From Streptacidiphilus sp. ASG 303 (GTDB lineage Bacteria > Actinomycetota > Actinomycetes > Streptomycetales > Streptomycetaceae), in NCBI RefSeq assembly GCF_020991365.1, contig NZ_JAJLRA010000002.1, positions 1 to 64,000 on the forward strand: a stretch of 64,000 nt of DNA. Reading direction: 5' to 3'. Made by a program: the position numbers and the translations under genes. The notes under the pieces were generated by a model. It saw only the letters and a program-made list of their open reading frames with translations. It was not told the origin of the DNA and searched no databases. This document shows positions 1 to 64,000 of the stretch, piece by piece. The first letter of the stretch is position 1, and each line of letters opens with the position of its first letter.

Positions 1-144
1 CCCACTTCGATCGTTAAACACCCGATTCGCACGAAAACAGAGGTTTATCCGGGCCGTGGACGGGGCGCGGGGGTCTCCTACCGGGCGTCGTAATCCCCCA
101 CGGGCGTGTGAGCCTCTTCACGCGAAAGCCCCCTCCCGTGGATC

Positions 145-191
145 GCAAAGAAACGTTTGCAAAGAACTCTTGGCGGTTGTACGGTCGTCGC
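145..191 (+). promoter_or_regulatory. Promoter and direct-repeat operator of the ArsR/MFS pair
   Basis: A -35-like TTGCAA (157-162) and a -10-like TACGGT (180-185) are 17 bp apart. This puts the transcript start at about the ATG at 192, so the mRNA is probably leaderless. Two direct copies of GCAAAGAA (145-152 and 159-166) overlap the -35 box, and TTTGCAAA is itself a palindrome. They are the obvious site for autoregulation by the adjacent wHTH protein. The boxes and repeats are seen; the regulation is inferred. Confidence 0.5.
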
Positions 192-863
192 ATGGACGAC
201 CGCCGCGGGCCGGACCCCGCCACCGACGTCGTACTGGACGCCCGCGGACTGCGGGCCCTGGCGCACCCCGTCCGGGTGCAGCTCCTGGGCCTGCTGCGCC
301 GGCACGGGCCCTCGACCGCCACCCGGCTGGCCGACCGGACCGGGCTCACCTCGGGAGCCACCAGCTACCACCTGCGCCAGCTCGCCGCCGCGGGCTTCGT
401 CGAGGAGGACACCGGCCGCGGCAACGCCCGGGACCGCTGGTGGCGCTCCGTGCACCGGGTCACCCGGTTCGACGACCTCGACCTGGCCGCGCAGGAGCCC
501 GAGGCCACCCTGGCGTACCTCCAGTCGGTCGCCGCCGCGCACACCCTGAGCCTGCAGCGGACGCTGAACGAACTCCCGACCGCGCCGCGCGCCTGGCAGG
601 AGGCCTTCGACATGAGCGACTGGGCCCTGCGGCTGACGCCGGAGGAGGCCTGCGCCCTGCAGGAGGAGCTGGCGTCGGTGGTGGCCCGCTACCGCCAGGA
701 CACGCCCGGGGCGGCGGCGTCCGCACCGCCCGGGGCGCAGCGGGTCTCGGTGGTCTCCCACCTGCTGCCCGAGCTGGACGCGGACGGGGCGGACGCGGAC
801 GGGGCGGACACGGACGAGGCGGACACGGACGAGGCGGGCGCGGACGCGGAGGAGGAGTCGTGA
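192..863 (+). CDS. ArsR-type winged helix-turn-helix transcriptional regulator
   Basis: A 223-residue DNA-binding protein, probably the local repressor of the exporter that follows. Residues about 18-90 form a winged HTH of the ArsR kind (ALAHPVRVQLLGLL, then a recognition-helix stretch ending TSYHLRQLAAAGF). A helical region follows, and the C-terminus is an acidic Asp/Ala/Gly repeat encoded by near-identical short DNA repeats (775-850). I chose the ATG at 192 rather than the in-frame upstream start at 108 because the HTH begins soon after it and a promoter places the transcript start there. The stop overlaps the GTG of the MFS gene (GTGA), so the two are translationally coupled. The ligand is unknown. 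Confidence 0.85.
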   Translation: MDDRRGPDPATDVVLDARGLRALAHPVRVQLLGLLRRHGPSTATRLADRTGLTSGATSYHLRQLAAAGFVEEDTGRGNARDRWWRSVHRVTRFDDLDLAAQEPEATLAYLQSVAAAHTLSLQRTLNELPTAPRAWQEAFDMSDWALRLTPEEACALQEELASVVARYRQDTPGAAASAPPGAQRVSVVSHLLPELDADGADADGADTDEADTDEAGADAEEES

Positions 864-2284
864 GCGCACCGGCCACGGAGGCGCCCGCTGCGGAGGACCC
901 CGCCGGGCGGCGCGAGCTGCGGCCGCTGGCGGCGGTCCTCACGGCGACGGCGGTGTCGCTGACCGGCACCCGGATCTCCGCCGTCGCGCTCCCCTGGTTC
1001 GTCCTCGCCACCAGCGGCAGCGCCACCCGGACCGGCCTGGTCGCCTTCTGCGAGATGGCGCCCTACGTGCTGGTCAAGGCGCTCACCGGACCGCTGCTGG
1101 ACCGGGTCGGCCCGCGGCGGGCCTCCTGGACGGCCGACGCCGCCAGCGCCGTCGCGGCGGCGCTCGTCCCCCTGCTGCACGCCCTGGGGCTGCTGCACTT
1201 CGGGACGCTGCTGGCCCTGGTCGCCGCCGTCGGCGCGGTGCGCGGCCCCGGCGACCTGGCCAAGCACGTCATGGTGCCCGAGGCGGCCGAGCGCAGCCGG
1301 GTCCCGCTGGAGCGGGCGGCCGGCCTGGCCGGGGTGACCGAGCGGCTGGCCTCCACGGTCGGTCCGGCGGCGGGCGGCGCGCTGGTCGCGCTCGTCGGCC
1401 CGCTCGCCGGCGTGGCCGTGAACGCGGCCTGCTTCGCGCTCGGCGCCGTGGTGGTCGGCCTCGGCCTGCCGCGCGGCGCCGGCCGGTCCGCCGCCTCCCC
1501 GCAGGACGCGGAGGGCGGTGCCGGGCAGGGCTACTGGCAGCGGTTCGGGGAGGGGCTGCGCTTCCTGCGCGGCGACCGGCTGCTGCTCACCGTCAGTGTG
1601 ATGGTCGCCGTCACCAACCTGCTGGACGCGGGGTTCACGACGGTGCTGGTCCCGGTGTGGGCGAAGGAGTCCGGGGGCGGGCCCGCCGCCATCGGGCTCA
1701 CCGGGAGCGCCTGGGGCGTCGCGGCGGTCTGCGGGAGCCTGGTGGCGGCGGCGGTCGCGCACCGGATGCGGCGGCGGACCGTCTTCTTCGCGGGCTTCCT
1801 GGTGGCCGGTGCCCCCAAGTTCCTGGTCCTGGCCCTGGGCGCGCCGACGGGGGCGGTCCTGGCGGTCTTCGCCGCGGGCGGCTTCGGCGCGGGGTTCCTC
1901 AACCCGATCCTGGGGGCGGTCGCCTTCGAACGGGTGCCGCGCCGTCTGCTCGGACGCGTCGGCGCCATCGGGGACTCGCTGGCCTGGGCCGGCATCCCCC
2001 TGGGCGGCCTCCTCGGCGGCGCGGCCGTGGCCGCCGCCGGCCTGGCGCCGGTCCTGCTGGCGGCCGGCGGCGCGTACCTCCTCACCACGACCCTCACCGG
2101 GCTGCGGCCGGAGTGGCGCGGGATGGACCGGCGGCGCGGGCGGGGCGCGGGGGCGGCAGCCGTCCCCTCCCCCGCAGGCCCGCGGGAGCCCGCAGTTCCG
2201 CAGGAGCCCGCAGGGCTGCCGGACCCCGCCGGGGCCGCCGACGGCGGGCGGTCCGTGGCCGACGCCGTCGGCACGCCGGGCTGA
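860..2284 (+). CDS. MFS transporter, drug-efflux type
   Basis: A 474-residue integral membrane protein with about twelve hydrophobic segments, the normal size for a major facilitator exporter. The first segment carries SLTGTRISAVALPWFVL, typical of the MFS_1/MFS_3 group seen in actinobacterial efflux pumps, and a conserved loop follows (GPLLDRVGPRR). The C-terminus is a Pro/Ala-rich cytoplasmic tail. The GTG start at 860 overlaps the regulator's stop by four bases. The usual reading is a self-regulated efflux unit: the regulator senses a toxic compound and the pump removes it. The substrate cannot be read from the sequence. Confidence 0.88.
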   Translation: MSAPATEAPAAEDPAGRRELRPLAAVLTATAVSLTGTRISAVALPWFVLATSGSATRTGLVAFCEMAPYVLVKALTGPLLDRVGPRRASWTADAASAVAAALVPLLHALGLLHFGTLLALVAAVGAVRGPGDLAKHVMVPEAAERSRVPLERAAGLAGVTERLASTVGPAAGGALVALVGPLAGVAVNAACFALGAVVVGLGLPRGAGRSAASPQDAEGGAGQGYWQRFGEGLRFLRGDRLLLTVSVMVAVTNLLDAGFTTVLVPVWAKESGGGPAAIGLTGSAWGVAAVCGSLVAAAVAHRMRRRTVFFAGFLVAGAPKFLVLALGAPTGAVLAVFAAGGFGAGFLNPILGAVAFERVPRRLLGRVGAIGDSLAWAGIPLGGLLGGAAVAAAGLAPVLLAAGGAYLLTTTLTGLRPEWRGMDRRRGRGAGAAAVPSPAGPREPAVPQEPAGLPDPAGAADGGRSVADAVGTPG

Positions 2285-2311
2285 GGGGCGGCCGGGCTGA
2301 GGGGCGGGGGT

Positions 2312-2329
2312 GCCGGAGCCTCCTCCGGC
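2312..2329 (+). terminator. Possible weak terminator hairpin
   Basis: A 7-bp perfect stem (GCCGGAG/CTCCGGC) with a 4-nt loop lies 28 bp after the MFS stop. It has no T-tract. Confidence 0.3.
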
Positions 2330-2386
2330 CAGCGGGCGGGCGGCCCCGCAGGCCGGGAGGGGGCCTCCGGCCGGCTGGCGCACCGG

Positions 2387-2392
2387 TAGGGT
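2387..2392 (+). promoter_or_regulatory. -10 box of a leaderless promoter
   Basis: TAGGGT lies 8 bp before the ATG at 2401 and no Shine-Dalgarno sequence is visible, so the transcript probably begins at or next to the start codon. No convincing -35 box was found. Confidence 0.4.
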
Positions 2393-2400
2393 CGTCCGCC

Positions 2401-3633
2401 ATGGGCGGAGCGGCGGACGGGCTGAGGGCAGGCGGACTGACGGCGGGTCGGATCGGGGAGTGGTTCGGCGCCGACGGGGTGGGACGGGCCCGGACGGCGC
2501 CGCCGGCGGCCCTGGCGCACGGGCCGAGCCGCCGCTTCCTGGCGGAGGTGGGCCTGCCCCTGCGGGCCGCGGACCTGGAGCTGGCCCCGGACCTCGGCGC
2601 CGGCCGGGCCGCCCCCTCCCCCGGTGCTCCGCCCCGGCAGGGCCCGCCCGGGGAGGAGGGGCTGCTCGGGCTGGGCAGGCCCGCCTACGGCCTGGACCGG
2701 GTGGTGCTGGACGGCGCCACCGGGCGCGTCCACCTCGCCCGGCGACCCGGGACCGCGGCAGGGCCGGGACGGGACCTGCTCGCGTCGGACCTCTCGACGC
2801 TGGTGGCACTGGCGCGGGAGGTCGAGCTGGTGTGGCGGACCGCGTCCGACCCGGCGGCCCTCGGCGGCAGGCGCGGACCGGCCGTGGCCGACGAGGTCGC
2901 CGCGGCGGCCCTGGGGAGGATGCGGGAGATCGACCCGGAGGTGTTCGCGGGGGACGCCCCGCCCGCGCACTGGGCGCACGCCGTCCTGGCGCGGAGCCTG
3001 CGGTGGGGCGCGCGGCCCGGAGGTCCGGGCGGTCCGGCGTACGAGATCACGCCGGACCTGGTCGCCGAGCTCGGCGAACCGTACCGCTATGCGGAGGCGG
3101 ACCTGCCGGAGCGGCTCGTGCACGGGCCGACGCGCCGCCTGCTGGCCGAGGTGGGCGTGCCGCTGGGGGACGGCCTGTTCCAGGAGCCGGAGGAGCGGCT
3201 CGTCCCGTTCGGCGAGGCCTGGCCGGAGTGCTTCGAGGACGTGGAGCCCGGCGACCCGGACGCCCGGTGGCACCAGCGGGACTTCCTGCTGCTCGCGGGC
3301 TGGGTCGACGACCTGCCCGTGGTGCTGGACGGCGCCACGGGCCGGCTGGAGGTGCCCGTCGGCGGGGACGAGGGCCGGCCGGACGCCTACCTCAACCGGG
3401 ACCTCTCGGCCCTGCTCCACGTCTGCTGGGCCGTGCGGAGGGTCCGGACCGAGAACAGCCGCTGGAGGCGCGGACCAGCACCCCTGCCCTGGCGGGCCTA
3501 CGCCCCGGACGCCCTGCTGGGGATGTGGGCGGAGCGCCTGGTCGAGCACCTCGACCCGGAGGCCTTCGCGGAGCCGTCGCGGCCGTGGCGGTCCCTGGCC
3601 GAGGACGGCCCCATGGGAGGTCTGGCCGGATGA
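2401..3633 (+). CDS. Tandem SUKH-4-like protein
   Basis: A 410-residue soluble protein built as two copies of a SUKH-4-like fold. Both halves contain HGP(S/T)RR(F/L)LAEVG(L/V)PL, then VVLDGATGR, then a line ending DLS-LL/LV. The second copy is the better preserved and also has an EPYRY segment near its start. SUKH proteins are best known as immunity proteins against polymorphic toxins, and many in Streptomyces are orphans. No toxin is nearby, and the gene is coupled by an ATGA overlap to a small membrane protein. The family call comes from pattern recognition and the role is unknown. Confidence 0.72.
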   Translation: MGGAADGLRAGGLTAGRIGEWFGADGVGRARTAPPAALAHGPSRRFLAEVGLPLRAADLELAPDLGAGRAAPSPGAPPRQGPPGEEGLLGLGRPAYGLDRVVLDGATGRVHLARRPGTAAGPGRDLLASDLSTLVALAREVELVWRTASDPAALGGRRGPAVADEVAAAALGRMREIDPEVFAGDAPPAHWAHAVLARSLRWGARPGGPGGPAYEITPDLVAELGEPYRYAEADLPERLVHGPTRRLLAEVGVPLGDGLFQEPEERLVPFGEAWPECFEDVEPGDPDARWHQRDFLLLAGWVDDLPVVLDGATGRLEVPVGGDEGRPDAYLNRDLSALLHVCWAVRRVRTENSRWRRGPAPLPWRAYAPDALLGMWAERLVEHLDPEAFAEPSRPWRSLAEDGPMGGLAG

Positions 3634-4097
3634 CGGACGGCCGCGCGGCGGACGGACGGGCTGCGGACGGACGGGCTGCGGACGGAGGGAAGGAGACCCC
3701 GGGAGCGGCGGGGCGGGACGGCCGGGTGCGGTGGGCGGCGGCGGCCGCGGCGGCGGCGGTGCTCGCCGCCGGGCTCGTGCTCCGGGCGGCGGGCGGCGCG
3801 GCCGCCGCGTACAGCGGGGCCGCCCTGTACACGGCGCTGGTGTACGCGCTGGCGGTGCTGGCCGCCCCCCGGACGGCTCCGCGGGCGGCCGCGGCCGCCG
3901 CGCTGGGGTGGAGCTGGGCGGTGGAGTGCCTCCAGCTCACCGGGCTGCCCGCGCGGCTGTCGCAGCACAGCACCGCGGCCCGGCTGGTCCTCGGCTCCAC
4001 CTTCGACGCCCGCGACCTGGCCCTGTACGCGGTGGGCGCGCTCTGCTGCGGGCTCCTGCACACGGCGGCCCGGGCGGGCCGGCCGGCCGCACGGTGA
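3630..4097 (+). CDS. DUF2809 family small membrane protein
   Basis: A 155-residue protein with about four hydrophobic segments after a 40-residue polar N-terminus. The N-terminus carries three near-exact repeats of an Ala-Ala-Asp-Gly-Arg unit encoded by 15-bp DNA repeats. The membrane part resembles DUF2809: the pattern ELLQ/ECLQ is present as WAVECLQLTG, followed by GSTFDARDLALYAVG. The ATG overlaps the stop of the SUKH-4-like gene, so co-translation is likely. DUF2809 has no established function. Confidence 0.75.
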   Translation: MTDGRAADGRAADGRAADGGKETPGAAGRDGRVRWAAAAAAAAVLAAGLVLRAAGGAAAAYSGAALYTALVYALAVLAAPRTAPRAAAAAALGWSWAVECLQLTGLPARLSQHSTAARLVLGSTFDARDLALYAVGALCCGLLHTAARAGRPAAR

Positions 4098-4146
4098 CCC
4101 GCCCGGGCCGGCCGGCCGCACGGACGCGGCAGGCCGCGGGCGGCGC

Positions 4147-4962
4147 TCAGCCGGCGACGCGGCGGGCGTCGCGCGGCCCGGGGCAGTCGCCGACGGGCGG
4201 CTCGGGGTCGGAGGAGCGCACCTCCGGCGCGATGCCCTCGGTGGGCGCGGTGCGGCGGCGGCCGACGTCCGTACGCCAGGCCTCGAAGGCGGCGGTGGTG
4301 GCGGCGACCACGGCGAGGCCCAGCAGCCAGCCGCCGACCACGTCGCTCAGCCAGTGCACGCCGAGCGCCACCCGGGTGTAGCCGACGCCGACCACGGAGA
4401 CGACCGCCAGGGCCCACGGCAGCGGGCGCCACCGGCGGGGCACCATCGGCAGCAGGACCAGCAGCAGCACCGGGCAGCAGGTGGCCGCGGTCATGGCGTG
4501 GCCGGAGGGGAACGAGAAGCCGGGCGCGTGGGCGACCGGGTCGGGCAGCGAGGGGCGGGTGCGGGCGACGACCGTCTTGACCAGCAGGCCGACCAGGCCG
4601 CTCGCGGCGACGGTGACCGCCGCCCAGGCGGCGAGCCGCCAGGCGCGGCGGAACAGCAGCCAGACGACGAGGAGGACGGTGAGCAGCCGCATGGTCACCG
4701 GGTCCCAGACCATGTCGGTGAGGACCCGCAGGACGGAGACCAGGGCGGGGTGGGCCAGCGCCTGCTGGTGCAGGTCCTCGGCGGTGTCGCGGTCGAGGCG
4801 GAGCGCGGGCGGCCAGTGGGCCTCGACCAGCAGCAGCACCAGGCCGAACGGCACGGCCGCCACCGCGAAGGCGGCGACCGCGAGCAGCATCCGCATGCCC
4901 AGCCGCCGGTCGGGGCCGTAGCGGCCCGGGTCCAGGAATCCCACCATGTCACGTACACCCAT
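4147..4962 (-). CDS. PAP2-family membrane phosphatase
   Basis: A 271-residue integral membrane enzyme of the type 2 phosphatidic acid phosphatase family, which removes phosphate from lipid phosphates or undecaprenyl pyrophosphate at the outer membrane face. All three signature blocks are present: KTVVARTRPSLPDP, PSGHAM, and TRVALGVHWLSDV with the catalytic His. Six hydrophobic segments fit the family. The C-terminal 45 residues are polar and unique. It lies 45 bp downstream of the YihY/BrkB gene on the same strand, so the two are probably co-transcribed. MVGFLDP, at codon 6, is a possible later start. Confidence 0.85.
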   Translation of the reverse strand: MGVRDMVGFLDPGRYGPDRRLGMRMLLAVAAFAVAAVPFGLVLLLVEAHWPPALRLDRDTAEDLHQQALAHPALVSVLRVLTDMVWDPVTMRLLTVLLVVWLLFRRAWRLAAWAAVTVAASGLVGLLVKTVVARTRPSLPDPVAHAPGFSFPSGHAMTAATCCPVLLLVLLPMVPRRWRPLPWALAVVSVVGVGYTRVALGVHWLSDVVGGWLLGLAVVAATTAAFEAWRTDVGRRRTAPTEGIAPEVRSSDPEPPVGDCPGPRDARRVAG

Positions 4963-5007
4963 GGATGCCGCCCTACCCTCTCTCGAACGTTTCAGTGCCC
5001 GGCGCGC

Positions 5008-5961
5008 TCAGGCGCCCGGGTCCTCGGTGATCGGCTCGCGGACGCCCGCCCGCCTCGCCTCCAACTGGGCGGCGAAGGCCAGGCCCAGGAAGAGGGCGAG
5101 CGAGGTCAGGTAGCACCAGAGCAGCAGCGAGACGAACGCGCTGAGGGGCCCGTAGACGGACTTGAAGGAGCCCTCGGCGCCGACGTACAGGGCGAGCCCC
5201 CAGGTCGCCAGCGTCCACAGCAGGAGGTGGACGGCGGCTCCGAAGGCCAGCCAGGTGTAGCCGGGCTGGACGCGGCGCGGCGAGCGGCGGAAGACGACGC
5301 TGCCGGCGATGAGCGCGAGCAGGACGCCGACCGGCCAGCGCAGCACGTTCCAGGCGTCCACCGTGGCCGGGTCCAGGTGGTAGACCTGCGTGAGGGAGGC
5401 CGCGATGTCGGCCCCGGCCACCATCAGGACGAAGCCCACGCCCATGGGCAGGCCGGTGGCGACGGCCATGATCAGGCCCCGGGTGTACTTCAGGTGGAAG
5501 GGCCGGTCGCGCTCCACGCCGTAGATCCGGTTGGCGCCGCGCTCGATCTGGCACATGGCGGTGGCGACGTTGACGACCGAGAAGAGCAGGCCGAACCAGA
5601 GGGCGGCCTGGCTGCCGTCGCCCGCCTGCCGCCGGCTGCGGGACAGGGCGTCCTCCACGACCTGCTGGCTGGGTCCCGCGGTGATGCGGCGGATGGTCAG
5701 CTCGACGACCCGGCCGATGCCCTCGGTGTGCACGACGCTGGAGAGCCCGATCACCGCGATCGCGAACGGGACGAGCGAGAGCGCGGTCTGCAGGGCCAGG
5801 GCCCGGGAGTGGCTGAAGCCGTCGGCGTAGCGGAAGCGCAGGAAGGAGTCGCGCAGCAGCTTCCAGCCGCCGTAGCGCCGCAGGGCGGTCCAGGCGTCGT
5901 CGGCGGAGAGCTCCTCCCCCTGCATGTCGCGGGTCTGCGGGACGCGCGTGGCGGTACCCAT
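5008..5961 (-). CDS. YihY/virulence factor BrkB family membrane protein
   Basis: A 317-residue protein with about six membrane segments. It shows the YihY/BrkB pattern: an N-terminal helix, then ALALQTALSLVPFAIAV, a cytoplasmic stretch, and late segments with YGPLSAFVSLLLWCYLTS. The role of the family is unsettled; the old label ribonuclease BN is obsolete. I chose the ATG at 5961 because a GGAAGA-type ribosome site precedes it, and the longer frame upstream is low-complexity. It sits between two PAP2-type genes on the same strand, which suggests an envelope lipid role. Confidence 0.85.
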   Translation of the reverse strand: MGTATRVPQTRDMQGEELSADDAWTALRRYGGWKLLRDSFLRFRYADGFSHSRALALQTALSLVPFAIAVIGLSSVVHTEGIGRVVELTIRRITAGPSQQVVEDALSRSRRQAGDGSQAALWFGLLFSVVNVATAMCQIERGANRIYGVERDRPFHLKYTRGLIMAVATGLPMGVGFVLMVAGADIAASLTQVYHLDPATVDAWNVLRWPVGVLLALIAGSVVFRRSPRRVQPGYTWLAFGAAVHLLLWTLATWGLALYVGAEGSFKSVYGPLSAFVSLLLWCYLTSLALFLGLAFAAQLEARRAGVREPITEDPGA

Positions 5962-6140
5962 CGGTCTTCCTCTGTCTCCTTCGGTGGGGCGGTGCGGACG
6001 GTGGCGGCGGGGTGCGGGCGGGCGGCGGTGCGGACGGTGCGGGGACAGCGGCCGCCGGCCGCCCCGAGGGCGGCCGGCGGGCGGGGTGCCGGGGCCGGCC
6101 GGACGCCGGCGGCCGGGCACCTGCGGCCGGGCACCTGCGG

Positions 6141-7928
6141 TCAGGTGCCCGCGGTCAGCGGACCGGCCTCGCGGGCCGCGGGGGCGCGGTCCGCCGTCCC
6201 GCTCCCCGCCGCCCGGTCCCGGCCGGCGGCGCGGTCGGCGGGCAGCCGGACCAGAAGCGCCCCGGGCCGGACCTCGACCACGAGGGTACGGCCGTCGGCG
6301 ACGGCGTCGCCGTCGAGCTCACGGGGCTGGGGGCCGCCGAGGTCGAGTTCGACCCTGGCGGCGGTGAAGTACTCCAGGGCGCCGCGGGCGGCCCGCCGGG
6401 TGGGGGCGGCCTGCTCGGGGGTCCGGTCCCGGCCGGGCAGCATGCGGGCGCCCAGGTGCCCGGCGGCGGCGATCCAGCCGGCGGGTCCGCGGGGGTCGAG
6501 GAGCAGCACGTCCATGCGTCCGCTGTCGTGGCGGGCGTCCGGGAGCAGCGGGAGGCCGCCCTGGAGGGAGCCGACGTTGCCGACGACGGCCATCCGGGCG
6601 CGGCGGTGCAGCACGGGGCCGCCGTCGAGCCGGAGGGTGATCCGCATCCGGGGATCGCGCAGGTGGCGGGCGGCGGAGAGGAGGTACGCGACCCAGCCGA
6701 GGCGGGCCTTGAGCCGGTCGGAGGCGTCCCGGACCATGGCGGCGTCGAAGCCGGCGCCCGCCATGACCGTGAAGCAGGTGGGCTCGAGGCCGTCGCCGCT
6801 CGCCACGCCGAGGTCGACCGGGGCGGGCTCGCCGCCGAGGGCGTCGTCGAGGGCGGCCACCGGGTCGAGGGGCAGGCCGAGGTTGCGGGCGAGGAGGTTG
6901 CCGGTGCCGCAGGGCACGACGGCCATGGGCGTGCCGGTGCCGCACAGGCCGCCGGCGCAGGCCATCACGGTGCCGTCGCCGCCGCAGACGACGACGAGGT
7001 CGGCGCCGGAGGCGGCGGCGGCTGCGGCGGGGCCGCCGCCGGGGTCGTCGACGGTCGTCTCCGTCCACGCCTGGTCGGTGTAGCCGTGGCGGTCGAGGAC
7101 GGCGCGGAGGCGGGCGCGCAGGTCGTCGGAGGTGACCGTGGGGTTGTGGACCACGGCGGCGCGCAGGCCCGCGGCGCGGGGGCGCGGGGCGGCCACGGGC
7201 GCGGTGGACGCGGACGCGGTGGACGCGGCGGCGGACGCGGACGCGGCGGCCGGGGCGGGGCGGCCGGGCACCCAGGGGGACCGGCGGGCGAGGAGGGTGC
7301 GGCCCATGACGAGGAGCGCGCAGGTGCCGTTGACAAGGCCGCCGAGGACGTCGGTGGGGTGGTGCATGCCGCGGTAGAGGCGGGAGACGGCGACGGCGGG
7401 CGGGACGAGGAACAGGACCGCGGCCGCGACGTACCGCCAGGGGCCGCGCAGGCGGGAGAGCGCGAGGACGGCCAGTCCGCCGTAGAGGGCGGTGGAGGCA
7501 CCGGTGTGCCCCGAGGGGAAGCTGGAGGTGGGCGGCGCCCCGTCGAGGTGGTGCACCTCGGGCCGCGGCCGCTCCACGCACAGGGTGACCAGCAGGAAGA
7601 CGGCGGACTGGACGGCGACCGCGCCGCCGAGGAAAACGGCCTCGCGCCAGCGGGGCAGCCGCGGCAGCAGGAGCAGCGCCGCGATGCAGACCGCGGTGCC
7701 CGTCACGACGGCGGGCGTGTTGGCGATCGTGGAGAACCACGAGGTCACCGTGTTCCCGGTCGGGGTGCGGTGGGCGGCGAGGAAGCGGTTGACATTGTCC
7801 TCGGCGCTCACCGGGAGGTGGTGGGCCATCACCAGGGTGAGCAGGAGCCCCAGGCCCACCATGAGTGCCGCCTGCCCCAGCAGCAGCACACCGATCCGTC
7901 TCGCGGCAGGGCCGCTCTCCTTCAGCAT
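6141..7928 (-). CDS. PAP2 phosphatase-diacylglycerol kinase fusion
   Basis: A 595-residue two-domain protein. Residues 1-215 are a six-segment PAP2 membrane phosphatase with VERPRPEV, PSGHTG and SRLYRGMHHPTDV. A 30-residue Ala/Ser/Pro linker follows. Residues about 250-560 are a DAGK/LCB5-type lipid kinase with the nucleotide-binding motif VVVCGGDGTVMA and later GTGNLLARNLGLP. Such fusions are known in actinobacteria. They join a lipid phosphatase and a lipid kinase, which catalyse opposing reactions, in one chain. Substrates are inferred to be diacylglycerol/phosphatidate-like. It lies 179 bp upstream of the YihY gene, so shared transcription is possible. Confidence 0.9.
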   Translation of the reverse strand: MLKESGPAARRIGVLLLGQAALMVGLGLLLTLVMAHHLPVSAEDNVNRFLAAHRTPTGNTVTSWFSTIANTPAVVTGTAVCIAALLLLPRLPRWREAVFLGGAVAVQSAVFLLVTLCVERPRPEVHHLDGAPPTSSFPSGHTGASTALYGGLAVLALSRLRGPWRYVAAAVLFLVPPAVAVSRLYRGMHHPTDVLGGLVNGTCALLVMGRTLLARRSPWVPGRPAPAAASASAAASTASASTAPVAAPRPRAAGLRAAVVHNPTVTSDDLRARLRAVLDRHGYTDQAWTETTVDDPGGGPAAAAAASGADLVVVCGGDGTVMACAGGLCGTGTPMAVVPCGTGNLLARNLGLPLDPVAALDDALGGEPAPVDLGVASGDGLEPTCFTVMAGAGFDAAMVRDASDRLKARLGWVAYLLSAARHLRDPRMRITLRLDGGPVLHRRARMAVVGNVGSLQGGLPLLPDARHDSGRMDVLLLDPRGPAGWIAAAGHLGARMLPGRDRTPEQAAPTRRAARGALEYFTAARVELDLGGPQPRELDGDAVADGRTLVVEVRPGALLVRLPADRAAGRDRAAGSGTADRAPAAREAGPLTAGT

Positions 7929-8100
7929 GGTCGGCTTCTTGCCCGCGCCGGGCAGGAGATTCCTGCCGGGTTCCGGAAAGGGCGTCAGACCCGCTCCTTC
8001 GTCGGCCGCCGACCCCGCCCGGCCGTGCGGGCGGCGGCCGGACGGGGCGGCCCGCGGACGGGGCCGGGCGGCAGGGGTCGGGGCCGGGTCCTCGGGGCCG

Positions 8101-8210
8101 GCCGGGTGCCGGGTGCCGGGTGCCGGGTGCCGGGGGTCAGACGCCGGGGGTCAGACGCCGGGGGTCAGACGCCGGGGGTCAGACGCCGGGGGTCAGGTGC
8201 CGGGGGTCAG
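8101..8210. repeat. 14-bp tandem array spanning the CoA transferase stop codon
   Basis: Six copies of a 14-bp unit (GTCAGACGCCGGGG type, the two nearest the gene reading GTCAGGTGCCGGGG) have their TCA at 8137, 8151, 8165, 8179, 8193 and 8207. They adjoin a run of a 7-bp GGGTGCC unit (8101-8131). The last TCA is the minus-strand stop of the CoA transferase. Because 14 is not a multiple of 3, the array puts TGA in all three frames of the minus-strand transcript. Confidence 0.9.
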
Positions 8211-9349
8211 GTGCCGGGGGCGAACTCGGCGCGCAGCGCGTCGGTGTGCTCGCCCAGCGCGGGGACGGGGCGCATCGGCGCCTCGCGGCCGTGGACGCTC
8301 ACGGGCGGCAGCAGTCCGCGCAGCGGCCCCGCCGGGGAGTCGAAGGTGCGCCAGCGGTCGCGGGCCGCCAGCTGCGGGTGGTCGGCGAGCTCGGCGACGG
8401 TGCGCAGCCGGGCGTTGGCGATGCCCGCGGCGTCCAGTTCGGCGGCCAGGCCGTCGGCGGTGCGGTCCGCGAGGCACTCCTCGATGACGGCGGTGAGCTC
8501 GTCGTCGTGGGCGCGGCGCAGCGGGTTGTCGGCGAAGCGCGGGTCGCGGACGAGGCCGGGCCGGCCGAGGACGCGCTCGCAGAGCAGCACCCACTCGCGG
8601 TCGTTCTGGACGCTGAGGAAGACCTGCGCGCCGTCGCCGGTGCGGTAGTGGCCGTAGGGGGAGATCGACGGGTGGCGGGCGCCGCTGGGGACGACGGGGG
8701 TCCCGCCGTACGCCTGGGCGTAGTAGGGGTGGCCCATCCACTCGGCGAGGGCGTCGAGGAGGGAGACCTCGAGCGCGGTGCCCTCGCCGGTGCGTTCGCG
8801 CTCGTAGAGGGCGGTGAGGATGCCGGTGTGGACGTACATGCCGCCGGCGATGTCGGCGACGGAGATGCCGGGGCGGGCGGGGTGCCCGGGGGTGCCGGTG
8901 ACGGAGAGCAGGCCGGCCTCGCACTGGACGAGCAGGTCGTAGGCCTTCTTGTCGCGGTAGGGGCCGTCGGTGCCGTAGCCGGTGAGGGAGCAGGTGATCA
9001 GGCGGGGGTGGCGGGCGCGCAGGCCGGCGGCGGCGAGGCCGAGGCGGTCGGCGGCGCCGGGGGCGAGGTTCTGGACGAAGACGTCGGCGCGGGCCAGCAT
9101 CCGGTCGAGCAGGGCGCGGTCGGCGTCGTCGCGGAGGTCGAGGACGGCGCTCTCCTTGCCGCGGTTGATCCAGACGAAGTAGGCGGACAGCCCGCGGACC
9201 TCGCGGTCGTAGGCGCGGGCGAAGTCGCCGCCGCCGGGGCGTTCGACCTTGATGACGCGGGCGCCGAGGTCGGCGAGCTGCCGGGTGGCGAAGGGGACGG
9301 CGACGGCCTGTTCGAGGGCGACGACGGTGATGCCGCGGAGGGGCTGCAC
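8207..9349 (-). CDS. Family III CoA transferase (CaiB/BaiF type)
   Basis: A 380-residue enzyme that moves CoA between carboxylic acids through an aspartyl-CoA intermediate. It opens with the family signature LRGITVVALEQAVAVPFATR and a VIKVERPGGGD block, and continues with WINRGKESAVLDL. The likely nucleophile is Asp166 in SVADIAGG, by analogy with formyl-CoA transferase. Length is normal. It is a monocistronic minus-strand gene with no clear partner, so the acyl substrate is unknown. Its extreme 3' end, including the stop, forms the last unit of a 14-bp tandem array. Confidence 0.9.
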   Translation of the reverse strand: MQPLRGITVVALEQAVAVPFATRQLADLGARVIKVERPGGGDFARAYDREVRGLSAYFVWINRGKESAVLDLRDDADRALLDRMLARADVFVQNLAPGAADRLGLAAAGLRARHPRLITCSLTGYGTDGPYRDKKAYDLLVQCEAGLLSVTGTPGHPARPGISVADIAGGMYVHTGILTALYERERTGEGTALEVSLLDALAEWMGHPYYAQAYGGTPVVPSGARHPSISPYGHYRTGDGAQVFLSVQNDREWVLLCERVLGRPGLVRDPRFADNPLRRAHDDELTAVIEECLADRTADGLAAELDAAGIANARLRTVAELADHPQLAARDRWRTFDSPAGPLRGLLPPVSVHGREAPMRPVPALGEHTDALRAEFAPGT

Positions 9350-9639
9350 GGGCGGCTCGCTTCCGGGGAGGCCGGCCGGTGTCGGGCACGGCGGGGACGG
9401 CGGGGACGGGGAGGTGGAGCGGCGGACGCGGGAGGGCGGACGGGGGGCGGGACGGCGGGTGGGACGGCGGGTGGGGGGCTGAAGGACGGGCGGGGTGGAG
9501 GACGGGGGCGCGCGGGTGCGGCAGGGGGCGCGGTCACGCTACCGGGGGCGCGTACGGAGCGGGATGACGCCGAGCGCGGCTTGCGGCAGACTCCGGGAGG
9601 CCCGCGGCCGTCCGGGCCGCCCTCCCGTGGAGGAGATCC

Positions 9640-10599
9640 ATGCCCCACTCCCTGTCAGGTGCGCTGCGGCGCACGGTTCCTGCGGCGCTCGCCCTCGCGC
9701 TGTTGCCGATGGCGGCGCCCTCGGCGGCCGAGGCGGCGACCTCACCGGTGGCGTGCGGCTCGACCGGCCGCCCCGCACTGGCGACCCAGCTCTCCCGGGA
9801 CATCGGCGCGGCGGTGGCGGGCCGGGCCGGGACGGTCTCGGTGGGCCTGTGGGACCGCGCCACGGGCACGTGGTGCGGGATGCACTACACCTGGCACTAC
9901 GACTCGGCGAGCGTGGTGAAGGCGATCGTGATGCAGGCCGTGCTGCGCCGGGCCATGGAGTCGCACCGGAAGCTGTCCTCGCAGGAGGACGCGCTCATCA
10001 CCGCGATGATCACGAGGTCCGACAACGACGCCACCACGACGCTCTGGCGCAGCCTGGGCCGCGCCCGGGTGCAGCGGTACCTGCAGCTGGCGGGCCTGAC
10101 CCACACCACGCTGGACGCCGGGGGCGCCTGGGGCCTGACCCGGATCACGGCGCAGGACGAGCTGCGCGTCCTGGCCCTGCTGGACAGTGCGAACACGGTG
10201 CTGTCCGACGCCTCGCGGGCCTACGGCCTGCGGCAGATGGCGAACGTGGTGAGCTCCCAGCGGTGGGGCACGCCCGCGGGCGCCCCGGCCGGGATCGGCG
10301 TGCACGTGAAGAACGGCTGGCTCCCGCGGGCCACCCACGGCTGGCGGGTGCACAGCATAGGCGCCTTCACCCGGACCACGGGCCCGGGCTACCGGCTGGT
10401 GGTGCTGACGCAGGACAACGGGACGATGGGCTACGGGGTCACCACGATCGAGCGGATAGCCCGGGTGGTCCACCACGACCTGAACCCGGGCGCGGCGGCC
10501 GCCACGACGAGCGGCAGGACCAGCGGGTACCCGGGCGCGGGGACGCCGGCCCGGGTGTCGGAGCAGTCGGACGGTTCGGACCACGGCTCGTTCAAGTAG
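9640..10599 (+). CDS. Secreted class A beta-lactamase-like serine hydrolase
   Basis: A 319-residue protein with a Sec signal peptide (hydrophobic residues 12-30, cut near AEA-AT). The fold signatures are SVVK (Ser91, Lys94; the SxxK nucleophile), SDN (127-129) and KNG (224-226) in place of the usual KTG. These are the three elements of serine beta-lactamases and penicillin-binding proteins. Streptomyces has many such proteins without proven lactamase activity, and the degenerate third motif argues against assuming resistance. A GGAGGAG-type ribosome site precedes the ATG. A 5-bp inverted repeat (GTTCA/TGAAC, 10590-10604) spans the stop codon. Confidence 0.82.
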   Translation: MPHSLSGALRRTVPAALALALLPMAAPSAAEAATSPVACGSTGRPALATQLSRDIGAAVAGRAGTVSVGLWDRATGTWCGMHYTWHYDSASVVKAIVMQAVLRRAMESHRKLSSQEDALITAMITRSDNDATTTLWRSLGRARVQRYLQLAGLTHTTLDAGGAWGLTRITAQDELRVLALLDSANTVLSDASRAYGLRQMANVVSSQRWGTPAGAPAGIGVHVKNGWLPRATHGWRVHSIGAFTRTTGPGYRLVVLTQDNGTMGYGVTTIERIARVVHHDLNPGAAAATTSGRTSGYPGAGTPARVSEQSDGSDHGSFK

Positions 10600-10646
10600 T
10601 GAACACATCGGGTTTGTTTCTGAGGGGTTAACTACGTAAGTTGAAG

Positions 10647-10674
10647 CCGCGGCGGGGTCCACCCCCCGCCGCGG
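10647..10674 (+). terminator. Hairpin between the serine hydrolase and the glucose permease
   Basis: An 11-bp perfect stem (CCGCGGCGGGG/CCCCGCCGCGG) with a 6-nt loop lies 47 bp after the hydrolase stop and 33 bp before the permease start. It could end the upstream transcript or act as a leader hairpin of the permease mRNA. The less GC-rich DNA just before it (10604-10643) is the likely permease promoter region. Confidence 0.5.
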
Positions 10675-10707
10675 TGTTCAGTGTGGAACCCCGGCAGGAG
10701 CAAGAAC

Positions 10708-12138
10708 GTGAGCGTCACCAAGCCCCCGGCCCCCGGCCGGACAGCCGCGTCGGCGGCAGGAACCGAGCACCTCGCCCATGTGGTGTTCATCACCGCTGCG
10801 GCCGCGCTGGGAGGATTCCTCTTCGGCTACGACAGCTCCGTGATCAACGGCGCCGTCTCCGGGATCAAGGACCGGTTCGGCGTCGGCGACAACGTCAGCT
10901 GGATCGTCGCGTCCGCCCTGCTGGGCTCCGCGGTCGGCGCGGCCCTCGCCGGCCGCTTCGCGGACCGGTGGGGCCGCATTCGGGTCATGAAGATAGCCGC
11001 CGCCCTCTTCGCGGTGAGCTCGGTGGGCTCGGCGCTCCCCTTCTCGGCCTGGGACCTCACCTTCTGGCGGGTCCTCGGCGGCGCGGCGATCGGCATCGCG
11101 TCCGTGATCGCCCCCGCGTACATCGCCGAGGTCGCCCCGTCCGCCTACCGCGGCCGGCTGGCCTCCTTCCAGCAGCTGGCGATCGTGCTCGGCATCGCCG
11201 TCTCGCAGCTGGTGAACTGGGCGATCGACAAGGCCGCGGGCAGCGACGTCCGCGGCGAGCTGGCCGGGCTGGAGGCCTGGCAGTGGATGCTCGGCGCCTG
11301 CCTGGTGCCCGCGGTGGTGTACTTCGTGCTGGCCTCGGTGATCCCCGAGTCGCCGCGCTTCCTCGTCTCCGCCGGGCGCACCGAGGAGGCCCGCGCGGTG
11401 CTGCGGGAGGTCGAGGGCGGGTCCGCGGACACCGACGCCCGCATCGCCGAGATCCGCGAGCTGATCGCCACCGACCACAAGCCGCGCCTGAAGGACCTGC
11501 TCGGCGGCCGCTTCGGCCTGCTGCCGATCGTCTGGACCGGCGTGCTGCTCTCGGTCTTCCAGCAGCTGGTCGGCATCAACGTGATCTTCTACTACTCGTC
11601 GATCCTCTGGCAGTCGGTGGGCATCGACCAGAGCAGCTCGCTGCTGATCAGCTTCTCGAGCTCGATCATCAACATCGTCGGCACCCTGATCGCCATCGCC
11701 TGCGTCGACCGCATCGGCCGCAAGCCGCTCGCGCTCATCGGCTCCGTCGGCATGGCGCTCTCGCTGGGCACCGCCGCCTGGGCGTTCAGCTACGCCAGCG
11801 GCAGCGGCGACGCGGTCTCCATCCCCGACCTGCAGGGCACGGTCGCCCTGGTCGCGGCCAACGCCTTCGTGCTCTTCTTCGCCATGTCGTGGGGCGTCGT
11901 GGTGTGGGTGATGCTCGGCGAGATGTTCCCCAACCGGCTGCGCGCGGCCGCGCTGTCGCTGGCCGCCTCGGCGCAGTGGATCGCCAACTGGGTGATCACC
12001 GTGTCGTTCCCCCGCATGTCGACCTGGAACCTCTCGGCGACCTACGTGGTCTACGCGGTGTTCGCCGCGCTGTCGGTCCCCTTCGTGGCGCGCTTCGTCC
12101 GCGAGACCAAGGGACGCCGCCTGGAGGAGATGGGCTGA
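10708..12138 (+). CDS. glcP: Sugar porter MFS transporter, GlcP-like glucose permease
   Basis: A 476-residue sugar/H+ symporter with twelve membrane segments. It has the sugar-porter signatures GGFLFGYDSSVINGAV in segment 1, DRWGRIR after segment 2, PESPRFLVSAGR in the central loop, QQLVGIN in segment 7, DRIGRKPLALIG and a C-terminal ETKGR. It closely matches what I remember of Streptomyces GlcP, the main glucose uptake system that feeds glucose-kinase-dependent carbon repression. I chose the GTG at 10708, which has a GGAG eight bases upstream, over the GTG at 10681. The gene symbol rests on resemblance, not alignment. Confidence 0.88.
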   Translation: MSVTKPPAPGRTAASAAGTEHLAHVVFITAAAALGGFLFGYDSSVINGAVSGIKDRFGVGDNVSWIVASALLGSAVGAALAGRFADRWGRIRVMKIAAALFAVSSVGSALPFSAWDLTFWRVLGGAAIGIASVIAPAYIAEVAPSAYRGRLASFQQLAIVLGIAVSQLVNWAIDKAAGSDVRGELAGLEAWQWMLGACLVPAVVYFVLASVIPESPRFLVSAGRTEEARAVLREVEGGSADTDARIAEIRELIATDHKPRLKDLLGGRFGLLPIVWTGVLLSVFQQLVGINVIFYYSSILWQSVGIDQSSSLLISFSSSIINIVGTLIAIACVDRIGRKPLALIGSVGMALSLGTAAWAFSYASGSGDAVSIPDLQGTVALVAANAFVLFFAMSWGVVVWVMLGEMFPNRLRAAALSLAASAQWIANWVITVSFPRMSTWNLSATYVVYAVFAALSVPFVARFVRETKGRRLEEMG

Positions 12139-12175
12139 GCCGCGGCCGGGCCGCCGCACGGCCCCGGACGTGGTG

Positions 12176-12214
12176 CCGCGGGCACCGGGCGTGCGGCTCG
12201 CCCGGTGCCCGCGG
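12176..12214. terminator. Terminator between convergent glcP and protease genes
   Basis: A 16-bp perfect stem (CCGCGGGCACCGGGCG and its complement) with a 7-nt loop lies 37 bp after glcP. It suits the plus-strand transcript and may serve both. Confidence 0.8.
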
Positions 12215-12232
12215 TGTCGGTGCCGCCGGGCC

Positions 12233-12258
12233 CTCCCGCCCCGGGTGCGGGGCGGGAG
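12233..12258 (-). terminator. Terminator of the protease gene
   Basis: A 10-bp perfect stem (CTCCCGCCCC/GGGGCGGGAG) with a 6-nt loop lies 29 bp past the protease stop. Confidence 0.65.
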
Positions 12259-12287
12259 GACGCCGCGGGGTCCTGCGGGGCGTTCCG

Positions 12288-13352
12288 TCAGTAGACGCTG
12301 ACGCCGTAGTAGTTGAGCGCCTCGGTGACCGGCTGGAAGTAGGTCGTGCCGCCGGAGGAGCAGTTGCCGCTGCCGCCGGAGGTGAGGCCGTAGGCGGTGG
12401 TGCCCGCGTACAGGGAGCCGCCGCTGTCGCCGCCCTCGGCGCAGACCGTGGTCTTGATCAGGCCGGAGACGGTGCCCTCGGCGTAGTTGACGGTGGAGTT
12501 GAGGGCCGTCACCGTGCCGCTGTGGACGCCGGTGGTGGAGCCGCTGCGGTAGACGGTCTGGCCGACCGACGGGGTGCCCGCCGAGGTGATGTCCTGGTAG
12601 GACCCGTTGTAGAGGTAGACGTTGCCCGCCGGGGTGCCGGTGGTGGTGTAGCGGACGATGGCGAAGTCGTTGCCGGGGAAGCTGGAGCCGGCCGTGGTGC
12701 CGATCTGGCTCGTCTGCGAGGAGTTGGAGTACCACGTCGAGGTGAGGTTGCCGCAGTGGCCCGCCGTCAGGAAGTAGTACGTGGAGCCGCTCCGGACGTT
12801 GAAGCCGAGCGAGCAGCGGTAGCCGCCGCCGTAGATGGCCTGGCCGCCGCTGAGGCGCAGGCTGAACCTGCCGTTGACGCGCTCCAGGCGGGCGGCCGCG
12901 CCGAGGCCCTTGGCGGCCTTCTGGATGCGGGCGAGCCTCGCGCCGGTGACGGAGGAGTCGGCGGAGACGACGACCTGGTTGCTGACCGGGTCCACCGACC
13001 AGGCGGTGCCGGGGATGCGGGCGGTGCGGTCGAGGGTGGCGGTGGCGGCCTTGAGCTGGGCGCCGCTGCGGGCGACCATCCTCGCGACGGCCCCCTGGGC
13101 GCGGACCTTCGCGGCCGAGGCGGAGTCGGTGACGGTGACCACGAGGCGGCCGCCGTCGACGTACGATCCGGCGGTGTGCGCGTCGCCCAGCTGGTGCTGG
13201 ACGGCGGCGGAGAGGGCGGACGCCTGCTGCGGGCTGAGGGCCTTCGCCTCGGCCGCCTGCGCCTGGGGCAGGGCGAGGGCGGTTCCGGTGAGCAGGGCGG
13301 CGGCGGTGGCGAGCAGGGCGGTCCGGCGGCCGGGGGTACGACTGATCCTCAC
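12288..13352 (-). CDS. Streptogrisin-type S1 serine protease, secreted
   Basis: A 354-residue preproenzyme. Residues 1-33 are a signal peptide (hydrophobic core, cleavage near QAQA-AEA). Residues about 40-170 are the alpha-lytic-type propeptide. The mature chymotrypsin-like domain runs from about 171 ([15 protein letters not shown]) with His199 in TAGHC, Asp229 in NDFAIV and Ser310 in GGDSGGS. The C-terminal part matches streptogrisin B most closely by eye ([16 protein letters not shown]). I chose the GTG at 13352, preceded by CAGGAGA, instead of a start 40 codons upstream that lacks a signal-like N-terminus. It is an extracellular protease of the kind made during nutrient limitation. Confidence 0.92.
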
Positions 13353-13666
13353 GCGGGTCTCCTGGAGACTTGAGGACGGACACGGGGGCGTGCCCGGGCC
13401 CGCCGGTCCGGCGGGCGCGGTGTGGCCCGGTACGCGGCGTCCGCGGGTGAGCGGGTTCCGAGCCGCGTACATGTCAAGCCGTCAGTCAGTGTTCCCGCGT
13501 GCCGGCGGGGGCCGCAAGCCCCGCCCTCTGGCGACTTGTGGCCAGTGGCGGCCCCCGGCCACCGGCGGCCGCCCGGGGCGGGAGCCTTGCGGGGCAAGGG
13601 TGCTGCGGACACGAAACAGCGGCCCCGCCCGGTTCGGGCGGGGCCGCTGGGGCCGTGCGGAGGAGG
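13353..13666. other. Intergenic region between protease and baeRF2 genes
   Basis: No gene seen. It holds the protease promoter region (a less GC-rich stretch near 13468-13490) and the baeRF2 terminator at 13617-13649. The rest is featureless GC-rich DNA. Confidence 0.5.
13617..13649 (-). terminator. Terminator of the baeRF2 gene
   Basis: A 15-bp perfect stem (CAGCGGCCCCGCCCG and complement) with a 3-nt loop begins 18 bp past the stop. On the minus strand the stem is followed by TTTCG, a short T-run. Confidence 0.85.
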
Positions 13667-14794
13667 TCAGGCGTGGCGCAGCAGCGCCGCGATGCCGTCG
13701 ACCGGGCGGGGCCCCTCACCGCCCTCCAGCACCACCAGGTCGGCGGCGGTGGCCGCCAGGGCGCGCGCCATCGCGGCGTCCGCCCGGTCGTGCTCGGGCG
13801 TGTCCACGCCCATCAGCCGGGCGTCCTCGCTGAAGAGGGCCAGCTGGCCCGGCTCGGGGCCGATCCACAGCTGCGTGTCCGACTCCGGGTGGTCCTCCAG
13901 CAGCACCGTGAGCACCTTGCCCTCGGAGAGGGCGTTGACGACCGGGCCCACGCCCTGCACGGCCAGCGCGCGGCGGCCCAGCTCCTGGCTGAGGCGGTCG
14001 GCGGAGGCCCTGCGGCGGCGGGCCGCGTACTCGGCGAGGGCCGCCCGGCGGGCGGCGTCCAGGTGCTCGGGGCTGATCCCCACGGCCCGGCCGCCGGTCT
14101 CCAGGTCGACCAGCGGCTCCTGCCAGCGCTGGGGCAGGTGCTCCTGGAGCAGCCTGCGGGCGCGGACGTCGCCGGCGGTCATGATCAGCTCGACCCCGAA
14201 CCGGTCCGCGACCTCGGCGACCTCGGCGGCGACCGCACGGGCGTTGCGGTCCCAGGTGTTCTCGGCGCGCCGCTGGAAGCGGGCTTGCGACCAGCCGCCG
14301 GGGCCGCCGGGGTGGACCTTGGTGATGGGGTCGGTGCTGCCCTCGACCTCGCGGCCGCCCGCCAGGACCTCGTGCCCCTCCGGGTCCGCGGTCCACACGG
14401 AGATGTCGGCGCCGGCGCGGTCGACGGCGACCACCATGTGCGGGATCCGCGCCCCGCGCTGCACCAGCAGCGGCATCACGTGCGGCAGCGGCGCCCAGTC
14501 GGCCGTGGTGTCCGTGGGGCCCTCGGGCAGCAGCTCGCTGTGGACGACCTCGCCGCCCGCGGCGAAGACCGCGAGGCCGCGGCGGCCGGGGGGGCTCGGG
14601 CGGTCGATGATGAAGTCGTGCACGGCCTGCGCGGTGCGGGCGTCGGCGCCCTGCTCCAGGAGCTGCTCGCGGGCGGACCGGGCGCGCAGCTGGATGGCGG
14701 CCCGCACGTCCTCCACGTCGCCCCCGATGTCGGCGTACACGCTGGCCCAGGGGCCGGGCCGCTCGTACAGGGGGCGAAGGTCGGTGAGTCTCAC
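13667..14794 (-). CDS. baeRF2 domain protein (Rv2629-like)
   Basis: A 375-residue soluble protein resembling the bacterial archaeo-eukaryotic release factor family 2, whose named member is mycobacterial Rv2629. Typical features are the N-terminal PLYERPGPWASVYADI, the central DRAGADISVWTADPEG, and a C-terminal half with LLEDHPESDTQLWIGP. The fold relates to the peptidyl-tRNA hydrolase/eRF1 superfamily. Family function is unproven, and ribosome-associated or dormancy roles are guesses. It is a single gene with its own strong terminator and an upstream AGGAGG-type site. Confidence 0.85.
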   Translation of the reverse strand: MRLTDLRPLYERPGPWASVYADIGGDVEDVRAAIQLRARSAREQLLEQGADARTAQAVHDFIIDRPSPPGRRGLAVFAAGGEVVHSELLPEGPTDTTADWAPLPHVMPLLVQRGARIPHMVVAVDRAGADISVWTADPEGHEVLAGGREVEGSTDPITKVHPGGPGGWSQARFQRRAENTWDRNARAVAAEVAEVADRFGVELIMTAGDVRARRLLQEHLPQRWQEPLVDLETGGRAVGISPEHLDAARRAALAEYAARRRRASADRLSQELGRRALAVQGVGPVVNALSEGKVLTVLLEDHPESDTQLWIGPEPGQLALFSEDARLMGVDTPEHDRADAAMARALAATAADLVVLEGGEGPRPVDGIAALLRHA

Positions 14795-14868
14795 AGCAGG
14801 TTCCTCCTGACCTCGGGGTTTCTGCCGGACCGCCGGGCGTGGCCCGCGGCTGCCCTGCGGGTTCCCGG

Positions 14869-15759
14869 TCAGCAGGGGGCGAAACCGCCCTTACCGCCGT
14901 TTTCCGGGCGCCCGCCGGTGCCGTCCCGGTCCTCCCGGACGTCCGGATCCCCACCGGGCCCCCCGCTCCGCGCGTCCTCCGGCGCCCCGGGCCCCGCCGG
15001 GCGCGCCGGACCGGCGGCCGGGTGGCGCAGGGCGAGGCCGTCGAGGAGGGCCTCCAGCCCGGTCTCGAAGGCCCCCTCGTCGATCTCGCGGCGCCGCTCG
15101 GCCAGCAGGTGGGCCTGGTCCAGGTGCGGGTACCGGTCGGCGTAGACCGCGGCGTCGTCGGGGAAGCCGCGGGCGAAGGAGCCGAGGGCGGACCCGGTGA
15201 CGAAGTAGCGCATCAGGGCGCCGATCCGGGTCGCCTGGGCGCGCGGCCAGCCGGCGCTGACCAGGGCGCCGAAGACGGCGTCGGCCAGGCGCAGGGCGTT
15301 CGGGCGGCGGCCGGGCCCCTGGGCGAGGACGGGCACGACGTGGGGGTGGGCGGCCAGCGCGGCGCGGTAGGAGCGGGCCCAGGCGCGCAGCGCGCCGGAC
15401 CAGTCGGCGGCCGGTCCGCCCGCGCCGGGCGGGGCGGGGGCGGGCCCCGGGACGGCGGGCGGGGCGGGGGCGGGCCCCGGGACGGCGGGCGGGGCGGCGG
15501 CGAGCGGGCCCGGGTCGGGGAGGCCCGGGTCGGGCGGGCCGAACATGGAGAGGTCCACCTCGCCGACGACCGCGTCCGCCACCGCGTCCAGCAGGTCGTC
15601 CTTCGTGGCGAAGTGGTTGTACAGGGACGGCCCGCTGACGCCGAGTTCGGCGGCGAGCCGCCGGGTGGACAGCGCCTCCAGCCCCTCGGCGTCGACCAGG
15701 CGGAGGGCGGCGGCCACGATCCGGTCGTGGCTGAGGAGCGGCCGGCGCGGTCGGGCCAC
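14869..15759 (-). CDS. TetR/AcrR family regulator of the adjacent beta-oxidation genes
   Basis: A 296-residue repressor-like protein. The N-terminal HTH (about residues 12-55) contains RLAAELGVSGPSLYNHFATKDDLLDAV; the rest is an all-helical ligand domain with a TetR_C-like section after residue 120. It is longer than usual because of two low-complexity inserts: a Pro/Ala/Gly linker at about 80-115 made by a 30-bp DNA duplication, and a 40-residue Gly/Pro tail. The GTG at 15759 has AGGAGG 4 bp upstream. It is divergent from acyl-CoA dehydrogenase with an inverted-repeat operator between them, so acyl-CoA-responsive repression is the natural inference. Confidence 0.85.
   Translation of the reverse strand: MARPRRPLLSHDRIVAAALRLVDAEGLEALSTRRLAAELGVSGPSLYNHFATKDDLLDAVADAVVGEVDLSMFGPPDPGLPDPGPLAAAPPAVPGPAPAPPAVPGPAPAPPGAGGPAADWSGALRAWARSYRAALAAHPHVVPVLAQGPGRRPNALRLADAVFGALVSAGWPRAQATRIGALMRYFVTGSALGSFARGFPDDAAVYADRYPHLDQAHLLAERRREIDEGAFETGLEALLDGLALRHPAAGPARPAGPGAPEDARSGGPGGDPDVREDRDGTGGRPENGGKGGFAPC
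15426..15490. repeat. 30-bp in-frame tandem duplication inside the TetR gene
   Basis: Two exact 30-bp units (15426-15455, 15456-15485) and the start of a third encode a doubled ten-residue Pro/Ala/Gly segment in the linker after the HTH. Confidence 0.85.
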
Positions 15760-15864
15760 AGCACCTCCTGGGTCGTCGCCGGCGGCGGGCGGGGCGGGGG
15801 CTTCATTGTGGCAGCGGCCCCGGCGGGCGCAGCCCCTCTCCCCCGGCCCCCTCCCCCGACCCCC

Positions 15865-15921
15865 TTTCCAGGCGGCCGGTCCAGGGCTAGAGTCCGTAAA
15901 ACTTGCACCGCTAGTTTACGG
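15865..15921 (+). promoter_or_regulatory. Promoter and TetR operator of the acyl-CoA dehydrogenase operon
   Basis: TTTCCA (15865-15870) and TAGAGT (15888-15893) are separated by 17 bp. Directly downstream, at the expected transcript start, lies an inverted repeat with arms CCGTAAA (15894-15900) and TTTACGG (15915-15921). Inside it AAACTTGC and GCTAGTTT face each other around ACC. Placement over the transcription start is ideal for repression by the divergent TetR protein. Confidence 0.75.
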
Positions 15922-15934
15922 GACGAGGAGCACG

Positions 15935-17083
15935 ATGGACCTGGCACTCTCCGACGAGCAGGCCGCCGTACAACGGCTGGCGGCGGAGTTCGCCGACCGC
16001 GAGATCGTCCCGTTCGCCCGGGAGTGGGACCGGGCCGAGCAGGTGGACCGGTCGATCGTCGGCAGGCTAGGCGAGCTCGGCTTCCTGGGCATGACCATCC
16101 CCGAGGAGTACGGGGGCTCCGGCGGCGACCACCTGGCCTACTGCCTGGCCACCGAGGAGCTGGGCCGCGGCGACTCCGCGGTGCGCGGCATCGTCTCCGT
16201 CTCGCTCGGCCTGGTCGCCAAGTCGGTCGCCGCCCACGGCACCGAGGAGCAGAAGCGGGAGTGGCTGCCCGAACTGACCTCCGGGCGGGCGCTCGGCTGC
16301 TTCGCGCTGACCGAGCCCGGCACCGGCTCGGACGCCGCCAACCTCACCACCCGGGCGGTGCGCGACGGCGGCGACTGGCTGCTCACCGGCTCCAAGATGT
16401 TCATCACCAACGGCACCTGGGCCGACGTGGCGCTGGTCTTCGCCCGCACCGGGGAGGCCGGGCACCGCGGGGTGACCGCGTTCCTGGTCCCCACCGGGCT
16501 GCCGGGCTTCGGCCGCCGCGAGGTGCACGGCAAGCTCGGCCTGCGCGGCCAGGCCACCGCCGAGCTCTCCCTCGACGACGTGCGGGTGCCCGACTCCGCC
16601 CGGCTGGGCGCCGAGGGCCGGGGCTTCTCCGTGGCCATGTCGGCGCTGGCAAAGGGCCGCATGTCGGTCGCGGCGGGCTGTGTGGGCATCATCCGGGCGT
16701 GCCTGGACGCGGCGGTGCGGTACGCGGGCGAGCGCGAGCAGTTCGGCCGGCCGATCGCCTCCCACCAGCTGGTGCAGGAGCTGATCGCCGACGTCTCGGT
16801 CGACCTGGACGCCTCCCGCATGCTGGTGTGGCGGGTCGCCGACCTGGTCGACCGGGGCCTCCCCTTCGCCGTGGAGTCCTCCACCGCCAAGCTCTTCGCG
16901 AGCGAGGCGGCCGTCCGGGCGGCCAACAGCGCCCTGCAGGTGTTCGGCGGGTACGGCTACATCGACGAGTACCCGGTCGGCAAGTACCTGCGCGACGCCC
17001 GCGTCATGACCCTGTACGAGGGCACCAGCCAGATCCACAAGCTGCTCATCGGGCGCGCCCTCACCGGCGTCAGCGCCTTCTGA
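15935..17083 (+). CDS. Acyl-CoA dehydrogenase
   Basis: A 382-residue flavoprotein that introduces the 2,3-double bond in acyl-CoA, the first step of beta-oxidation. It has the family signatures CFALTEPGTGSDAANL (FAD/substrate loop), KMFITNGTWADVALVFA, and near the C-terminus QVFGGYGYIDEYPVGKYLRD. Glu362 in LYEGTSQI is the likely catalytic base. The ATG at 15935 has GGACGAGGAG just upstream. It leads a plus-strand set with thiolase and SDR genes, all three steps of one degradative route. Chain length preference is unknown. Confidence 0.93.
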   Translation: MDLALSDEQAAVQRLAAEFADREIVPFAREWDRAEQVDRSIVGRLGELGFLGMTIPEEYGGSGGDHLAYCLATEELGRGDSAVRGIVSVSLGLVAKSVAAHGTEEQKREWLPELTSGRALGCFALTEPGTGSDAANLTTRAVRDGGDWLLTGSKMFITNGTWADVALVFARTGEAGHRGVTAFLVPTGLPGFGRREVHGKLGLRGQATAELSLDDVRVPDSARLGAEGRGFSVAMSALAKGRMSVAAGCVGIIRACLDAAVRYAGEREQFGRPIASHQLVQELIADVSVDLDASRMLVWRVADLVDRGLPFAVESSTAKLFASEAAVRAANSALQVFGGYGYIDEYPVGKYLRDARVMTLYEGTSQIHKLLIGRALTGVSAF

Positions 17084-17086
17084 ACC

Positions 17087-17198
17087 ACCCGCACAGCCCG
17101 CCCCCGCCCCCGCCTCCGCCACCCGCACAGCCCGCCCCCGCCACCCGCACAGCCCGCCCCCGCCACCCGCACAGCCCGTCCCCGCCACCCGCCCCGAC
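17087..17198. repeat. 22-bp tandem repeat between acyl-CoA dehydrogenase and thiolase
   Basis: Copies of ACCCGCACAGCCCGCCCC start at 17121, 17143 and 17165 with a 22-bp period. A degenerate one starts at 17187 and a displaced one at 17087. The array fills most of the 171-bp gap inside an otherwise compact operon and has no stem. Confidence 0.88.
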
Positions 17199-17254
17199 TG
17201 TCCCCACCGCCCGCCCGGCCGCTTCCCTGCGACCGGCTCGACGAGGAGCCCGCG

Positions 17255-18442
<1,188 letters not shown>

Positions 18443-18485
18443 CGCACCGCCACCTCCCCCTCCCCCTCTGCAGAGGAGCACGTCC

Positions 18486-19244
18486 GTGAGCAGGTTCACC
18501 GGCAGGGTCGCCGTCGTCACCGGCGCCGCACAGGGCATCGGCGCGGCCACCGCGCTGCGGCTGGCCGAGGAGGGCGCGGCGGTCGCCGTCGTCGACCTCA
18601 CCGCCGAGCGGGCGCAGGGGACCGCCGACGCGATCGCCGCCAAGGGCGGCACCGCGCGCGCCTACGGCTGCGACGTGGCCGACCACGAGGCCGTGGCGGC
18701 CGTCTTCGCCGAGGTCGTCCGGGACCTCGGCGGCCTCCACGTCCTGGTCAACAACGCGGGCATCACCCGGGACAACCTCTTCTTCCGGATGCCCCGGAGC
18801 GACTGGGACGCCGTCCTGACCGTCAACCTCACCAGCGCCTTCAACTGCGCGCAGGCCGCCCAGGCGTACATGGTGGAGCAGCGGTACGGGCGGATCGTCT
18901 CGCTCAGCAGCCGCTCGGCGCTGGGCAACCGGGGCCAGGCCAACTACGCCGCCGCCAAGGCCGGCATCCAGGGCCTGACCGCGACCCTCGCCATCGAGCT
19001 CGGCCCGTACGGGATCACCGCCAACGCCGTCGCCCCCGGCTACATCGCCACCGCCATGACCGCCGCCACCGCGGAGCGGGTCGGCTCCACCGCGGAGGAG
19101 CATCAGCGGCTGGCGGCCGAGCGCACCCCGCTGCGGCGGGTCGGGCAGCCGGAGGAGGTCGCCGCCGTGGTCGCCTTCCTCGCCAGCGACGACGCCTCCT
19201 ACGTCTCCGGCCAGACCCTCTACGTCAACGGCGGCGCCCGCTGA
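18486..19244 (+). CDS. SDR family 3-ketoacyl reductase/3-hydroxyacyl-CoA dehydrogenase
   Basis: A 252-residue classical short-chain dehydrogenase. The nucleotide-binding glycine motif is TGAAQGIG (12-19), NNAG lies at 89-92, and the catalytic set is Ser141/142, Tyr154 and Lys158 (NYAAAKAG). The sequence is FabG-like with the C-terminal SDDASYVSGQTLYVNGG. In this context it more likely acts as a hydroxyacyl-CoA dehydrogenase in degradation than in fatty acid synthesis; that is inferred from neighbours. The GTG start at 18486 has an AGAGGAG site and lies 43 bp from the thiolase stop. Confidence 0.9.
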   Translation: MSRFTGRVAVVTGAAQGIGAATALRLAEEGAAVAVVDLTAERAQGTADAIAAKGGTARAYGCDVADHEAVAAVFAEVVRDLGGLHVLVNNAGITRDNLFFRMPRSDWDAVLTVNLTSAFNCAQAAQAYMVEQRYGRIVSLSSRSALGNRGQANYAAAKAGIQGLTATLAIELGPYGITANAVAPGYIATAMTAATAERVGSTAEEHQRLAAERTPLRRVGQPEEVAAVVAFLASDDASYVSGQTLYVNGGAR

Positions 19245-19370
19245 CGTGCCCGGGACTCCCGGCCCGGCGGCGGGCCCGGGGGTCCCCTCCGCCCGCGTTC
19301 CGGGTGCGGCGCCGCGGCGGGGGTGCCACGGTGGACACGGCACCGGCACGGGCGAGGAGAGGACACCCCA

Positions 19371-20777
19371 GTGGCACTGCACAAGGGCCGGGACGACGAC
19401 CGGCGGCTGTCGGTCAACCCCTTCCTCGGCGAGGCGGACCCGCTCGGTCCCATGGAGGTCGCCCCGCCGGTGCACCGGCTGCCGGACGGCCCGATGCCGC
19501 CGTCCACCGCCTACCGGCTCATCCACGACGAGCTGCTGCTCGACGGCAACGCCAAGCTCAACCTGGCGACCTTCGTCACCACCTGGATGGAGCCGCAGGC
19601 GTCGGTGCTGATGGCCGAGTGCGTCGACAAGAACATGGTCGACAAGGACGAGTACCCGCAGACGGCCGAGCTGGAGCGGCGCTGCGTCGCCATGCTCGCC
19701 GACCTGTGGCACGCCCCCGACCCCGGCGCAGCCGTGGGATGCTCCACCACCGGCTCCAGCGAGGCGTGCATGCTCGCGGGCATGGCGCTCAAGCGCCGCT
19801 GGATGCACCGCAACGCCGACCGGTACGCCGCCGGGGCGCGGCCCAACCTGGTGATGGGCGTCAACGTGCAGGTCTGCTGGGAGAAGTTCTGCACCTACTG
19901 GGAGGTCGAGCCGCGGACCGCGCCCATGGAGGGCGAGCGGTTCCACCTGGACGCCGAGCGGGCCGCGGCCCTGTGCGACGAGGACACCATCGGCGTGGTC
20001 GCCGTGCTGGGCTCTACCTTCGACGGCAGCTACGAGCCGGTGTGGGACATCTGCGCCGCCCTCGACGGACTCCAGGAGCGCACCGGCCTCGACGTGCCCG
20101 TGCACGTCGACGGCGCCTCCGGGGCCATGGTGGCGCCCTTCCTCGACGAGGAGCTGGTGTGGGACTTCCGCCAGCCGCGGGTGGCCTCCATCAACACCTC
20201 GGGGCACAAGTACGGACTGGTGTACCCGGGCGTGGGCTGGGCGCTGTGGCGGGACAAGGAGGCGCTCCCCGAGGAGCTGGTCTTCCGGGTCAACTACCTC
20301 GGCGGCGACATGCCGACCTTCGCGCTCAACTTCTCCCGCCCCGGCTCCGAGGTCGTCGCCCAGTACTACACCTTCCTGCGGCTCGGCCGGGACGGCTACC
20401 GGGCCGTGCAGCAGGCGTCCCGGGACGTCGCCGGGCGGCTGGCGCGCGGGATCGAGCAGCTGGGCTGCTTCCGGCTGCTGACCCGCGGCGACCAGCTGCC
20501 GGTCTTCGCCTTCACCACCGCCGACGACGTCACCTCCTTCGACGTCTTCGACGTGTCGCGGCGGCTGCGCGAGCGCGGCTGGCTGGTCCCCGCCTACACC
20601 TTCCCGGAGAACCGCACCGACCTGTCGGTGCTGCGCGTGGTCTGCCGCAACGGCTTCTCGGAGGACCTCGCCGACCTGCTGCTCGCCGACCTCGGCCGGC
20701 TGGTCGGGGAGCTCCGCCGGCAGCCCGCCCCGCTGCGGGAGATGGGCGTCGAGGCCCGCTCGGCGTTCCACCACTGA
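19371..20777 (+). CDS. gad: Glutamate decarboxylase
   Basis: A 468-residue PLP-dependent enzyme that converts glutamate to GABA and CO2, consuming a proton. It has the family start NPFLGEADPLG-P, the substrate loop FVTTWMEP, HVDGAS with Asp247, and Lys280 in TSGHKYG as the PLP lysine. The length equals that of E. coli GadB (466). The GTG at 19371 follows GGAGAGGAC and matches the family N-terminus better than the ATG 16 codons earlier. No antiporter gene is adjacent, so acid resistance or GABA-shunt use cannot be told apart. It may be read through from the beta-oxidation genes. Confidence 0.93.
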   Translation: MALHKGRDDDRRLSVNPFLGEADPLGPMEVAPPVHRLPDGPMPPSTAYRLIHDELLLDGNAKLNLATFVTTWMEPQASVLMAECVDKNMVDKDEYPQTAELERRCVAMLADLWHAPDPGAAVGCSTTGSSEACMLAGMALKRRWMHRNADRYAAGARPNLVMGVNVQVCWEKFCTYWEVEPRTAPMEGERFHLDAERAAALCDEDTIGVVAVLGSTFDGSYEPVWDICAALDGLQERTGLDVPVHVDGASGAMVAPFLDEELVWDFRQPRVASINTSGHKYGLVYPGVGWALWRDKEALPEELVFRVNYLGGDMPTFALNFSRPGSEVVAQYYTFLRLGRDGYRAVQQASRDVAGRLARGIEQLGCFRLLTRGDQLPVFAFTTADDVTSFDVFDVSRRLRERGWLVPAYTFPENRTDLSVLRVVCRNGFSEDLADLLLADLGRLVGELRRQPAPLREMGVEARSAFHH

Positions 20778-20835
20778 CGGCGCGTGGCGTACCGTCGTCC
20801 CCCGCCCGTACCGTCACGCCGCTCCCGGAGGACCC

Positions 20836-21969
20836 ATGGCCGAGCAGGCCCCCGCCCCCGCACCCTTCACCCGCGAGGACCACGCCGCCCGGATGGACCG
20901 CGCCGCCCGCGACGCGGCCGCGGCGGGCCTGGCCGGACTGGTCGTCATGCCCGGGCCCGACCTGGCGTGGCTGACCGGCTACCTGCCGACCGCCACCACC
21001 GAGCGGCTCACCGCGCTGGTCCTGTCGGCCGGCGAGGAGCCGCGGATGCTGGTCCCCGCCCTGGAGCGCGGCGACGCCGAGGCGGCCCCGGGGGCGGGCG
21101 CGTTCGCCGTCTCCGACTGGCGCGACGGCCAGGACCCGTACGCCGCCGCGGCCGGCCTGCTGCGGCCCGACGGCCGGTACGGGATCTCCGACTCCTCCTG
21201 GGCGATGCACCTGCTGGGCCTGCAGCGGACCCTGCCGGGGACCTCGTACGCGGCGCTGAGCGAGGCGCTGCCGATGCTGCGGGCCGTCAAGGACGCGGCG
21301 GAGCTGGAGCGGCTGGCCGCCGCGGGCGCGGCCGCGGACGCCGCGTACCGGGACGTGCTGGGCGTGCGGTTCGCCGGGCGCCGGGAGTCGGAGGTGGCCG
21401 CCGACCTGGCCACGCTGCTGCTGGAGCACGGGCACAGCCAGGTGGACTTCACCGTCGTCGGCTCCGGCCCCAACGGGGCGAACCCGCACCACGAGGCGGG
21501 CGCACGGGTGATCGGGGACGGCGACACGGTGGTGCTCGACTTCGGCGGGCTCAGGCACGGGTACGGCTCGGACACCAGCCGCACGGTGCACGTCGGCGAG
21601 CCCACCGCCGAGGAGCGGCGGGTGCACGACGTGGTGCGGGAGGCGCAGCAGGCCGCCTTCGAGGCGGTGCGGCCCGGGATCGCGTGCCAGGAGGTCGACC
21701 GGGTCGCGCGGGCGGTGATCACCGGGGCCGGGTACGGCGAGTACTTCATCCACCGGACCGGGCACGGCATCGGGGTCACCACGCACGAGCCGCCCTACAT
21801 GGTGGAGGGCGAGGAGCTGCCGCTGGTGCCGGGGATGTGCTTCTCGATCGAGCCGGGGATCTACCTGCCGGGGCGGTTCGGGGTGCGGATCGAGGACATC
21901 GTGGTCTGCACGGAGGACGGCGGGCGGCGGCTGAACACCACCTCGCGCGAGATGGCGGTGGTGGCGTAG
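20836..21969 (+). CDS. M24 family metallopeptidase (Xaa-Pro aminopeptidase type)
   Basis: A 377-residue cytoplasmic peptidase with a creatinase-like N-terminal domain (1-150) and a pita-bread catalytic domain. Two-metal ligands are visible: Asp235 (VVLDFGG), Asp246 (YGSDTSRT), His310 (HRTGHGIG), Glu339 (SIEPGIY) and Glu353 (RIEDIV). It removes N-terminal residues before proline, or acts as a prolidase; the two cannot be separated by motif. CGGAGGACCC precedes the ATG. It is the last plus-strand gene before a convergent terminator. Confidence 0.92.
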   Translation: MAEQAPAPAPFTREDHAARMDRAARDAAAAGLAGLVVMPGPDLAWLTGYLPTATTERLTALVLSAGEEPRMLVPALERGDAEAAPGAGAFAVSDWRDGQDPYAAAAGLLRPDGRYGISDSSWAMHLLGLQRTLPGTSYAALSEALPMLRAVKDAAELERLAAAGAAADAAYRDVLGVRFAGRRESEVAADLATLLLEHGHSQVDFTVVGSGPNGANPHHEAGARVIGDGDTVVLDFGGLRHGYGSDTSRTVHVGEPTAEERRVHDVVREAQQAAFEAVRPGIACQEVDRVARAVITGAGYGEYFIHRTGHGIGVTTHEPPYMVEGEELPLVPGMCFSIEPGIYLPGRFGVRIEDIVVCTEDGGRRLNTTSREMAVVA

Positions 21970-22009
21970 CACGCAGCCCGGCCCGGGGCCGGACCGGCGG
22001 CGGGCGGGT

Positions 22010-22041
22010 GTGCTCCTGGCCGGCGCGCCGGCCTGGAGCAC
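22010..22041. terminator. Terminator between convergent M24 peptidase and TPR genes
   Basis: A 14-bp stem with one internal mismatch (GTGCTCC, T, GGCCGG against CCGGCC, T, GGAGCAC) and a CGCG loop. It probably works for both strands. Confidence 0.75.
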
Positions 22042-22077
22042 GTCCGGGCCGGCCCCCGCGCGAGGCTCGCGCCGGGG

Positions 22078-23880
22078 TCAGGCGTCGGGCCGCATCTCGC
22101 CGAGCTGGGCGAGGTAGCGCTCGGCGGCGCGCAGCTTGCGGCCGTCCGGGCCCGGCACCCGGCCGCGCAGGGCGATCATGGCGGGGGCGATCCGGCGGGC
22201 CTCGGCGACGTCGTGGACGGCGCGCCAGCAGGCGTCGGCGTTGGAGGCGGCCTGGAGGGTCTCGGGGTGCTCGGGGCCCCGCACGGCGAGCAGCTTGAGC
22301 GCGACGTCGCGGTAGAGGTCGGCGGCGAGCGCCTGCCTGCCCGCCAGGCGGGAGACGTGGGCCCGCACCTGGCGGACGTGGAGCGCGGCGGGGGCGGCGT
22401 CGCCGTGCATGGCGACGGCCTGGCGCTCCAGGGTGGCCGCCAGGTCGGCGGCCGTGGCGTGCTCCCCCGCGTCGGCGGCGCGGACGATGCGGCCGATGGG
22501 CTCCCGGTACTCGGCCAGCGCGGCGGCGGGGTCCTCGGCGGGGGCGGGGGCGGTCTGCGGGACGGCCGCGGGCGGCGGTCCCGCGGGGGCTGCGGGGGCG
22601 GCCGCCTTGCCGAGGCGGACCGCGGGCGGCCGGGCCGGGGGCGGGGGTCCGGGCTTGTCCAGCGTGACCGGGGCGGCCGTGGCCGGACGCGACGCCGGGG
22701 CTCCGGGTGCCACCGGGTGGGACGCGGCCACCGGGTGGGGCACGGCAGCCGGGTGGGGCACGGCAGCCGGGTGGGACGCCCCGGGCTTGTCGAGGAGGAC
22801 GGCCGTCCGCGGCCCGGCCGGAGGGCCGGGGACGGCGGCCGGGACGGCGGCGGTGCCCGACACGGTGGTGGTCGCGGCCCGGGGGGCGGGGGCCGGTACG
22901 GGGGCGGCCGCGGCACCCGCCGGGACCGGCGCGGCCGCGGCGGCCCCGTCGTGCGGCGCCTGCGGGGCGGGCTCCGTGCGGCGCGCGGTGTTGCGGAAGA
23001 CCGGCCGGCCGGGCCCGTGCGAGGCCACGACCAGCACGTCGGGCCGCAGCACCGACTGCACCTGGTGCTGGAGCTGCTCCGGGCTCAGCGCGGCCCCGGC
23101 GCCCGGCTGCCCGCTGTGCAGGGCCTCCACCAGGGCGCGGGTGAAGGTGCCGACCTGCTGAGGGTCCGGGTTGACCGCCGCCCACAGCGGCAGCCCCTCG
23201 GCCAGCGGCGAGGGGACGGTGTGGAGCATCGGCCAGACCGCCTCGTCGGCGCTCAGGTCCGCGATCACCAGGGCGCCCCACTCCGCGGGGCGCGTCCGCA
23301 GCTCGGCGGCGATCCACTGCCAGGGCAGGCCGTCGTGCCGCACGGTCGCGGGCCGGGTGTCGCGCAGGGCCAGGTGGAGGCGGCCGCCGCGGCGGTCGGC
23401 GAGGACGTGTCCGGCCAGGTGGACCAGGACCGGTCCGGGGTGGCGGGCGGCGGACCGCAGGTGGGCGAGGACGGTCTGCGGGTCGGTGGCCGACGGCAGG
23501 TGGACGGCGTCCACGGCGTCGGCCGCCAGCAGCACCTGGGGCGAGACCGCGGCGAGCACGGCGGACAGCGCCGGCGCCCCGGCGGACACCGCCTGGCGGG
23601 ACCACGGCCACCTGCCTGACGCGGCGAAGCCGCCCTCGACCACCAGGATCCGGCCGCGCGGCGCCGAGCCCGGGGCGGGTGCGTGCAGGGGGGCGGCCGT
23701 GCGGACGGCGCCGGCGACCGGCTGCAGCACGGCCGTCTCCGCCGCCGCGTCCGGCCACGGCGCCCCGGCCGTCCGCGGGGGCGGCGGGGGGAGCGGCATG
23801 CGCATCGTGGTCCCCGGGGCCGCGGCCTCCGCACCGGGACCCGGACCCGTCGTACCGCCCGTCACCGTGCTCCCCGTCAC
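22078..23880 (-). CDS. Degenerate caspase-like protein with C-terminal TPR-like region
   Basis: A 600-residue protein with no named family. Residues about 75-245 look like a caspase/CHAT-type alpha/beta fold: a strand RGRILVVEGG, a helix before PVLVHLAGHVLAD (the AGH site of caspase-like peptidases, 156-158), then ALVIADLSADE where an active member would have Asp-Cys/Ser. The cysteine is absent. A long Pro/Ala linker with short Pro-rich repeats (340-440) follows, then a helical TPR-like end (450-595). It is the last gene of the Tad locus, 296 bp after the LysM/BTAD gene. The start could also be the GTG at 23865, which has GGGGAG. The fold call is inference. Confidence 0.55.
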   Translation of the reverse strand: MTGSTVTGGTTGPGPGAEAAAPGTTMRMPLPPPPPRTAGAPWPDAAAETAVLQPVAGAVRTAAPLHAPAPGSAPRGRILVVEGGFAASGRWPWSRQAVSAGAPALSAVLAAVSPQVLLAADAVDAVHLPSATDPQTVLAHLRSAARHPGPVLVHLAGHVLADRRGGRLHLALRDTRPATVRHDGLPWQWIAAELRTRPAEWGALVIADLSADEAVWPMLHTVPSPLAEGLPLWAAVNPDPQQVGTFTRALVEALHSGQPGAGAALSPEQLQHQVQSVLRPDVLVVASHGPGRPVFRNTARRTEPAPQAPHDGAAAAAPVPAGAAAAPVPAPAPRAATTTVSGTAAVPAAVPGPPAGPRTAVLLDKPGASHPAAVPHPAAVPHPVAASHPVAPGAPASRPATAAPVTLDKPGPPPPARPPAVRLGKAAAPAAPAGPPPAAVPQTAPAPAEDPAAALAEYREPIGRIVRAADAGEHATAADLAATLERQAVAMHGDAAPAALHVRQVRAHVSRLAGRQALAADLYRDVALKLLAVRGPEHPETLQAASNADACWRAVHDVAEARRIAPAMIALRGRVPGPDGRKLRAAERYLAQLGEMRPDA

Positions 23881-24176
23881 CGCACGTCACCGTCCCGTCC
23901 CGCAGCCGCCCGCGCCGCTGCCGCGGCGTCCGTCCGCCGTGCGGCGCCGACCGCCGCCACCGGCGTGCGTCACCTTATGGGGTCGCCCCGGCGCTCGGCC
24001 ATCCGGCGGCGCGGGGCGTCCGTCCGGACGGCCGGTGCGAGAGCCGCCTCCGGGAGGTGTGCCGCCGCGGCCGTCCCCGGGGGCCGCCCCGGGGCGGGGC
24101 CGGGGCGGGGCCGGACCCCGGCAAGCCGCCGGGAGCGGCACGGTGGTGACGGGGGGTCGGCCGACGGGGTGCGCGG

Positions 24177-27100
24177 TCAGGGCTGCTCCATCAGGTCGCG
24201 GAGCAGCGAGACGGTCTCGGGCTCGAGGTCGCGGGCGGCGTGGCGGCTGGTGGCGTCCAGCCGGTTGACGGCCTTGAGGAGCTGCTCCCGGGCGCCCGCG
24301 GAGGCGTAGACGTAGAGCAGGTCGCGGTGGAGGAGCTCGGCGTCGGGGCAGACCGCGAGGCCGCGGAAGGCCGCCGCCTCGGCGCTGCGGTAGTCGCCGT
24401 GCTGGAGGCGGCGGGCGGTGAGTTCGTGGGCGGTGTCGAGGACGGCGGCGACCATGTCCTCGCGGAAGGGCTCCGCCCACCCGTACGCACCGGCCGGGAC
24501 CTCGGCGAACGGGGCGCCGCGCACCAGGGCGAGGGCGTGCGCGAGCGCGGCGTCGGCGGCGGGGCTGGTGCTGCGCATGCCGCGCCGGTACAGGCTGCGG
24601 AAGTCGTCCCAGTCGCAGGTGACGGCCGGTGAGAAGGTGTGGGCGCCGCTGCCGTCGGTGAGCAGCAGGCCGCCTCCCTCGGGGTCCTGGGCCAGCCAGT
24701 CGCGCAGCCGGTCCACCGAGGCGGCCAGGTCGCGGCCGGCCTGCTCGGCGGCCTCGGGGTCGCGGTGGACGGCCCCGGGGTGCAGGACGAGGTCCAGGGC
24801 CCGCTGGTCGCTGCCCGGGTTGAGGGCGAGGTAGGCCGCCACCTCCGTCAGCCGGCCGCGGGCGGCGGGGTCCAGCGGGCCGCGGGCGCCGAGCACGTCC
24901 ACCGGGCCGAGCAGCCGCACCCGGGGGGCGGTGCGGACCGTGTGGGCGCGGGTGGACCGCAGGATGGCGAGCAGGTCCTCGGCGTCGGTGCGGCCCGGAC
25001 GGGGCTGCTCCCCGGGCGTCCCGGCGGCCGGCGCGGGGGCCGGGGCCGGGGTCAGGGCCGGTGCGGGAGCGGGAGCGGGGGCCGGTGCGGGCGCGGGGGG
25101 CTCCGCGGTGCGGGGGGCGGTGCTGGACGGGGGTGCGGGCGGCATCCGGACGGGGGCGGCCGGGTCGGTGCCGGCGAAGGCGCTCGTACCGGTCCCGACG
25201 TGCGGGCGCAGGACGGTGAGGGCGGGGAGGGCCGTGCGCCGGGGCACGGCGGCGCCGTGCCCCCCGCCGTCGGGGCCGGAGGCCTCCCCGGCCTCCCAGG
25301 GGCCCTCGCCCTGCCAGGGGTCCGGGGGGCAGGCCCCGGCCTCGCGGTCGAGGAAGGGCCAGTGCGCGGGGTCCGGCTCCGGCCCCTCGACGGTCCAGTC
25401 CGGCGCGGGGAGCTGCTCGGTGCTGCCGGAGGCGCGCAGCAGGTCGCCCCAGAGGGCGTACTGCTCCGCCGTCAGCCGCTGCAGCTCCACGGTGAGGCCG
25501 AGGCCCGGCAGCGCGGTGGGGCCGGACGCGGCGAGGGTCCAGCGGGCGACCGGCCCGTCGCCCCGCGCCGGAGCCCGGGTCACCGCCGCCACGCAGGTGC
25601 GGGGGCGGGCGTCGAGCAGCCGGCCGAGGTCCTCGGGGGCGGTCCCGGCGGGGGCGTGGCCGCAGAGCACGACCTCGGGCGTCCAGGCGTCGTCGGCGAG
25701 GCCGCGGCTGCGCGCCTCCCGGGGGTGCGCCGCACCGGCGGCGGCCAGGGCGGAGCGGGCGGCGTCGTCGCGGTCGGCGAGCCGGCGGAGCGCCTCGTCG
25801 AGGGTGCCGTGCCGCAGCACCCGGGCGGCGGCCCGGTCGGTGGCGGGCAGGTCGGGGGCGGCGTCGACCAGGTGCAGGTGCAGGTCCTCGGCGAAGGGGC
25901 TGTGGGCGAGCTCCAGCGCGAGGGCCCGCTGCACGGACCGGACGTCCTCGGGGTCGCCGGAGAGGTGGACCAGCCGGACGGCCTCCAGGTCGACCAGGAC
26001 GGCCCCGCCGTCGGGCGCGGAGCCGATCCCGACCAGGGCCGGGTAGGGGGCGGGCACGGCGGCGGCCTCGTCGGCGGGCAGCAGGTCCGGGGCGTCGGGC
26101 GGGCACCACCAGGTGGTGGAGGCGTGGGACGCGCGGAAGGGGGAGACGGGCACGGCGGGGACGGACAGGTGCAGTTCGACGGTGTGGCCGGGGGTGATCC
26201 GGACGGCGGTGAGGGCGGGCAGCCGCCGTCCGGCGGCGGCCGTGTTGCGGGCGAGGGTGCGCAGGGCCCGGTCCACCAGGTCGAGCCCGGCGGCGTCCTG
26301 ACGTGCCCGCAGTTCCGCCTCGAAGGCGGCGGCGGGCGGCGGCGGCAGGGCGATGCGGTGGCGGGGGCGGCGGCGCTGCTGCTGGCGGCCCCGCCGGGCG
26401 GCGACCGCGCCGACGAGGAGGGCGGCCAGCAGGACCGTCACACCGGAGGCGGTGAGGGCGGCGGCGCTCGGGTCGCGGTCGGCGGAGGCGGTGGGGGTGC
26501 CGCCGTCGGACGGGTCCGCGGGGGTGGCGGGGGCGGTGGTGGGGGTGGGGGCCTCGGACTGCGGGTCCCCGGACTGCGGGTCACCGGACCGGGGCTCCCC
26601 GGACTGCGGCGCCTGCGGCCCGGGGGTACGGGTGGCGGGGGCCGTCGAGGCGCCCGGGGCGGGTGTCGCCGGGGCGGACTCCCCGGGGGCGCCCGGCCCG
26701 TCCGCACCGGGTCCGTCCGTACCGGGTCCGTCCGCACCGGGCGGGGTGGCGCCGGGCGGGGTGGCGCCGTCCCCCGTCGGGGGCGGGGTCGTCCCGGGCG
26801 CCGGGGTGCCGGGCCGGGCGCCGGGGACCGCCAGGACCATGCCGGGGGCGATGACGTCCGGGTCGGTGAGCCGCTCGCCGTCCGGGGCGCGGACCCCCCG
26901 GTTCGCCTCGTACAGGCGCGGCCACGCGTCCGCGTCGCCCAGCTCGCGCCCGGCGATCGCCGACAGCGTGTCGCCCGGCCGCACGGTGACGGCGGCGTGC
27001 TCCGGCGTGCTCCCCCCGAGGTCGGCGGGCGCGTCCTGTCCGGCGGCGTCGGGCCGGGCGTCGTCCGGCATCAGCAGCCGCCAGCCGGGCTGGATGGGCC

Positions 27101-27809
27101 GGTCCGCGTCGAAGCGGCGGCCCTGGTCGTCCATCACCCGGCCGTCGTTGAGCCGGGCGATCTCCTGCCACCGCTCCCCGGACCCCAGCTGCCGCTCGGC
27201 GATGGTCCACAGGCTGTCGGCGGGCCGGGTGTCCCGCACGGTGTAGACGGGCCGGTCGGCGGCGGGCGCCGCCGCCCCGGGCCGGGGGGCGGGGGCCGCG
27301 GGGAGCGCGGCGTGCCGCGGTGCGGCGGTGATCGCCGCCGGCGCGTGGACCGGCGCGGCGAAGGCGCCCCCGGCGGCGGGCAGCACCGCGAGGACGGCGC
27401 CGACCAGCCCGGCGGCGGCCCGCTGGCTCCAGCCGAGGACCGGCAGGCGCCGGGCGACGCGGCCGCGCAGCTGGGCGGGGACCTCCACCAGCACGGAGAG
27501 CGCGAAGCAGAGCCACGCGGCCCAGCCGACGGCGACCAGCGCCCACAGGAAGAGGCGCCCGTCGTCGGGGCGGGTGAGCAGGTCGAGGACGCCGCCGTGC
27601 GCGGGCGCGCCCATGCCGGCCACGGCGCGGGTGCCGAGGAGCAGCAGGGCGGGCACGCCCGCGAGCAGCGCCGCCAGCGCGACGGCCGCCGCCGCGGCGG
27701 CGGCCAGTGACCGCAGCCGCCCGCGGCCGGGCCCGCCGCCGCGCGGGGGGAGGGGTGCGGGCGCGCCGCGGCGCACCGGTCGGTGGACTTCCGCTCGTGG
27801 GGCGGTCAT
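24177..27809 (-). CDS. Large membrane LysM and BTAD domain protein
   Basis: A 1210-residue protein. Hydrophobic segments at 34-60, 86-108 and 131-151 are followed by two LysM-like modules (about 188-248 and 272-330; VRPGDTLSAIAGRELGDAD is the clearer). A 110-residue Pro/Ser/Thr linker and a further membrane segment (about 445-468) come next, then a large cytoplasmic part. The last 150 residues form a BTAD helical domain like the one in SARP/AfsR regulators, including WAEPFREDMVAAVLDTAHEL. No DNA-binding winged helix is obvious before it. This architecture recurs next to actinobacterial Tad loci. Its TGATG start overlaps the TadG-like gene. It may couple wall contact to signalling, an inference. 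Confidence 0.82.
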   Translation of the reverse strand: MTAPRAEVHRPVRRGAPAPLPPRGGGPGRGRLRSLAAAAAAAVALAALLAGVPALLLLGTRAVAGMGAPAHGGVLDLLTRPDDGRLFLWALVAVGWAAWLCFALSVLVEVPAQLRGRVARRLPVLGWSQRAAAGLVGAVLAVLPAAGGAFAAPVHAPAAITAAPRHAALPAAPAPRPGAAAPAADRPVYTVRDTRPADSLWTIAERQLGSGERWQEIARLNDGRVMDDQGRRFDADRPIQPGWRLLMPDDARPDAAGQDAPADLGGSTPEHAAVTVRPGDTLSAIAGRELGDADAWPRLYEANRGVRAPDGERLTDPDVIAPGMVLAVPGARPGTPAPGTTPPPTGDGATPPGATPPGADGPGTDGPGADGPGAPGESAPATPAPGASTAPATRTPGPQAPQSGEPRSGDPQSGDPQSEAPTPTTAPATPADPSDGGTPTASADRDPSAAALTASGVTVLLAALLVGAVAARRGRQQQRRRPRHRIALPPPPAAAFEAELRARQDAAGLDLVDRALRTLARNTAAAGRRLPALTAVRITPGHTVELHLSVPAVPVSPFRASHASTTWWCPPDAPDLLPADEAAAVPAPYPALVGIGSAPDGGAVLVDLEAVRLVHLSGDPEDVRSVQRALALELAHSPFAEDLHLHLVDAAPDLPATDRAAARVLRHGTLDEALRRLADRDDAARSALAAAGAAHPREARSRGLADDAWTPEVVLCGHAPAGTAPEDLGRLLDARPRTCVAAVTRAPARGDGPVARWTLAASGPTALPGLGLTVELQRLTAEQYALWGDLLRASGSTEQLPAPDWTVEGPEPDPAHWPFLDREAGACPPDPWQGEGPWEAGEASGPDGGGHGAAVPRRTALPALTVLRPHVGTGTSAFAGTDPAAPVRMPPAPPSSTAPRTAEPPAPAPAPAPAPAPALTPAPAPAPAAGTPGEQPRPGRTDAEDLLAILRSTRAHTVRTAPRVRLLGPVDVLGARGPLDPAARGRLTEVAAYLALNPGSDQRALDLVLHPGAVHRDPEAAEQAGRDLAASVDRLRDWLAQDPEGGGLLLTDGSGAHTFSPAVTCDWDDFRSLYRRGMRSTSPAADAALAHALALVRGAPFAEVPAGAYGWAEPFREDMVAAVLDTAHELTARRLQHGDYRSAEAAAFRGLAVCPDAELLHRDLLYVYASAGAREQLLKAVNRLDATSRHAARDLEPETVSLLRDLMEQP

Positions 27810-28297
27810 CAGCCGTTCTCCGCTTCTCCGACGCCGCGCACCAGGCTGGCACTGCCCTCGCCGTGCACGGTCATGCTGCCGATACCGATCACGCCCAGCA
27901 GGGCGGTGTCGTACTCGCCGTCCACGGTGACGCGGACGGTCCTGCCGTCGGCGCTCACGACGGCCTCGCCGCGCACGCCGCTGCCCGCCAGGTACCGCGC
28001 CGCCGCGGCGCGGGCGGCGGCCGGGTCGACCACCACCGGTCCGCCGGAGAGGGCGGCGGCCGGGTCGATCTGCTGCCCGGCGGCGCGGGCGGCCTCCTGG
28101 GCGAGGGCGTCGGCGCGCTCGACGGCGCGCAGCCGGCCGCCGCAGTCGATGACGACGCCGATGACGGCCAGCAGGCCGACGGCGCAGATCGCGACGAAGA
28201 CCGACACCGATCCGGCGTCGGTGCGCCGCGCCCCGGCGCGCCCGCCCGCCGGGCTCCTGCCCGTCGCCGCACGCCCGCCCTCCGCGGTCCGGGCCAT
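27809..28297 (-). CDS. TadG-like pilus assembly protein (Rv3654c-like)
   Basis: A 162-residue protein with a short Arg-rich leader, then DAGSVSVFVAICAVGLLAVIGVVIDCGG, the pseudopilin-like N-terminal helix (DxGS motif) of the Rv3654c/TadG-like family (here broken into the segments DAGSVSVF and LLAVIGVVIDCGG). The rest is a small extracytoplasmic domain. Such minor pilins are cut by a prepilin peptidase before the Ser/Val helix. The gene begins one base after the TadE-like gene and its stop overlaps the LysM/BTAD start. Confidence 0.8.
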   Translation of the reverse strand: MARTAEGGRAATGRSPAGGRAGARRTDAGSVSVFVAICAVGLLAVIGVVIDCGGRLRAVERADALAQEAARAAGQQIDPAAALSGGPVVVDPAAARAAAARYLAGSGVRGEAVVSADGRTVRVTVDGEYDTALLGVIGIGSMTVHGEGSASLVRGVGEAENG

Positions 28298-28298
28298 C

Positions 28299-28763
28299 TC
28301 AGCGCCCCCGGTAGCGGTCGACGACCGAGGTGAACCGGCCGGTCATGGTGCGGGAGCCGGGCAGCCCGGAGAGCAGCAGGTCGTCCAGCGGCACGGTGCA
28401 GCGGACCACCGCTGTCACCTCGCCCGTCTGCCCGAGGGGCGCGCCGAGCCCCGCGGTGTCCACGTCGACGCTCCGGGCGGTGCAGTGCACGCCCTGCTGA
28501 CGCAGCGTCTCCTCGGCGGCGCCCGACGCGGCCTGCTGCGCCGCCTCGGCGGTGCGGGCCAGCGAGGCGCTGCGGGCCGCGGCGCGGGCGGCCGCGTCGA
28601 CGGTGCCGCCGGCCGTCTGGAGCCGCCCGGCGGCGACGGCGAGCAGGACGAAGAGGAGCAGCGCGGGGGCGATGATCGCCGCCTCCAGCGCCACGCTCCC
28701 CTCCTCGCCCCGGCCGCCGGGGGCGGCGCCGCGGGTCCTCACGGCCGGGCCTCCTGTCCTCAC
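28299..28763 (-). CDS. TadE-like minor pilin, second copy
   Basis: A 154-residue TadE-like protein with the motif EEGSVALEAAIIAPALLLF as its membrane/pilin helix and a small cysteine-containing extracellular domain (VHCTARS, VVRCTVP). It has two usable starts, GTG at 28763, which overlaps the upstream stop (GTGA), and GTG at 28742. Each has AGGAGG at the same distance because a 21-bp block carrying the ribosome site and start is duplicated. I give the outer, coupled start; the inner one would give 147 residues. Confidence 0.82.
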   Translation of the reverse strand: MRTGGPAVRTRGAAPGGRGEEGSVALEAAIIAPALLLFVLLAVAAGRLQTAGGTVDAAARAAARSASLARTAEAAQQAASGAAEETLRQQGVHCTARSVDVDTAGLGAPLGQTGEVTAVVRCTVPLDDLLLSGLPGSRTMTGRFTSVVDRYRGR

Positions 28764-28777
28764 GGTCGGGCCTCCTG
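28736..28777. repeat. 21-bp tandem duplication of ribosome site and start codon
   Basis: Units at 28736-28756 and 28757-28777 differ at one base. On the minus strand each carries AGGAGG, eight bases, then GTG, both in frame with the TadE-like gene. Confidence 0.92.
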
Positions 28778-29185
28778 GGGGACGAACCGCTCGACGGGGG
28801 CGGTCACGTGCTGGGTGATCAGCTGCCCGTCGAGGCCGGGCAGCAGGGACTGGGCGCGGACGGTCACGGTGATGCGGACCACGGCGGCCGTGCTCCCGTC
28901 CGACGAGACCCGGGGGTCGGAGACGGCCGTGCCCGCCCGGTCGAGGAACGCCCGGGCCCGGGCGGTGCCGTCCGCCGGTCCGGCCCGGTGGGCGCGGCCC
29001 GCCTCGGCGCCCTCGCGGGCGGCGGTGAGGGCGACCTGGCGGGCGTACCACCACAGGGACGCCTGGACGACGAGCAGCACCAGGACGAGGACGGCGGGGA
29101 AGACGAGGGCGAGGCTGACGCTCATGGAGCCGTCGTCCGCCCGCCACCGCGGCCGGAGGTGCCGCAGGGGGGCGGACCGGCTCAC
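28760..29185 (-). CDS. TadE-like minor pilin, first copy
   Basis: A 141-residue protein with an Arg-rich leader, the motif DDGSMSVSLALVFPAVL (TadE-type helix with a long hydrophobic run to about residue 45), then helix and an exported C-terminal domain. TadE proteins are minor pseudopilins of the tight-adherence system. The GTG at 29185 overlaps the stop of the pilin-like gene (GTGA), and its own stop overlaps the next gene, so this stretch is translationally coupled. Confidence 0.82.
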   Translation of the reverse strand: MSRSAPLRHLRPRWRADDGSMSVSLALVFPAVLVLVLLVVQASLWWYARQVALTAAREGAEAGRAHRAGPADGTARARAFLDRAGTAVSDPRVSSDGSTAAVVRITVTVRAQSLLPGLDGQLITQHVTAPVERFVPQEARP

Positions 29186-29463
29186 TTGTCCGCGGGGATC
29201 TTCGCGGTGACGTTGTCGGCGAGCCTGGTCAGGGCGACCACCACCCCGCCAGCCACCGCCACCAGGGCGATGATGGCGAGGGCGAGCTCGATGGAGATGG
29301 CGCCGCGGTCGCCGTCGCGGGCGGCCCGGCGGGCGCGGTCCACCCGGTACCGGACCAGGTGGACGCCCATCAGCAGCGGCAGCAGGGCGGTGGCGGCGGT
29401 CAGGGCCGCCAGGGCCGCCAGGGGGGCGTGGGCCGCGGGTCGGCGGCCGGTCAGGTGCTTCAT
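29182..29463 (-). CDS. Small Flp pilin-like membrane protein
   Basis: A 93-residue protein. After a polar and hydrophobic first half it has DRGAISIELALAIIALVAV, a Flp/TadE-like helix preceded by Gly with a Glu at the +5-type position, and ends soon after it. Size and place between TadC and TadE genes fit the major pilin or a pilin-like component. In Streptomyces this slot often holds an uncharacterised short protein, so the pilin label is an inference. AGCACCGAGAC-type sequence before the ATG gives only a weak ribosome site. Confidence 0.68.
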   Translation of the reverse strand: MKHLTGRRPAAHAPLAALAALTAATALLPLLMGVHLVRYRVDRARRAARDGDRGAISIELALAIIALVAVAGGVVVALTRLADNVTAKIPADK

Positions 29464-29524
29464 GTCTCGGTGCTCCCGGTTCTGCGGGCGGGGGTTCGGG
29501 GGTGCGGTGCGGGGCGGCCGGGGG

Positions 29525-30412
29525 TCAGCCGCTGTGGAGCATCTGGTAGAGGGCGGGGAAGGCGATCAGGGCGGTCATCAGCATGGTCAGGGCGGATCCG
29601 GGGGCGACCATGCGCTCGCTGTCGGTGTTGGCGCGGGCGAGGTCCTCGGCGAGGAGTTCGGCGCGCAGGCTCCTGGACCGGGCCCGCAGCGTGTCGTACA
29701 CGGCGGCGCCGTCGGTGCCGGAGATGCGCATGATGTCGGCGACGTCCTGCAGGGGGGTGAGGCCGAGCTCGTCGGCGAGCGCGTCCAGCCCGTCCCACGG
29801 CGGCAGCCGGTCGGTGGCGGCGCGGTCCAGGGCGTCGGAGAGCCGCCGGAAGACCGCGCCGCGGCCCACGGCGGCGGCGCGGACGAGGGAGTCGGCGGGG
29901 CCGCAGTCGGCGGCGCGCTCCAGGGCGACCAGTTCGAGGTAGGAGGCGACGCCGTGCAGGTACTCCACCCGCGCCTCCTTGGCCTCGCCGCGCACCACCG
30001 CGTCCGGCACCATCCAGAGCACGGCGGCGAGCACCGGCCCGGCGAGGGCGGGCAGCAGCACGGGCAGCGCCACGTCGAGGAGGGCCGCGAGCGCGCCCAG
30101 GTAGGCGGGGAGCAGCAGGCCGAGCAGGGCGAAGAGCAGCTTGTGGAGCATGAAGCGGGCCGGGGTGCGGCCGATCAGCGCCAGTTCGCGGCGCGGGATG
30201 CGGGCGCCGGGCAGGGTGGTGCACCGCTCCCCGAGCCGGTCGTACCAGCGGTCGGGCGCGGCGGGGGCTCCGGGCCGCTCCCGCGCGGGGGCGCGGTGCA
30301 GCCGGTCGAGGGCGGAGCCCAGGTCGGGCGGGGCGGGGCGCAGCTCGGACGCCAGCAGCGCGACGCCGCCCGCGGCGGCGGCGCCCGCGAGGACGGCCCA
30401 GGGGGAGATCAT
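29525..30412 (-). CDS. tadC: TadC-like type II secretion F family membrane protein
   Basis: A 295-residue inner membrane platform protein. It has a first membrane helix (residues 5-22), a cytoplasmic region, paired helices near 100-150, the GspF-type helical bundle with VEYLHGVASYLELVALE and GTDGAAVYDTLRARSRSLR, and a last helix at the C-terminus. Two such proteins (TadB and TadC) form the platform that the CpaF ATPase drives. The ATG at 30412 overlaps the TadB stop (ATGA). Confidence 0.85.
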   Translation of the reverse strand: MISPWAVLAGAAAAGGVALLASELRPAPPDLGSALDRLHRAPARERPGAPAAPDRWYDRLGERCTTLPGARIPRRELALIGRTPARFMLHKLLFALLGLLLPAYLGALAALLDVALPVLLPALAGPVLAAVLWMVPDAVVRGEAKEARVEYLHGVASYLELVALERAADCGPADSLVRAAAVGRGAVFRRLSDALDRAATDRLPPWDGLDALADELGLTPLQDVADIMRISGTDGAAVYDTLRARSRSLRAELLAEDLARANTDSERMVAPGSALTMLMTALIAFPALYQMLHSG

Positions 30413-31425
30413 CGCAGCTCCTTGGCGGGGGTCGCGGCGGACAGCGGGCCGGTGCGGACCGGCCCGGAGCCGTCCGCGCCGGCGGCGGGCGCGCGGTCGC
30501 CGTCCTCCTCGTCGGCGGCCTCCGGCCGGGGGGCGCCGACGCGGCTGCGCCGGTCGGGCTCCAGCAGGCGGGGCAGCGGCGGGTGGGAGGCCAGGCTGCG
30601 CATCCACAGCACGACGGCGACGAAGGCCGCGGCGAGCAGCGCCAGCACCAGCTGGCCGAGGACGGTGCCGTAGGGGGCGGTGTAGCGGCGGTTGAAGGAC
30701 CCGGCCACGACCACGCCGAGGATGATGGTGACCAGCCACCGCACGGTGGTGCGGTGCTTGGCCCGGTCGGCCTCGATCGCGCGGCGCTGGCGGACCTCCT
30801 CGCGGACCGACTCGGCCATGTCGGCGAGGGCGCGGGCCAGGCCCGGCCCGCGGTCGGAGGCCCGCAGCACCAGGGCGGCGAGGACCTTGTCGGCGGTGGC
30901 GTCGCACAGCTGGTCGGCGAAGGCCCGCAGCGCCTCCTCGGGCCGCCAGCGGGCCTGGAGGCGGGAGGCCAGGTCGGCGACCTCGCCCTCCAGCAGGGCG
31001 GGGGCGGTCCGGCGGCTGGTGACGATGGCCTGCTCCAGGCCGACGCCGAGGAGCAGCACGTCGGCGAGGCGCTGGGTCCACTCGGAGAGCGCCTCCAGTT
31101 TCTCCACCCGGTGGGTGTGGGAGCGGGTGGTGTCGAAGAGCCAGGGGATGCCGAAGACGGCGGCGGGCACCAGCAGCACGGTCAGCGGGACCCCGCTGAA
31201 GAGCCACATCAGCGGCCCGCCGGCGGCGGACGCGCCGAGCTGGACGCGGCGCAGGCGCAGCACGCGCGGGTCGGCGGTCCCGGGCGCGCCGTACCAGAGG
31301 GTGCGCAGCCGGAGCGCGAGCGGGCCGGGCCCGTCGGACGCGGCGGCCCCAGCGCCGAGCAGCCAGGCGGCCAGGCCGACCAGCCCGGCGGCGACGGCGG
31401 CGCCGCACACGGCGTAGAGGAGCAT
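30409..31425 (-). CDS. tadB: TadB-like type II secretion F family membrane protein
   Basis: A 338-residue partner of the TadC-like protein with the same layout: an N-terminal helix (MLLYAVCGAAVAAGLVGL), a helix pair near 90-115, a GspF bundle with LSEWTQRLADVLLLGVGLEQA, and two late helices around residues 235-290. The ATG at 31425 shares its A with the CpaF stop (TGATG). The C-terminal 45 residues are polar and low complexity. Confidence 0.85.
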   Translation of the reverse strand: MLLYAVCGAAVAAGLVGLAAWLLGAGAAASDGPGPLALRLRTLWYGAPGTADPRVLRLRRVQLGASAAGGPLMWLFSGVPLTVLLVPAAVFGIPWLFDTTRSHTHRVEKLEALSEWTQRLADVLLLGVGLEQAIVTSRRTAPALLEGEVADLASRLQARWRPEEALRAFADQLCDATADKVLAALVLRASDRGPGLARALADMAESVREEVRQRRAIEADRAKHRTTVRWLVTIILGVVVAGSFNRRYTAPYGTVLGQLVLALLAAAFVAVVLWMRSLASHPPLPRLLEPDRRSRVGAPRPEAADEEDGDRAPAAGADGSGPVRTGPLSAATPAKELR

Positions 31426-33137
31426 CAGGCACGGCCTCCGATCCGCAGGTCGAGGGGGGCGCCCCAGGCGCCGTGGGGGGACTGCAGCATGCGGTCGTCG
31501 AACCCGGCGCGCCGCAGGTCGTCGAGGCAGGCGGGCGGCGTGTGGGGCACCGCGCGCGGCTCGCCGTCGCGGGGGCCGAAGACGGTGTTCATGGCGGGCC
31601 TCCCGCTCTCGCCGAGGCCGGTGACCTCCAGGACGTGCGAGACGAAGCGGTGGCGGCGGCCGCCGACGGCGGTCTCGTCGACCATGGCGACGTGCACGAC
31701 GAAGTCCACGGCGTTGGCGGTGAGCCGGTAGGCGAGGGTGTCGGTCATGTGGGCGCCGTACTCCAGGCAGAGCTCGGCGATCCGGTCGACGACCATGTGG
31801 GGGCCGCGGGCGTGCAGGGTGCACATGGAGCCGCCCTCGCCGTTGGTCATCACCCGCAGCATGGGCACGACCTCGGAGGAGCGGACCTCGCCGACGATGA
31901 TGCGCGAGAGCGTCATGCGCAGCGCGGCGGGGATCAGCTCACCGATCGTCAGCTCGCCCGCGGTGCGGCCGTCGACCCGCTCACCGTTGCCCTCGCGGGC
32001 CTCCATGGGCACGACCTGCCGCAGGTGGCCGAGGGTGTGCAGCCACAGCTCGTACTCGCTCTCCAGGGTGCCCACCCGCTCGTCCGGCGGGATCTCCCCG
32101 GCCATGGCGCGCAGCAGGCTGGTCTTGCCGACGCCCTGGGTGCCGGTGATCATCACGTTCTTGCGGGCCCGGATGGCGGCGGCGAGGAACGCCGCGAGGG
32201 TGGGGTCCACCGTGCCGAGCGCGACCAGGTCGCGCAGCGTCGCGGACGCCACCCGGTGGCGGCGGATCGCCACGTACGGGCGGGGGGTGACCTCGGTGAG
32301 CGCCTGGAGGCGCATGCCGCCCTCCAGGCGCAGGGCGAGGGTGGGGCTGGCGGTGGAGAGGCTGCGCTCGCCGCCGCCGTGCTGGCGGGCGAGGTCCTGG
32401 AGGAGCTCGACGAGCTCGGTGTCGCTGTCGGCGACCGGGGGGACGCGGCGCAGCGGCTGGTGGACCTTCGAGACCCAGACGTCGTCGCAGCCGTTGATGA
32501 GGATGTTCTCGATGTCGGGGTCGTCGAGGTACGGCTGGAGGCGCCCGGCCCGGAACAGCAGGTCGTAGACGGCCTCGGCCAGCGCCCGGTCCTGCTCCCG
32601 GGTGGGCGGCACGCCGTGCGCCTGGGCGTGGGCGTCGGACCAGCGGGCGACGGCCTCCTCGATCAGGGCCCGGCCGCGCTGGCGGCGGTGGGCGGCGTCG
32701 GCGCCCGCGCCGTGCGGCTGCCGGGCGAGCTGCTCGTGCAGTTCGGCGGCGACCTGGCGCTTGAGCTCGCGGGCGACCTGCGGGTCGACGGCGGCGGGGG
32801 CCGCGGCGACGGCGGCGGGGGCGGTCCAGCCCGCGGTCCAGCCGGCGGGCGGCGCGGCGGGGGTGCCGCCGGGCGCGGGCGCCGGCGCGGACAGGGCGGG
32901 CAGGCGGGCGGGGTCGGCGGGGACGCTCCCCTGCGGGACCGGCCGGGCGGCCGCGTAGGGGTGGCCGGCGGCTGCGGGGGCGGCGGACCGGGGGGCGGTG
33001 TCGGCGGGCCTGCCGTGCAGGGGGGCTCCGTACGGGGAGTCGGCGTGCGGCGGCTCGCCGTGCGGGGGCCCGGCGGCGGGGCCGCCGGGGGGGGGGCCGC
33101 CGGGGACGGGGCGGCCGCGCAGGGGCTCACCGTGCAC
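31425..33137 (-). CDS. cpaF: CpaF/TadA secretion ATPase
   Basis: A 570-residue cytoplasmic ATPase that powers pilus assembly or secretion. The first 150 residues are Pro/Ala/Gly-rich. The N-terminal domain follows (PDIENILINGCDDVWV), then the RecA-like core with Walker A GTQGVGKTSL, the Asp box EYELWLHTL region, Walker B-type LSRIIVGEVRSSEV and the His box TLHARG. GTG at 33137 has GAGGAGG seven bases upstream and overlaps the upstream gene by 11 bp. It is typical of the TadA/CpaF branch rather than type IV PilB. Confidence 0.9.
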   Translation of the reverse strand: MHGEPLRGRPVPGGPPPGGPAAGPPHGEPPHADSPYGAPLHGRPADTAPRSAAPAAAGHPYAAARPVPQGSVPADPARLPALSAPAPAPGGTPAAPPAGWTAGWTAPAAVAAAPAAVDPQVARELKRQVAAELHEQLARQPHGAGADAAHRRQRGRALIEEAVARWSDAHAQAHGVPPTREQDRALAEAVYDLLFRAGRLQPYLDDPDIENILINGCDDVWVSKVHQPLRRVPPVADSDTELVELLQDLARQHGGGERSLSTASPTLALRLEGGMRLQALTEVTPRPYVAIRRHRVASATLRDLVALGTVDPTLAAFLAAAIRARKNVMITGTQGVGKTSLLRAMAGEIPPDERVGTLESEYELWLHTLGHLRQVVPMEAREGNGERVDGRTAGELTIGELIPAALRMTLSRIIVGEVRSSEVVPMLRVMTNGEGGSMCTLHARGPHMVVDRIAELCLEYGAHMTDTLAYRLTANAVDFVVHVAMVDETAVGGRRHRFVSHVLEVTGLGESGRPAMNTVFGPRDGEPRAVPHTPPACLDDLRRAGFDDRMLQSPHGAWGAPLDLRIGGRA

Positions 33138-34521
33138 GGAGCACCTCCTCGCCCTGGTCGGCGGTCCCGCGGGGGGCGGTCCCGCCCTGGGGCGGGAAGG
33201 GCGCGGGCGGGGCCGGCTGCGGCGCCACCGGGCCGGGAAGCGGCCCGTAGGGGACGCCCGGGGCCGGCACGCCGTCACCCGGGCGCGGCGGGACGGAGGT
33301 GGCGAAGGGGTCCGGGTGCGCGGGGGCGGACCGGTCCGCGGGGTGCGCCGGCCCGGCGGCGAAGGGGTTCGGCGCCGCGGCGGACGGGGCGTGGCCGGCG
33401 GCGGGGCCGTACGGTGCGGCGGCGGACGGGGCGCCGCCGTACGGCGCGGTCCCGTACGGGTCGGTCCCCTGGCCGGGGAACGGGGCCGGCGAGGAACCGG
33501 GCTGCGGGGCGGCGTGCGGCGGGAAGGGGGCCGGCGCCGGGGGCTGGGGGGCGAGGCCCGTCAGCGGACCGGTCGCGGCGCCCGTGCCGCCGCCCGGCGC
33601 GGATCCGTACGGCACGGCGCCCTGGACCGCGCCGCCGTACGGGGCACCGCCCCGGGCCGCGCCGCCCTCCCCCGCGGCCCCGTACGGGAGGGGGCCCGGC
33701 GGCGGGGGGTCCTGCCGCGGGGCCGCGGCGCCGGGGGCGAGCCGCACCCGCCGCCGGGCCGCCAGCAGCCGCACCTCGTCGGCGGCCGAGCGGGCCGCCC
33801 GCATCAGCTCCGAGCGCACGAAGCGCCGGTCGGTGGTCTCCCCGCCGTCCGAGAGCACCCGCGCGGTGCGCGGCGCGTACGGCAGCAGTCCCAGCACGGG
33901 CGCGCCCAGCTCGCGGGAGACGTCGGCGGCCGGGTAGGGGCCCTCCTCGACGAGGAGCAGGCCGAGGGCGTCCGCGCCGGTGCCCGCCGCGTCCAGGTCG
34001 TCGCGGAGTGCCGCGAGGCGGGGCCGGGCCGCGCTGAGCCCGCGCAGCGTCGAGCGCACGGTCAGCAGCACCGCGTCCGCCCGCCGGGCGAGGGGTGCCC
34101 CGGCCCCGTGCGCGCCCGAGCGGCCCAGGTCGACGACGACGTCGTAGCCGTGCTGCTCCAGGGCCTGGAACGCCTCGGCCAGCGGCTCCCAGGTGTAGGC
34201 GAGGCCGACGGCCTGGGCGGGGTCGGTCAGTCCGGGCAGCAGCAGCCGGTCGGCGGCGCCCCCGGGCGACAGGTCGACCAGCTGCTCCCACAGCTCCTCG
34301 GCGAGCCGGCCGCGGCGGTCGGCGACGGCCAGGTTGCGCAGCCCGTACACCGCCTCGACGCGGCCCTCCAGGGCGCCGGCGAGGACGGCGCCGCCGTCCG
34401 GGTCGCACTCGGCGAGCAGGACGCGGCGGCCCTCCGGGAGCGGCCAGGCGAGCAGCAGGGCGAGGGCGGAGGTGGTCGCCCCGGGGGCGCCCGGGGTGCC
34501 GGCGACCGCGATCACCGCCAT
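33127..34521 (-). CDS. CpaE/TadZ-like P-loop protein with altered Walker A
   Basis: A 464-residue protein. The first 250 residues are a MinD/ParA-like fold: AVAGTPGAPGATTSALAL at the P-loop place, ECDPDGGA, and VVVDLGRSG as the Walker B strand. The P-loop lacks both lysines of the usual deviant Walker A (KGGxGKT), so ATP binding is doubtful. The other 200 residues are a Pro/Gly/Tyr-rich disordered tail with repeated PYG units. In Tad systems TadZ/CpaE proteins place the machine at a cell site, and ATPase-dead forms are known. The gene starts exactly where the SAF protein ends. Confidence 0.78.
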   Translation of the reverse strand: MAVIAVAGTPGAPGATTSALALLLAWPLPEGRRVLLAECDPDGGAVLAGALEGRVEAVYGLRNLAVADRRGRLAEELWEQLVDLSPGGAADRLLLPGLTDPAQAVGLAYTWEPLAEAFQALEQHGYDVVVDLGRSGAHGAGAPLARRADAVLLTVRSTLRGLSAARPRLAALRDDLDAAGTGADALGLLLVEEGPYPAADVSRELGAPVLGLLPYAPRTARVLSDGGETTDRRFVRSELMRAARSAADEVRLLAARRRVRLAPGAAAPRQDPPPPGPLPYGAAGEGGAARGGAPYGGAVQGAVPYGSAPGGGTGAATGPLTGLAPQPPAPAPFPPHAAPQPGSSPAPFPGQGTDPYGTAPYGGAPSAAAPYGPAAGHAPSAAAPNPFAAGPAHPADRSAPAHPDPFATSVPPRPGDGVPAPGVPYGPLPGPVAPQPAPPAPFPPQGGTAPRGTADQGEEVLRAR

Positions 34522-35282
34522 CAGCCGCCGCTCCTCTCCGGGACGGGGGCCAGGACGACGAGGAACCTGCCGCTCGCCACGATCTCCGCGAGCCGCGGCC
34601 CGTCGGAGGCGTCGACGGCCATGTCGACGACGGTGGTGCCGTCGGTGTCGGTGCCGCCCACGGTGACGACGGTGGCGGACAGGGTCTGGGGGCGGGCGGC
34701 CGAGGAGGACGCGGAGCCGCTGCGGTCGGCGTCCGGCGTGGAGACCACGAGCACCCGGCGGCCCGGCTTGAGGGCGGTGGCGGGCAGCTGGGTGTGCTTG
34801 GCGGCGACGCCGACGATCTGCTGCCCGGCCTGCACGACCGCCTGGTCGGTGACGTCGGCCTTGGTGAGGAGGGAGCCGCGTTTGAGGTCGTTGGTGGCAC
34901 GCATGCCGACGGCGCGGTCCAGGTCGGCGCCGTCCAGCGGGCGCAGCGCGGGGTCGCCCGCGATCCGGGCGACGGTGAGGTCGCCCGCGGTGAGCTGCTG
35001 GCCCGCCGGGACGTCGCGGGCCAGGGCCAGGACGGAGACCCGCTCACCGGTGGCGGTGTAGAGGGCGGCGCCGCCGAGCCCGCCCGCCGCGACCAGCGCG
35101 ACCGACAGGGCCAGCACGGCGGGGCGCCGGCGCCGGGCGCGCAGCGCCCTGGGGGGCGCGACCGCGGCGGGGCGGTCCGGTGCGGCCCGGTCCGGCGCGG
35201 TCCGCTCGGGCGGCCTGCCGTCGCCGCCGGCGGCCGGCGCCGGCGGGGACGCCGACAGCGACGGGAATGCCCTGTTCTCCAC
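34521..35282 (-). CDS. SAF domain protein (CpaB/RcpC-like)
   Basis: A 253-residue protein. A 50-residue Pro/Arg-rich cytoplasmic N-terminus precedes one membrane helix (about 53-76). It is followed by a SAF domain with DVPAGQQLTAGDLTVARIAG and a second SAF-like stretch ending in GRFLVVLAPVP. CpaB/RcpC proteins are periplasmic or wall-side parts of Tad systems. In a monoderm the domain would lie in the wall space. It directly precedes the CpaE-like gene. Confidence 0.82.
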   Translation of the reverse strand: MENRAFPSLSASPPAPAAGGDGRPPERTAPDRAAPDRPAAVAPPRALRARRRRPAVLALSVALVAAGGLGGAALYTATGERVSVLALARDVPAGQQLTAGDLTVARIAGDPALRPLDGADLDRAVGMRATNDLKRGSLLTKADVTDQAVVQAGQQIVGVAAKHTQLPATALKPGRRVLVVSTPDADRSGSASSSAARPQTLSATVVTVGGTDTDGTTVVDMAVDASDGPRLAEIVASGRFLVVLAPVPERSGG

Positions 35283-35299
35283 CCGACTGTGCCTTCCGT

Positions 35300-35425
35300 G
35301 CGTGGCGCCCGTGCCCGCCGGGCCGGTGCGCGCGAGGTGCGGTGGTGCGTGCGGTGTGGTGCGGTGGTGCGGACTGCTGCGGTGCGGTGCGGTGGTGCGT
35401 GCGGTGCGGGGCCGTGCTGCCGGCC
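35300..35425. repeat. Short GTGCGGT repeats in the Tad locus gap
   Basis: The 148-bp gap between the SAF gene and the secreted-protein gene is filled by irregular reiterations of GTGCGGTG/GGTGCG units. It is the only long gap in the upper half of the locus. No promoter is evident. Confidence 0.65.
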
Positions 35426-35430
35426 GTGCG

Positions 35431-36375
35431 TCAGTTGAGGACCTGGACCTCGGCGACCTTGAACCGGAGCGCCGCGCCCTCCGTGGGCAGGTCGGGCGGG
35501 GGGTCGATCGGCTGCACGCCGGTCCCCTCGATGGTCGCCGTGATGTGCCAGTACAGGGTGGTGCTCACGGTGAACTCCTCGTTCGGGTGCCCGGCCGAGG
35601 AGTGCGCGTAGGTGTGCCCGCAGTCGGGCGACTCGCGGCCGCCGTCCTCGGGGCGGTAGGGCGTGCCCGTGCCGGGGCACTCCAGGTCGGTGCCGTCGCC
35701 GAGGTGCCAGACGACCTTGGCCAGGGCGGCCTCGGCCCGGACGGTGACGCCCCGGACGGTGAGCGCCTTGGAGGGCCGGGCGGCCAGCGGGTCCGTCCAC
35801 AGCCAGACCGGCATGCCGACCAGCGGGGTGCCCTTGCCCCCGGGAGCGGTGTGCAGGGCCGGCTTCGGGTAGCGGAGCTGCGCGATGGCCTGCAGCGCCA
35901 CCTGGCGGGGGTCGGGCGGCGGTTCGGCCCCCGGGGGCGCCGCGAGCCAGACCGGGTCCTTGACCACGAGGCTGCCGTCGGCCTGGCGGCAGACGCGGTC
36001 GTAGACGGCCCCGTCCTTCGGGTCGTGGCCGCCCCAGGCGGGGTCGCCGGCGGCGGGCTGCGGGTCGGTGCGGGAGTAGTAGCAGCCGTCCGAGGTGTTG
36101 AACCAGCCGAGGTCGGGGTCGGTGCAGGGGTACTCCCTGCCTGCCCAGGTGCAGGTCTGCGGACCGCTCCCGCCGCCCCCGCCGCCGCTCCCCCCCGTGG
36201 GGGTGGAGCCGGGCGTGCCGGGGACGTGGACCTCGACGCAGGTGACCTCGTTGTGGCACTCCCAGACGCCGCCGCCCGGCGGCGGGTCGCCGGCGGCGGC
36301 CGGCTGGGCGATGGTCATGAGCGTGCCAACAGAGAGGGCGAGGAGCGTCCCGCCCCGCGTGGGGAGCTTCAGCAT
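35431..36375 (-). CDS. Secreted protein with PKD-like region, unknown function
   Basis: A 314-residue exported protein. Residues 1-28 form a Sec signal peptide (TLLALSVGTLMTIAQPAAA). A Cys-containing N-terminal module with a Gly-rich linker follows (CTWAGREYPC; four to six cysteines that could pair), then a beta domain with KVVWHLGDGTDLECPG, which resembles the PKD signature WDFGDG. Similar proteins accompany actinobacterial Tad loci; the function is unknown. The ATG overlaps the lipoprotein stop by 7 bp, so the two are made together. It may be an adhesin or a wall-side component, an inference. Confidence 0.65.
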   Translation of the reverse strand: MLKLPTRGGTLLALSVGTLMTIAQPAAAGDPPPGGGVWECHNEVTCVEVHVPGTPGSTPTGGSGGGGGGSGPQTCTWAGREYPCTDPDLGWFNTSDGCYYSRTDPQPAAGDPAWGGHDPKDGAVYDRVCRQADGSLVVKDPVWLAAPPGAEPPPDPRQVALQAIAQLRYPKPALHTAPGGKGTPLVGMPVWLWTDPLAARPSKALTVRGVTVRAEAALAKVVWHLGDGTDLECPGTGTPYRPEDGGRESPDCGHTYAHSSAGHPNEEFTVSTTLYWHITATIEGTGVQPIDPPPDLPTEGAALRFKVAEVQVLN

Positions 36376-37013
36376 GTGCGGCCCTTCTGCGCGGTCAGAC
36401 GGGTGACGAGCCAGGCGTCCCCGCTCTTGCGGGCGGTGCCGGTGACGACGTACCGGGTGAGCCGCTGCCGCGGGTCCCGGGGCTGCTTCGTGCGGGCGTC
36501 CACCTGGTGCCAGCCGGTGACGTCGAGGCAGTCCTCGACGGTGGCGGTGGGCGGGGAGGCCGCGAGGTCGAGCGCGGTGACCCGCGCGTCGTTGACGGGG
36601 CTCCCCCGCATCGCCATGCCGGCCTCCTGGAGGTTGCGGAGGTTGGCCAGGGTGCCGCTGAGCGCCTGGCCGGTGGAGTACAGCCGCAGCGCGGCGGCCG
36701 CCCGGCTGCCCCGCTCGTACGCGGCGGCCTGGGCCTGCCACCAGCCGTCCCACACCGCGAGGAGCTGGCGGGCCTCGACGCCGGTCCGGCCGTCGTCGGG
36801 GACCGCCGGCGCGGGGCCCGACCGCGCCGTGGCGGCGGCGGTGGGGCCGGCGGGGGGCCGGGGGCGGGCGCCGAGGCGGTCCACGGTGCCGGGGGACGGG
36901 GGCGCGCAGCCCGCGAGGAGCAGGGCGGACGCGAGCAGGGACAGGGAGGCGGCGGGCCCGGCGGTCCGGGCCCGCGCGGCCGGCGGCGGCGCGCCGGGGC
37001 ATGCGCGGGCCAC
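36369..37013 (-). CDS. Putative lipoprotein at the head of the Tad locus
   Basis: A 214-residue lipoprotein. The lipobox LLASALLLAGC puts the modified Cys at residue 36 with the GTG at 37013, which has GGGGAG upstream. After a Pro/Ala linker comes a compact domain (AVWDGWWQAQAAAYERGS onward) ending in a beta segment with TGTARKSGDAWLVTRL, an NTF2-like feel. Starts at 37106 or 37088 would give too long a signal region; a start at 37157 would lie upstream of a TATTCT -10 candidate (37134-37139) and is unlikely. Function unknown; the coupled neighbour is the secreted PKD-like protein. Confidence 0.62.
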   Translation of the reverse strand: MARACPGAPPPAARARTAGPAASLSLLASALLLAGCAPPSPGTVDRLGARPRPPAGPTAAATARSGPAPAVPDDGRTGVEARQLLAVWDGWWQAQAAAYERGSRAAAALRLYSTGQALSGTLANLRNLQEAGMAMRGSPVNDARVTALDLAASPPTATVEDCLDVTGWHQVDARTKQPRDPRQRLTRYVVTGTARKSGDAWLVTRLTAQKGRTC

Positions 37014-37133
37014 CGCTCCGCTCCCCCGCCCCCCGGGCCGCCCGTCGCGGACCGCCGGAGGACGCCACACGTGCGCACGTCGTCGCATCGGCCCCCCTCG
37101 CCGCATCCCGACCCATCTGTGGCAGTGGTCGGC

Positions 37134-37139
37134 AGAATA
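37134..37139 (-). promoter_or_regulatory. Possible -10 box of the Tad locus promoter
   Basis: TATTCT (minus strand) lies in a rare AT-richer patch between the caspase-like gene and the lipoprotein gene. It would start a transcript near 37127. No good -35 box was found. Confidence 0.3.
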
Positions 37140-37221
37140 TGCCTGTCGGCCCGTCATGTCCGCCGTCGGGGCGATTCTTCGCCGTCCCGTCGACTCCCGG
37201 CAACACCGGCGGTCACCGAGA

Positions 37222-38058
37222 CTACGCAGAGGGTGGGCGGCTTGGGGAGTCCTTCCGGTCCAGAAGTGCCAGAAGTTCTCCGGAAAGCGACGACTGCGAC
37301 AACATGCCCCGGAGGGCCGCCGGATTGCGCAGCAGGAGCCGCCCGCCCGGCGCGGGCGCGAGCAGGCGCGCCTCCGCGCGCTCCCGTGCGCCCAGGCGCG
37401 TGCGGACGGCGGGGTGCAGGTCCGCCGGGGAGACCGCCCCGGGGAGGCCGGGCACGCCCTGCCGCACCACCCGGGCCACGGCGTCGGCGAACGAGCCGTC
37501 GGCGCCCGGCGGCACCGGCCCGCGCCCGCGCCGGGGCGCCGCCCAGGGGGCGACGCTCCCCCACAGCGGCACCCGGGAGTGGTCCAGCAGTTCGGCGGGG
37601 CCGCCGTCGCCCCGGTCCAGCGCCTCCCAGGTGTCGCGGTCCGCCACCGCGTCCACCAGGAGCAGCGTCTCGCGGTGGCCGCCGTGGACCATGGCGCTCA
37701 CCACCCAGTCCCAGGCCAGGCCGCGCCGGTACGCGTTGTCGCGGGTGCTGCCGGCCGTCACCAGGGCGAGCCGCCGCTGCCGGGGGTCGGCGACCAGGCG
37801 GCCGAGCAGGCAGACCACCAGGAACCGGCCCTCGCGCCCGGCCGCCTCCTGGACCGCCGTCAGCATCGCGTTGGCACCCGCGTCCGGGGACACCACCGCC
37901 GTCCGGCCGGGGCCGGGCACGCCGTCGTACCAGGCGCCGTGCAGGGCACCAGCCAGCAGACCGGCGCCGCGGCCGGCGTCGGCGGTGCCGGCGAGCGCCC
38001 GCTCGCCCCCGCACTCCGCTCCGATCACGACCAGGTCCGCCGCCAGGGTGCCGCCCAC
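37222..38058 (-). CDS. Degenerate caspase-like protein, short form
   Basis: A 278-residue soluble protein, unnamed. It begins with a strand LAADLVVIGAECG, then a helix and FLVVCLLGRLVADPRQRRL (79-97), RGLAWDWVVSAMV and LLLVDAVADRDTW. These line up in order and spacing with VLVHLAGHVLADRRGGRL, DGLPWQWIAAEL and LVIADLSADEAVW of the 600-residue protein at the other end of the Tad locus. Here the His of the AGH site is replaced (LLGR) and no Cys follows the VDA strand, so both catalytic residues of a caspase-like enzyme are missing. GTG 38058 has GAGGAGGG upstream. The caspase-fold call is inference; the similarity of the two proteins is visible. Confidence 0.55.
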   Translation of the reverse strand: MGGTLAADLVVIGAECGGERALAGTADAGRGAGLLAGALHGAWYDGVPGPGRTAVVSPDAGANAMLTAVQEAAGREGRFLVVCLLGRLVADPRQRRLALVTAGSTRDNAYRRGLAWDWVVSAMVHGGHRETLLLVDAVADRDTWEALDRGDGGPAELLDHSRVPLWGSVAPWAAPRRGRGPVPPGADGSFADAVARVVRQGVPGLPGAVSPADLHPAVRTRLGARERAEARLLAPAPGGRLLLRNPAALRGMLSQSSLSGELLALLDRKDSPSRPPSA

Positions 38059-38196
38059 GGGCCCTCCTCTCGCCGGCCTCCACTCTGGCGCACGCGGGCG
38101 CCGCGCGGGGGCCGGACGGCGCGGTCCGCCGGACGGACGGCCCGTCGGGCGGCCGGGCCGCCGCCCCCGGGGAGGTGCGGGCGGGGGCGCGGGCGG

Positions 38197-38266
38197 GGAG
38201 GCACGGGCGGGGAGATACGAGTGAGGAGGTACGAGTGAGGAGGTACGGACAGGGGGGTACGGGCGG
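38197..38266. repeat. 14-bp tandem array 3' of the ferritin-like gene
   Basis: Units of the form GGAGGTACGAGTGA begin at 38197, 38211, 38225, 38239 and 38253 with an exact 14-bp period and some drift. The array ends a few bases before the stop codon of the ferritin-like gene at 38269. Confidence 0.8.
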
Positions 38267-38268
38267 CT

Positions 38269-39042
38269 TCAGACCACCGTCACCGGGCGCGGCCCCATCG
38301 CGTTGCGCTTCGCGGGCAGCCGCAGGCTCACCATCCGCCGCCACCCGTAGGCGGCCTCGTAGAGGTAGAGCAGGTGGAGCCCCGCCGCGAGGGCGGCGCG
38401 CTGCGGGCGGGGCCAGCCGAGGATGCGGCCCATGCGGCGCATGACGGCCAGTCCGACGTCGCGGTGGGTGCGGATCTCGGCGCGGGCCGTCTCCCGGAGC
38501 ACCGCCCGGATGGCCTTCTCGTGCCCCTGGTCGGCGAGGCGCAGCAGCTCCTCGTGGCAGTAGGCCAGGTGGTTGTCCTCGTCCGCGGAGATCATGCGGA
38601 CCGCCCGGCCGACCTCCGGGTGGTCGCCGAGGACGCGCGCCAGCAGCCGCATCTCCTCCGCGGCGCGCTGCTCGGTGACCCGGCTGTGGGCCAGGTAGGT
38701 GATGACGTCCCGGTCGTCCATGGGCCGGTCGGACCGCAGCCGCTCGTGGAGCAGTCCGATGCCCTGCCGCTCCAGCAGCATGCAGTAGTCGGTGTCGGGC
38801 GGGACCGGCACCGGCTCCAGGCCGCGCCTGCGGAGCAGCTGGGCGAAGATGCGGCCGTGCTTGCGCTCGTCCGCGCCGTGACGGGCGATCTTGGGGGCCA
38901 GTTCGGGATCCCTCACCAGGGCGGCGATGCGCTCGTTCTCCCACCCGCCCTGGTTCTCGTCCTGGGCGGCGATGCTGCAGAACAGCCTGAAGGCCTCGTC
39001 GTTGTCGTGGATGGCCTGGAAGAGACTGCGGGCGGTGAGCAT
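38269..39042 (-). CDS. Ferritin-like diiron domain protein
   Basis: A 257-residue all-helical protein. Carboxylate/His pairs suited to a two-iron site are visible: DENQGGWENERI, ADERKHGRIF, TEQRAAEEMR and SADEDNHLAYC. The C-terminal third has LHLLYLYEAAYGWRRMVSL. It belongs to the broad ferritin-like group; the reaction (ferroxidase, hydroxylase or other) is unknown. The ATG at 39042 follows GAGGTGG. It is divergent from an MBL-fold gene across a 315-bp region. Confidence 0.75.
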   Translation of the reverse strand: MLTARSLFQAIHDNDEAFRLFCSIAAQDENQGGWENERIAALVRDPELAPKIARHGADERKHGRIFAQLLRRRGLEPVPVPPDTDYCMLLERQGIGLLHERLRSDRPMDDRDVITYLAHSRVTEQRAAEEMRLLARVLGDHPEVGRAVRMISADEDNHLAYCHEELLRLADQGHEKAIRAVLRETARAEIRTHRDVGLAVMRRMGRILGWPRPQRAALAAGLHLLYLYEAAYGWRRMVSLRLPAKRNAMGPRPVTVV

Positions 39043-39357
39043 GGCAACCACCTCTCGGACGGCGCGCCACACGGCGGGCGGGCGGGGGTCCCGGGCCGCC
39101 CCGACCCGGTACGGGCAGGCGGCGGCAGAGCCGCCCCGGCAGCCGTCTGCATCGTAACCACGGGGTGTCCGGGCCGCCCGCCGTGGCGGTCGGGCGGGTG
39201 GCGCGGTCGCAGCCGGGCGGTGGCGCGGGAGCGGACGGCGGCGTCCGGCGCGCCCCGCGTGGGTAGTCTGCGGTGGAGATCGGCGCACGGCCGCGGTCGG
39301 GCTGCGGGACCGCACGCCGCCGCGGATCGTGTCCGAACCACCGACCATGGAGGCGCT
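39043..39357. other. Divergent promoter region, ferritin-like and MBL genes
   Basis: No gene seen. A minus-strand TACGAT near 39152 is a -10 candidate for the ferritin-like gene, and a plus-strand TAGTCT near 39263 is one for the MBL gene. Convincing -35 boxes are missing. Confidence 0.4.
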
Positions 39358-40680
39358 GTGCCCGGCTCCACCCCGCGGTCCACCCGGCCCGACGACCCGT
39401 CCCGCCCGTCCGGCGCCGGCCGGGCCCTCTCCCTTCCCGGCGCGGCGCTGCGGCGGCTGCGGCCCGCGGCGTTCGGCGCCGAGCCGACCGGCGCCCGCCT
39501 GGAGCGCATCCTGCGTTCGCCGCACTTCGCGGACGGGTCCTTCCAGAACCCGGTGCCCACCCGGCGGCTGGCCGGCGGGTCGCCGTTGCAGGGGCTGACG
39601 GCGGTGCTGGGCGCCGACCGGTCGCGCCGCAGGCCCGCGACGGCCGTGCCGCTGCACCCGCTGGCGGCGGCCGACCTCGCCGAGCCGCCGGCCTCGGGGC
39701 TGCGGACGACATGGCTCGGGCACGCCACCGTGCTCGTGGAGATCGACGGGCGGCGGGTGCTGATCGACCCGGTGTGGAGCGAACGCTGCTCGCCCTTCGC
39801 CCGGACGGGCCCCCGCCGGCTGCACCCGGTGCCGCTGGCGATGCGGGACCTGGGGCGGCTGGACGCGGTGGTGGTCTCGCACGACCACTACGACCACCTG
39901 GACATGGCGACCGTGCGGGCGCTGGCCCGGCACACGGAGGCGGTCTTCGCGGTGCCGCTGGGCGTCGGCGCCCACCTGGAGCACTGGGGCGTGCCGGAGG
40001 GGCGGATCACCGAGCTCGACTGGTGGGAGTCGGCGCAGGTCGCCGGGCTCACCCTGACCGCGGCACCGGCCCGCCACTACTGCAGCCGCGGCCCGCGCAC
40101 CAGCCCGCACCTGCTGTGGGCGTCGTGGGTGGTGGCCGGTCCGGACCACCGGGTCTACCACAGCGGGGACACCGGGTACTTCCCCGGCTTCGCGGGGATC
40201 GGGGAGCGGCTCGGCCCGTTCGACGCGGCCATGGTGCAGGTCGGCGCGTACGGCGACCTGTGGCCGGAGGTGCACATGACGCCCGAGGAGGGCGTGCGGG
40301 CCCACCTCGACCTGCGGGGCGGCCTCCTGCTGCCGATCCACTGGGGCACCTTCGACCTGGCGCCGCACCCGTGGGAGGAGCCCGCGGAGCGCACGGTCGC
40401 GGCGGCGCTGGCCGCCGGGGCGCCGGTGGCGGTGCCGCGGCCGGGCGAGCCGGTGGAGCCGGCGGACCCGCCGGGGCTGCAGCTGTGGTGGCGGACGGCG
40501 GCCGTGGTGCCGCCGGGCGGCACCGGGTGGCCCGCGCTCGGCACCCGGGCCGTCCGCGGGGCGGCGGGGGAGGCGGCCGAGGCGAGGGCGGCCGCGGAGG
40601 CGGCCGAGGCGCCGGGACGGGCAGGGCCGGGGGCGCCGCCCGACGAGGACACCGTCCGGCCGGGCGGCGTGCACGCCTGA
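39358..40680 (+). CDS. MBL-fold metallo-hydrolase (NAPE-PLD/UlaG-like)
   Basis: A 440-residue metallo-beta-lactamase fold enzyme. TTWLGHATVLVEIDG opens the core, SHDHYDHLD is the two-zinc motif, and YHSGDTGYFPGF and PIHWGTFDLAPH supply later ligands. This set is typical of N-acyl-phosphatidylethanolamine phospholipase D-like and UlaG-like hydrolases. Substrate unknown. I chose the GTG at 39358, which has GGAGG eight bases upstream; the ATG overlapping that ribosome site is in another frame. The last 40 residues are Ala/Glu-rich. It converges on an MFS gene. Confidence 0.87.
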   Translation: MPGSTPRSTRPDDPSRPSGAGRALSLPGAALRRLRPAAFGAEPTGARLERILRSPHFADGSFQNPVPTRRLAGGSPLQGLTAVLGADRSRRRPATAVPLHPLAAADLAEPPASGLRTTWLGHATVLVEIDGRRVLIDPVWSERCSPFARTGPRRLHPVPLAMRDLGRLDAVVVSHDHYDHLDMATVRALARHTEAVFAVPLGVGAHLEHWGVPEGRITELDWWESAQVAGLTLTAAPARHYCSRGPRTSPHLLWASWVVAGPDHRVYHSGDTGYFPGFAGIGERLGPFDAAMVQVGAYGDLWPEVHMTPEEGVRAHLDLRGGLLLPIHWGTFDLAPHPWEEPAERTVAAALAAGAPVAVPRPGEPVEPADPPGLQLWWRTAAVVPPGGTGWPALGTRAVRGAAGEAAEARAAAEAAEAPGRAGPGAPPDEDTVRPGGVHA

Positions 40681-40706
40681 CGGACGGCCGGGCCCCGCGG
40701 ACCCGC

Positions 40707-42017
40707 TCAGCGCTCGGGCACGGGCACGGGTTCGGGTACGGGTGAGGGTGCGGGGACGGCTGCCGGTGCGGGGGCGGCGGTCGCGGTCCCCGAGGCCACC
40801 CGCACCGAGCCCGTGGCCGTGCCCGCGCCCGCCCGGCCGGGTCGGCGCGACAGGACGGTGAGCAGGGCGAGGCCGCCGCCGACGACCGGGACCGCGTAGG
40901 CGGCCACAGGGCCGCGGTGGTCCACCGTCCAGCCCCCGACGGCCTGGCCCGCGGCGATGCCGCCGACGATGGCGGTGACCAGCAGGCTCATCCCCTCGTG
41001 GAGGCGCGCGGCGGGGACACGGGCCTGCAGCAGGCCGGTGCCGCTCGTCATGGCCGGGGCGGTGGCCATCCCCGCCACCAGCAGGCAGGCCGCGAGGACG
41101 GCGGTGTGCCCGCCGCCCCACAGTGCGCCGGCCAGGGGCAGCAGCGTCGCCAGGGCCATCCGGGTGACGGCGCGGGTGAAGCGGCCCTCCGCGGTGCCGC
41201 GCGGCGCCGCCGTGCCGTACAGGATCCCGGCGGCGCAGGAGCCGGTGGCCTGGAGGGCGAGCATCCAGCCCGCCGAGGCGCGGTGGCCGAGGTGGTCGGC
41301 GAGGGCGATGGTCGCCACCTCCATGCCGCCGAAGACGACGCCGGCGGCGAGGAAGACGGCCAGCAGCGGCGCGGTGCCGGGCGGCGGTGCGAGCGGGTGG
41401 CCGTGGGCGTCGGGCCGGTGCGGCGCCACGGGGGGCTCGGTGGCCCGCTGGGCGGTGAAGAGCAGCACGCCGGCGAGGAGGAGGACCGCGCCCGCGACCG
41501 TGCCGGCCTGCGGGGAGAGCGAGGTGCAGAGCCAGACGGCGAGGACCGGGCCGAGCATGAAGCAGAGTTCGTCGACGGCCTGTTCGAGGGCGTTGGCGGT
41601 GTGGCGGGCCGACGGGTCGTCACGGTGCAGGTGGGCCCAGCGGGCGCGGGACATGCCGCCGGTGTTGGGGGCGGCCGCGGTGGCGGCGTGCGCGGCGAAG
41701 AGCGTCCAGACGGGGGCGTGCCAGCGGGCGCAGAGGGCGAACGCGACGGCCCCGGCGGCGGCGAGGACGGCGGCCGGGAGGGCGACGCGCGCCTGGCCGC
41801 GCCGGTCGACCAGCCGGGCGGTGAGCGGTCCCGCCACGGCGGTGGCGGCGAGCCCGGTGGCGACGACCGCGCCGGCCAGGGCGTAGGAGCCGTGGGCGGA
41901 GGCCACCATGGTGAGGGCGCTGACGCCGAACATGCCCGCGGGCAGCCGGGCGACGAGGCCGCCCGCGGTGAAGGCGAGGGCTCCGGGGGTGGTGAGGAGG
42001 CGGCGGTAGGCGTTCAC
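40707..42017 (-). CDS. MFS transporter
   Basis: A 436-residue membrane protein with about twelve hydrophobic segments (first LTTPGALAFTAGGLVARLP, then LVDRRGQARVALP as the 2-3 loop). It belongs to an actinobacterial MFS group with no defined substrate. The last 40 residues are a Pro/Val/Glu-rich tail made by short DNA repeats (PVPEPVPVPE). GTG at 42017 has AGGGTGG upstream. It is divergent from a LysR-type gene 80-95 bp away, the usual regulator-target pair. Confidence 0.85.
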   Translation of the reverse strand: MNAYRRLLTTPGALAFTAGGLVARLPAGMFGVSALTMVASAHGSYALAGAVVATGLAATAVAGPLTARLVDRRGQARVALPAAVLAAAGAVAFALCARWHAPVWTLFAAHAATAAAPNTGGMSRARWAHLHRDDPSARHTANALEQAVDELCFMLGPVLAVWLCTSLSPQAGTVAGAVLLLAGVLLFTAQRATEPPVAPHRPDAHGHPLAPPPGTAPLLAVFLAAGVVFGGMEVATIALADHLGHRASAGWMLALQATGSCAAGILYGTAAPRGTAEGRFTRAVTRMALATLLPLAGALWGGGHTAVLAACLLVAGMATAPAMTSGTGLLQARVPAARLHEGMSLLVTAIVGGIAAGQAVGGWTVDHRGPVAAYAVPVVGGGLALLTVLSRRPGRAGAGTATGSVRVASGTATAAPAPAAVPAPSPVPEPVPVPER

Positions 42018-42060
42018 GCGACCACCCTGTCCGGGGGCGCCAGGGAGGGTCAAACACCTG

Positions 42061-42096
42061 TTCAGACGGTATTCACACGGAGACGTTGTCAATCCG
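42061..42096 (-). promoter_or_regulatory. Promoter of the MFS gene in the LysR/MFS divergent gap
   Basis: On the minus strand a perfect TTGACA (42087-42092) is followed at 15 bp by TACCGT. This less GC-rich 80-bp gap is also the expected LysR operator region. No clean T-N11-A palindrome stood out. Confidence 0.4.
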
Positions 42097-43083
42097 GTGT
42101 TCAATGGCGGGGTGCACCCGCGTACCGACCCCCGCCTGCTGCGCGCCTTCACGGCCGCCGCCGAGACCCTGCACTTCACCCAGGCCGCGGCGCGGCTCCA
42201 CGTCGCCCAGCAGGCGCTGAGCCGGGACATCCGCACCCTGGAGCGCGACCTGGGCTGCGACCTGTTCGTGCGCACCACCCGGCGGGTGCAGCTGACCGCC
42301 GACGGCGAGCGGCTGCTGCCGTACGCCCGCCGGGTGCTGGCCGCCTGCGACGAACTGGCCGCCGCCTTCGCCCCGGCCGCCCGCCCGCTGCTCGTCGACG
42401 TCGGCGCGGAGCGGACCACCCCGGCGCGGGTGCTCGCGGCGGCCCGCGAGGCCGCCCCGGAGACGGAGCTGGTCGCCCGGTACAGCAGCGGCCTGACCGG
42501 GGCCGCGGACGCGATCCTCGCCGGACGGCTGGACGTCGCCTTCGGCCGGGCGGCCGGACTCGCCCCCGCCGTCCGGTCCCGGCTCGCCCACTGCCCGGTG
42601 CGCTACGAGCCGATGGCCGTGCTCCTGCCCGCCGACCACCCGCTCGCCGCCCGCCGCGAGGTCCCGCTGTCCGCGCTCACCGGCGAGGCCCTGTACGCGG
42701 CGGCGGGCAACCCGGCCACCGCCGAGTGGACGGACCTGGCCCGGCGGCTGCTGGACGGCCGGGGCGTGGACCTGGTCGCGCCCTTCCCCGGGATCGACGG
42801 CGCCCGGGAGTTCACCCGGCTGGTCGGCAAGCACCGCTGGTCGGTGCTGGCCAGTACGGACTTCGGCGAGGTGCCCGGCTTCGTGCTGCGCCCGCTCACC
42901 GACCCGGTGCCGCTCTCCCCGGTGGCGATGGTCTGGCGGCGCGGCCTGCGCCACCCGGGCCTGGACGCCCTGCTGTCCGCCGTCCGGGAGCTGGCCGGGG
43001 CCGCCGGGTGGCTGGAGCGCCCGCCCGGGAGCTGGCTGCCCGCGGCGGACGCCCGGCTGATGGCCGCCCCCTCGTCCGGCTGA
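42097..43083 (+). CDS. LysR family transcriptional regulator
   Basis: A 328-residue activator-type regulator. The N-terminal wHTH is typical (LLRAFTAAAETLHFTQAAARL, then SRDIRTLERDLGCDLFVR), and the effector domain has the two-lobe pattern with VLLPADHPLAARREVPLSAL. The GTG at 42097 starts the frame; the GTG at 42112 is equally possible and would be five residues shorter. Neither has a proper ribosome site, so a leaderless mRNA is likely. It probably controls the divergent MFS gene. Confidence 0.88.
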   Translation: MFNGGVHPRTDPRLLRAFTAAAETLHFTQAAARLHVAQQALSRDIRTLERDLGCDLFVRTTRRVQLTADGERLLPYARRVLAACDELAAAFAPAARPLLVDVGAERTTPARVLAAAREAAPETELVARYSSGLTGAADAILAGRLDVAFGRAAGLAPAVRSRLAHCPVRYEPMAVLLPADHPLAARREVPLSALTGEALYAAAGNPATAEWTDLARRLLDGRGVDLVAPFPGIDGAREFTRLVGKHRWSVLASTDFGEVPGFVLRPLTDPVPLSPVAMVWRRGLRHPGLDALLSAVRELAGAAGWLERPPGSWLPAADARLMAAPSSG

Positions 43084-43300
43084 GCGCGCGGACGCCGGAC
43101 GGACCCGGCGCGCAGTGCGGGCGGGCGGAGCCGGGGCGAGGACGGGAGTGCGGCACGTCGGGCGGCGCGCGCCGGGCGGCCGCGCCGGGACGGGACAGTG
43201 CGGCGGCCGGAGTGGACGGCCGATTGCCGCTGGCGCGCGGGCGGCGGCGTGCGGTGTGATGGTGTCCGCAGCCGTACAGCACCGTAACGAGGAGACGCCC

Positions 43301-44401
43301 ATGACAGCCCCGGTGTCCGGGACCCCGGAGGGAGCAGCCCCCGCGGAGGCCTGCGCGCCCTCCGCCGTGCGGGCGGCGGCCCCGCCCGAGGCGCAGGCGG
43401 GCGCGGCGGTCGCTGCGGCCGCGGTGCCCGCCTCCCCGACCGGTCCGCCCGGTCCGACCGCTCCGGCCGCTCCGGCCGATCCGGCCGCCGGGGCGGCGCC
43501 CGCCGCCGCACGGCAGCGGACCGGCGGGGCCGTGTGGGCCGCCCTGGCCGTCGTCTACGTCGTCTGGGGCTCGACCTACCTCGGCATCCGGATCGTCGTG
43601 GAGACCATGCCGCCGTTCCTCTCCGCCGCCGCCCGGTTCGTGACGGCGGGTCTGCTGCTGGCCGGCCTGGTCGCGTGGCGCCAGGGCCCGGCGGCGCTGC
43701 GCGCCACACCCCGGCAGCTGGCCTCGGCCGCCCTGGTGGGGCTGCTGCTCCTGGTCGGCGGCAACGGCCTGGTGGTGCTCGCCGAGACCTCCGTGCCGTC
43801 AGGTCTCACCGCGCTGCTGATCGCGGTGGTGCCGGTGTGGGTGGTCCTGCTGCGCACCGCCACCGGCGACCGCCCCCGCCGGGCGACCTTCGGCGGGGTG
43901 CTGCTGGGCCTGGCCGGACTGCTGGTGCTCACCGCCCCGGGCCTGAGCGGCACGATGAAGCTCGGCGGACTGGCCACCGTGGTCGCGGCCACCCTGATGT
44001 GGTCGGCCGGCTCCTTCTGGTCCGCCCGCATCCCGATGCCCGCCAACCCCTTCGCCGCGAGCGCCTACGAGATGGCCGCCGGCGGGCTGGGCTGCCTGGT
44101 GATGGGGCTAGTGCGCGGCGAGCAGCACGGGCTCGACCCCGCCGCGGTGTCGGGCCGCTCCTGGGCGGCGCTGGCCTACCTGGTGGTCTTCGGCTCCCTG
44201 GTGGCCTTCACGGCGTACGCCTGGCTGCTGCACACCGCGCCGCTCTCGCTCGTCGCCACCTATGCCTACGTGAACCCCGTGGTCGCGGTCCTGCTGGGGT
44301 GGCTGGTGCTGGACGAGCCGGTGAGCGCGTCGATCCTGCTGGGCGGCGCGGTCGTGGTGGCGGGCGTCTGCGTGGTGGTCAGCACCGAACGGCGGCGCTG
44401 A
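43301..44401 (+). CDS. EamA family transporter (DMT superfamily)
   Basis: A 366-residue protein. A 70-residue Ala/Pro-rich N-terminus is followed by ten hydrophobic segments as two EamA repeats (LAVVYVVWGSTYLGIRIVV; later VVFGSLVAFTAYAWLL and YVNPVVAVLLGWLVLDEP). It resembles RhaT/YedA-type metabolite exporters. GAGGAGACGCCC gives a good ribosome site for the ATG at 43301. It stands alone with its own terminator; the substrate is unknown. Confidence 0.88.
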   Translation: MTAPVSGTPEGAAPAEACAPSAVRAAAPPEAQAGAAVAAAAVPASPTGPPGPTAPAAPADPAAGAAPAAARQRTGGAVWAALAVVYVVWGSTYLGIRIVVETMPPFLSAAARFVTAGLLLAGLVAWRQGPAALRATPRQLASAALVGLLLLVGGNGLVVLAETSVPSGLTALLIAVVPVWVVLLRTATGDRPRRATFGGVLLGLAGLLVLTAPGLSGTMKLGGLATVVAATLMWSAGSFWSARIPMPANPFAASAYEMAAGGLGCLVMGLVRGEQHGLDPAAVSGRSWAALAYLVVFGSLVAFTAYAWLLHTAPLSLVATYAYVNPVVAVLLGWLVLDEPVSASILLGGAVVVAGVCVVVSTERRR

Positions 44402-44404
44402 GGA

Positions 44405-44431
44405 CGCGCCCGGGGCCGCCTCCCGGGCGCG
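44405..44431 (+). terminator. Terminator of the EamA gene
   Basis: A 10-bp perfect stem (CGCGCCCGGG/CCCGGGCGCG) with a 7-nt loop, right after the stop and followed by GGGTTTCG. Confidence 0.7.
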
Positions 44432-44501
44432 CGGGTTTCGCCGAGGGCTGAGCGGTGGTTCGCAGGCGCACCCTGGCGTCGGCCGGGGGGCGGGGAGCAG
44501 G

Positions 44502-46574
44502 ATGGCGGCCATGCCCGAAACCACTTCCTTCCACGACCTCGCGGCGTTCACCGCGCTCCCCCGGGTCTCCTCCCTGGCGCTGTCACCGGACGGGACCCGT
44601 CTGGTGACGGCCGTCCAGGAACTCTCCGCCGACGGCACCCGCTACACCGGGTCGCTGTGGGAGGTCGACCCCGCCGGGGAGCGCCCCGCCCGGCGGCTGA
44701 CGCGCTCCGGGCGCGGCGAGTCGGCCCCCCGCTTCCTCCCCGACGGCACCCTGCTCTTCCTCTCCTCCCGTCCCGCACCGGACCCCGCCGAGGGCGAGGA
44801 GGACCGCAAGGAGGCCGCCCTGTGGGCGCTGCCCCCCGGCGGCGGCGAGGCCGCCCCGCTGCTGCGGCGGTCCGGCGGGATCGGCGAGTACGCGGTGGCG
44901 TCCGCGGCCGGCGCGGACCGGGTGGCGTTCGCCGCGTCGCTGCTGCCCGGCGCCGAGGACGCCGCGCAGGACGCCGACCTGCGCAAGGCCCGCGAGAAGG
45001 CCAAGGTGACGGCGGTCCTGCACGAGGCGCCGATCGTCCGGTACTGGGACCGCGACCTGGGCCCCGACGTGCCGCACGTGTTCACGGCGGCCGCCGGACC
45101 CGCCGTCGCCGCCGCGGGCACGGTCGCCGACGCCGACGCCGTCGACTGCGGCACGCGCGGCGTGGACGCCGCGGAGGGCCTCGCCCTCTCCCCCGACGGG
45201 ACGCTGGTGGCGTACACCGTCTACCTCGGCACCCGGCCCGACGAGATCCGCGCCGCCGTCGTGGTGGCGGACGCCGCCACCGGCAAGGTGCTGCGCACCC
45301 TCCAGGAGCCGGAGGCCGAGTACTCCTCGCCCGCCTTCGCCCCGGACGGCCGCACGCTGGTCTGCGTCCGGGAGCGGCGCCTGACCTGGGAGGAGAGCTC
45401 CGACACCACCCTGTGGCTGGTCGACGCCGCCGACGAGCAGGACGCCGGGCGGGACCTGCTGCCCGGCTTCGACCAGTGGCCGGGCGCGCCGGTGGTCTCG
45501 CCCGTGCCCGGCCCGGACGGCGCGCCGGTGGTCTTCTTCACCGCCGACGAGGCCGGCCACGCCCCGGTGTTCCGGGTCTCCGCCGGGAGCGGCGAGGTCG
45601 TCCGGCTGACGGCCTCCGGCGCGTACACGAACGTGGTGGCCGCGCCGGACGGCGGCGCGGTCTACGCGCTGCGGTCCGCGATCGACGCCGCCCCGGCGCC
45701 CGTCCGGCTGGACGCGGCGGCGGCGGACCAGCGTCCCGAGGCGCTGCCCTGCCCGGGCGCCGTGGGCGACCTGCCCGGCACGCTCGCCGAGGTGGCGGCC
45801 GAGGCCGAGGACGGCACCGCCCTGCGCGCGTGGCTGGTCCTGCCGCACGGCGCGTCGGCCGACGCCCCCGCGCCGCTGCTGCTGTGGGTGCACGGCGGCC
45901 CGCAGAGCAGCTGGAACGCCTGGACCTGGCGGTGGAACCCGTGGGTGGCCGCCGCCGCCGGGTACGCGGTGCTGCTGCCCGACCCGGCGCTGTCCACCGG
46001 CTACGGGCAGCGGATGCACGACCGCGGCTGGGGGGACTGGGGCGGCGCCCCGTACCGGGACGTGCTGGCGCTCACCGACGCCGCGCTGGAGCGCGACGAC
46101 CTGGACGCCGCGCGGACCGCGATGATGGGCGGCTCCTTCGGCGGCTACATGGCCAACTGGATCGCCGCCAACACCGACCGGTTCAAGGCGATCGTCACCC
46201 ACGCGAGCCTGTGGAACCTGGTCGCCTTCGGCGGCACCACGGACTTCCCGCCGTACTGGATGCGCCACCAGGGCGACCCGCTGGAGCGCACCGAGCGCTA
46301 CGAGCGGTACTCGCCCCACCTGCGGGCCGCGTCCATCACCACGCCGATGCTCGTGGTCCACGGCGACAAGGACTACCGGGTGCCGATCGGCGAGGGGCTG
46401 GCGCTCTGGAACGACCTGTGCCGCTTCGGCGTGCCGGCGAAGTTCCTGTACTTCCCCGACGAGGGCCACTGGGTGCTCAAGCCCAACAACAGCCGGCTCT
46501 GGTACTCCACCGTCCTCAACTTCCTCGCGCACCACGTGCTGGGCGAGGAGTGGCGGCGGCCCGAGCTGGTCTGA
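44502..46574 (+). CDS. S9 family peptidase (prolyl oligopeptidase/acylaminoacyl-peptidase type)
   Basis: A 690-residue serine peptidase with an N-terminal beta-propeller (WD-like blades, for example LALSPDGTLVAYTVY) and a C-terminal alpha/beta hydrolase domain. The triad is visible: Ser545 in MGGSFGGYM, Asp624 in HGDKDYRV, His656 in DEGHW. The oxyanion HGGPQ loop is present. There is no signal peptide, so it acts in the cytoplasm on short or acylated peptides. The ATG at 44511 (MPETTS) is an alternative start. It converges on a DUF389 gene. Confidence 0.92.
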   Translation: MAAMPETTSFHDLAAFTALPRVSSLALSPDGTRLVTAVQELSADGTRYTGSLWEVDPAGERPARRLTRSGRGESAPRFLPDGTLLFLSSRPAPDPAEGEEDRKEAALWALPPGGGEAAPLLRRSGGIGEYAVASAAGADRVAFAASLLPGAEDAAQDADLRKAREKAKVTAVLHEAPIVRYWDRDLGPDVPHVFTAAAGPAVAAAGTVADADAVDCGTRGVDAAEGLALSPDGTLVAYTVYLGTRPDEIRAAVVVADAATGKVLRTLQEPEAEYSSPAFAPDGRTLVCVRERRLTWEESSDTTLWLVDAADEQDAGRDLLPGFDQWPGAPVVSPVPGPDGAPVVFFTADEAGHAPVFRVSAGSGEVVRLTASGAYTNVVAAPDGGAVYALRSAIDAAPAPVRLDAAAADQRPEALPCPGAVGDLPGTLAEVAAEAEDGTALRAWLVLPHGASADAPAPLLLWVHGGPQSSWNAWTWRWNPWVAAAAGYAVLLPDPALSTGYGQRMHDRGWGDWGGAPYRDVLALTDAALERDDLDAARTAMMGGSFGGYMANWIAANTDRFKAIVTHASLWNLVAFGGTTDFPPYWMRHQGDPLERTERYERYSPHLRAASITTPMLVVHGDKDYRVPIGEGLALWNDLCRFGVPAKFLYFPDEGHWVLKPNNSRLWYSTVLNFLAHHVLGEEWRRPELV

Positions 46575-46583
46575 CGCCGGGTC

Positions 46584-46625
46584 GGGACGCCCGGCGGTCC
46601 GGTCCTCCGGGCCGCCGGGCGTCCC
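46584..46625. terminator. Bidirectional terminator, S9 peptidase and DUF389 genes
   Basis: A 14-bp perfect stem (GGGACGCCCGGCGG and complement) extended by an inner CCGG pair, 10 bp after the S9 stop. A 16-bp tandem duplication (CTCCGGGAGGGCCGG twice, 46629-46659) follows. Confidence 0.8.
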
Positions 46626-46686
46626 GGTCTCCGGGAGGGCCGGCCTCCGGGAGGGCCGGACCCGTCCGCGGGCGGCCCGGCACGCG

Positions 46687-47631
46687 CTACCGCGTGCGGG
46701 ACCGCCCGCGGCGGCGGGCCAGGCCCCAGCCGCCGCGCTGGACCAGCAGGGTCAGGACGCCCGCGGCCACGATGCCCAGCAGGTTGAGGGCGAGCTGCTG
46801 GGACGACCCGACGGCCTGGGCGACGTCGCCGTAGCCGAGCGCCACCGCGGCGTTGGCCGCGGCCGGCACGGTGGTAACGGAGATCGCCACGCCCACCAGG
46901 GTCCCGGACCGGGCGGAGGTGAGCGAGAGCAGTCCGGCGATCCCGGCGAGGAAGGCGACCACGAAGGACATCGGGTCGGGCTGCCAGATGAACGAGGTGT
47001 TGGGGCGGTCCCCGTCGAAGCGGGCCCGGCTGAACAGCCCCAGGGCGTCCATCAGCAGGGAGAAGCCGACCGTCAGCAGCATCGCGACGGCGAAGCCGAC
47101 CACCAGCGCCAGGAGCGAGCGCCAGGCCAGCCGGGGCCGCCGCTCGACCAGGGCCACGCACACCCCGGCCAGCGGGCCGAACTCCGGTCCCACCGCCATG
47201 GCGCCGACCACCAGGATCGCGCTGTCCAGCACCGCCCCGCAGGCCGCCAGCATCGTCGCCAGGGCGAGGAACGCCAGGAACGTCGCCGAGAGGGTGGACT
47301 CCTCGTGGGTGGCGTCCGCCACCGCCTCCCACACCACCGCGTCGGCGCCCTCGCCCGGAGCCTCCTTCTCCGCCCGGTCCGCGTGGCGGGAGAGGGAGAG
47401 GCCCACCTCCTCCGCGGTGATGGCGCCCTCCTCCTGGAGGCCGCACTTCTGCAGCGCGGCGATCAGGCCGTCCGCGGCCTCCCGCGCCACGTCGCACAGC
47501 ACCAGGTCACCGGCGGGGCGGCGGGCCGCGCCGGGGAGGACCACGACGTGGGTGACGCCGACGGTGCCGTCCAGGCAGGCCCGCACCTCGTCGGCGAGGT
47601 CGGCGGGCACGATCAGGCGCAGGTGCAGCAC
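46687..47631 (-). CDS. DUF389 family membrane protein
   Basis: A 314-residue protein with a soluble N-terminal domain (about 1-110, VLHLRLIVPADLADEVRACL) and six to seven membrane segments. The family hallmark region is SAILVVGAMAVGPEFGPLAGVCVAL. DUF389/TIGR00341-type proteins have no proven function. The start GTG at 47631 is five bases after GGAG. The Arg-rich C-terminus (LARRRGRSRTR) faces the cytoplasm. Monocistronic. Confidence 0.87.
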   Translation of the reverse strand: MLHLRLIVPADLADEVRACLDGTVGVTHVVVLPGAARRPAGDLVLCDVAREAADGLIAALQKCGLQEEGAITAEEVGLSLSRHADRAEKEAPGEGADAVVWEAVADATHEESTLSATFLAFLALATMLAACGAVLDSAILVVGAMAVGPEFGPLAGVCVALVERRPRLAWRSLLALVVGFAVAMLLTVGFSLLMDALGLFSRARFDGDRPNTSFIWQPDPMSFVVAFLAGIAGLLSLTSARSGTLVGVAISVTTVPAAANAAVALGYGDVAQAVGSSQQLALNLLGIVAAGVLTLLVQRGGWGLARRRGRSRTR

Positions 47632-48003
47632 GTCAGCTCCAACGGCTCCGGCGGGACGGGGCGGGCCGGACCGGGCTGCGCCCGGCCGGGGTCGGCGCCC
47701 CAGGGTACGGGGGCGGTCCAGGGTACGGGGCACGGGCCCGGCGGACGGGCTCAGCCCGCGCCCAGGGCGTCCCGCAGCAGCCGGGCCTCCTTCACCAGCC
47801 GGGAGGAGCCGCCGCGGGCGGCGAGCGCGGTCACCTCCGGCACGGCGCCGCGCGCCCGGCTGCGGCGGGCGCGGGGGCGGCCGCGCCCGGCGGCTGAACC
47901 CCGCCCCCGCGGGTACGCGCACCGGGAGGACGCCGCTGCCGAGGGCGGGCCGCCGACCGGCCGCCGGCGGGTGAATATCTCACATGTGAGATACGGTTCG
48001 GGT
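47632..48003. other. Intergenic region upstream of the XRE-MurA gene
   Basis: A 372-bp divergent region. It holds the 18-bp palindrome at 47976-47993. A short minus-strand open stretch (47750-47850) could encode about 30 residues but has no good start. I see nothing else. Confidence 0.5.
47976..47993. promoter_or_regulatory. Perfect 18-bp palindrome, operator of the XRE-MurA gene
   Basis: TATCTCACATGTGAGATA ends 10 bp before the GTG start of a gene whose product begins with an XRE-type HTH. The palindrome also contains TGAGATA, a possible -10 element. Autoregulation by the fused HTH is the simplest reading. The sequence is seen; the binding is inferred. Confidence 0.8.
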
Positions 48004-49533
48004 GTGACAGATGACTACCTCGCTCGCATCGGCAGGCTCATCCGCGACGCCCGCAAGCACCGGGGCTGGACCCAACTGCAACTGGCCGAGGCACTGGCCA
48101 CCAGTCAGAGCGCCGTCAACCGCATCGAACGGGGCGGACAGAACATCAGTCTTGATATGATCGCCCGCATCGGCGAGGCGCTCGACAGCGAGATCGTCTC
48201 CCTCGGCTACGCCGGCCCCATGCACCTGCGGGTGGTCGGCGGCCGCCGCCTCTCGGGCAGCATCGACGTCAAGACCAGCAAGAACGCCTGCGTCGCCCTG
48301 CTGTGCGCCTCGCTGCTCAACTCCGGCCGCACCACCCTGCGCCGGGTCGCCCGGATCGAGGAGGTCTACCGGATCCTGGAGGTGCTGGCCAGCATCGGCG
48401 TGCGCACCCGGTGGACCAACGACGGCCGCGACCTGGAGATCGACCCGCCGGAGCAGCTCAACCTGGCCGGGATGGACGCCGACGCGGCCCGCCGGACCCG
48501 CAGCGTCATCATGTTCCTGGGCCCGCTGATGCACCTCGCCGACCGCTTCCGCCTGCCGTACGCGGGCGGCTGCGACCTGGGCACCCGCACGGTGCAGCCG
48601 CACGTCAGCGCCCTGCGCCACTTCGGCCTGGAGATCACCGCCACCGGCGGCATCTACCACGCCGAGGTCGAGCGCGGCGCCTCGCCGGGCCGCCCCATCG
48701 TGCTGACCGAGCGCGGCGACACCGTGACCGAGAACGCGCTGCTCGCGGCCGCCCGCCACGACGGCGTGACCGTCATCCGCAACGCCAGCTCCAACTACAT
48801 GGTGCAGGACCTCTGCTTCTTCCTGGAGCAGCTGGGCGTCAAGGTCGAGGGCGTCGGCTCCACCACGCTCACCGTGCACGGCGTCCCGCACATCCACCGC
48901 GACGTGGACTACAGCCCGTCGGAGGACCCGGTGGAGGCGATGAGCCTGCTGGCCGCCGCCGTGGTCACCTCGTCCGAGCTGACGATCCGCCGGGTGCCGA
49001 TCGAGTTCCTGGAGATCGAGCTCGCGGTGCTGGAGGAGATGGGCCTGGACCACGAGCGCGGCGGCGAGTACGCCGCGGACAACGGCCGGACCCGGCTGGT
49101 GGACCTGCTCGTGCGGCCCTCGAAGCTGCGGTCCCCCATCGACAAGATCCACCCGATGCCGTTCCCCGGCCTCAACATCGACAACGTGCCGTTCTTCGCA
49201 GCGATCGCCGCGACCGCGCAGGGCTCCACGCTGATCCACGACTGGGTCTACGACAACCGGGCCATCTACCTCACCGAGCTGACCCGCCTCGGCGCCGGCG
49301 TCAAACTGCTGGACCCGCACCGGGTCCTGGTGGAGGGTCCGACACGGTGGCGGGCGGCGGAGATGATGTGCCCGCCGGCGCTGCGGCCGGCGGTGGTGGT
49401 CCTGCTGGCGATGATGGCGGCGGAGGGCACGTCGGTGCTGCGCAACGTGTACGTCATCAACCGCGGCTACGAGGAACTGGCGGAGCGCCTCAACTCGGTC
49501 GGCGCGCAGATCGAGATCTTCCGCGACATCTGA
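48004..49533 (+). CDS. XRE HTH-MurA-like enolpyruvyl transferase fusion
   Basis: A 509-residue protein. Residues 6-65 are an XRE/Cro-type HTH (WTQLQLAEALATSQSAVNRIERG). Residues 73-505 are a UDP-GlcNAc enolpyruvyl transferase fold with its catalytic features kept: Lys93-Asn94 (TSKNA, UDP-GlcNAc/PEP site), Cys190 in AGGCDLGTRTVQPH (the PEP-reactive loop cysteine), an Arg in the ALRPAVVV stretch where MurA has DLR, and NRGYEELAERLNSVGA near the end. MurA catalyses the first committed step of peptidoglycan synthesis. The fused regulator suggests a second, conditional MurA that controls its own gene through the upstream palindrome. The GTG at 48004 is probably leaderless or nearly so. Confidence 0.9.
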   Translation: MTDDYLARIGRLIRDARKHRGWTQLQLAEALATSQSAVNRIERGGQNISLDMIARIGEALDSEIVSLGYAGPMHLRVVGGRRLSGSIDVKTSKNACVALLCASLLNSGRTTLRRVARIEEVYRILEVLASIGVRTRWTNDGRDLEIDPPEQLNLAGMDADAARRTRSVIMFLGPLMHLADRFRLPYAGGCDLGTRTVQPHVSALRHFGLEITATGGIYHAEVERGASPGRPIVLTERGDTVTENALLAAARHDGVTVIRNASSNYMVQDLCFFLEQLGVKVEGVGSTTLTVHGVPHIHRDVDYSPSEDPVEAMSLLAAAVVTSSELTIRRVPIEFLEIELAVLEEMGLDHERGGEYAADNGRTRLVDLLVRPSKLRSPIDKIHPMPFPGLNIDNVPFFAAIAATAQGSTLIHDWVYDNRAIYLTELTRLGAGVKLLDPHRVLVEGPTRWRAAEMMCPPALRPAVVVLLAMMAAEGTSVLRNVYVINRGYEELAERLNSVGAQIEIFRDI

Positions 49534-49569
49534 GCGGCGGACGGCGCCCTGCGGCCGCCGGCGCGGCAC

Positions 49570-49606
49570 CCCGGCCACCCGGACCGCCGTGGTCCGGGTG
49601 GCCGGG
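49570..49606 (+). terminator. Terminator of the XRE-MurA gene
   Basis: A 16-bp perfect stem (arm CCCGGCCACCCGGACC) with a 5-nt loop, 37 bp after the stop. Confidence 0.85.
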
Positions 49607-49645
49607 CGCCGTCCCCGCCCGCGACGTCACGAAGGAGCTCCGCCT

Positions 49646-49723
49646 ATGGCCGGGGCACGCCCCGGTACCGGGGAGCCGGACGTGGCCGCCCGCACCTGGC
49701 TGGGCGGCCCCCGGGAGCGCTGA
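49646..49723 (+). CDS. Possible 25-residue small protein
   Basis: An ATG eight bases after AAGGAG opens 25 codons (MAGARPGTGEPD... ending TWLGGPRER) followed by TGA. It lies alone between two terminators. No similarity is recognised and there is no hydrophobic segment. Chance is a real alternative in GC-rich DNA, although the ribosome site is better than that of many true genes here. Confidence 0.25.
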   Translation: MAGARPGTGEPDVAARTWLGGPRER

Positions 49724-49799
49724 CGCCCGCCCGGGCCGCCTCCCCCCTCTTCGGCCCCCTCCGGGCGCGCCCCGTCGCCGCAGCTGTCCGCGGCACCCG

Positions 49800-49849
49800 G
49801 CGCGGGCCCCTTCCCCCTCCGCGTCGGCGGCGGGGGAAGGGGCCCGCGC
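49800..49849. terminator. Terminator of the lectin-type gene, possibly bidirectional
   Basis: An 18-bp perfect stem (arm starting GCGCGGGCCCC) with a 14-nt loop, 22 bp past the minus-strand stop at 49872. Confidence 0.85.
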
Positions 49850-49871
49850 GTGTCCCACGCGCCCCCGCGGG

Positions 49872-51917
49872 TCAGGTCCGGCAGTCGTCGCCGGCGAGGC
49901 TGAACCGGGCCGGAGGACGGTTGCCCTCCTCCCAGGAGGCGAGGAAGCCCAGGGTGAAGGACTGCCCGGCGGCCACGTCGGTGTTCCAGTCGATCGCGGA
50001 GAGCCGGGCGGCGGGTCCCGCGTCGCGGAGCACGGCGTTCCACAGCTGCACGACGCGCTGCCCGTCGGGGAAGTCCCAGCTGAGGGTCCAGCCGTGCAGC
50101 GGCCGGGCCGAGGTGACGGTGAGCTCAGCCTGGAACTGCCCGCTCCACTGGTTGACCACCCGGTACGCCACCGAGCAGGACGCCGGCGCGGCGGTCCGGG
50201 CGGCCGGCGGCGGGGCGGACCGCCGGGACGGGCGCCCCGCCGGGGACGCCGGGGCTGCCGGGCGGGCCGGGCCGGAGCGGGCGGCGGCGGGCGTCGCCGT
50301 CGGTGCCGCCTCCGGCGGCGCGGTGCCGGGCAGGCCCAGCCACCGCTGCTGCGGGGAGCCGCCGCGGGGCTTGAGGGCGACGTCCGAGCCCTCCCCGCCC
50401 GACAGCGCCGTCAGGGCGAGGTCGGGCGCCGTACGCGGCACCAGCAGCCCCTGCACCGTGAGTTCGAACCGCATCCGCGCGGCGCCGCCGCCCCCGGTGG
50501 GGCAGGGGCCCAGGCCGGAGCCGAGCGACGCGTCGCCCCGCGAGTCGAGGCAGAGCCGGGGGTCGCCGAGGTTGCGGAGCAGCGCGTCGGCGGCGTACGC
50601 CCACTGCTGGGTGGGGGCGCCGTCGCACCGGGCGACGACCACGTCGGCGCCCGCCCGGGGGGTGCCTCCCCTGACGTCGAGGCAGCCGCCGGAGGCGGCG
50701 TTGCGCAGTTCGGTGCGGAAGGCCCCGGCCGGGGGTGCGGGGAGCTCCCCGGACGACGCGCTGCCGACGGGCGCCGTGGACGCGCCGGAGGGGCCCGCGG
50801 CGGCGGAGGTCCCACCGCCCGGGGCGGTCCGGCCGGCGTGCGGGTCCCCGCCGCCCTCGGCGGTGCGGAGGGTGGCCGCGACCACCACGGCGGCGCCCAG
50901 GCCGATGAGGACGGCCGCGAGGCCGACGCGGCCGGCCGGTCCGGGCCGGCGCCGCCGTGCGGCACGGGCGTCCCCGGCGGGCCGCGGGGCGGCGCCCGGG
51001 GCCGGGGCCGTCGGCGGGGCGTCCGGGCCGCCGGGCCGTGCGTCCGTCCGCACGCCCGGCCGTGCGTCCGTCCGCACGCCCGGCTGTACGTCCGGCCGTA
51101 CGTCCGGCAGCGCGCCTGGCGGACCGGCCGCGCGGGGCCCGGGGACGAAGCAGCGCACGCCGGGTTCTCCCAGGAGGTCCGCGGTGAACGCCGCGGGCCA
51201 CCGCTCACCGGAGCCGGCCAGCCGGTCGGCGGCGGAGCGGCAGACCGGGCAGTCGGCGAGGTGGCGGCGCAGGTCCGCGGAGCGCAGGGTGCCGCCGCTG
51301 CGGGTGGAGACGTCCAGCAGGCCGGCGTAGCGGCGGCACCGCTCGTCGCCGAGGGTCCCCAGGTGGGCGCGGAGGCAGCGCTCGCGGAACAGTTCGCGCG
51401 CCCAGACCAGCTGCTGCTCGGCCTCGGCGGGGTCGACGCCGAGCAGGCGGGCCGCCGCGGCGGGCGGCTCGCCCTCGACGGCGCAGTGCCACAGCAGGCC
51501 GCGCGCCGCCTCGGGGACGGCCCGGTAGGCGTGGAGCGCGGGGGTTCCGGGCCGGCCGGCGGCCGGGGGGTGCCCGGCGGCGGGGTCGAGGTCGGCGGCG
51601 CGGCCACCGGCCCGCCAGGCCTCGGCGGCCGCGCGGACCTGCAGGAGGAGTTCGGGTCTCCAGGCGGTGGAGGGGCCGTTTCCGGCGCGCACCCGGTGGA
51701 GGGTGCGGGAGAAGGCCTGGGCGGCCAGCCGTCCGGCGGCCGCGGGGGACGCGGTGCACGCCGTGGCGTAGGCGAAGGCGGCGTCCCAGTGGCGGGTGAG
51801 CAGCTGCTCGGCCGCCGCTGCGGGGTCGCCGTCGGGGCCGCCGCGCCGTACCGCCCTGATGAGGGCGCTGTCGGGGGGAGCGGCCGGATCCGCGGACGAT
51901 GCCGTTAAGTCGGTCAC
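49872..51917 (-). CDS. Sigma-like/zinc-finger membrane protein with ricin-B and CBM2 domains
   Basis: A 681-residue predicted single-span protein. Cytoplasmic part: a region resembling sigma-70 region 2 (about 33-80, LLTRHWDAAFAYA), a region 4-like stretch (about 133-185, AARLLGVDPAEAEQQLVWAR) and a zinc-finger anti-sigma-like motif His219-x3-Cys223-x2-Cys226 (HLADCPVCR). After a repeat-bearing linker comes a membrane helix (331-350). Outside are a ricin-B-like lectin domain (about 405-525, ASGGCLDVRGG) and a C-terminal family 2 cellulose-binding module (about 580-681). Codon 4 is TTA. The GTG at 51917 has AAGGA ten bases upstream. It may be a surface sugar sensor; signalling is inferred. Confidence 0.72.
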   Translation of the reverse strand: MTDLTASSADPAAPPDSALIRAVRRGGPDGDPAAAAEQLLTRHWDAAFAYATACTASPAAAGRLAAQAFSRTLHRVRAGNGPSTAWRPELLLQVRAAAEAWRAGGRAADLDPAAGHPPAAGRPGTPALHAYRAVPEAARGLLWHCAVEGEPPAAAARLLGVDPAEAEQQLVWARELFRERCLRAHLGTLGDERCRRYAGLLDVSTRSGGTLRSADLRRHLADCPVCRSAADRLAGSGERWPAAFTADLLGEPGVRCFVPGPRAAGPPGALPDVRPDVQPGVRTDARPGVRTDARPGGPDAPPTAPAPGAAPRPAGDARAARRRRPGPAGRVGLAAVLIGLGAAVVVAATLRTAEGGGDPHAGRTAPGGGTSAAAGPSGASTAPVGSASSGELPAPPAGAFRTELRNAASGGCLDVRGGTPRAGADVVVARCDGAPTQQWAYAADALLRNLGDPRLCLDSRGDASLGSGLGPCPTGGGGAARMRFELTVQGLLVPRTAPDLALTALSGGEGSDVALKPRGGSPQQRWLGLPGTAPPEAAPTATPAAARSGPARPAAPASPAGRPSRRSAPPPAARTAAPASCSVAYRVVNQWSGQFQAELTVTSARPLHGWTLSWDFPDGQRVVQLWNAVLRDAGPAARLSAIDWNTDVAAGQSFTLGFLASWEEGNRPPARFSLAGDDCRT
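51906..51908 (-). other. TTA leucine codon (bldA target)
   Basis: Codon 4 of the lectin-type gene is TTA, read in Streptomyces only by the bldA tRNA. It is the sole TTA I found in frame in any gene of the window. Confidence 0.85.
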
Positions 51918-52342
51918 GGAGGGGAGGTCCTTGCGGGGAGCGGGAGCGGGGTCGGGGTGGGGAGGCCGCCGCCTCCCCCGCGGGGCGCCGGGCCGTGCGG
52001 CACCGGACCCGCGCCGGGCGCCGGAACCGGGGGTCCGTGCCCCGGAGCGCACACATTACAAGCGGTCACTCCCCCAAGCGATCACATGTCGCTAACTTGT
52101 CATGACCTGTACGGAAATCACCTCTCCGTGGTCCGCCGGGGCCCGCTCCCGCCCGTCGGCGCCCCGACCGGCGGCCCACCCGGGGGCGCGTCCCGGTCCC
52201 GCCCGGGACCGCCGCCCGCGGCCCGGCGCCGGAGCGCCGCCCCGGGCGAGAACAGGTTCCATCCGCCCGCACGCCTCCCCGGGCCGCCCCGGCGTAACCG
52301 GGGTCACACCGGCCGGGCGGGCCCGTCTGCCACCATGGGCAG
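51918..52342. promoter_or_regulatory. Divergent regulatory region, lectin-type and thioesterase genes
   Basis: A 425-bp region with a rare AT-richer core (52048-52115). It holds a direct repeat AGCGGTCAC (52061-52069)/AGCGATCAC (52077-52085) with 16-bp spacing, an inverted repeat AGCGA-N7-TCGCT (52077-52093) and GTCATGAC (near 52099-52106). The minus-strand TAATGT near 52053-52058 is a -10 candidate for the lectin-type gene. The rest is featureless GC-rich DNA, with CACCAT near 52331 as a -10 candidate for the thioesterase. Confidence 0.5.
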
Positions 52343-53287
52343 GTGACCGACGTGACGGAGCAGCAGACGGGGGCGGGGACGGCGGGCAGCACCTTCGCGG
52401 AGCTGCTGCGGCTGGACGAACTGGATGAGAACCTGTTCCGGGGCACCTGTCACGCCGGCGCCCCGCTGCGGGCCTTCGGCGGCCAGGTCGCGGCGCAGGC
52501 CCTCACCGCGGCGGGGCGCACCACGGACGCCGGCCGGGCGGTGCACTCGCTGCACGGCTACTTCGTCCGCCCCGGCGACCCACGGCGCCCCATCGTGTAC
52601 CAGGTGGAGCGGGTCCGCGACGGACGCTCGTACACCACCCGCCGGGTCGGCGCCGTCCAGCGCGGGGAGGTCATCTTCACCCTCTCCGCCTCCTTCAAGG
52701 AGCCGGAGGAGGGCGCCGAGCGCCAGCGCAGCGCACCGGGGGTTCCCGGGCCCGAGGAGCTGCCCGACCCCTACGCCGCCTGGGCCGAGGCGGACCCGGA
52801 GGGGTACGCGGCGTCGGCGCTCTCCCGCACCCTGCGGATGCGCTTCGTGCCGCCCGGCTCCCCGGGGCTGCCGCCGGAGGTGCCCGGCATGCCGCAGCAG
52901 TTCGTCTGGCTGCGGGCCGCGGCGCCGCTGCCCGCGGACGAGCCGCTGCTGCACGTCTGCGCCCTGACCTACCTCTCCGACCTCACGCTGGCGTCCACCA
53001 CCGCCCTGCACCTGCAGGAGCCCCGCTTCCGCCGCTCGGGCCCGCCGCGGCTCACCCTGGCCTCGCTGGACCACGCGATGTGGTTCCACCGCCCGTTCCG
53101 CGCGGACGAGTGGCTGCTCTTCGCCCAACGCAGCCCCTCGTCGTCGGACGGACGGGGCCTGGCCCTCGGCGAGTTCTACGACCGCGGCGGGGCGCTGGTC
53201 GCCTCCGCCGTCCAGGAGGCGCTGGTGCGGGAGCGTCGCGCCCCCGCGGCGGACCGGCCCTCCGCACCCGGGCCCCGGACGCCCTGA
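52343..53287 (+). CDS. tesB: Acyl-CoA thioesterase II
   Basis: A 314-residue double hot-dog enzyme that hydrolyses acyl-CoA to free acid and CoA. It opens with the TesB pattern (LDENLFRG, then FGGQVAAQALTAA), keeps SLHGYFVRPGD, and in the second half has LTYLSDLTLAST with the Asp and Thr of the Asp-Thr/Ser-Gln set, then SLDHAMWFHRPFRADEW. No ribosome site precedes the GTG at 52343, and the mRNA may be leaderless. The C-terminal 20 residues are variable. Confidence 0.92.
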   Translation: MTDVTEQQTGAGTAGSTFAELLRLDELDENLFRGTCHAGAPLRAFGGQVAAQALTAAGRTTDAGRAVHSLHGYFVRPGDPRRPIVYQVERVRDGRSYTTRRVGAVQRGEVIFTLSASFKEPEEGAERQRSAPGVPGPEELPDPYAAWAEADPEGYAASALSRTLRMRFVPPGSPGLPPEVPGMPQQFVWLRAAAPLPADEPLLHVCALTYLSDLTLASTTALHLQEPRFRRSGPPRLTLASLDHAMWFHRPFRADEWLLFAQRSPSSSDGRGLALGEFYDRGGALVASAVQEALVRERRAPAADRPSAPGPRTP

Positions 53288-53295
53288 ACCGGCGC

Positions 53296-53316
53296 CCCGG
53301 GCGTTGAACGCCCGGG
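53296..53316 (+). terminator. Terminator of tesB
   Basis: A 9-bp perfect stem (CCCGGGCGT/ACGCCCGGG) with a 3-nt loop, 8 bp after the stop. Confidence 0.7.
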
Positions 53317-53500
53317 ACCGCGGATCCGTATCCACCGGCGAGGGCCGGACGACCGGGACCGCGGCCGCACCCCGCAGGAGGGAGCAGGAGACGAGGGGCC
53401 GTCAGGCCGCCGCACCCCGGACCCGGGCCCCCACGTGTTCCGACGTCCGGGCCGGGCGGGGCATCCGGCCGGCGCCCTCCTGCCCCCCGGGGAGTTCCCG

Positions 53501-54112
53501 ATGACCCTCACCCACGGCACGGCCGGCACCGTGGCGGACGCAGCCGACGCGGCCTGCGGGATCTCCGCAGCCGCAGGGACCGGCCTGCCGGACCCCTGCG
53601 GCTGCCCCTGCGGCGCGGCTGCCGCCGAGGCGGTGCCCCGCCGCACCGCACTGCTCGCGGGCGTCGGCCTGGTGGCGGCGCTCGCGGCGGGCTGCGCCGC
53701 CGGCGGCGGCGGGACCCTCGTGCCCGCCGCCCCGCCGGCGGGCGGCGGGCAGGACGGGACGGGGAGCCCCGGCGCCGGGTCGGGGTCCGGCGCCGGGTCG
53801 GGGTCCGGGGCCGGCGCCGGGTCCGTGGGGCAGGTGCTGGTGAGGACGGCGGACGTGCCGGTCGGCGGCGGCGTGGTGGTCGGGCGGACGTACGTGGTGA
53901 CGCAGCCGCAACAGGGGCGGTTCACGGCGTTCTCGGCGCGCTGCACGCACGCCGGCTGCCCGGTGGACGCGGTGGCCGGAGGGACCGTCAACTGCCCCTG
54001 CCACGGCAGCAGGTTCGACATCGCCGACGGCTCGGTCGTGCACGGCCCCGCGTCGCGGCCCCTGGCGCCGCAGGCCGTCACGGTGAGCGACGGCTCCGTC
54101 CGCCTGGCCTGA
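53501..54112 (+). CDS. Exported Rieske (2Fe-2S) protein
   Basis: A 203-residue protein. The twin-arginine-like VPRRTALLAGVGLVAALAAGC segment (near residues 46-67; here an RR start and lipobox LAAGC) suggests Tat export and lipid attachment. A flexible Gly/Ser-rich linker made by 15-bp DNA repeats follows. The Rieske domain binds 2Fe-2S through CTHAGC and CPCHGS, with the usual FD and G-S-V segments after them. This is the common small actinobacterial Rieske protein of unknown electron partner. GGGGAG lies 7 bp before the ATG. Confidence 0.88.
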   Translation: MTLTHGTAGTVADAADAACGISAAAGTGLPDPCGCPCGAAAAEAVPRRTALLAGVGLVAALAAGCAAGGGGTLVPAAPPAGGGQDGTGSPGAGSGSGAGSGSGAGAGSVGQVLVRTADVPVGGGVVVGRTYVVTQPQQGRFTAFSARCTHAGCPVDAVAGGTVNCPCHGSRFDIADGSVVHGPASRPLAPQAVTVSDGSVRLA

Positions 54113-54126
54113 GGGCCGGCCCGGCA

Positions 54127-54177
54127 GGCGGCCGCCCGGCCCGGGGAGCCACGGGTGCGCCGGGCCGGGCGGCCGCC
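54127..54177 (+). terminator. Terminator of the Rieske gene
   Basis: An 18-bp perfect stem (arm GGCGGCCGCCCGGCCCGG) with a 15-nt loop, 14 bp after the stop. Confidence 0.85.
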
Positions 54178-54220
54178 GTGCGCACCCGGACGTGCGTTCA
54201 CCGCCGTCACCGGTTCGGGA

Positions 54221-54226
54221 TACGCT
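54221..54226 (+). promoter_or_regulatory. -10 box of a leaderless promoter
   Basis: TACGCT lies 7 bp before the GTG at 54234, in the less GC-rich stretch after the terminator, so the transcript probably starts at the codon. Confidence 0.4.
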
Positions 54227-54233
54227 CCTCCGC

Positions 54234-55082
54234 GTGACGACGGCAACCACTCCCCCCGGCTGGTACCCCGACCCCCACGGCGCTGCCGCGCTGCGCTGGT
54301 GGGACGGCTCCCAGTGGACCGGCCACACCCACGCCGGCCAGGGCGCCGGCGGCGTGCCGCCGCAGAGGCCCACGCAGGACGGCTCCCCGTGGGAGCTGGC
54401 GGTCGACGGGCCCCCCGACGCGGAGCGCATCCGCCGCCAGGTCCAGCAGAAGGCGGGCGTCGGCCCGGTGGCCGCCGGCGGCGGCACGCTCCTCTCCGAG
54501 CCGGTCCTGGTGGTGAACCAGAAGACCAAGCTCATCGAGCTCGCCGCCGAGTACGCGGTCTTCGACCAGAACGGCACGCAGATCGGGTCGGTGGCCGAGG
54601 TCGGCCAGGGCGTCCTGCGCAAGATCCTGCGCTTCATGACCAGCTGGGACCAGTTCCTGACCCACCGCCTGGAGGTGCGCGACACCGCCGGGCAGCCGGT
54701 GATGCTGCTGACCCGCCCGGCGAAGATCTTCAAGTCGCGGGTGCTCGTCGCGCGTGCGGACGGGACGCAGGTCGGCGAGATCGTCCAGCAGAACATGATC
54801 GGGAAGATCAGCTTCGCGCTGATGTCCGGCGGCACGCAGGTCGGCGCCATCAAGGCCGAGAACTGGCGCGCCTGGAACTTCGCGATCACCGACCACACCG
54901 GCACCGAGGTCGCCCGCATCACCAAGACCTTCGAGGGCCTGGCACGCACCCTCTTCACCACCGCCGACAACTACGTGGTGCAGATCCACCGGCCGCTGGC
55001 CGACCCGCTGCTGAGCATGGTCGTGGCCTCGGCGCTGACCGTGGACACCGCGCTCAAGCAGGACAGCCGCGGCCTGGGCTGA
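54234..55082 (+). CDS. Phospholipid scramblase-related/LURP-one-like protein with DUF2510
   Basis: A 282-residue protein. Residues 6-35 form a DUF2510 module (PPGWYPDPHGAAALRWWDGSQWT). After a linker, residues about 95-280 form a tubby-like beta-barrel of the scramblase/LURP-one family, with repeated strands such as LVVNQKTKLIELAAEYAVF and VGAIKAENWRAWNFAI. Despite the family name, lipid scrambling is not shown for bacterial members. There is no signal peptide or membrane helix. The GTG at 54234 lies 7 bp after a -10 box, so the mRNA is probably leaderless. Confidence 0.87.
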   Translation: MTTATTPPGWYPDPHGAAALRWWDGSQWTGHTHAGQGAGGVPPQRPTQDGSPWELAVDGPPDAERIRRQVQQKAGVGPVAAGGGTLLSEPVLVVNQKTKLIELAAEYAVFDQNGTQIGSVAEVGQGVLRKILRFMTSWDQFLTHRLEVRDTAGQPVMLLTRPAKIFKSRVLVARADGTQVGEIVQQNMIGKISFALMSGGTQVGAIKAENWRAWNFAITDHTGTEVARITKTFEGLARTLFTTADNYVVQIHRPLADPLLSMVVASALTVDTALKQDSRGLG

Positions 55083-55091
55083 CCGGGCCCC

Positions 55092-55128
55092 TGCGCCCCG
55101 AGGGCCGGCCCCCGGCCCTCGGGGCGCA
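55092..55128 (+). terminator. Terminator of the scramblase-like gene
   Basis: A 17-bp perfect stem (arm TGCGCCCCGAGGGCCGG) with a 3-nt loop, 10 bp after the stop. A second, shorter hairpin follows at about 55130-55157. Confidence 0.85.
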
Positions 55129-55213
55129 CGGCCCCGCCGCAGGCGCGGCGGGGCCCCTCCCGGGCGCCCCGTCCGGCCGCCCTTCCCGGCCGCCGGACAA
55201 AAGGCCAGATCAG

Positions 55214-55248
55214 GCGGCATACTGCCGCACCATCGATCCCCGTATCAT
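55214..55248 (+). promoter_or_regulatory. Operator-like repeat and -10 box of a TetR gene
   Basis: GCGGCA-TAC-TGCCGC (55214-55228) is a perfect 6-bp inverted repeat at about the -35 position of a TATCAT -10 box (55243-55248). That box would start the mRNA near 55256, exactly at an in-frame GTG. Confidence 0.5.
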
Positions 55249-55873
55249 GAGTCCCGTGTCCAAGGTTGACCTGTCGCCGCGGCCGGTCGAGGCGATGTCC
55301 CCCCGCCAGCTGGAACGACGCCGGAACCTGATCGCGGCAGCCCTCTCCCTGGTGACCGAGATCGGCGTCGAGAGACTGCAGATGAAGCAGGTCAGCGAGC
55401 GCTCCGGGGTGGCCCTGGGAACGGCGTACCGCTACTTCTCCTCCAAGGACCACCTGCTGGCGGCCGCCATCGCGGACTGGCACCGGCTGCTGCTCGCCGA
55501 CATCGTGGCCGAACTGCGCGGCCCCAAGGCCCCGGCTGCGGCGGCCGACCGGGTGGTCCGCTTCGTGAACCACGGCATGCGCGCCTACCAGCGCCAGCCG
55601 CAGCTCGCCCACCTGCTGGTCTCGGTGGCGGCCTCCACCGACCCGTTCGCCAGCGAGGCCCTGCACAGCATGGCCCGCGCCGACCGGGAGGCCCTCCTCG
55701 CGGTGATGCCGGACGTGCCGGCGTCGGTGCGGGACGTGGTCCCGCACATCGTGGGGAACGTCTGGCAGGGCGAGCTGACCGCCTGGGTGACCGGCCGCAC
55801 GACGCTGCGCGACGCCCGGCGCCGCCTGGAGGACGTGGTCCGCCTGGTCCTCACGCCCCACCAGGCGGCCTGA
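55247..55873 (+). CDS. TetR/AcrR family regulator (KstR-like)
   Basis: A 208-residue repressor. The HTH (about 20-65) reads SLVTEIGVERLQMKQVSERSG with GTAYRYFSSKDHLLAAAIADW after it, closest by eye to the KstR group that controls sterol and lipid catabolism. The C-terminal ligand domain is helical. The ATG at 55247 overlaps a TATCAT -10 box, so the leaderless GTG at 55256 (VSKVDLSPRP) may be the true start, three residues later. No target gene is adjacent, so it probably regulates itself and distant genes. Confidence 0.87.
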   Translation: MSPVSKVDLSPRPVEAMSPRQLERRRNLIAAALSLVTEIGVERLQMKQVSERSGVALGTAYRYFSSKDHLLAAAIADWHRLLLADIVAELRGPKAPAAAADRVVRFVNHGMRAYQRQPQLAHLLVSVAASTDPFASEALHSMARADREALLAVMPDVPASVRDVVPHIVGNVWQGELTAWVTGRTTLRDARRRLEDVVRLVLTPHQAA

Positions 55874-55907
55874 GCACCGCTGGGCGGCCCAGTCGCCGGA
55901 GCCCGCC

Positions 55908-55953
55908 GCCGTGCCCGCGCCCGCACGGGTTCGGATGCGGGCGCGGGCACGGC
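55908..55953. terminator. Bidirectional terminator, TetR and GH5 genes
   Basis: An 18-bp perfect stem (arm GCCGTGCCCGCGCCCGCA) with a 10-nt loop, between convergent genes. Confidence 0.88.
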
Positions 55954-55960
55954 GCGCGGG

Positions 55961-57280
55961 TCAGCCGAGCACCCCGCCGGAGGCGGCGGCCATCCGCCGG
56001 GCGTGGTCGGCCAGCAGGCGGGCGGTGCTGCGGCCCGGGTTGGCCGGGTCGTTGTTCCAGGTGACGCGGTACCCGTCGTAGTCGGGGTAGAACGAGCCGT
56101 CGTCGACGCGCGAGGTGAGGATCCAGAACTGGGAGCCGGCGCCGCCGTGCTCCTCCACCGCGCGGGTCCAGGCGGCGTAGCCCGCGTCGCGGGCGGCGAC
56201 GTCGGGTACGCCCCGGCCGGCGTCGATCGCGAGGCCGAACTCCTCCAGCACGACCGGCTTGCCGAGGGCGCGGGCGTCGGCGACGTGGTCGGTGATCCAC
56301 CGGGTGCCCCAGGCGACGGGGTCGGTGCCGGGCTTGCCGCCCGGGTGCTCGCCCCAGCCCTGCGGGTACAGGTGGCAGGTCGCGTAGTCGACGTGGGGGA
56401 GCGCCACCAGCTTCCTCCAGGGCGTGCCCTCGTAGTCGGAGTAGGGGTAGTCGTCGCGGCCCGCCTCGCCGTAGAAGCCCTCGTCGCCGACGGCGACGAG
56501 CTGGCGGGGCGCCAGCCGCTTGACGTGGGCGCTCATCTCGGCCGCCCAGGCGAGCAGGGTGGCGCCGGACCTGTCGCTGCGGCAGCGGGGCTCGTTGGCG
56601 AGCTCCCAGGCCATGACGGTGGGGTCGTCGCGGTAGCGCAGCCCGGTGTAGCGGTTGCGGCGGCGCAGGACGTGCGCGGCGTACGCCTTGTAGCAGTCCC
56701 GGATCGCCCGCTCCGTGTAGAACCGGTCGTGGTGGACGCCGTCGCCGTAGGAGTCGTCCTCCAGACCGAGGAACCACGTGACGTACTGCCGCATGCCGCC
56801 GTAGTCGGGCCAGTTGTTGACCAGCGGGAGGACGAGGCGGATCCCCAGCTGCCCGGCCTTGTGGACGGCGTAGTCCAGGGAGTCGAAGGCGTCCTCGTCG
56901 TAGCGGTGCGGCTCGGGCTGGAGCGCCCCCTTGCCGGTGCCGTCGGCGAACGCCCACGCCCGGAGCACCGGCAGGCCCATGGCCGCGGCGTCGTCGAGCA
57001 CGCTGTCGATCATGTAATGGGACTGCTGGTGGAGGTAGTAGCAGTTGGTGCCGCCGAAGCGGAGGGGCGCGCCGTCGAGGCGGAAGGCGCCGTCCCGCAC
57101 CGTCACGAAGCCGCGGTGGCCGGACCACCGGGCGGACGTGCCGTCCGGCCCGGCCGCCCGCGCGGCGGGGGCGGCGGCGCCGACCGCGAGGGCGGCTGCG
57201 GCGGAGGCGGCGCCGCCCAGCAGGAGGCGGCGCGGGAGGGCGGGGGTGACAACGTTGTCAGACTGCGGAGCGGAAGCCAT
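55961..57280 (-). CDS. Secreted GH5 glycoside hydrolase, mannanase-like
   Basis: A 439-residue exported enzyme. Residues about 14-43 form a twin-arginine-type signal (LPRRLLLGG, hydrophobic run, ARA cleavage). The catalytic barrel has FGGTNCYYLH, a general acid/base Glu230 in WELANEP and a nucleophile Glu at 346/347 in VVLEEFGL. TFW-like and PDYGG positions suit the endo-1,4-beta-mannanase branch (GH5_7 type); activity is inferred. AGGAGG lies ten bases before the ATG at 57280. A 14-bp operator-like palindrome lies in codons 7-12, so repression by a LacI-type sugar regulator is likely. No carbohydrate-binding module is present. Confidence 0.88.
   Translation of the reverse strand: MASAPQSDNVVTPALPRRLLLGGAASAAAALAVGAAAPAARAAGPDGTSARWSGHRGFVTVRDGAFRLDGAPLRFGGTNCYYLHQQSHYMIDSVLDDAAAMGLPVLRAWAFADGTGKGALQPEPHRYDEDAFDSLDYAVHKAGQLGIRLVLPLVNNWPDYGGMRQYVTWFLGLEDDSYGDGVHHDRFYTERAIRDCYKAYAAHVLRRRNRYTGLRYRDDPTVMAWELANEPRCRSDRSGATLLAWAAEMSAHVKRLAPRQLVAVGDEGFYGEAGRDDYPYSDYEGTPWRKLVALPHVDYATCHLYPQGWGEHPGGKPGTDPVAWGTRWITDHVADARALGKPVVLEEFGLAIDAGRGVPDVAARDAGYAAWTRAVEEHGGAGSQFWILTSRVDDGSFYPDYDGYRVTWNNDPANPGRSTARLLADHARRMAAASGGVLG
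57247..57260. promoter_or_regulatory. Operator-like palindrome inside the GH5 reading frame
   Basis: TGACAACGTTGTCA is a perfect 14-bp palindrome at codons 7-12 of the GH5 gene. Its size, and the central CG, match LacI-family operators such as the CebR box of cellulose genes in related bacteria, which has another sequence. Confidence 0.7.
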
Positions 57281-57408
57281 GGGGCGGATACCTCCTGGAG
57301 TCGACGGCACGTCACATCGGGGCGGCGGTGGGCGCCCCGGGGGCCGACTGCCGATCGAAGCACCGTTCGGGCCCGCCGGTCAATGGCCCGGACACGGCGG
57401 GGTCGGCG

Positions 57409-57437
57409 GGACCGGCCACTGGGGGTGCGGCCGGTCC
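57409..57437 (-). terminator. Terminator of the glycerate kinase gene
   Basis: A 9-bp perfect stem (GGACCGGCC/GGCCGGTCC) with an 11-nt loop, starting two bases past the stop. Confidence 0.7.
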
Positions 57438-57438
57438 G

Positions 57439-58587
57439 TCAGCCGGCCGCCAGGTCGCGGGCGAGCGCTTCGCCGACCAGTTCCAGCAGGGGGCCTGCGT
57501 CCTCCATGGAGCGGGCCGGGTCGGGCTGCAGCGCGGTGAGGGCGTAGACCCGCAGGAAGCCCGCCGCCTCCAGCTGCGCGCCCGTGAGGGTGCAGCGGCC
57601 GCACACGGCCACCACCGGCACACCCCGGCGGTCGGCGGCCGCGGCGACGCCGAGCGGCGCCTTGCCGTGCAGGGTCTGCGCGTCGAGCGAGCCCTCGCCG
57701 GTGACGACCAGGGTCGCCTCCTCCAGGGCCCGGTCGAAGCCCAGCACCTCCAGCAGCGTCGCGATGCCGGGGCGGTGCACGGCCCCCAGGGCGGCGAGCG
57801 CCGCGTAGCCGGTCCCGCCCGCCGCCCCGGCGCCGGGCAGGTCGGCCGCCCCCGCGGCGGACGGGCCGACGGCCGCGCCCACGGCCTCGGCCAGCCGGGC
57901 GAGGCCGCTCTCCAGGCGGGCGACCTCGGCGTGCCCGGCGCCCTTCTGCGGCGCGTACACGGCGGCGGCGCCCTTCTCCCCGAGCAGCGGGTTGTCCACG
58001 TCGGAGGCGAGGACCAGGTCGGTCCAGGCGAGCCGGGGGTCGAGGCCGGAGAGGTCGACCCGGGCGAGGTCGGGCAGGGCGCCGCCGCCGGGCGGCAGCG
58101 GCCGGTCCCGGTCGTCGAGGAGGCGGGCGCCGAGGGCGGCGAGCATCCCGGCGCCGCCGTCGGTGGAGGCGCTGCCGCCGACGCCGAGGACGATGCGGCG
58201 GGCCCCGGCGTCGAGGGCGGCCCGGAGCAGTTCGCCGGTGCCGCGGGTGCCGGCGCGCAGCGGTTCCGGGCGGCCGCCGGGCAGCCTGCGCAGTCCGGAG
58301 GCCTCGGCCATCTCGACGACGGCGGTGTCGCCGCGGACGGCGAAGGCGGCGCGGACGGGGGCGCCCAGCGGTCCGGCGACGAGGGCCTCGCGGCGCCGGA
58401 AGCCCGCGGCGACGGCGGCGTCCACGGTCCCGTCGCCGCCGTCGGCGACGGGCAGCTCGGTGACCGCGGTGCCCGGGTCGGCGCGGCGCAGGCCCGCGGC
58501 GAGGTGCCGGGCCGCCTCCGGGGCGGTGAGCGAGCCCTTGAACTTGTCGGGGGCGAGCAGCACGTGGGGCGGGCGGGCGGGGCTCAC
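57439..58587 (-). CDS. glxK: Glycerate kinase
   Basis: A 382-residue kinase of the GarK/GlxK family (glycerate 2-kinase) that phosphorylates glycerate for entry into glycolysis. It has LLAPDKFKGSLTAPEAA at the N-terminus, LPVADGGDGTVDA, GVGGSASTDGGAGML and GEGSLDAQTLHGKAP. The length is normal. The GTG at 58587 has AAGGA six bases upstream. It is monocistronic with its own terminator, next to but apparently separate from the GH5 gene. Confidence 0.92.
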   Translation of the reverse strand: MSPARPPHVLLAPDKFKGSLTAPEAARHLAAGLRRADPGTAVTELPVADGGDGTVDAAVAAGFRRREALVAGPLGAPVRAAFAVRGDTAVVEMAEASGLRRLPGGRPEPLRAGTRGTGELLRAALDAGARRIVLGVGGSASTDGGAGMLAALGARLLDDRDRPLPPGGGALPDLARVDLSGLDPRLAWTDLVLASDVDNPLLGEKGAAAVYAPQKGAGHAEVARLESGLARLAEAVGAAVGPSAAGAADLPGAGAAGGTGYAALAALGAVHRPGIATLLEVLGFDRALEEATLVVTGEGSLDAQTLHGKAPLGVAAAADRRGVPVVAVCGRCTLTGAQLEAAGFLRVYALTALQPDPARSMEDAGPLLELVGEALARDLAAG

Positions 58588-58785
58588 GTTCGTCCTTCCG
58601 TTCCGGGGGCGGGGCGCGGCGTCACCGCGGAGCCAACCCTGCCAGGCCGGGCACGCCGCCGCACCGGGCCACCGCCGTCCGCCGGGATCCACCGGCCCGG
58701 GGCGGCGCTCGCGGCGCGGCAGGACGAGGCGGCTCCGCACTCGGGAAGACCGGCCGCACCCGGCGGCCCGGAGCGGCCGGCCGTG

Positions 58786-59376
58786 TCAGCCGTCCCCGCC
58801 GCCGGTCGCGGGGGGAGGGCCCGGCCGCAGTGCGGACAGGCCCGCGGCCATCATGCGGATCAGCAGGTCGTAGCTCTCGTCGGGCTGCTCCGGGAGTCCG
58901 AACGCGTTCTCGGCCTCCAGCACCGCGAACCCGTGGACGGCGGCCCGCAGGCAGCGGGCTGCGTGGACCACCGCGGAGTCGTCCATGCCGTAGGCGCGGA
59001 GGGTGGCGGACAGGATGCCGAGCAGGCGCGCCCCGGCCTCAGACGTTCGCGGCCCGGAGGTCTGGACGAGGGCCGAGTAGCGGTGCGGGTGGCGCTGCGC
59101 GTAGCGCCGCCAGGCCGTCATGAGCGCGCGGACCGCGTCGTCGGCAGAACGGCCGAGCACGGCCTCGCCGACCCGGTCCGCGATCTCGTCCGTGATCCGG
59201 GTCGACACGAGGCCGCGCAGCTCGGCGAGGTTGCGCACGTGCTTGTAGAGCGACGGTGCGGCGACGCCCGCGCGGTCGGCCACCGCCGACAGGGTCAGGG
59301 CGGCCGGACCGAGTTCGTCGACGACCTGGAGCGCGAGGTCGACGACCACGTCCGCGGAGAGTGCCGCCCTAGCCAT
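58786..59376 (-). CDS. TetR family regulator with WHG domain
   Basis: A 196-residue repressor. The HTH (about 22-55) has LSAVADRAGVAAPSLYKHVRNLAEL; the C-terminal region resembles the WHG/TetR_C_33 type (AVHGFAVLEAENAFGL). Its ATG overlaps the last codons of the hydrolase (ATGGCTAG), so it is the second gene of a two-gene operon. It probably represses that operon at the inverted repeat by its promoter. Confidence 0.88.
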   Translation of the reverse strand: MARAALSADVVVDLALQVVDELGPAALTLSAVADRAGVAAPSLYKHVRNLAELRGLVSTRITDEIADRVGEAVLGRSADDAVRALMTAWRRYAQRHPHRYSALVQTSGPRTSEAGARLLGILSATLRAYGMDDSAVVHAARCLRAAVHGFAVLEAENAFGLPEQPDESYDLLIRMMAAGLSALRPGPPPATGGGDG

Positions 59377-60205
59377 GCACGCTGTCCTCGATGAAGGACA
59401 GGACGGCCGAGGCGACCTCGTCGGGGAACTGGGCGTGGGCGTAGTGGCCGGCCCCCTCGATCAGCCGGAGCCGGCCGAGCCCTGCGGGCAGGCCCGCCAC
59501 GATGCCCTCGCCCTCCGCCGCCGGGTCGGCCCAGTCGGGGTCGAGCGTGCCCTCCAGGACCAGGACGGGGCACCGGACGTCGGCGAGCCTGGCACCGGCG
59601 TCGGTGGGTGCCGACATGCCCATCCTCCCGACGACGGCCATCCGGTCCGGTCGGCGCAGCTCGGCGTCGAGGCCGGCGACGTGATCGTCGTACCAGGCGG
59701 GCCTGGCGCCCGGATAGGCGTGGTCGAGGTAGCGCCTCCACAGGCCGGGGCTGCGCAGCAGGCCGGTGCCCATGAGGAGCAGCATGCCCTTGCGGTAGCG
59801 GGGGCGGGAGAACAGGGCGCCGAGGTCGAGCTTCTGCGCCCGGGTGAACGGGCTGATCTCGACGACGGCGCGGACCAGGCCGGGCTCCTGGGCCGCCGCG
59901 ATGGTGGCAGCGCCGCCGGCGAAGGAGTGGCCCACGAGCACCGCGGGACCGCCCAGGTGCCGGACCAGGGCGAGGAGGTCGGCGGCCGCGTCGGTCCGGG
60001 TGTAGGACGGCCAGCCGGTGCTGGACTCGCCGTGGCCGCGCTGGTCCATGCAGGCCACGCGGAGCCCGGCCGCCACGAGCCGGGCGGCGACGTCGCGGTA
60101 GGCCTTCCTGTTGTCGCCCATGCCGTGCGCGAGAACGATCAGCGGGCCTTCACCGGTCACGTCGTACGCGAGCCGTCCGCCGCCGGTCTCCAGGAACTCG
60201 GTCAT
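59369..60205 (-). CDS. Alpha/beta hydrolase
   Basis: A 278-residue hydrolase with a classic triad layout: HGMGDNRKAY oxyanion loop, nucleophile Ser94 in VGHSFAGG, an Asp in GTLDPDWADP, and a His in EGAGHYAHAQFP. DQRGHGESS is the usual strand-4 loop. It might hydrolyse an ester or lactone, or remove a haloalkyl group; the substrate is unknown. The gene is the first of an operon with a TetR regulator and has GGGGGAG before the ATG. Confidence 0.9.
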   Translation of the reverse strand: MTEFLETGGGRLAYDVTGEGPLIVLAHGMGDNRKAYRDVAARLVAAGLRVACMDQRGHGESSTGWPSYTRTDAAADLLALVRHLGGPAVLVGHSFAGGAATIAAAQEPGLVRAVVEISPFTRAQKLDLGALFSRPRYRKGMLLLMGTGLLRSPGLWRRYLDHAYPGARPAWYDDHVAGLDAELRRPDRMAVVGRMGMSAPTDAGARLADVRCPVLVLEGTLDPDWADPAAEGEGIVAGLPAGLGRLRLIEGAGHYAHAQFPDEVASAVLSFIEDSVHG

Positions 60206-60655
60206 GTCTCCCCCTTGAAGCTTTTACCAGTAGCCAAAAAGCTAAAGGCATTAGCCGAAGGTGTCAACCCCCTTGTGCGGGAAGGGTTCCGACGAGGCGT
60301 CCGCCGATGCGACGGCGCGTGTCCCGCGGCAGGAGGAGCCGTCGTGCACGGCGGCGGGGGCCGGTGGCCGGGATCCTGCAGCGGACCTGCCCGGACCCTC
60401 CGGGGGGGGATCCGGACGGTCCTCCGGGCACCTGCGGGCCCGTCGGGGGACGGTACGGTTCGGGGGCTTCCGGCGGCCGGGCGGGCACGGTCCCGACGGG
60501 CCGCGGGAGCCACCGGGCGCCTCCTCCTCGGGAGGGCGGGACCCGGCCGTCCGGGTGGGCCGTCCGTCTCTGCGCGCCGGTGCGGTACGGGGAGTCCGCG
60601 GCGGTGACCCCGGCCTCTCGCGGGAGGGGACGGGAGAGGAGGCCGCGCTGAACGG
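60206..60655. other. Intergenic region upstream of the hydrolase-TetR operon
   Basis: A 450-bp stretch. The 60206-60267 part is the operon promoter and operator, one of the few AT-richer places in the window. The other 390 bp hold no gene I can support. Confidence 0.5.
60219..60267 (-). promoter_or_regulatory. Near-consensus promoter and operator of the hydrolase-TetR operon
   Basis: On the minus strand a perfect TTGACA (60262-60267) is 17 bp from TAGCTT (60239-60244). An inverted repeat AGCTTTT-N11-AAAAGCT (60219-60243) overlaps the -10 box and the start point. A second repeat, GCTAA-N5-TTAGC, lies in the spacer. These suit the operon's own TetR protein. Confidence 0.8.
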
Positions 60656-61687
60656 TCAGGCGGCCGCGGGGGACGCCACGGCGGGGACGACGTCGGAGCC
60701 GTAGGCGTCGATGGTCCGCTCCACGGCGTCGTGCATGGCGTAGACGGCGAAGTGGTCCACGCCCAGGGAGCGGAGGTGCTCCAGCTTGGCGACGTGGGCC
60801 TCGGGCGGCCCGATGAGGCAGAAGCGGTCCACGATCCCGTCGGGGACGAAGGCGGTGTCGGGGTTCCCGGCGCGGCCGTGGTGGCTGTAGTCGTAGCCGT
60901 GGCGCTCCTTGATGTACGCGGTGAGCGCCTCGGGGACCATGTCGGAGTGCTCGCCGTAGCGGGCGACGAGGTCGGCGACGTGGTTGCCGACCATCCCGCC
61001 GAACCAGCGGCACTGCTCGCGGGCGTGGGCGAGGGCGGCGGGCGAGTCGTCGGCGGTGACGTAGGCGGGGGCGGCGACGCACACGGTGAGGCTGTCGGGG
61101 TCGCGCCCGGCCTCGGCGGCGGCGGTGCGCACGGCCTTGACCATCCACTCGGTGAGGTAGGGGTCGGCGAGCTGGAGGATGAAGCCGTCGGCCTGGCGTC
61201 CGGTGAGGGCGAGGGCCTTGGGCCCGTACGCGCCCATCCAGACCGGGAGGGAGGAGCCGGGCCGCACCCAGGGGATGCGCATGACGGTGCCGTCGACCTC
61301 GGCCTCGCGGCCCTCGGCGAGCTCCTTGATGGCGTGCATGGCGTGGCCGAGGCGCTCCAGGGTGGCGGGGCGGCGGCCGGCGACGCGCATGGCGGAGTCG
61401 CCGCGGCCGATGCCGCAGACGAGGCGGTTGCCGTACATCTCGTTGAGGGTCGCGAAGAGGGAGGCGGTGACCTCCCAGGTGCGGGTGCCGGGGTTGGTGA
61501 CCATGGGGCCGACGGTGAGCCGCTCGGTCTCGGCGAGGATCCGGCTGTAGATCACGAAGGGCTCCTGCCACAGCACGCAGGAGTCGAAGGTCCAGCCGTG
61601 GGTGAAGCCGGCCTGTTCGGCGCGCTTCATCCGCTCGACGAGCAGCCGGGCGGGCGGGTCGGTCTGGAGCACGAGGCCGATGTCCAC
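60656..61687 (-). CDS. LLM class flavin/F420-dependent oxidoreductase
   Basis: A 343-residue luciferase-like barrel enzyme (MDIGLVLQTDPPARLLVERM, then LAETERLTVGPMVTNPGTR and GIGRGDSAMRVAG). It resembles the group I recall as TIGR03842 (CPS_4043 family), often found beside dihydropyrimidinase. It may reduce or oxidise a pyrimidine or hydantoin-derived intermediate; the reaction is not established. It is the third minus-strand gene of the cluster, 138 bp from dihydropyrimidinase, with a possible hairpin at 61722-61763 in the gap. Confidence 0.88.
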   Translation of the reverse strand: MDIGLVLQTDPPARLLVERMKRAEQAGFTHGWTFDSCVLWQEPFVIYSRILAETERLTVGPMVTNPGTRTWEVTASLFATLNEMYGNRLVCGIGRGDSAMRVAGRRPATLERLGHAMHAIKELAEGREAEVDGTVMRIPWVRPGSSLPVWMGAYGPKALALTGRQADGFILQLADPYLTEWMVKAVRTAAAEAGRDPDSLTVCVAAPAYVTADDSPAALAHAREQCRWFGGMVGNHVADLVARYGEHSDMVPEALTAYIKERHGYDYSHHGRAGNPDTAFVPDGIVDRFCLIGPPEAHVAKLEHLRSLGVDHFAVYAMHDAVERTIDAYGSDVVPAVASPAAA

Positions 61688-61825
61688 GGGGGTCCTCCTG
61701 GGGTGCGGGGTCGCCGGGACGGCCGGCGGCCGGGCCCGCCGGTGCGGGCGCCGGGCCGCCGGCGGCCGGTCGGTCGGGAACGGGGGCCGGCCCCGGGGGC
61801 GGGCCGGGATGCGGGCCGGGCGGGG

Positions 61826-63226
61826 TCAGCCGAGGTACTGGCAGGTGGCGCGCGGCTGGTACCGGCCGTGGCCCGCCCGGCCGAGCCAGCGGCCGTCGTC
61901 GAGGACGACGGTGCCGCGGGAGAGCACGGTGCGGGAGCGGCCGGTGACCTGCCTGCCCTCGTAGGCGGAGTAGTCGACGTTCATGTGGTGGGTGGCGGCG
62001 GAGAGGGTCTGCACGGCCGCCGGGTCGTAGACGACGAGGTCGGCGTCGGCGCCGGGCGCGATGGTGCCCTTGCGCGGGTACAGGCCGAACATCCGGGCCG
62101 GGGTGGCGCAGGCGATGTCGATCCAGCGGCGGCGGGTGAGGTGCCCGTCGACGACGGCCTGGTGGAGGAGGTCCATGCGGTTCTCCACGCCGGGCAGCCC
62201 GTTGGGGATCCTCGAGAAGTCGCCGCGGCCCATCTCCTTCTGCCCGGAGAAGCAGAACGGGCAGTGGTCGGTGGAGACCACCTGGAGGTCGCCGGTGCGC
62301 AGGCCCTTCCACAGCTCGGCCTGGTGCTCCCTCGGCCGCAGCGGGGTGGAGCAGACGTACTTGGCGCCCTCGAAGTCCGGCTCGGCGAGGTTGTCGGTGG
62401 AGAGGAAGAGGTACTGGGGGCAGGTCTCGCCGAAGACGGGCAGGCCCTGGCGGCGGGCGGCAGCCAGTTCGGCGACGGCGGAGGCGGCGGAGACGTGGAC
62501 CACGTACAGCGGCGCGCCGGCGACCTGGGCGAGCTTCACCGCGCGGTGGGTGGCCTCGGCCTCCAGCAGTTCGCGGCGGACCTCGCCGTGGTAGCGGGGG
62601 TCGGTCCGCCCGGCGGCGAGGGCCTGCTCGACGAGGACGTCGATGGCGATGCCGTTCTCCGCGTGCATCATGATCAGGCCGCCGTTGGCGGCGCCGCGCT
62701 GCATGGCCCGCAGGATGCGGCCGTCGTCGCTGTAGAAGACGCCGGGGTAGGCCATGAACATCTTGAAGGAGGTCACCCCCTCCCCCACCAGCGCGTCCAT
62801 CTCCTTGAGGCTGCTCTCGGTGACGTCCGAGAGGATCATGTGGAAGCCGTAGTCGACCGCGCAGACGCCCTCGGCCTTGGCGTGCCAGGCGTCCAGGCCC
62901 TCGCGGAGCGAGGAGCCGACGGACTGGATCGCGAAGTCGACGATGGTGGTGGTGCCGCCCCAGGCGGCGGCGCGGGTGCCGGTCTCGAAGGTGTCGGCGG
63001 CGGTGGTGCCGCCGAACGGCATCTGCATGTGGGTGTGGACGTCGACGCCGCCCGGGATCACGTAGTGGCCGGTCGCGTCGATCACCGTGTCGGCGGTCCA
63101 GGCCTCGGCGGCGGAGGACCCGGTGGCGGCGAGGGCGACGACCTTCTCGCCCTCGACCAGGACGTCGGCCTCGGTCTCCTCGGCGGCGGTGACGACGAGT
63201 CCGCCGCGGATGACGGTGCGGGTCAC
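61826..63226 (-). CDS. hydA: Dihydropyrimidinase (D-hydantoinase)
   Basis: A 466-residue amidohydrolase that opens the ring of 5,6-dihydrouracil/dihydrothymine or hydantoins. Metal ligands His64 and His66 lie in VDVHTHMQMP, the carbamylated Lys155 in TSFKMFMAYPG, with later sites in MMHAENG, VVHVSA and VSTDHCPF. GTG 63226 overlaps the aminotransferase stop (GTGA) and has AAGGAG upstream. The neighbours fit reductive pyrimidine breakdown, with the aminotransferase acting on beta-alanine or beta-aminoisobutyrate. Confidence 0.93.
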   Translation of the reverse strand: MTRTVIRGGLVVTAAEETEADVLVEGEKVVALAATGSSAAEAWTADTVIDATGHYVIPGGVDVHTHMQMPFGGTTAADTFETGTRAAAWGGTTTIVDFAIQSVGSSLREGLDAWHAKAEGVCAVDYGFHMILSDVTESSLKEMDALVGEGVTSFKMFMAYPGVFYSDDGRILRAMQRGAANGGLIMMHAENGIAIDVLVEQALAAGRTDPRYHGEVRRELLEAEATHRAVKLAQVAGAPLYVVHVSAASAVAELAAARRQGLPVFGETCPQYLFLSTDNLAEPDFEGAKYVCSTPLRPREHQAELWKGLRTGDLQVVSTDHCPFCFSGQKEMGRGDFSRIPNGLPGVENRMDLLHQAVVDGHLTRRRWIDIACATPARMFGLYPRKGTIAPGADADLVVYDPAAVQTLSAATHHMNVDYSAYEGRQVTGRSRTVLSRGTVVLDDGRWLGRAGHGRYQPRATCQYLG

Positions 63227-64000
63227 GGGGTCTGCTCCTTCCCGCCGACCTCGCGGTCGGCCTCGCGGAGGGCCTGGACGAGGAGGCCGGCGCCCTCCTC
63301 GGCCTCGGCCTCGGTGAGGGAGAGCGGGGGCGCGATCCGCAGGGCGTTGCCGTGCCGCCCGCCCTTGCCGACGAGCAGGCCCCGCTCGCGGGCGTGCTCC
63401 AGGGCGGCCGCGGCGGCGCGCGCCGAGGGGCGGCCGTCCCGTTCGACGAGCTCCACGCCGATCATCAGCCCGCGGCCGCGGACCTCGCGGACGACGGGAA
63501 GCCCCGGGGCGGCGGTGCGCAGCCGGCCGAGGATCAGTGCGCCGGTGGTGCGGGCGTTGCCCTGGAGGTCGTTCTCCAGCAGGTACCGGAGGTTGGCGAG
63601 GGCCCCGGCGGTGGTGACCGGGCTGCCGCCGAAGGTGGAGATGGAGTTGGCGCCGAGGCAGTCCATGACCTCGGCGCGGGCGACGACGCCGCCCATGGAG
63701 AGGCCGTTGCCGACGCCCTTGGCGAAGGTGAGGATGTCGGGCGGGCCGGCGGCGGCGTGCGCCTGCCAGCCCCAGAAGTGGTCGCCGGTGCGGCCCCAGC
63801 CGGTCTGCACCTCGTCGCTGATCCACAGGATGCCGTGCCGGTCGAGCACCTCCTTGAAGGCGGCGAGCAGGCCGTCGGGGCCGGAGGTGAAGCCGCCGAC
63901 GCCCTGGACCGGCTCGGCGATGAGGGCCGCGACGGTCCCCTCGGCCTGGCCGAGGAGGTCCTCCAGGTCGGCGACGCAGGCGGCGGTGAAGGCCGCGTCG
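63223..64000 (-). CDS. Class III PLP aminotransferase, 5' end outside the window
   Basis: The last 259 codons of an aspartate aminotransferase-family class III enzyme; the start lies beyond 64000. Visible features are LIAEPVQGVGGF, the Asp of WISDEVQTGWGRTG that holds the PLP pyridine nitrogen, and the PLP lysine in TFAKGVGNGLSMGG, then FGGSPVTTAGALA and the C-terminal small domain. It probably acts as an omega- or beta-alanine-type aminotransferase in the pyrimidine pathway, judged by coupling to hydA. Confidence 0.9.
   Translation of the reverse strand, partial: DAAFTAACVADLEDLLGQAEGTVAALIAEPVQGVGGFTSGPDGLLAAFKEVLDRHGILWISDEVQTGWGRTGDHFWGWQAHAAAGPPDILTFAKGVGNGLSMGGVVARAEVMDCLGANSISTFGGSPVTTAGALANLRYLLENDLQGNARTTGALILGRLRTAAPGLPVVREVRGRGLMIGVELVERDGRPSARAAAAALEHARERGLLVGKGGRHGNALRIAPPLSLTEAEAEEGAGLLVQALREADREVGGKEQTP

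What the first reader, a model, noticed from the sequence alone, without database searches (positions are those of the whole stretch)
49872..51917. One-polypeptide chimera: sigma-like region, anti-sigma-type zinc finger, membrane helix, ricin-B lectin and CBM2
The N-terminal half resembles a worn sigma-70 protein (region 2 and region 4-like) followed by a HxxxCxxC zinc finger as in ZAS anti-sigma factors. The outer half carries two carbohydrate-binding modules. A sugar-sensing signalling protein acting without a separate sigma/anti-sigma pair would be new; it could also be a surface adhesin with relic domains.
Basis: partly seen in the sequence, partly recalled or inferred. Interest (0 to 1): 0.75.

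Follow-up and report, generated by a model that had tools for sequence, protein, structure and literature searches.

The report
Membrane sugar-binder with eroded sigma half
A soil bacterium carries a single protein that joins a sugar-binding outside, one membrane crossing and an inside half shaped like a gene-switching sigma factor, and in its branch of the family the sigma half has lost residues a working sigma usually needs while still being kept by selection, which suggests it may act as a sigma look-alike.

Summary
One 681-residue gene (minus strand, 51917 to 49872) encodes a sigma2-like domain, a sigma4-like domain, a class I anti-sigma zinc domain (C-x24-H-x3-C-x2-C), a proline-rich linker, one membrane helix, a ricin-B lectin and a CBM2. 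AlphaFold of the N-terminal part (pLDDT 86.6) matches ECF sigma2 and sigma4.

That such a fusion would be new is wrong: ECF52 (SCO4117 of S. coelicolor) is published with this layout. The window's genome has a separate, better ECF52 candidate.

Less ordinary: the gene belongs to a distinct Streptomycetaceae clade with an eroded sigma half. The region-2.2 aspartate, kept in 25 of 28 sister-clade proteins, is present in 0 of 33; the -35 recognition helix is acidic. Yet in relatives the sigma-like and zinc domains are under stronger purifying selection than linker, ricin or CBM2. So it is hardly a relic, and perhaps no ordinary sigma. I favour a membrane-bound sigma mimic (0.45); a divergent active sigma is a close rival (0.38), since the sub-family nearest the window keeps a second region-2.2 acid in 19 of 20 (not in the window). 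Nothing was tested at the bench.

The parts
49872..51917 (-). whole gene, 681 residues, GTG start
   Evidence: start supported by the ortholog in G002
51594..51881 (-). sigma2-like domain, residues 13-108 (region 2.2 eroded: R63, Q67)
   Evidence: AlphaFold and structure match; residue counts
51348..51563 (-). sigma4-like domain, residues 119-190 (recognition helix 161-172 net charge -3)
51147..51344 (-). class I anti-sigma (ZAS-type) domain, residues 192-257, four helices, C194, H219, C223, C226
   Evidence: motif invariant in alignments; helix layout as described for ASDI domains in PMC7406223 (passages)
50940..51134 (-). disordered proline-rich linker, residues 262-326, partly built of a 24-base tandem repeat at 51029-51108
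   Evidence: pLDDT under 50; repeat
50853..50936 (-). membrane helix, residues 328-355
   Evidence: hydropathy, model
50340..50714 (-). ricin-B beta-trefoil lectin, residues 402-526
   Evidence: PF00652 E 2.3e-14; pLDDT mostly over 90
50190..50318 (-). second disordered linker, residues 534-576
49881..50177 (-). CBM2 cellulose-binding module, residues 581-679
   Evidence: PF00553 E 3.8e-24; sequence match to exoglucanase CBM2 structures 6qfs and 1exg; the model is of middling confidence here
52050..52085 (-). possible promoter region: GTGAYCGCTTG twice (52059-52069, 52075-52085) and a stretch TGTAATGTGTG also found upstream of the G002 ortholog
   Evidence: no sigma-70 consensus site found; weak

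Best explanation
It is a single-pass membrane signalling protein of the fused sigma / anti-sigma / carbohydrate-binding type, from a clade in which the sigma half has become a sigma look-alike. Outside the cell the ricin-B and CBM2 modules bind polysaccharide (inferred from the domains). Inside, the zinc anti-sigma domain is clasped by the sigma-like domain of the same chain (inferred from fold and joint conservation). Because the sigma-like half has lost usual core-polymerase and -35 contact residues (their role is recalled), it probably does not direct RNA polymerase itself. More likely it occupies, or competes for, an anti-sigma surface, as PhyR does in Alphaproteobacteria, so that carbohydrate binding or proteolysis changes the amount of free anti-sigma domain or free mimic and thereby the activity of a true sigma factor elsewhere. 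Shown: architecture, fold (predicted), clade, residue loss, purifying selection in relatives. Inferred: mimicry, ligand, partner, direction of the switch. Membership in the fused type is near certain (about 0.95); the mimic mechanism is about 0.45, lowered from 0.5 when a recount showed that the nearest sub-family keeps the second acid in 19 of 20.
For: Fold. Zinc ligands C194, H219, C223, C226 invariant in the 62-row full-length alignment, in the 44 rows of A6 and in 20 of 20 of the CBM2 sub-family. Erosion: aspartate at the column of window R63 in 25 of 28 clade I, 0 of 33 clade II, 0 of 64 rows of A5; acidic residue at the column of window Q67 in 28 of 28 clade I, 5 of 33 clade II, 0 of 64 rows of A5. 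Recognition-helix net charge: clade I mean +1.14, clade II -1.97, window -3; CBM2 sub-family -2.6; other sigma factors of the same genome +2.12, n 24. Pfam Sigma70_r2 in 0 of 44 and Sigma70_r4_2 in 4 of 44 clade-II proteins at E 0.01, window included; the window gene is not among the 50 Sigma70_r2 matches of its genome. Constraint: median dN/dS over 182 clade-II pairs: sigma2 0.13, sigma4 0.25, zinc domain 0.24, ricin 0.40, linker 0.57; CBM2 sub-family, 39 pairs: sigma2 0.34, sigma4 0.33, zinc 0.25, linker 0.52, CBM2 0.57. PhyR, described as a sigma mimic (PMC4598750, passages), is among the structural matches.
Against: The CBM2 sub-family nearest the window keeps an acidic residue at column 67 in 19 of 20 (17 E, 2 D; only the window has Q) and one of the 20 keeps aspartate at column 63. 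Strong constraint on sigma2 is also what an active but divergent sigma would show. No partner sigma is linked to the window gene; the nine neighbours scanned include an EPSP-synthase-type enzyme, a thioesterase and a Rieske protein and no membrane protease. dN/dS pairs are not independent, named members were assigned to clade II by sequence and not by tree, and the window gene itself is too distant to be in any pair. PhyR matches are expected for any sigma fold. The window sits on a long branch (0.94), so its exact place is unsure.
Confidence: 0.45

Rival explanations
1. A divergent but active ECF sigma factor, regulated as proposed for ECF52: carbohydrate binding triggers proteolysis at the membrane, the sigma domain is freed from the zinc domain and transcribes a small regulon.
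For: Same layout as SCO4117/ECF52, for which a strain expressing only the sigma domain showed a milder defect than the full deletion and activated its own gene (PMC5826349, passages), and for which proteolytic release is proposed. Sigma2 is strongly constrained. The CBM2 sub-family keeps an acid at column 67 in 19 of 20.
Against: Region 2.2 aspartate absent in 0-of-33 and 0-of-64 sets and in 19 of the 20 CBM2 sub-family members, acidic recognition helix, no Pfam sigma hit in the window protein.
Confidence: 0.38
2. The zinc domain acts in trans as anti-sigma for another sigma factor, and the sigma-like half is its built-in plug, released by the sugar signal.
For: Zinc domain is complete while the in-cis sigma looks inactive; the genome has 50 Sigma70_r2 matches.
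Against: No partner identified; this is a sub-case of the favoured model, and its probability is part of that model's.
Confidence: 0.2
3. A surface polysaccharide-binding protein (adhesin) whose inner half is a decaying relic.
For: Outer modules are clear; the sigma half is not recognised by Pfam; three relatives on plasmids are named in their records only as ricin or LamG proteins.
Against: The inner domains have lower dN/dS than the outer ones in both sets of relatives; zinc ligands do not vary; AlphaFold gives an intact fold.
Confidence: 0.08

Closest known systems
ECF52 sigma factors (SCO4117, Streptomyces coelicolor)
   Same: One chain: ECF sigma, zinc finger, membrane helix, proline-rich extension, carbohydrate-binding domain (PMC5826349, abstract and passages).
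   Different: SCO4117 carries smart00776 (NPCBM by recall) and a recognised sigma domain, downstream of atrA. The window protein has ricin-B plus CBM2, an eroded sigma half and other neighbours. The same genome has a better ECF52 candidate at C135 (NPCBM, Sigma70_r2 E 1.7e-10, TetR gene just upstream).
ECF53 and ECF48
   Same: Reviewed with ECF52 as anti-sigma fusions with a membrane part; some ECF52/53 members are said to carry predicted glycosyl hydrolase and carbohydrate-binding domains (PMC8999054 and PMC10766802, passages).
   Different: Their defining models are not held here, so whether the window clade is ECF53 or another number could not be tested.
Class I anti-sigma (ASDI/ZAS) domains
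   Same: Hx3Cx2C over helices 2 and 3, helices 1 and 4 as further elements (PMC7406223, passages; model).
   Different: Fused behind its own sigma-like domain.
PhyR sigma-factor mimic of Alphaproteobacteria
   Same: Sigma2/sigma4-like fold used to bind an anti-sigma factor rather than to act as a sigma (PMC4598750, passages); matched at Z 7.4 (3t0y, 73 aligned, rmsd 2.5).
   Different: PhyR has a receiver domain and a separate anti-sigma NepR; here the other parts are a zinc anti-sigma domain in cis, a membrane helix and carbohydrate-binding modules. No mimicry has been shown here.
IutY (ECF243, Pseudomonas putida)
   Same: Sigma fused to its membrane anti-sigma in one chain, released by proteolysis (PMC8999054, passages).
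   Different: Iron-starvation signalling and a functional sigma; no carbohydrate-binding module is mentioned in the passages seen.

Membership tests
ECF sigma factor | sigma2 and sigma4 fold | tested here: met
   AlphaFold pLDDT 86.6; sigma2 Z 11.9, sigma4 Z 9.4; profile A1 finds SigE at 3.2e-15, clade-II profile A5 only at 0.003
ECF sigma factor | recognised sigma-70 region 2 and region 4 sequence signatures | tested here: not met
   no Pfam sigma hit at E 1 for the window; 0 of 44 clade members for region 2 and 4 of 44 for region 4_2 at E 0.01
ECF sigma factor | core polymerase binding and promoter recognition | not testable with these tools
   needs bench work; residue evidence leans against, the retained acid in the CBM2 sub-family leans for
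ECF52 | zinc finger, membrane helix and proline-rich extension behind the sigma domain | tested here: met
ECF52 | carbohydrate-binding domain of the SCO4117 type (smart00776) | tested here: not met
   ricin-B and CBM2 instead; NPCBM is on another gene of this genome
ECF52 | falls with SCO4117 orthologs in a tree | tested here: inconclusive
   L014, checked to have NPCBM and a TetR neighbour, groups with L016, L102 and L105 away from the window's clade; SCO4117 itself was not in the data
ECF53 | ECF53 classification model | not testable with these tools
   model not held; two classification papers looked up are not held
class I anti-sigma domain (ASDI/ZAS) | H-x3-C-x2-C over helices 2 and 3 in a four-helix domain | tested here: met
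   H219, C223, C226, with C194 in helix 1; helices 192-206, 214-222, 224-234, 240-257
PhyR-type sigma mimic | receiver domain controlling the mimic | tested here: not met
   no receiver domain in the Pfam scan
PhyR-type sigma mimic | binds an anti-sigma factor and not polymerase | not testable with these tools
   only residue and fold evidence

The most novel reading that the evidence does not exclude
Streptomycetes carry a large, uncharacterised family of membrane-anchored pseudo-sigma factors: sigma-shaped domains that no longer work with polymerase, kept by selection together with a zinc anti-sigma domain in the same chain and gated from outside by interchangeable carbohydrate-binding modules (ricin, CBM2, both, or LamG). 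This would be a sigma-mimicry switch in Gram-positive bacteria wired directly to polysaccharide sensing.
Probability: 0.33. Interest if true: 0.75.

Novelty: new variant of a known kind. Interest (0 to 1): 0.5.

Why it matters
If the sigma half is a mimic, many streptomycete genes that are named only by their lectin module are regulators, and there would be a case of sigma mimicry beside PhyR, with polysaccharide as the likely cue. If instead it is an active sigma, it would show that a usual region 2.2 residue and a basic -35 helix can be dispensed with. Either answer is reachable with one purified domain and core polymerase.

Tried and rejected
Considered and rejected: (1) the whole arrangement as new: rejected by the ECF52 literature. 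(2) the window gene as the ECF52 ortholog of its genome: rejected, a better candidate exists. (3) relic domains: disfavoured by dN/dS in relatives. (4) extracellular N-terminus: no N-terminal hydrophobic segment in a simple scan. (5) an operon at the locus: the flanking genes at 47305-49533 and 52343-53287 are on the other strand; a GH5 cellulase-like gene lies at 55961-57310, about 4 kb away, and was not used as evidence.

Led nowhere: exact-peptide scan with the window protein gave 34 pattern matches but no relative; consensus promoter and terminator scans found nothing; searches for a printed description of pseudo-sigma or degenerate sigma proteins, or of ricin-bearing ECF sigma factors, showed none in their listings (one search listed 8 of 50 papers), in a library of open papers only; two classification papers are not held.

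Limits of counts: (81 of 150 family genomes) mixes both clades, so no clade-II prevalence is claimed. The 62 members are those found in loci that I fetched, not all matches. One of them (L104) lies outside both clades on a long branch; it was left out and counted with clade II (34 rows). The motif script missed the zinc motif in L003, whose chosen start lies upstream so that the motif is likely outside the stretch searched; the alignment shows it. In A2 and A5 one or two rows are cut before the zinc ligands and count as gaps. A5 holds 63 and A6 43 of the 82 members found in the loci; A6 leaves out mainly cut or odd-length ones. In one search, 29 of 30 fetched control loci (of 50 matches) could be aligned, some poorly and some not ECF; 22 have a residue at column 63 (19 D) and 23 at column 67 (17 acidic).

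Full report
What is there. The gene runs on the minus strand from 51917 (GTG) to 49872 and encodes 681 residues. Pfam names only the outer half: Ricin_B_lectin 402-526 and CBM_2 581-679. The inner half is identified through relatives and fold. tblastn against plasmid records finds sigma-70-annotated proteins over residues 38-249. A profile of eight N-terminal halves (two of clade II, six of the sister clade) finds solved ECF sigma factors at E 3.2e-15; a profile of the window's clade alone reaches only E 0.003, again with SigE. AlphaFold on 64 aligned sequences gives pLDDT 86.6 and pTM 0.83 for residues 1-261. VIA-align, a second look at Foldseek's list, puts residues 13-105 on SigW sigma2 (Z 11.9, rmsd 2.0) and 119-190 on SigL sigma4 (Z 9.4, rmsd 3.4); Foldseek's own E-values are weak (best 0.022), but its first 25 rows are sigma-factor entries. 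Behind sigma4 come four helices with C194, H219, C223 and C226, the layout printed for class I anti-sigma domains. Then follow a disordered linker, one membrane helix (328-355), the lectin, a second linker and the CBM2 (mean pLDDT 70.7 for the full chain, middling for CBM2).

Known kind. The layout sigma, zinc finger, membrane helix, proline-rich stretch, carbohydrate-binding module is that of ECF52, characterised for SCO4117 (PMC5826349, abstract and passages). ECF48, 52 and 53 are reviewed together as probably released by proteolysis (PMC8999054, passages). The window's own genome holds three members of the wider family at E 1e-15: the window gene; a gene at C121 with ricin and a weak Sigma70_r2 hit (E 0.0057); and a gene at C135 with NPCBM, Sigma70_r2 and Sigma70_r4_2, just downstream of a TetR gene, which fits ECF52 beside atrA.

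Two clades. I gathered 62 members from loci fetched out of 150 sampled genomes of the family and from plasmid records. Their tree (rooted at the midpoint for drawing only) has one set of 28 (clade I, weakly supported, 91/75, with the ECF52-like gene), one of 33 (clade II, 100/96, with the window gene) and one long-branch row outside. In Pfam scans of the 62, Sigma70_r2 is found in 25 and r4_2 in 27 (members not itemised). In a second set of 44 (window plus 43 proteins from named Streptomyces loci), Sigma70_r2 is found in none and r4_2 in 4 at E 0.01. How many of the 559 are clade II was not checked.

What is eroded. At the column of window R63, aspartate is present in 25 of 28 clade I, 0 of 33 clade II (one has glutamate) and 0 of 64 rows of alignment A5; at the column of window Q67 an acidic residue stands in 28 of 28, 5 of 33 and 0 of 64. 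That these region 2.2 positions contact core polymerase is recalled from sigma70 and ECF work, not tested here. As a control, other sigma factors of the same genome have aspartate at the first column in 19 of 22 and an acid at the second in 17 of 23 alignable cases. The helix aligned with the -35 recognition helix has mean net charge +1.14 in clade I, -1.97 in clade II, -3 in the window and +2.12 in the genome's other sigma factors (n 24).

What is kept. The zinc ligands do not vary in full-length alignments. Across 182 clade-II pairs with 86-97% identical DNA, median dN/dS is 0.13 for sigma2, 0.25 for sigma4, 0.24 for the zinc domain, 0.40 for ricin and 0.57 for the linker (130 to 182 pairs per domain). 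In the sub-family nearest the window, which carries CBM2 (20 proteins: the window, L039, L041, L090, L091 and 15 fetched), the medians over 39 pairs are 0.34, 0.33, 0.25, linker 0.52 and CBM2 0.57. Pairs share branches, and the window gene is too distant to enter any pair (nearest identity 41%), so this is evidence about its kin. Against my reading, this sub-family keeps an acid at column 67 in 19 of 20 (17 E, 2 D), the window being the exception, and one of the 20 keeps aspartate at column 63; two of the 20 have a neutral recognition helix. On recounting this I lowered the mimic model from 0.5 to 0.45 and raised the active-sigma rival from 0.35 to 0.38.

Outer modules are exchangeable. In the 44 proteins of A6 ricin is the rule (43 of 44). 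The CBM2 sub-family shows no ricin in the four members scanned with Pfam; the other 15 were checked for CBM2 only. The window protein has both. Its ortholog in genome G002 lies beside the same EPSP-synthase-type gene on one contig and near the same thioesterase and Rieske genes on another; its C-terminal piece ends after ricin, and tblastn finds no CBM2 on that contig. Two plasmid relatives with the same inner layout and an eroded region 2.2 carry a LamG-type module and a third carries ricin; their records name them only by the outer module. Constraint inside and turnover outside is what a sensor with one output and changing ligands would show; this is inference.

Mechanism. Favoured (0.45): a membrane-bound sigma mimic. 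The sigma-like half and the zinc domain bind each other, the outer modules bind polysaccharide, and the switch alters free mimic or free anti-sigma rather than delivering a working sigma to polymerase. PhyR is the precedent for a sigma-shaped protein acting on an anti-sigma factor (PMC4598750, passages). Main rival (0.38): an active but divergent sigma, released as proposed for ECF52. Least likely (0.08): an adhesin with relics. No partner, ligand, cleavage or transcription has been shown for any member of clade II in what I read.

Verdict. The finding is a new variant of a known kind: a streptomycete clade of fused sigma/anti-sigma lectin proteins whose sigma half looks disabled yet is conserved.

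Noticed in passing
window 47980-49530: An XRE-type helix-turn-helix fused in front of an EPSP-synthase-type (MurA-like) domain.
   Followed up: no
window 51029-51108: A 24-base tandem repeat (3.3 copies, 89% match) encodes part of the proline-rich linker.
   Followed up: no
window 52050-52085: GTGAYCGCTTG occurs twice, 16 bases apart, upstream of the gene and nowhere else in the window; the stretch TGTAATGTGTG beside it also stands upstream of the G002 ortholog.
   Followed up: partly
L080, L136, L186 (Streptomyces genomes): Two genes of this family, of different sub-families, lie about 5 to 10 kb apart with a large PAS/phosphatase-like gene and a small two-gene cassette between them; in L080 an ordinary ECF-type sigma gene and a Ser/Thr kinase gene lie between them as well (function names by eye, no family search).
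   Followed up: partly
L268 2339-4249 and L269 2405-4240: Relatives with a LamG-type outer module, directly downstream of an MHYT-domain gene on both plasmids.
   Followed up: partly
L086 5830-6477 and L087 start: The same-genus ortholog is split over two contig ends and its C-terminal piece stops after ricin without CBM2, so CBM2 was gained in the window lineage or lost in the other.
   Followed up: partly
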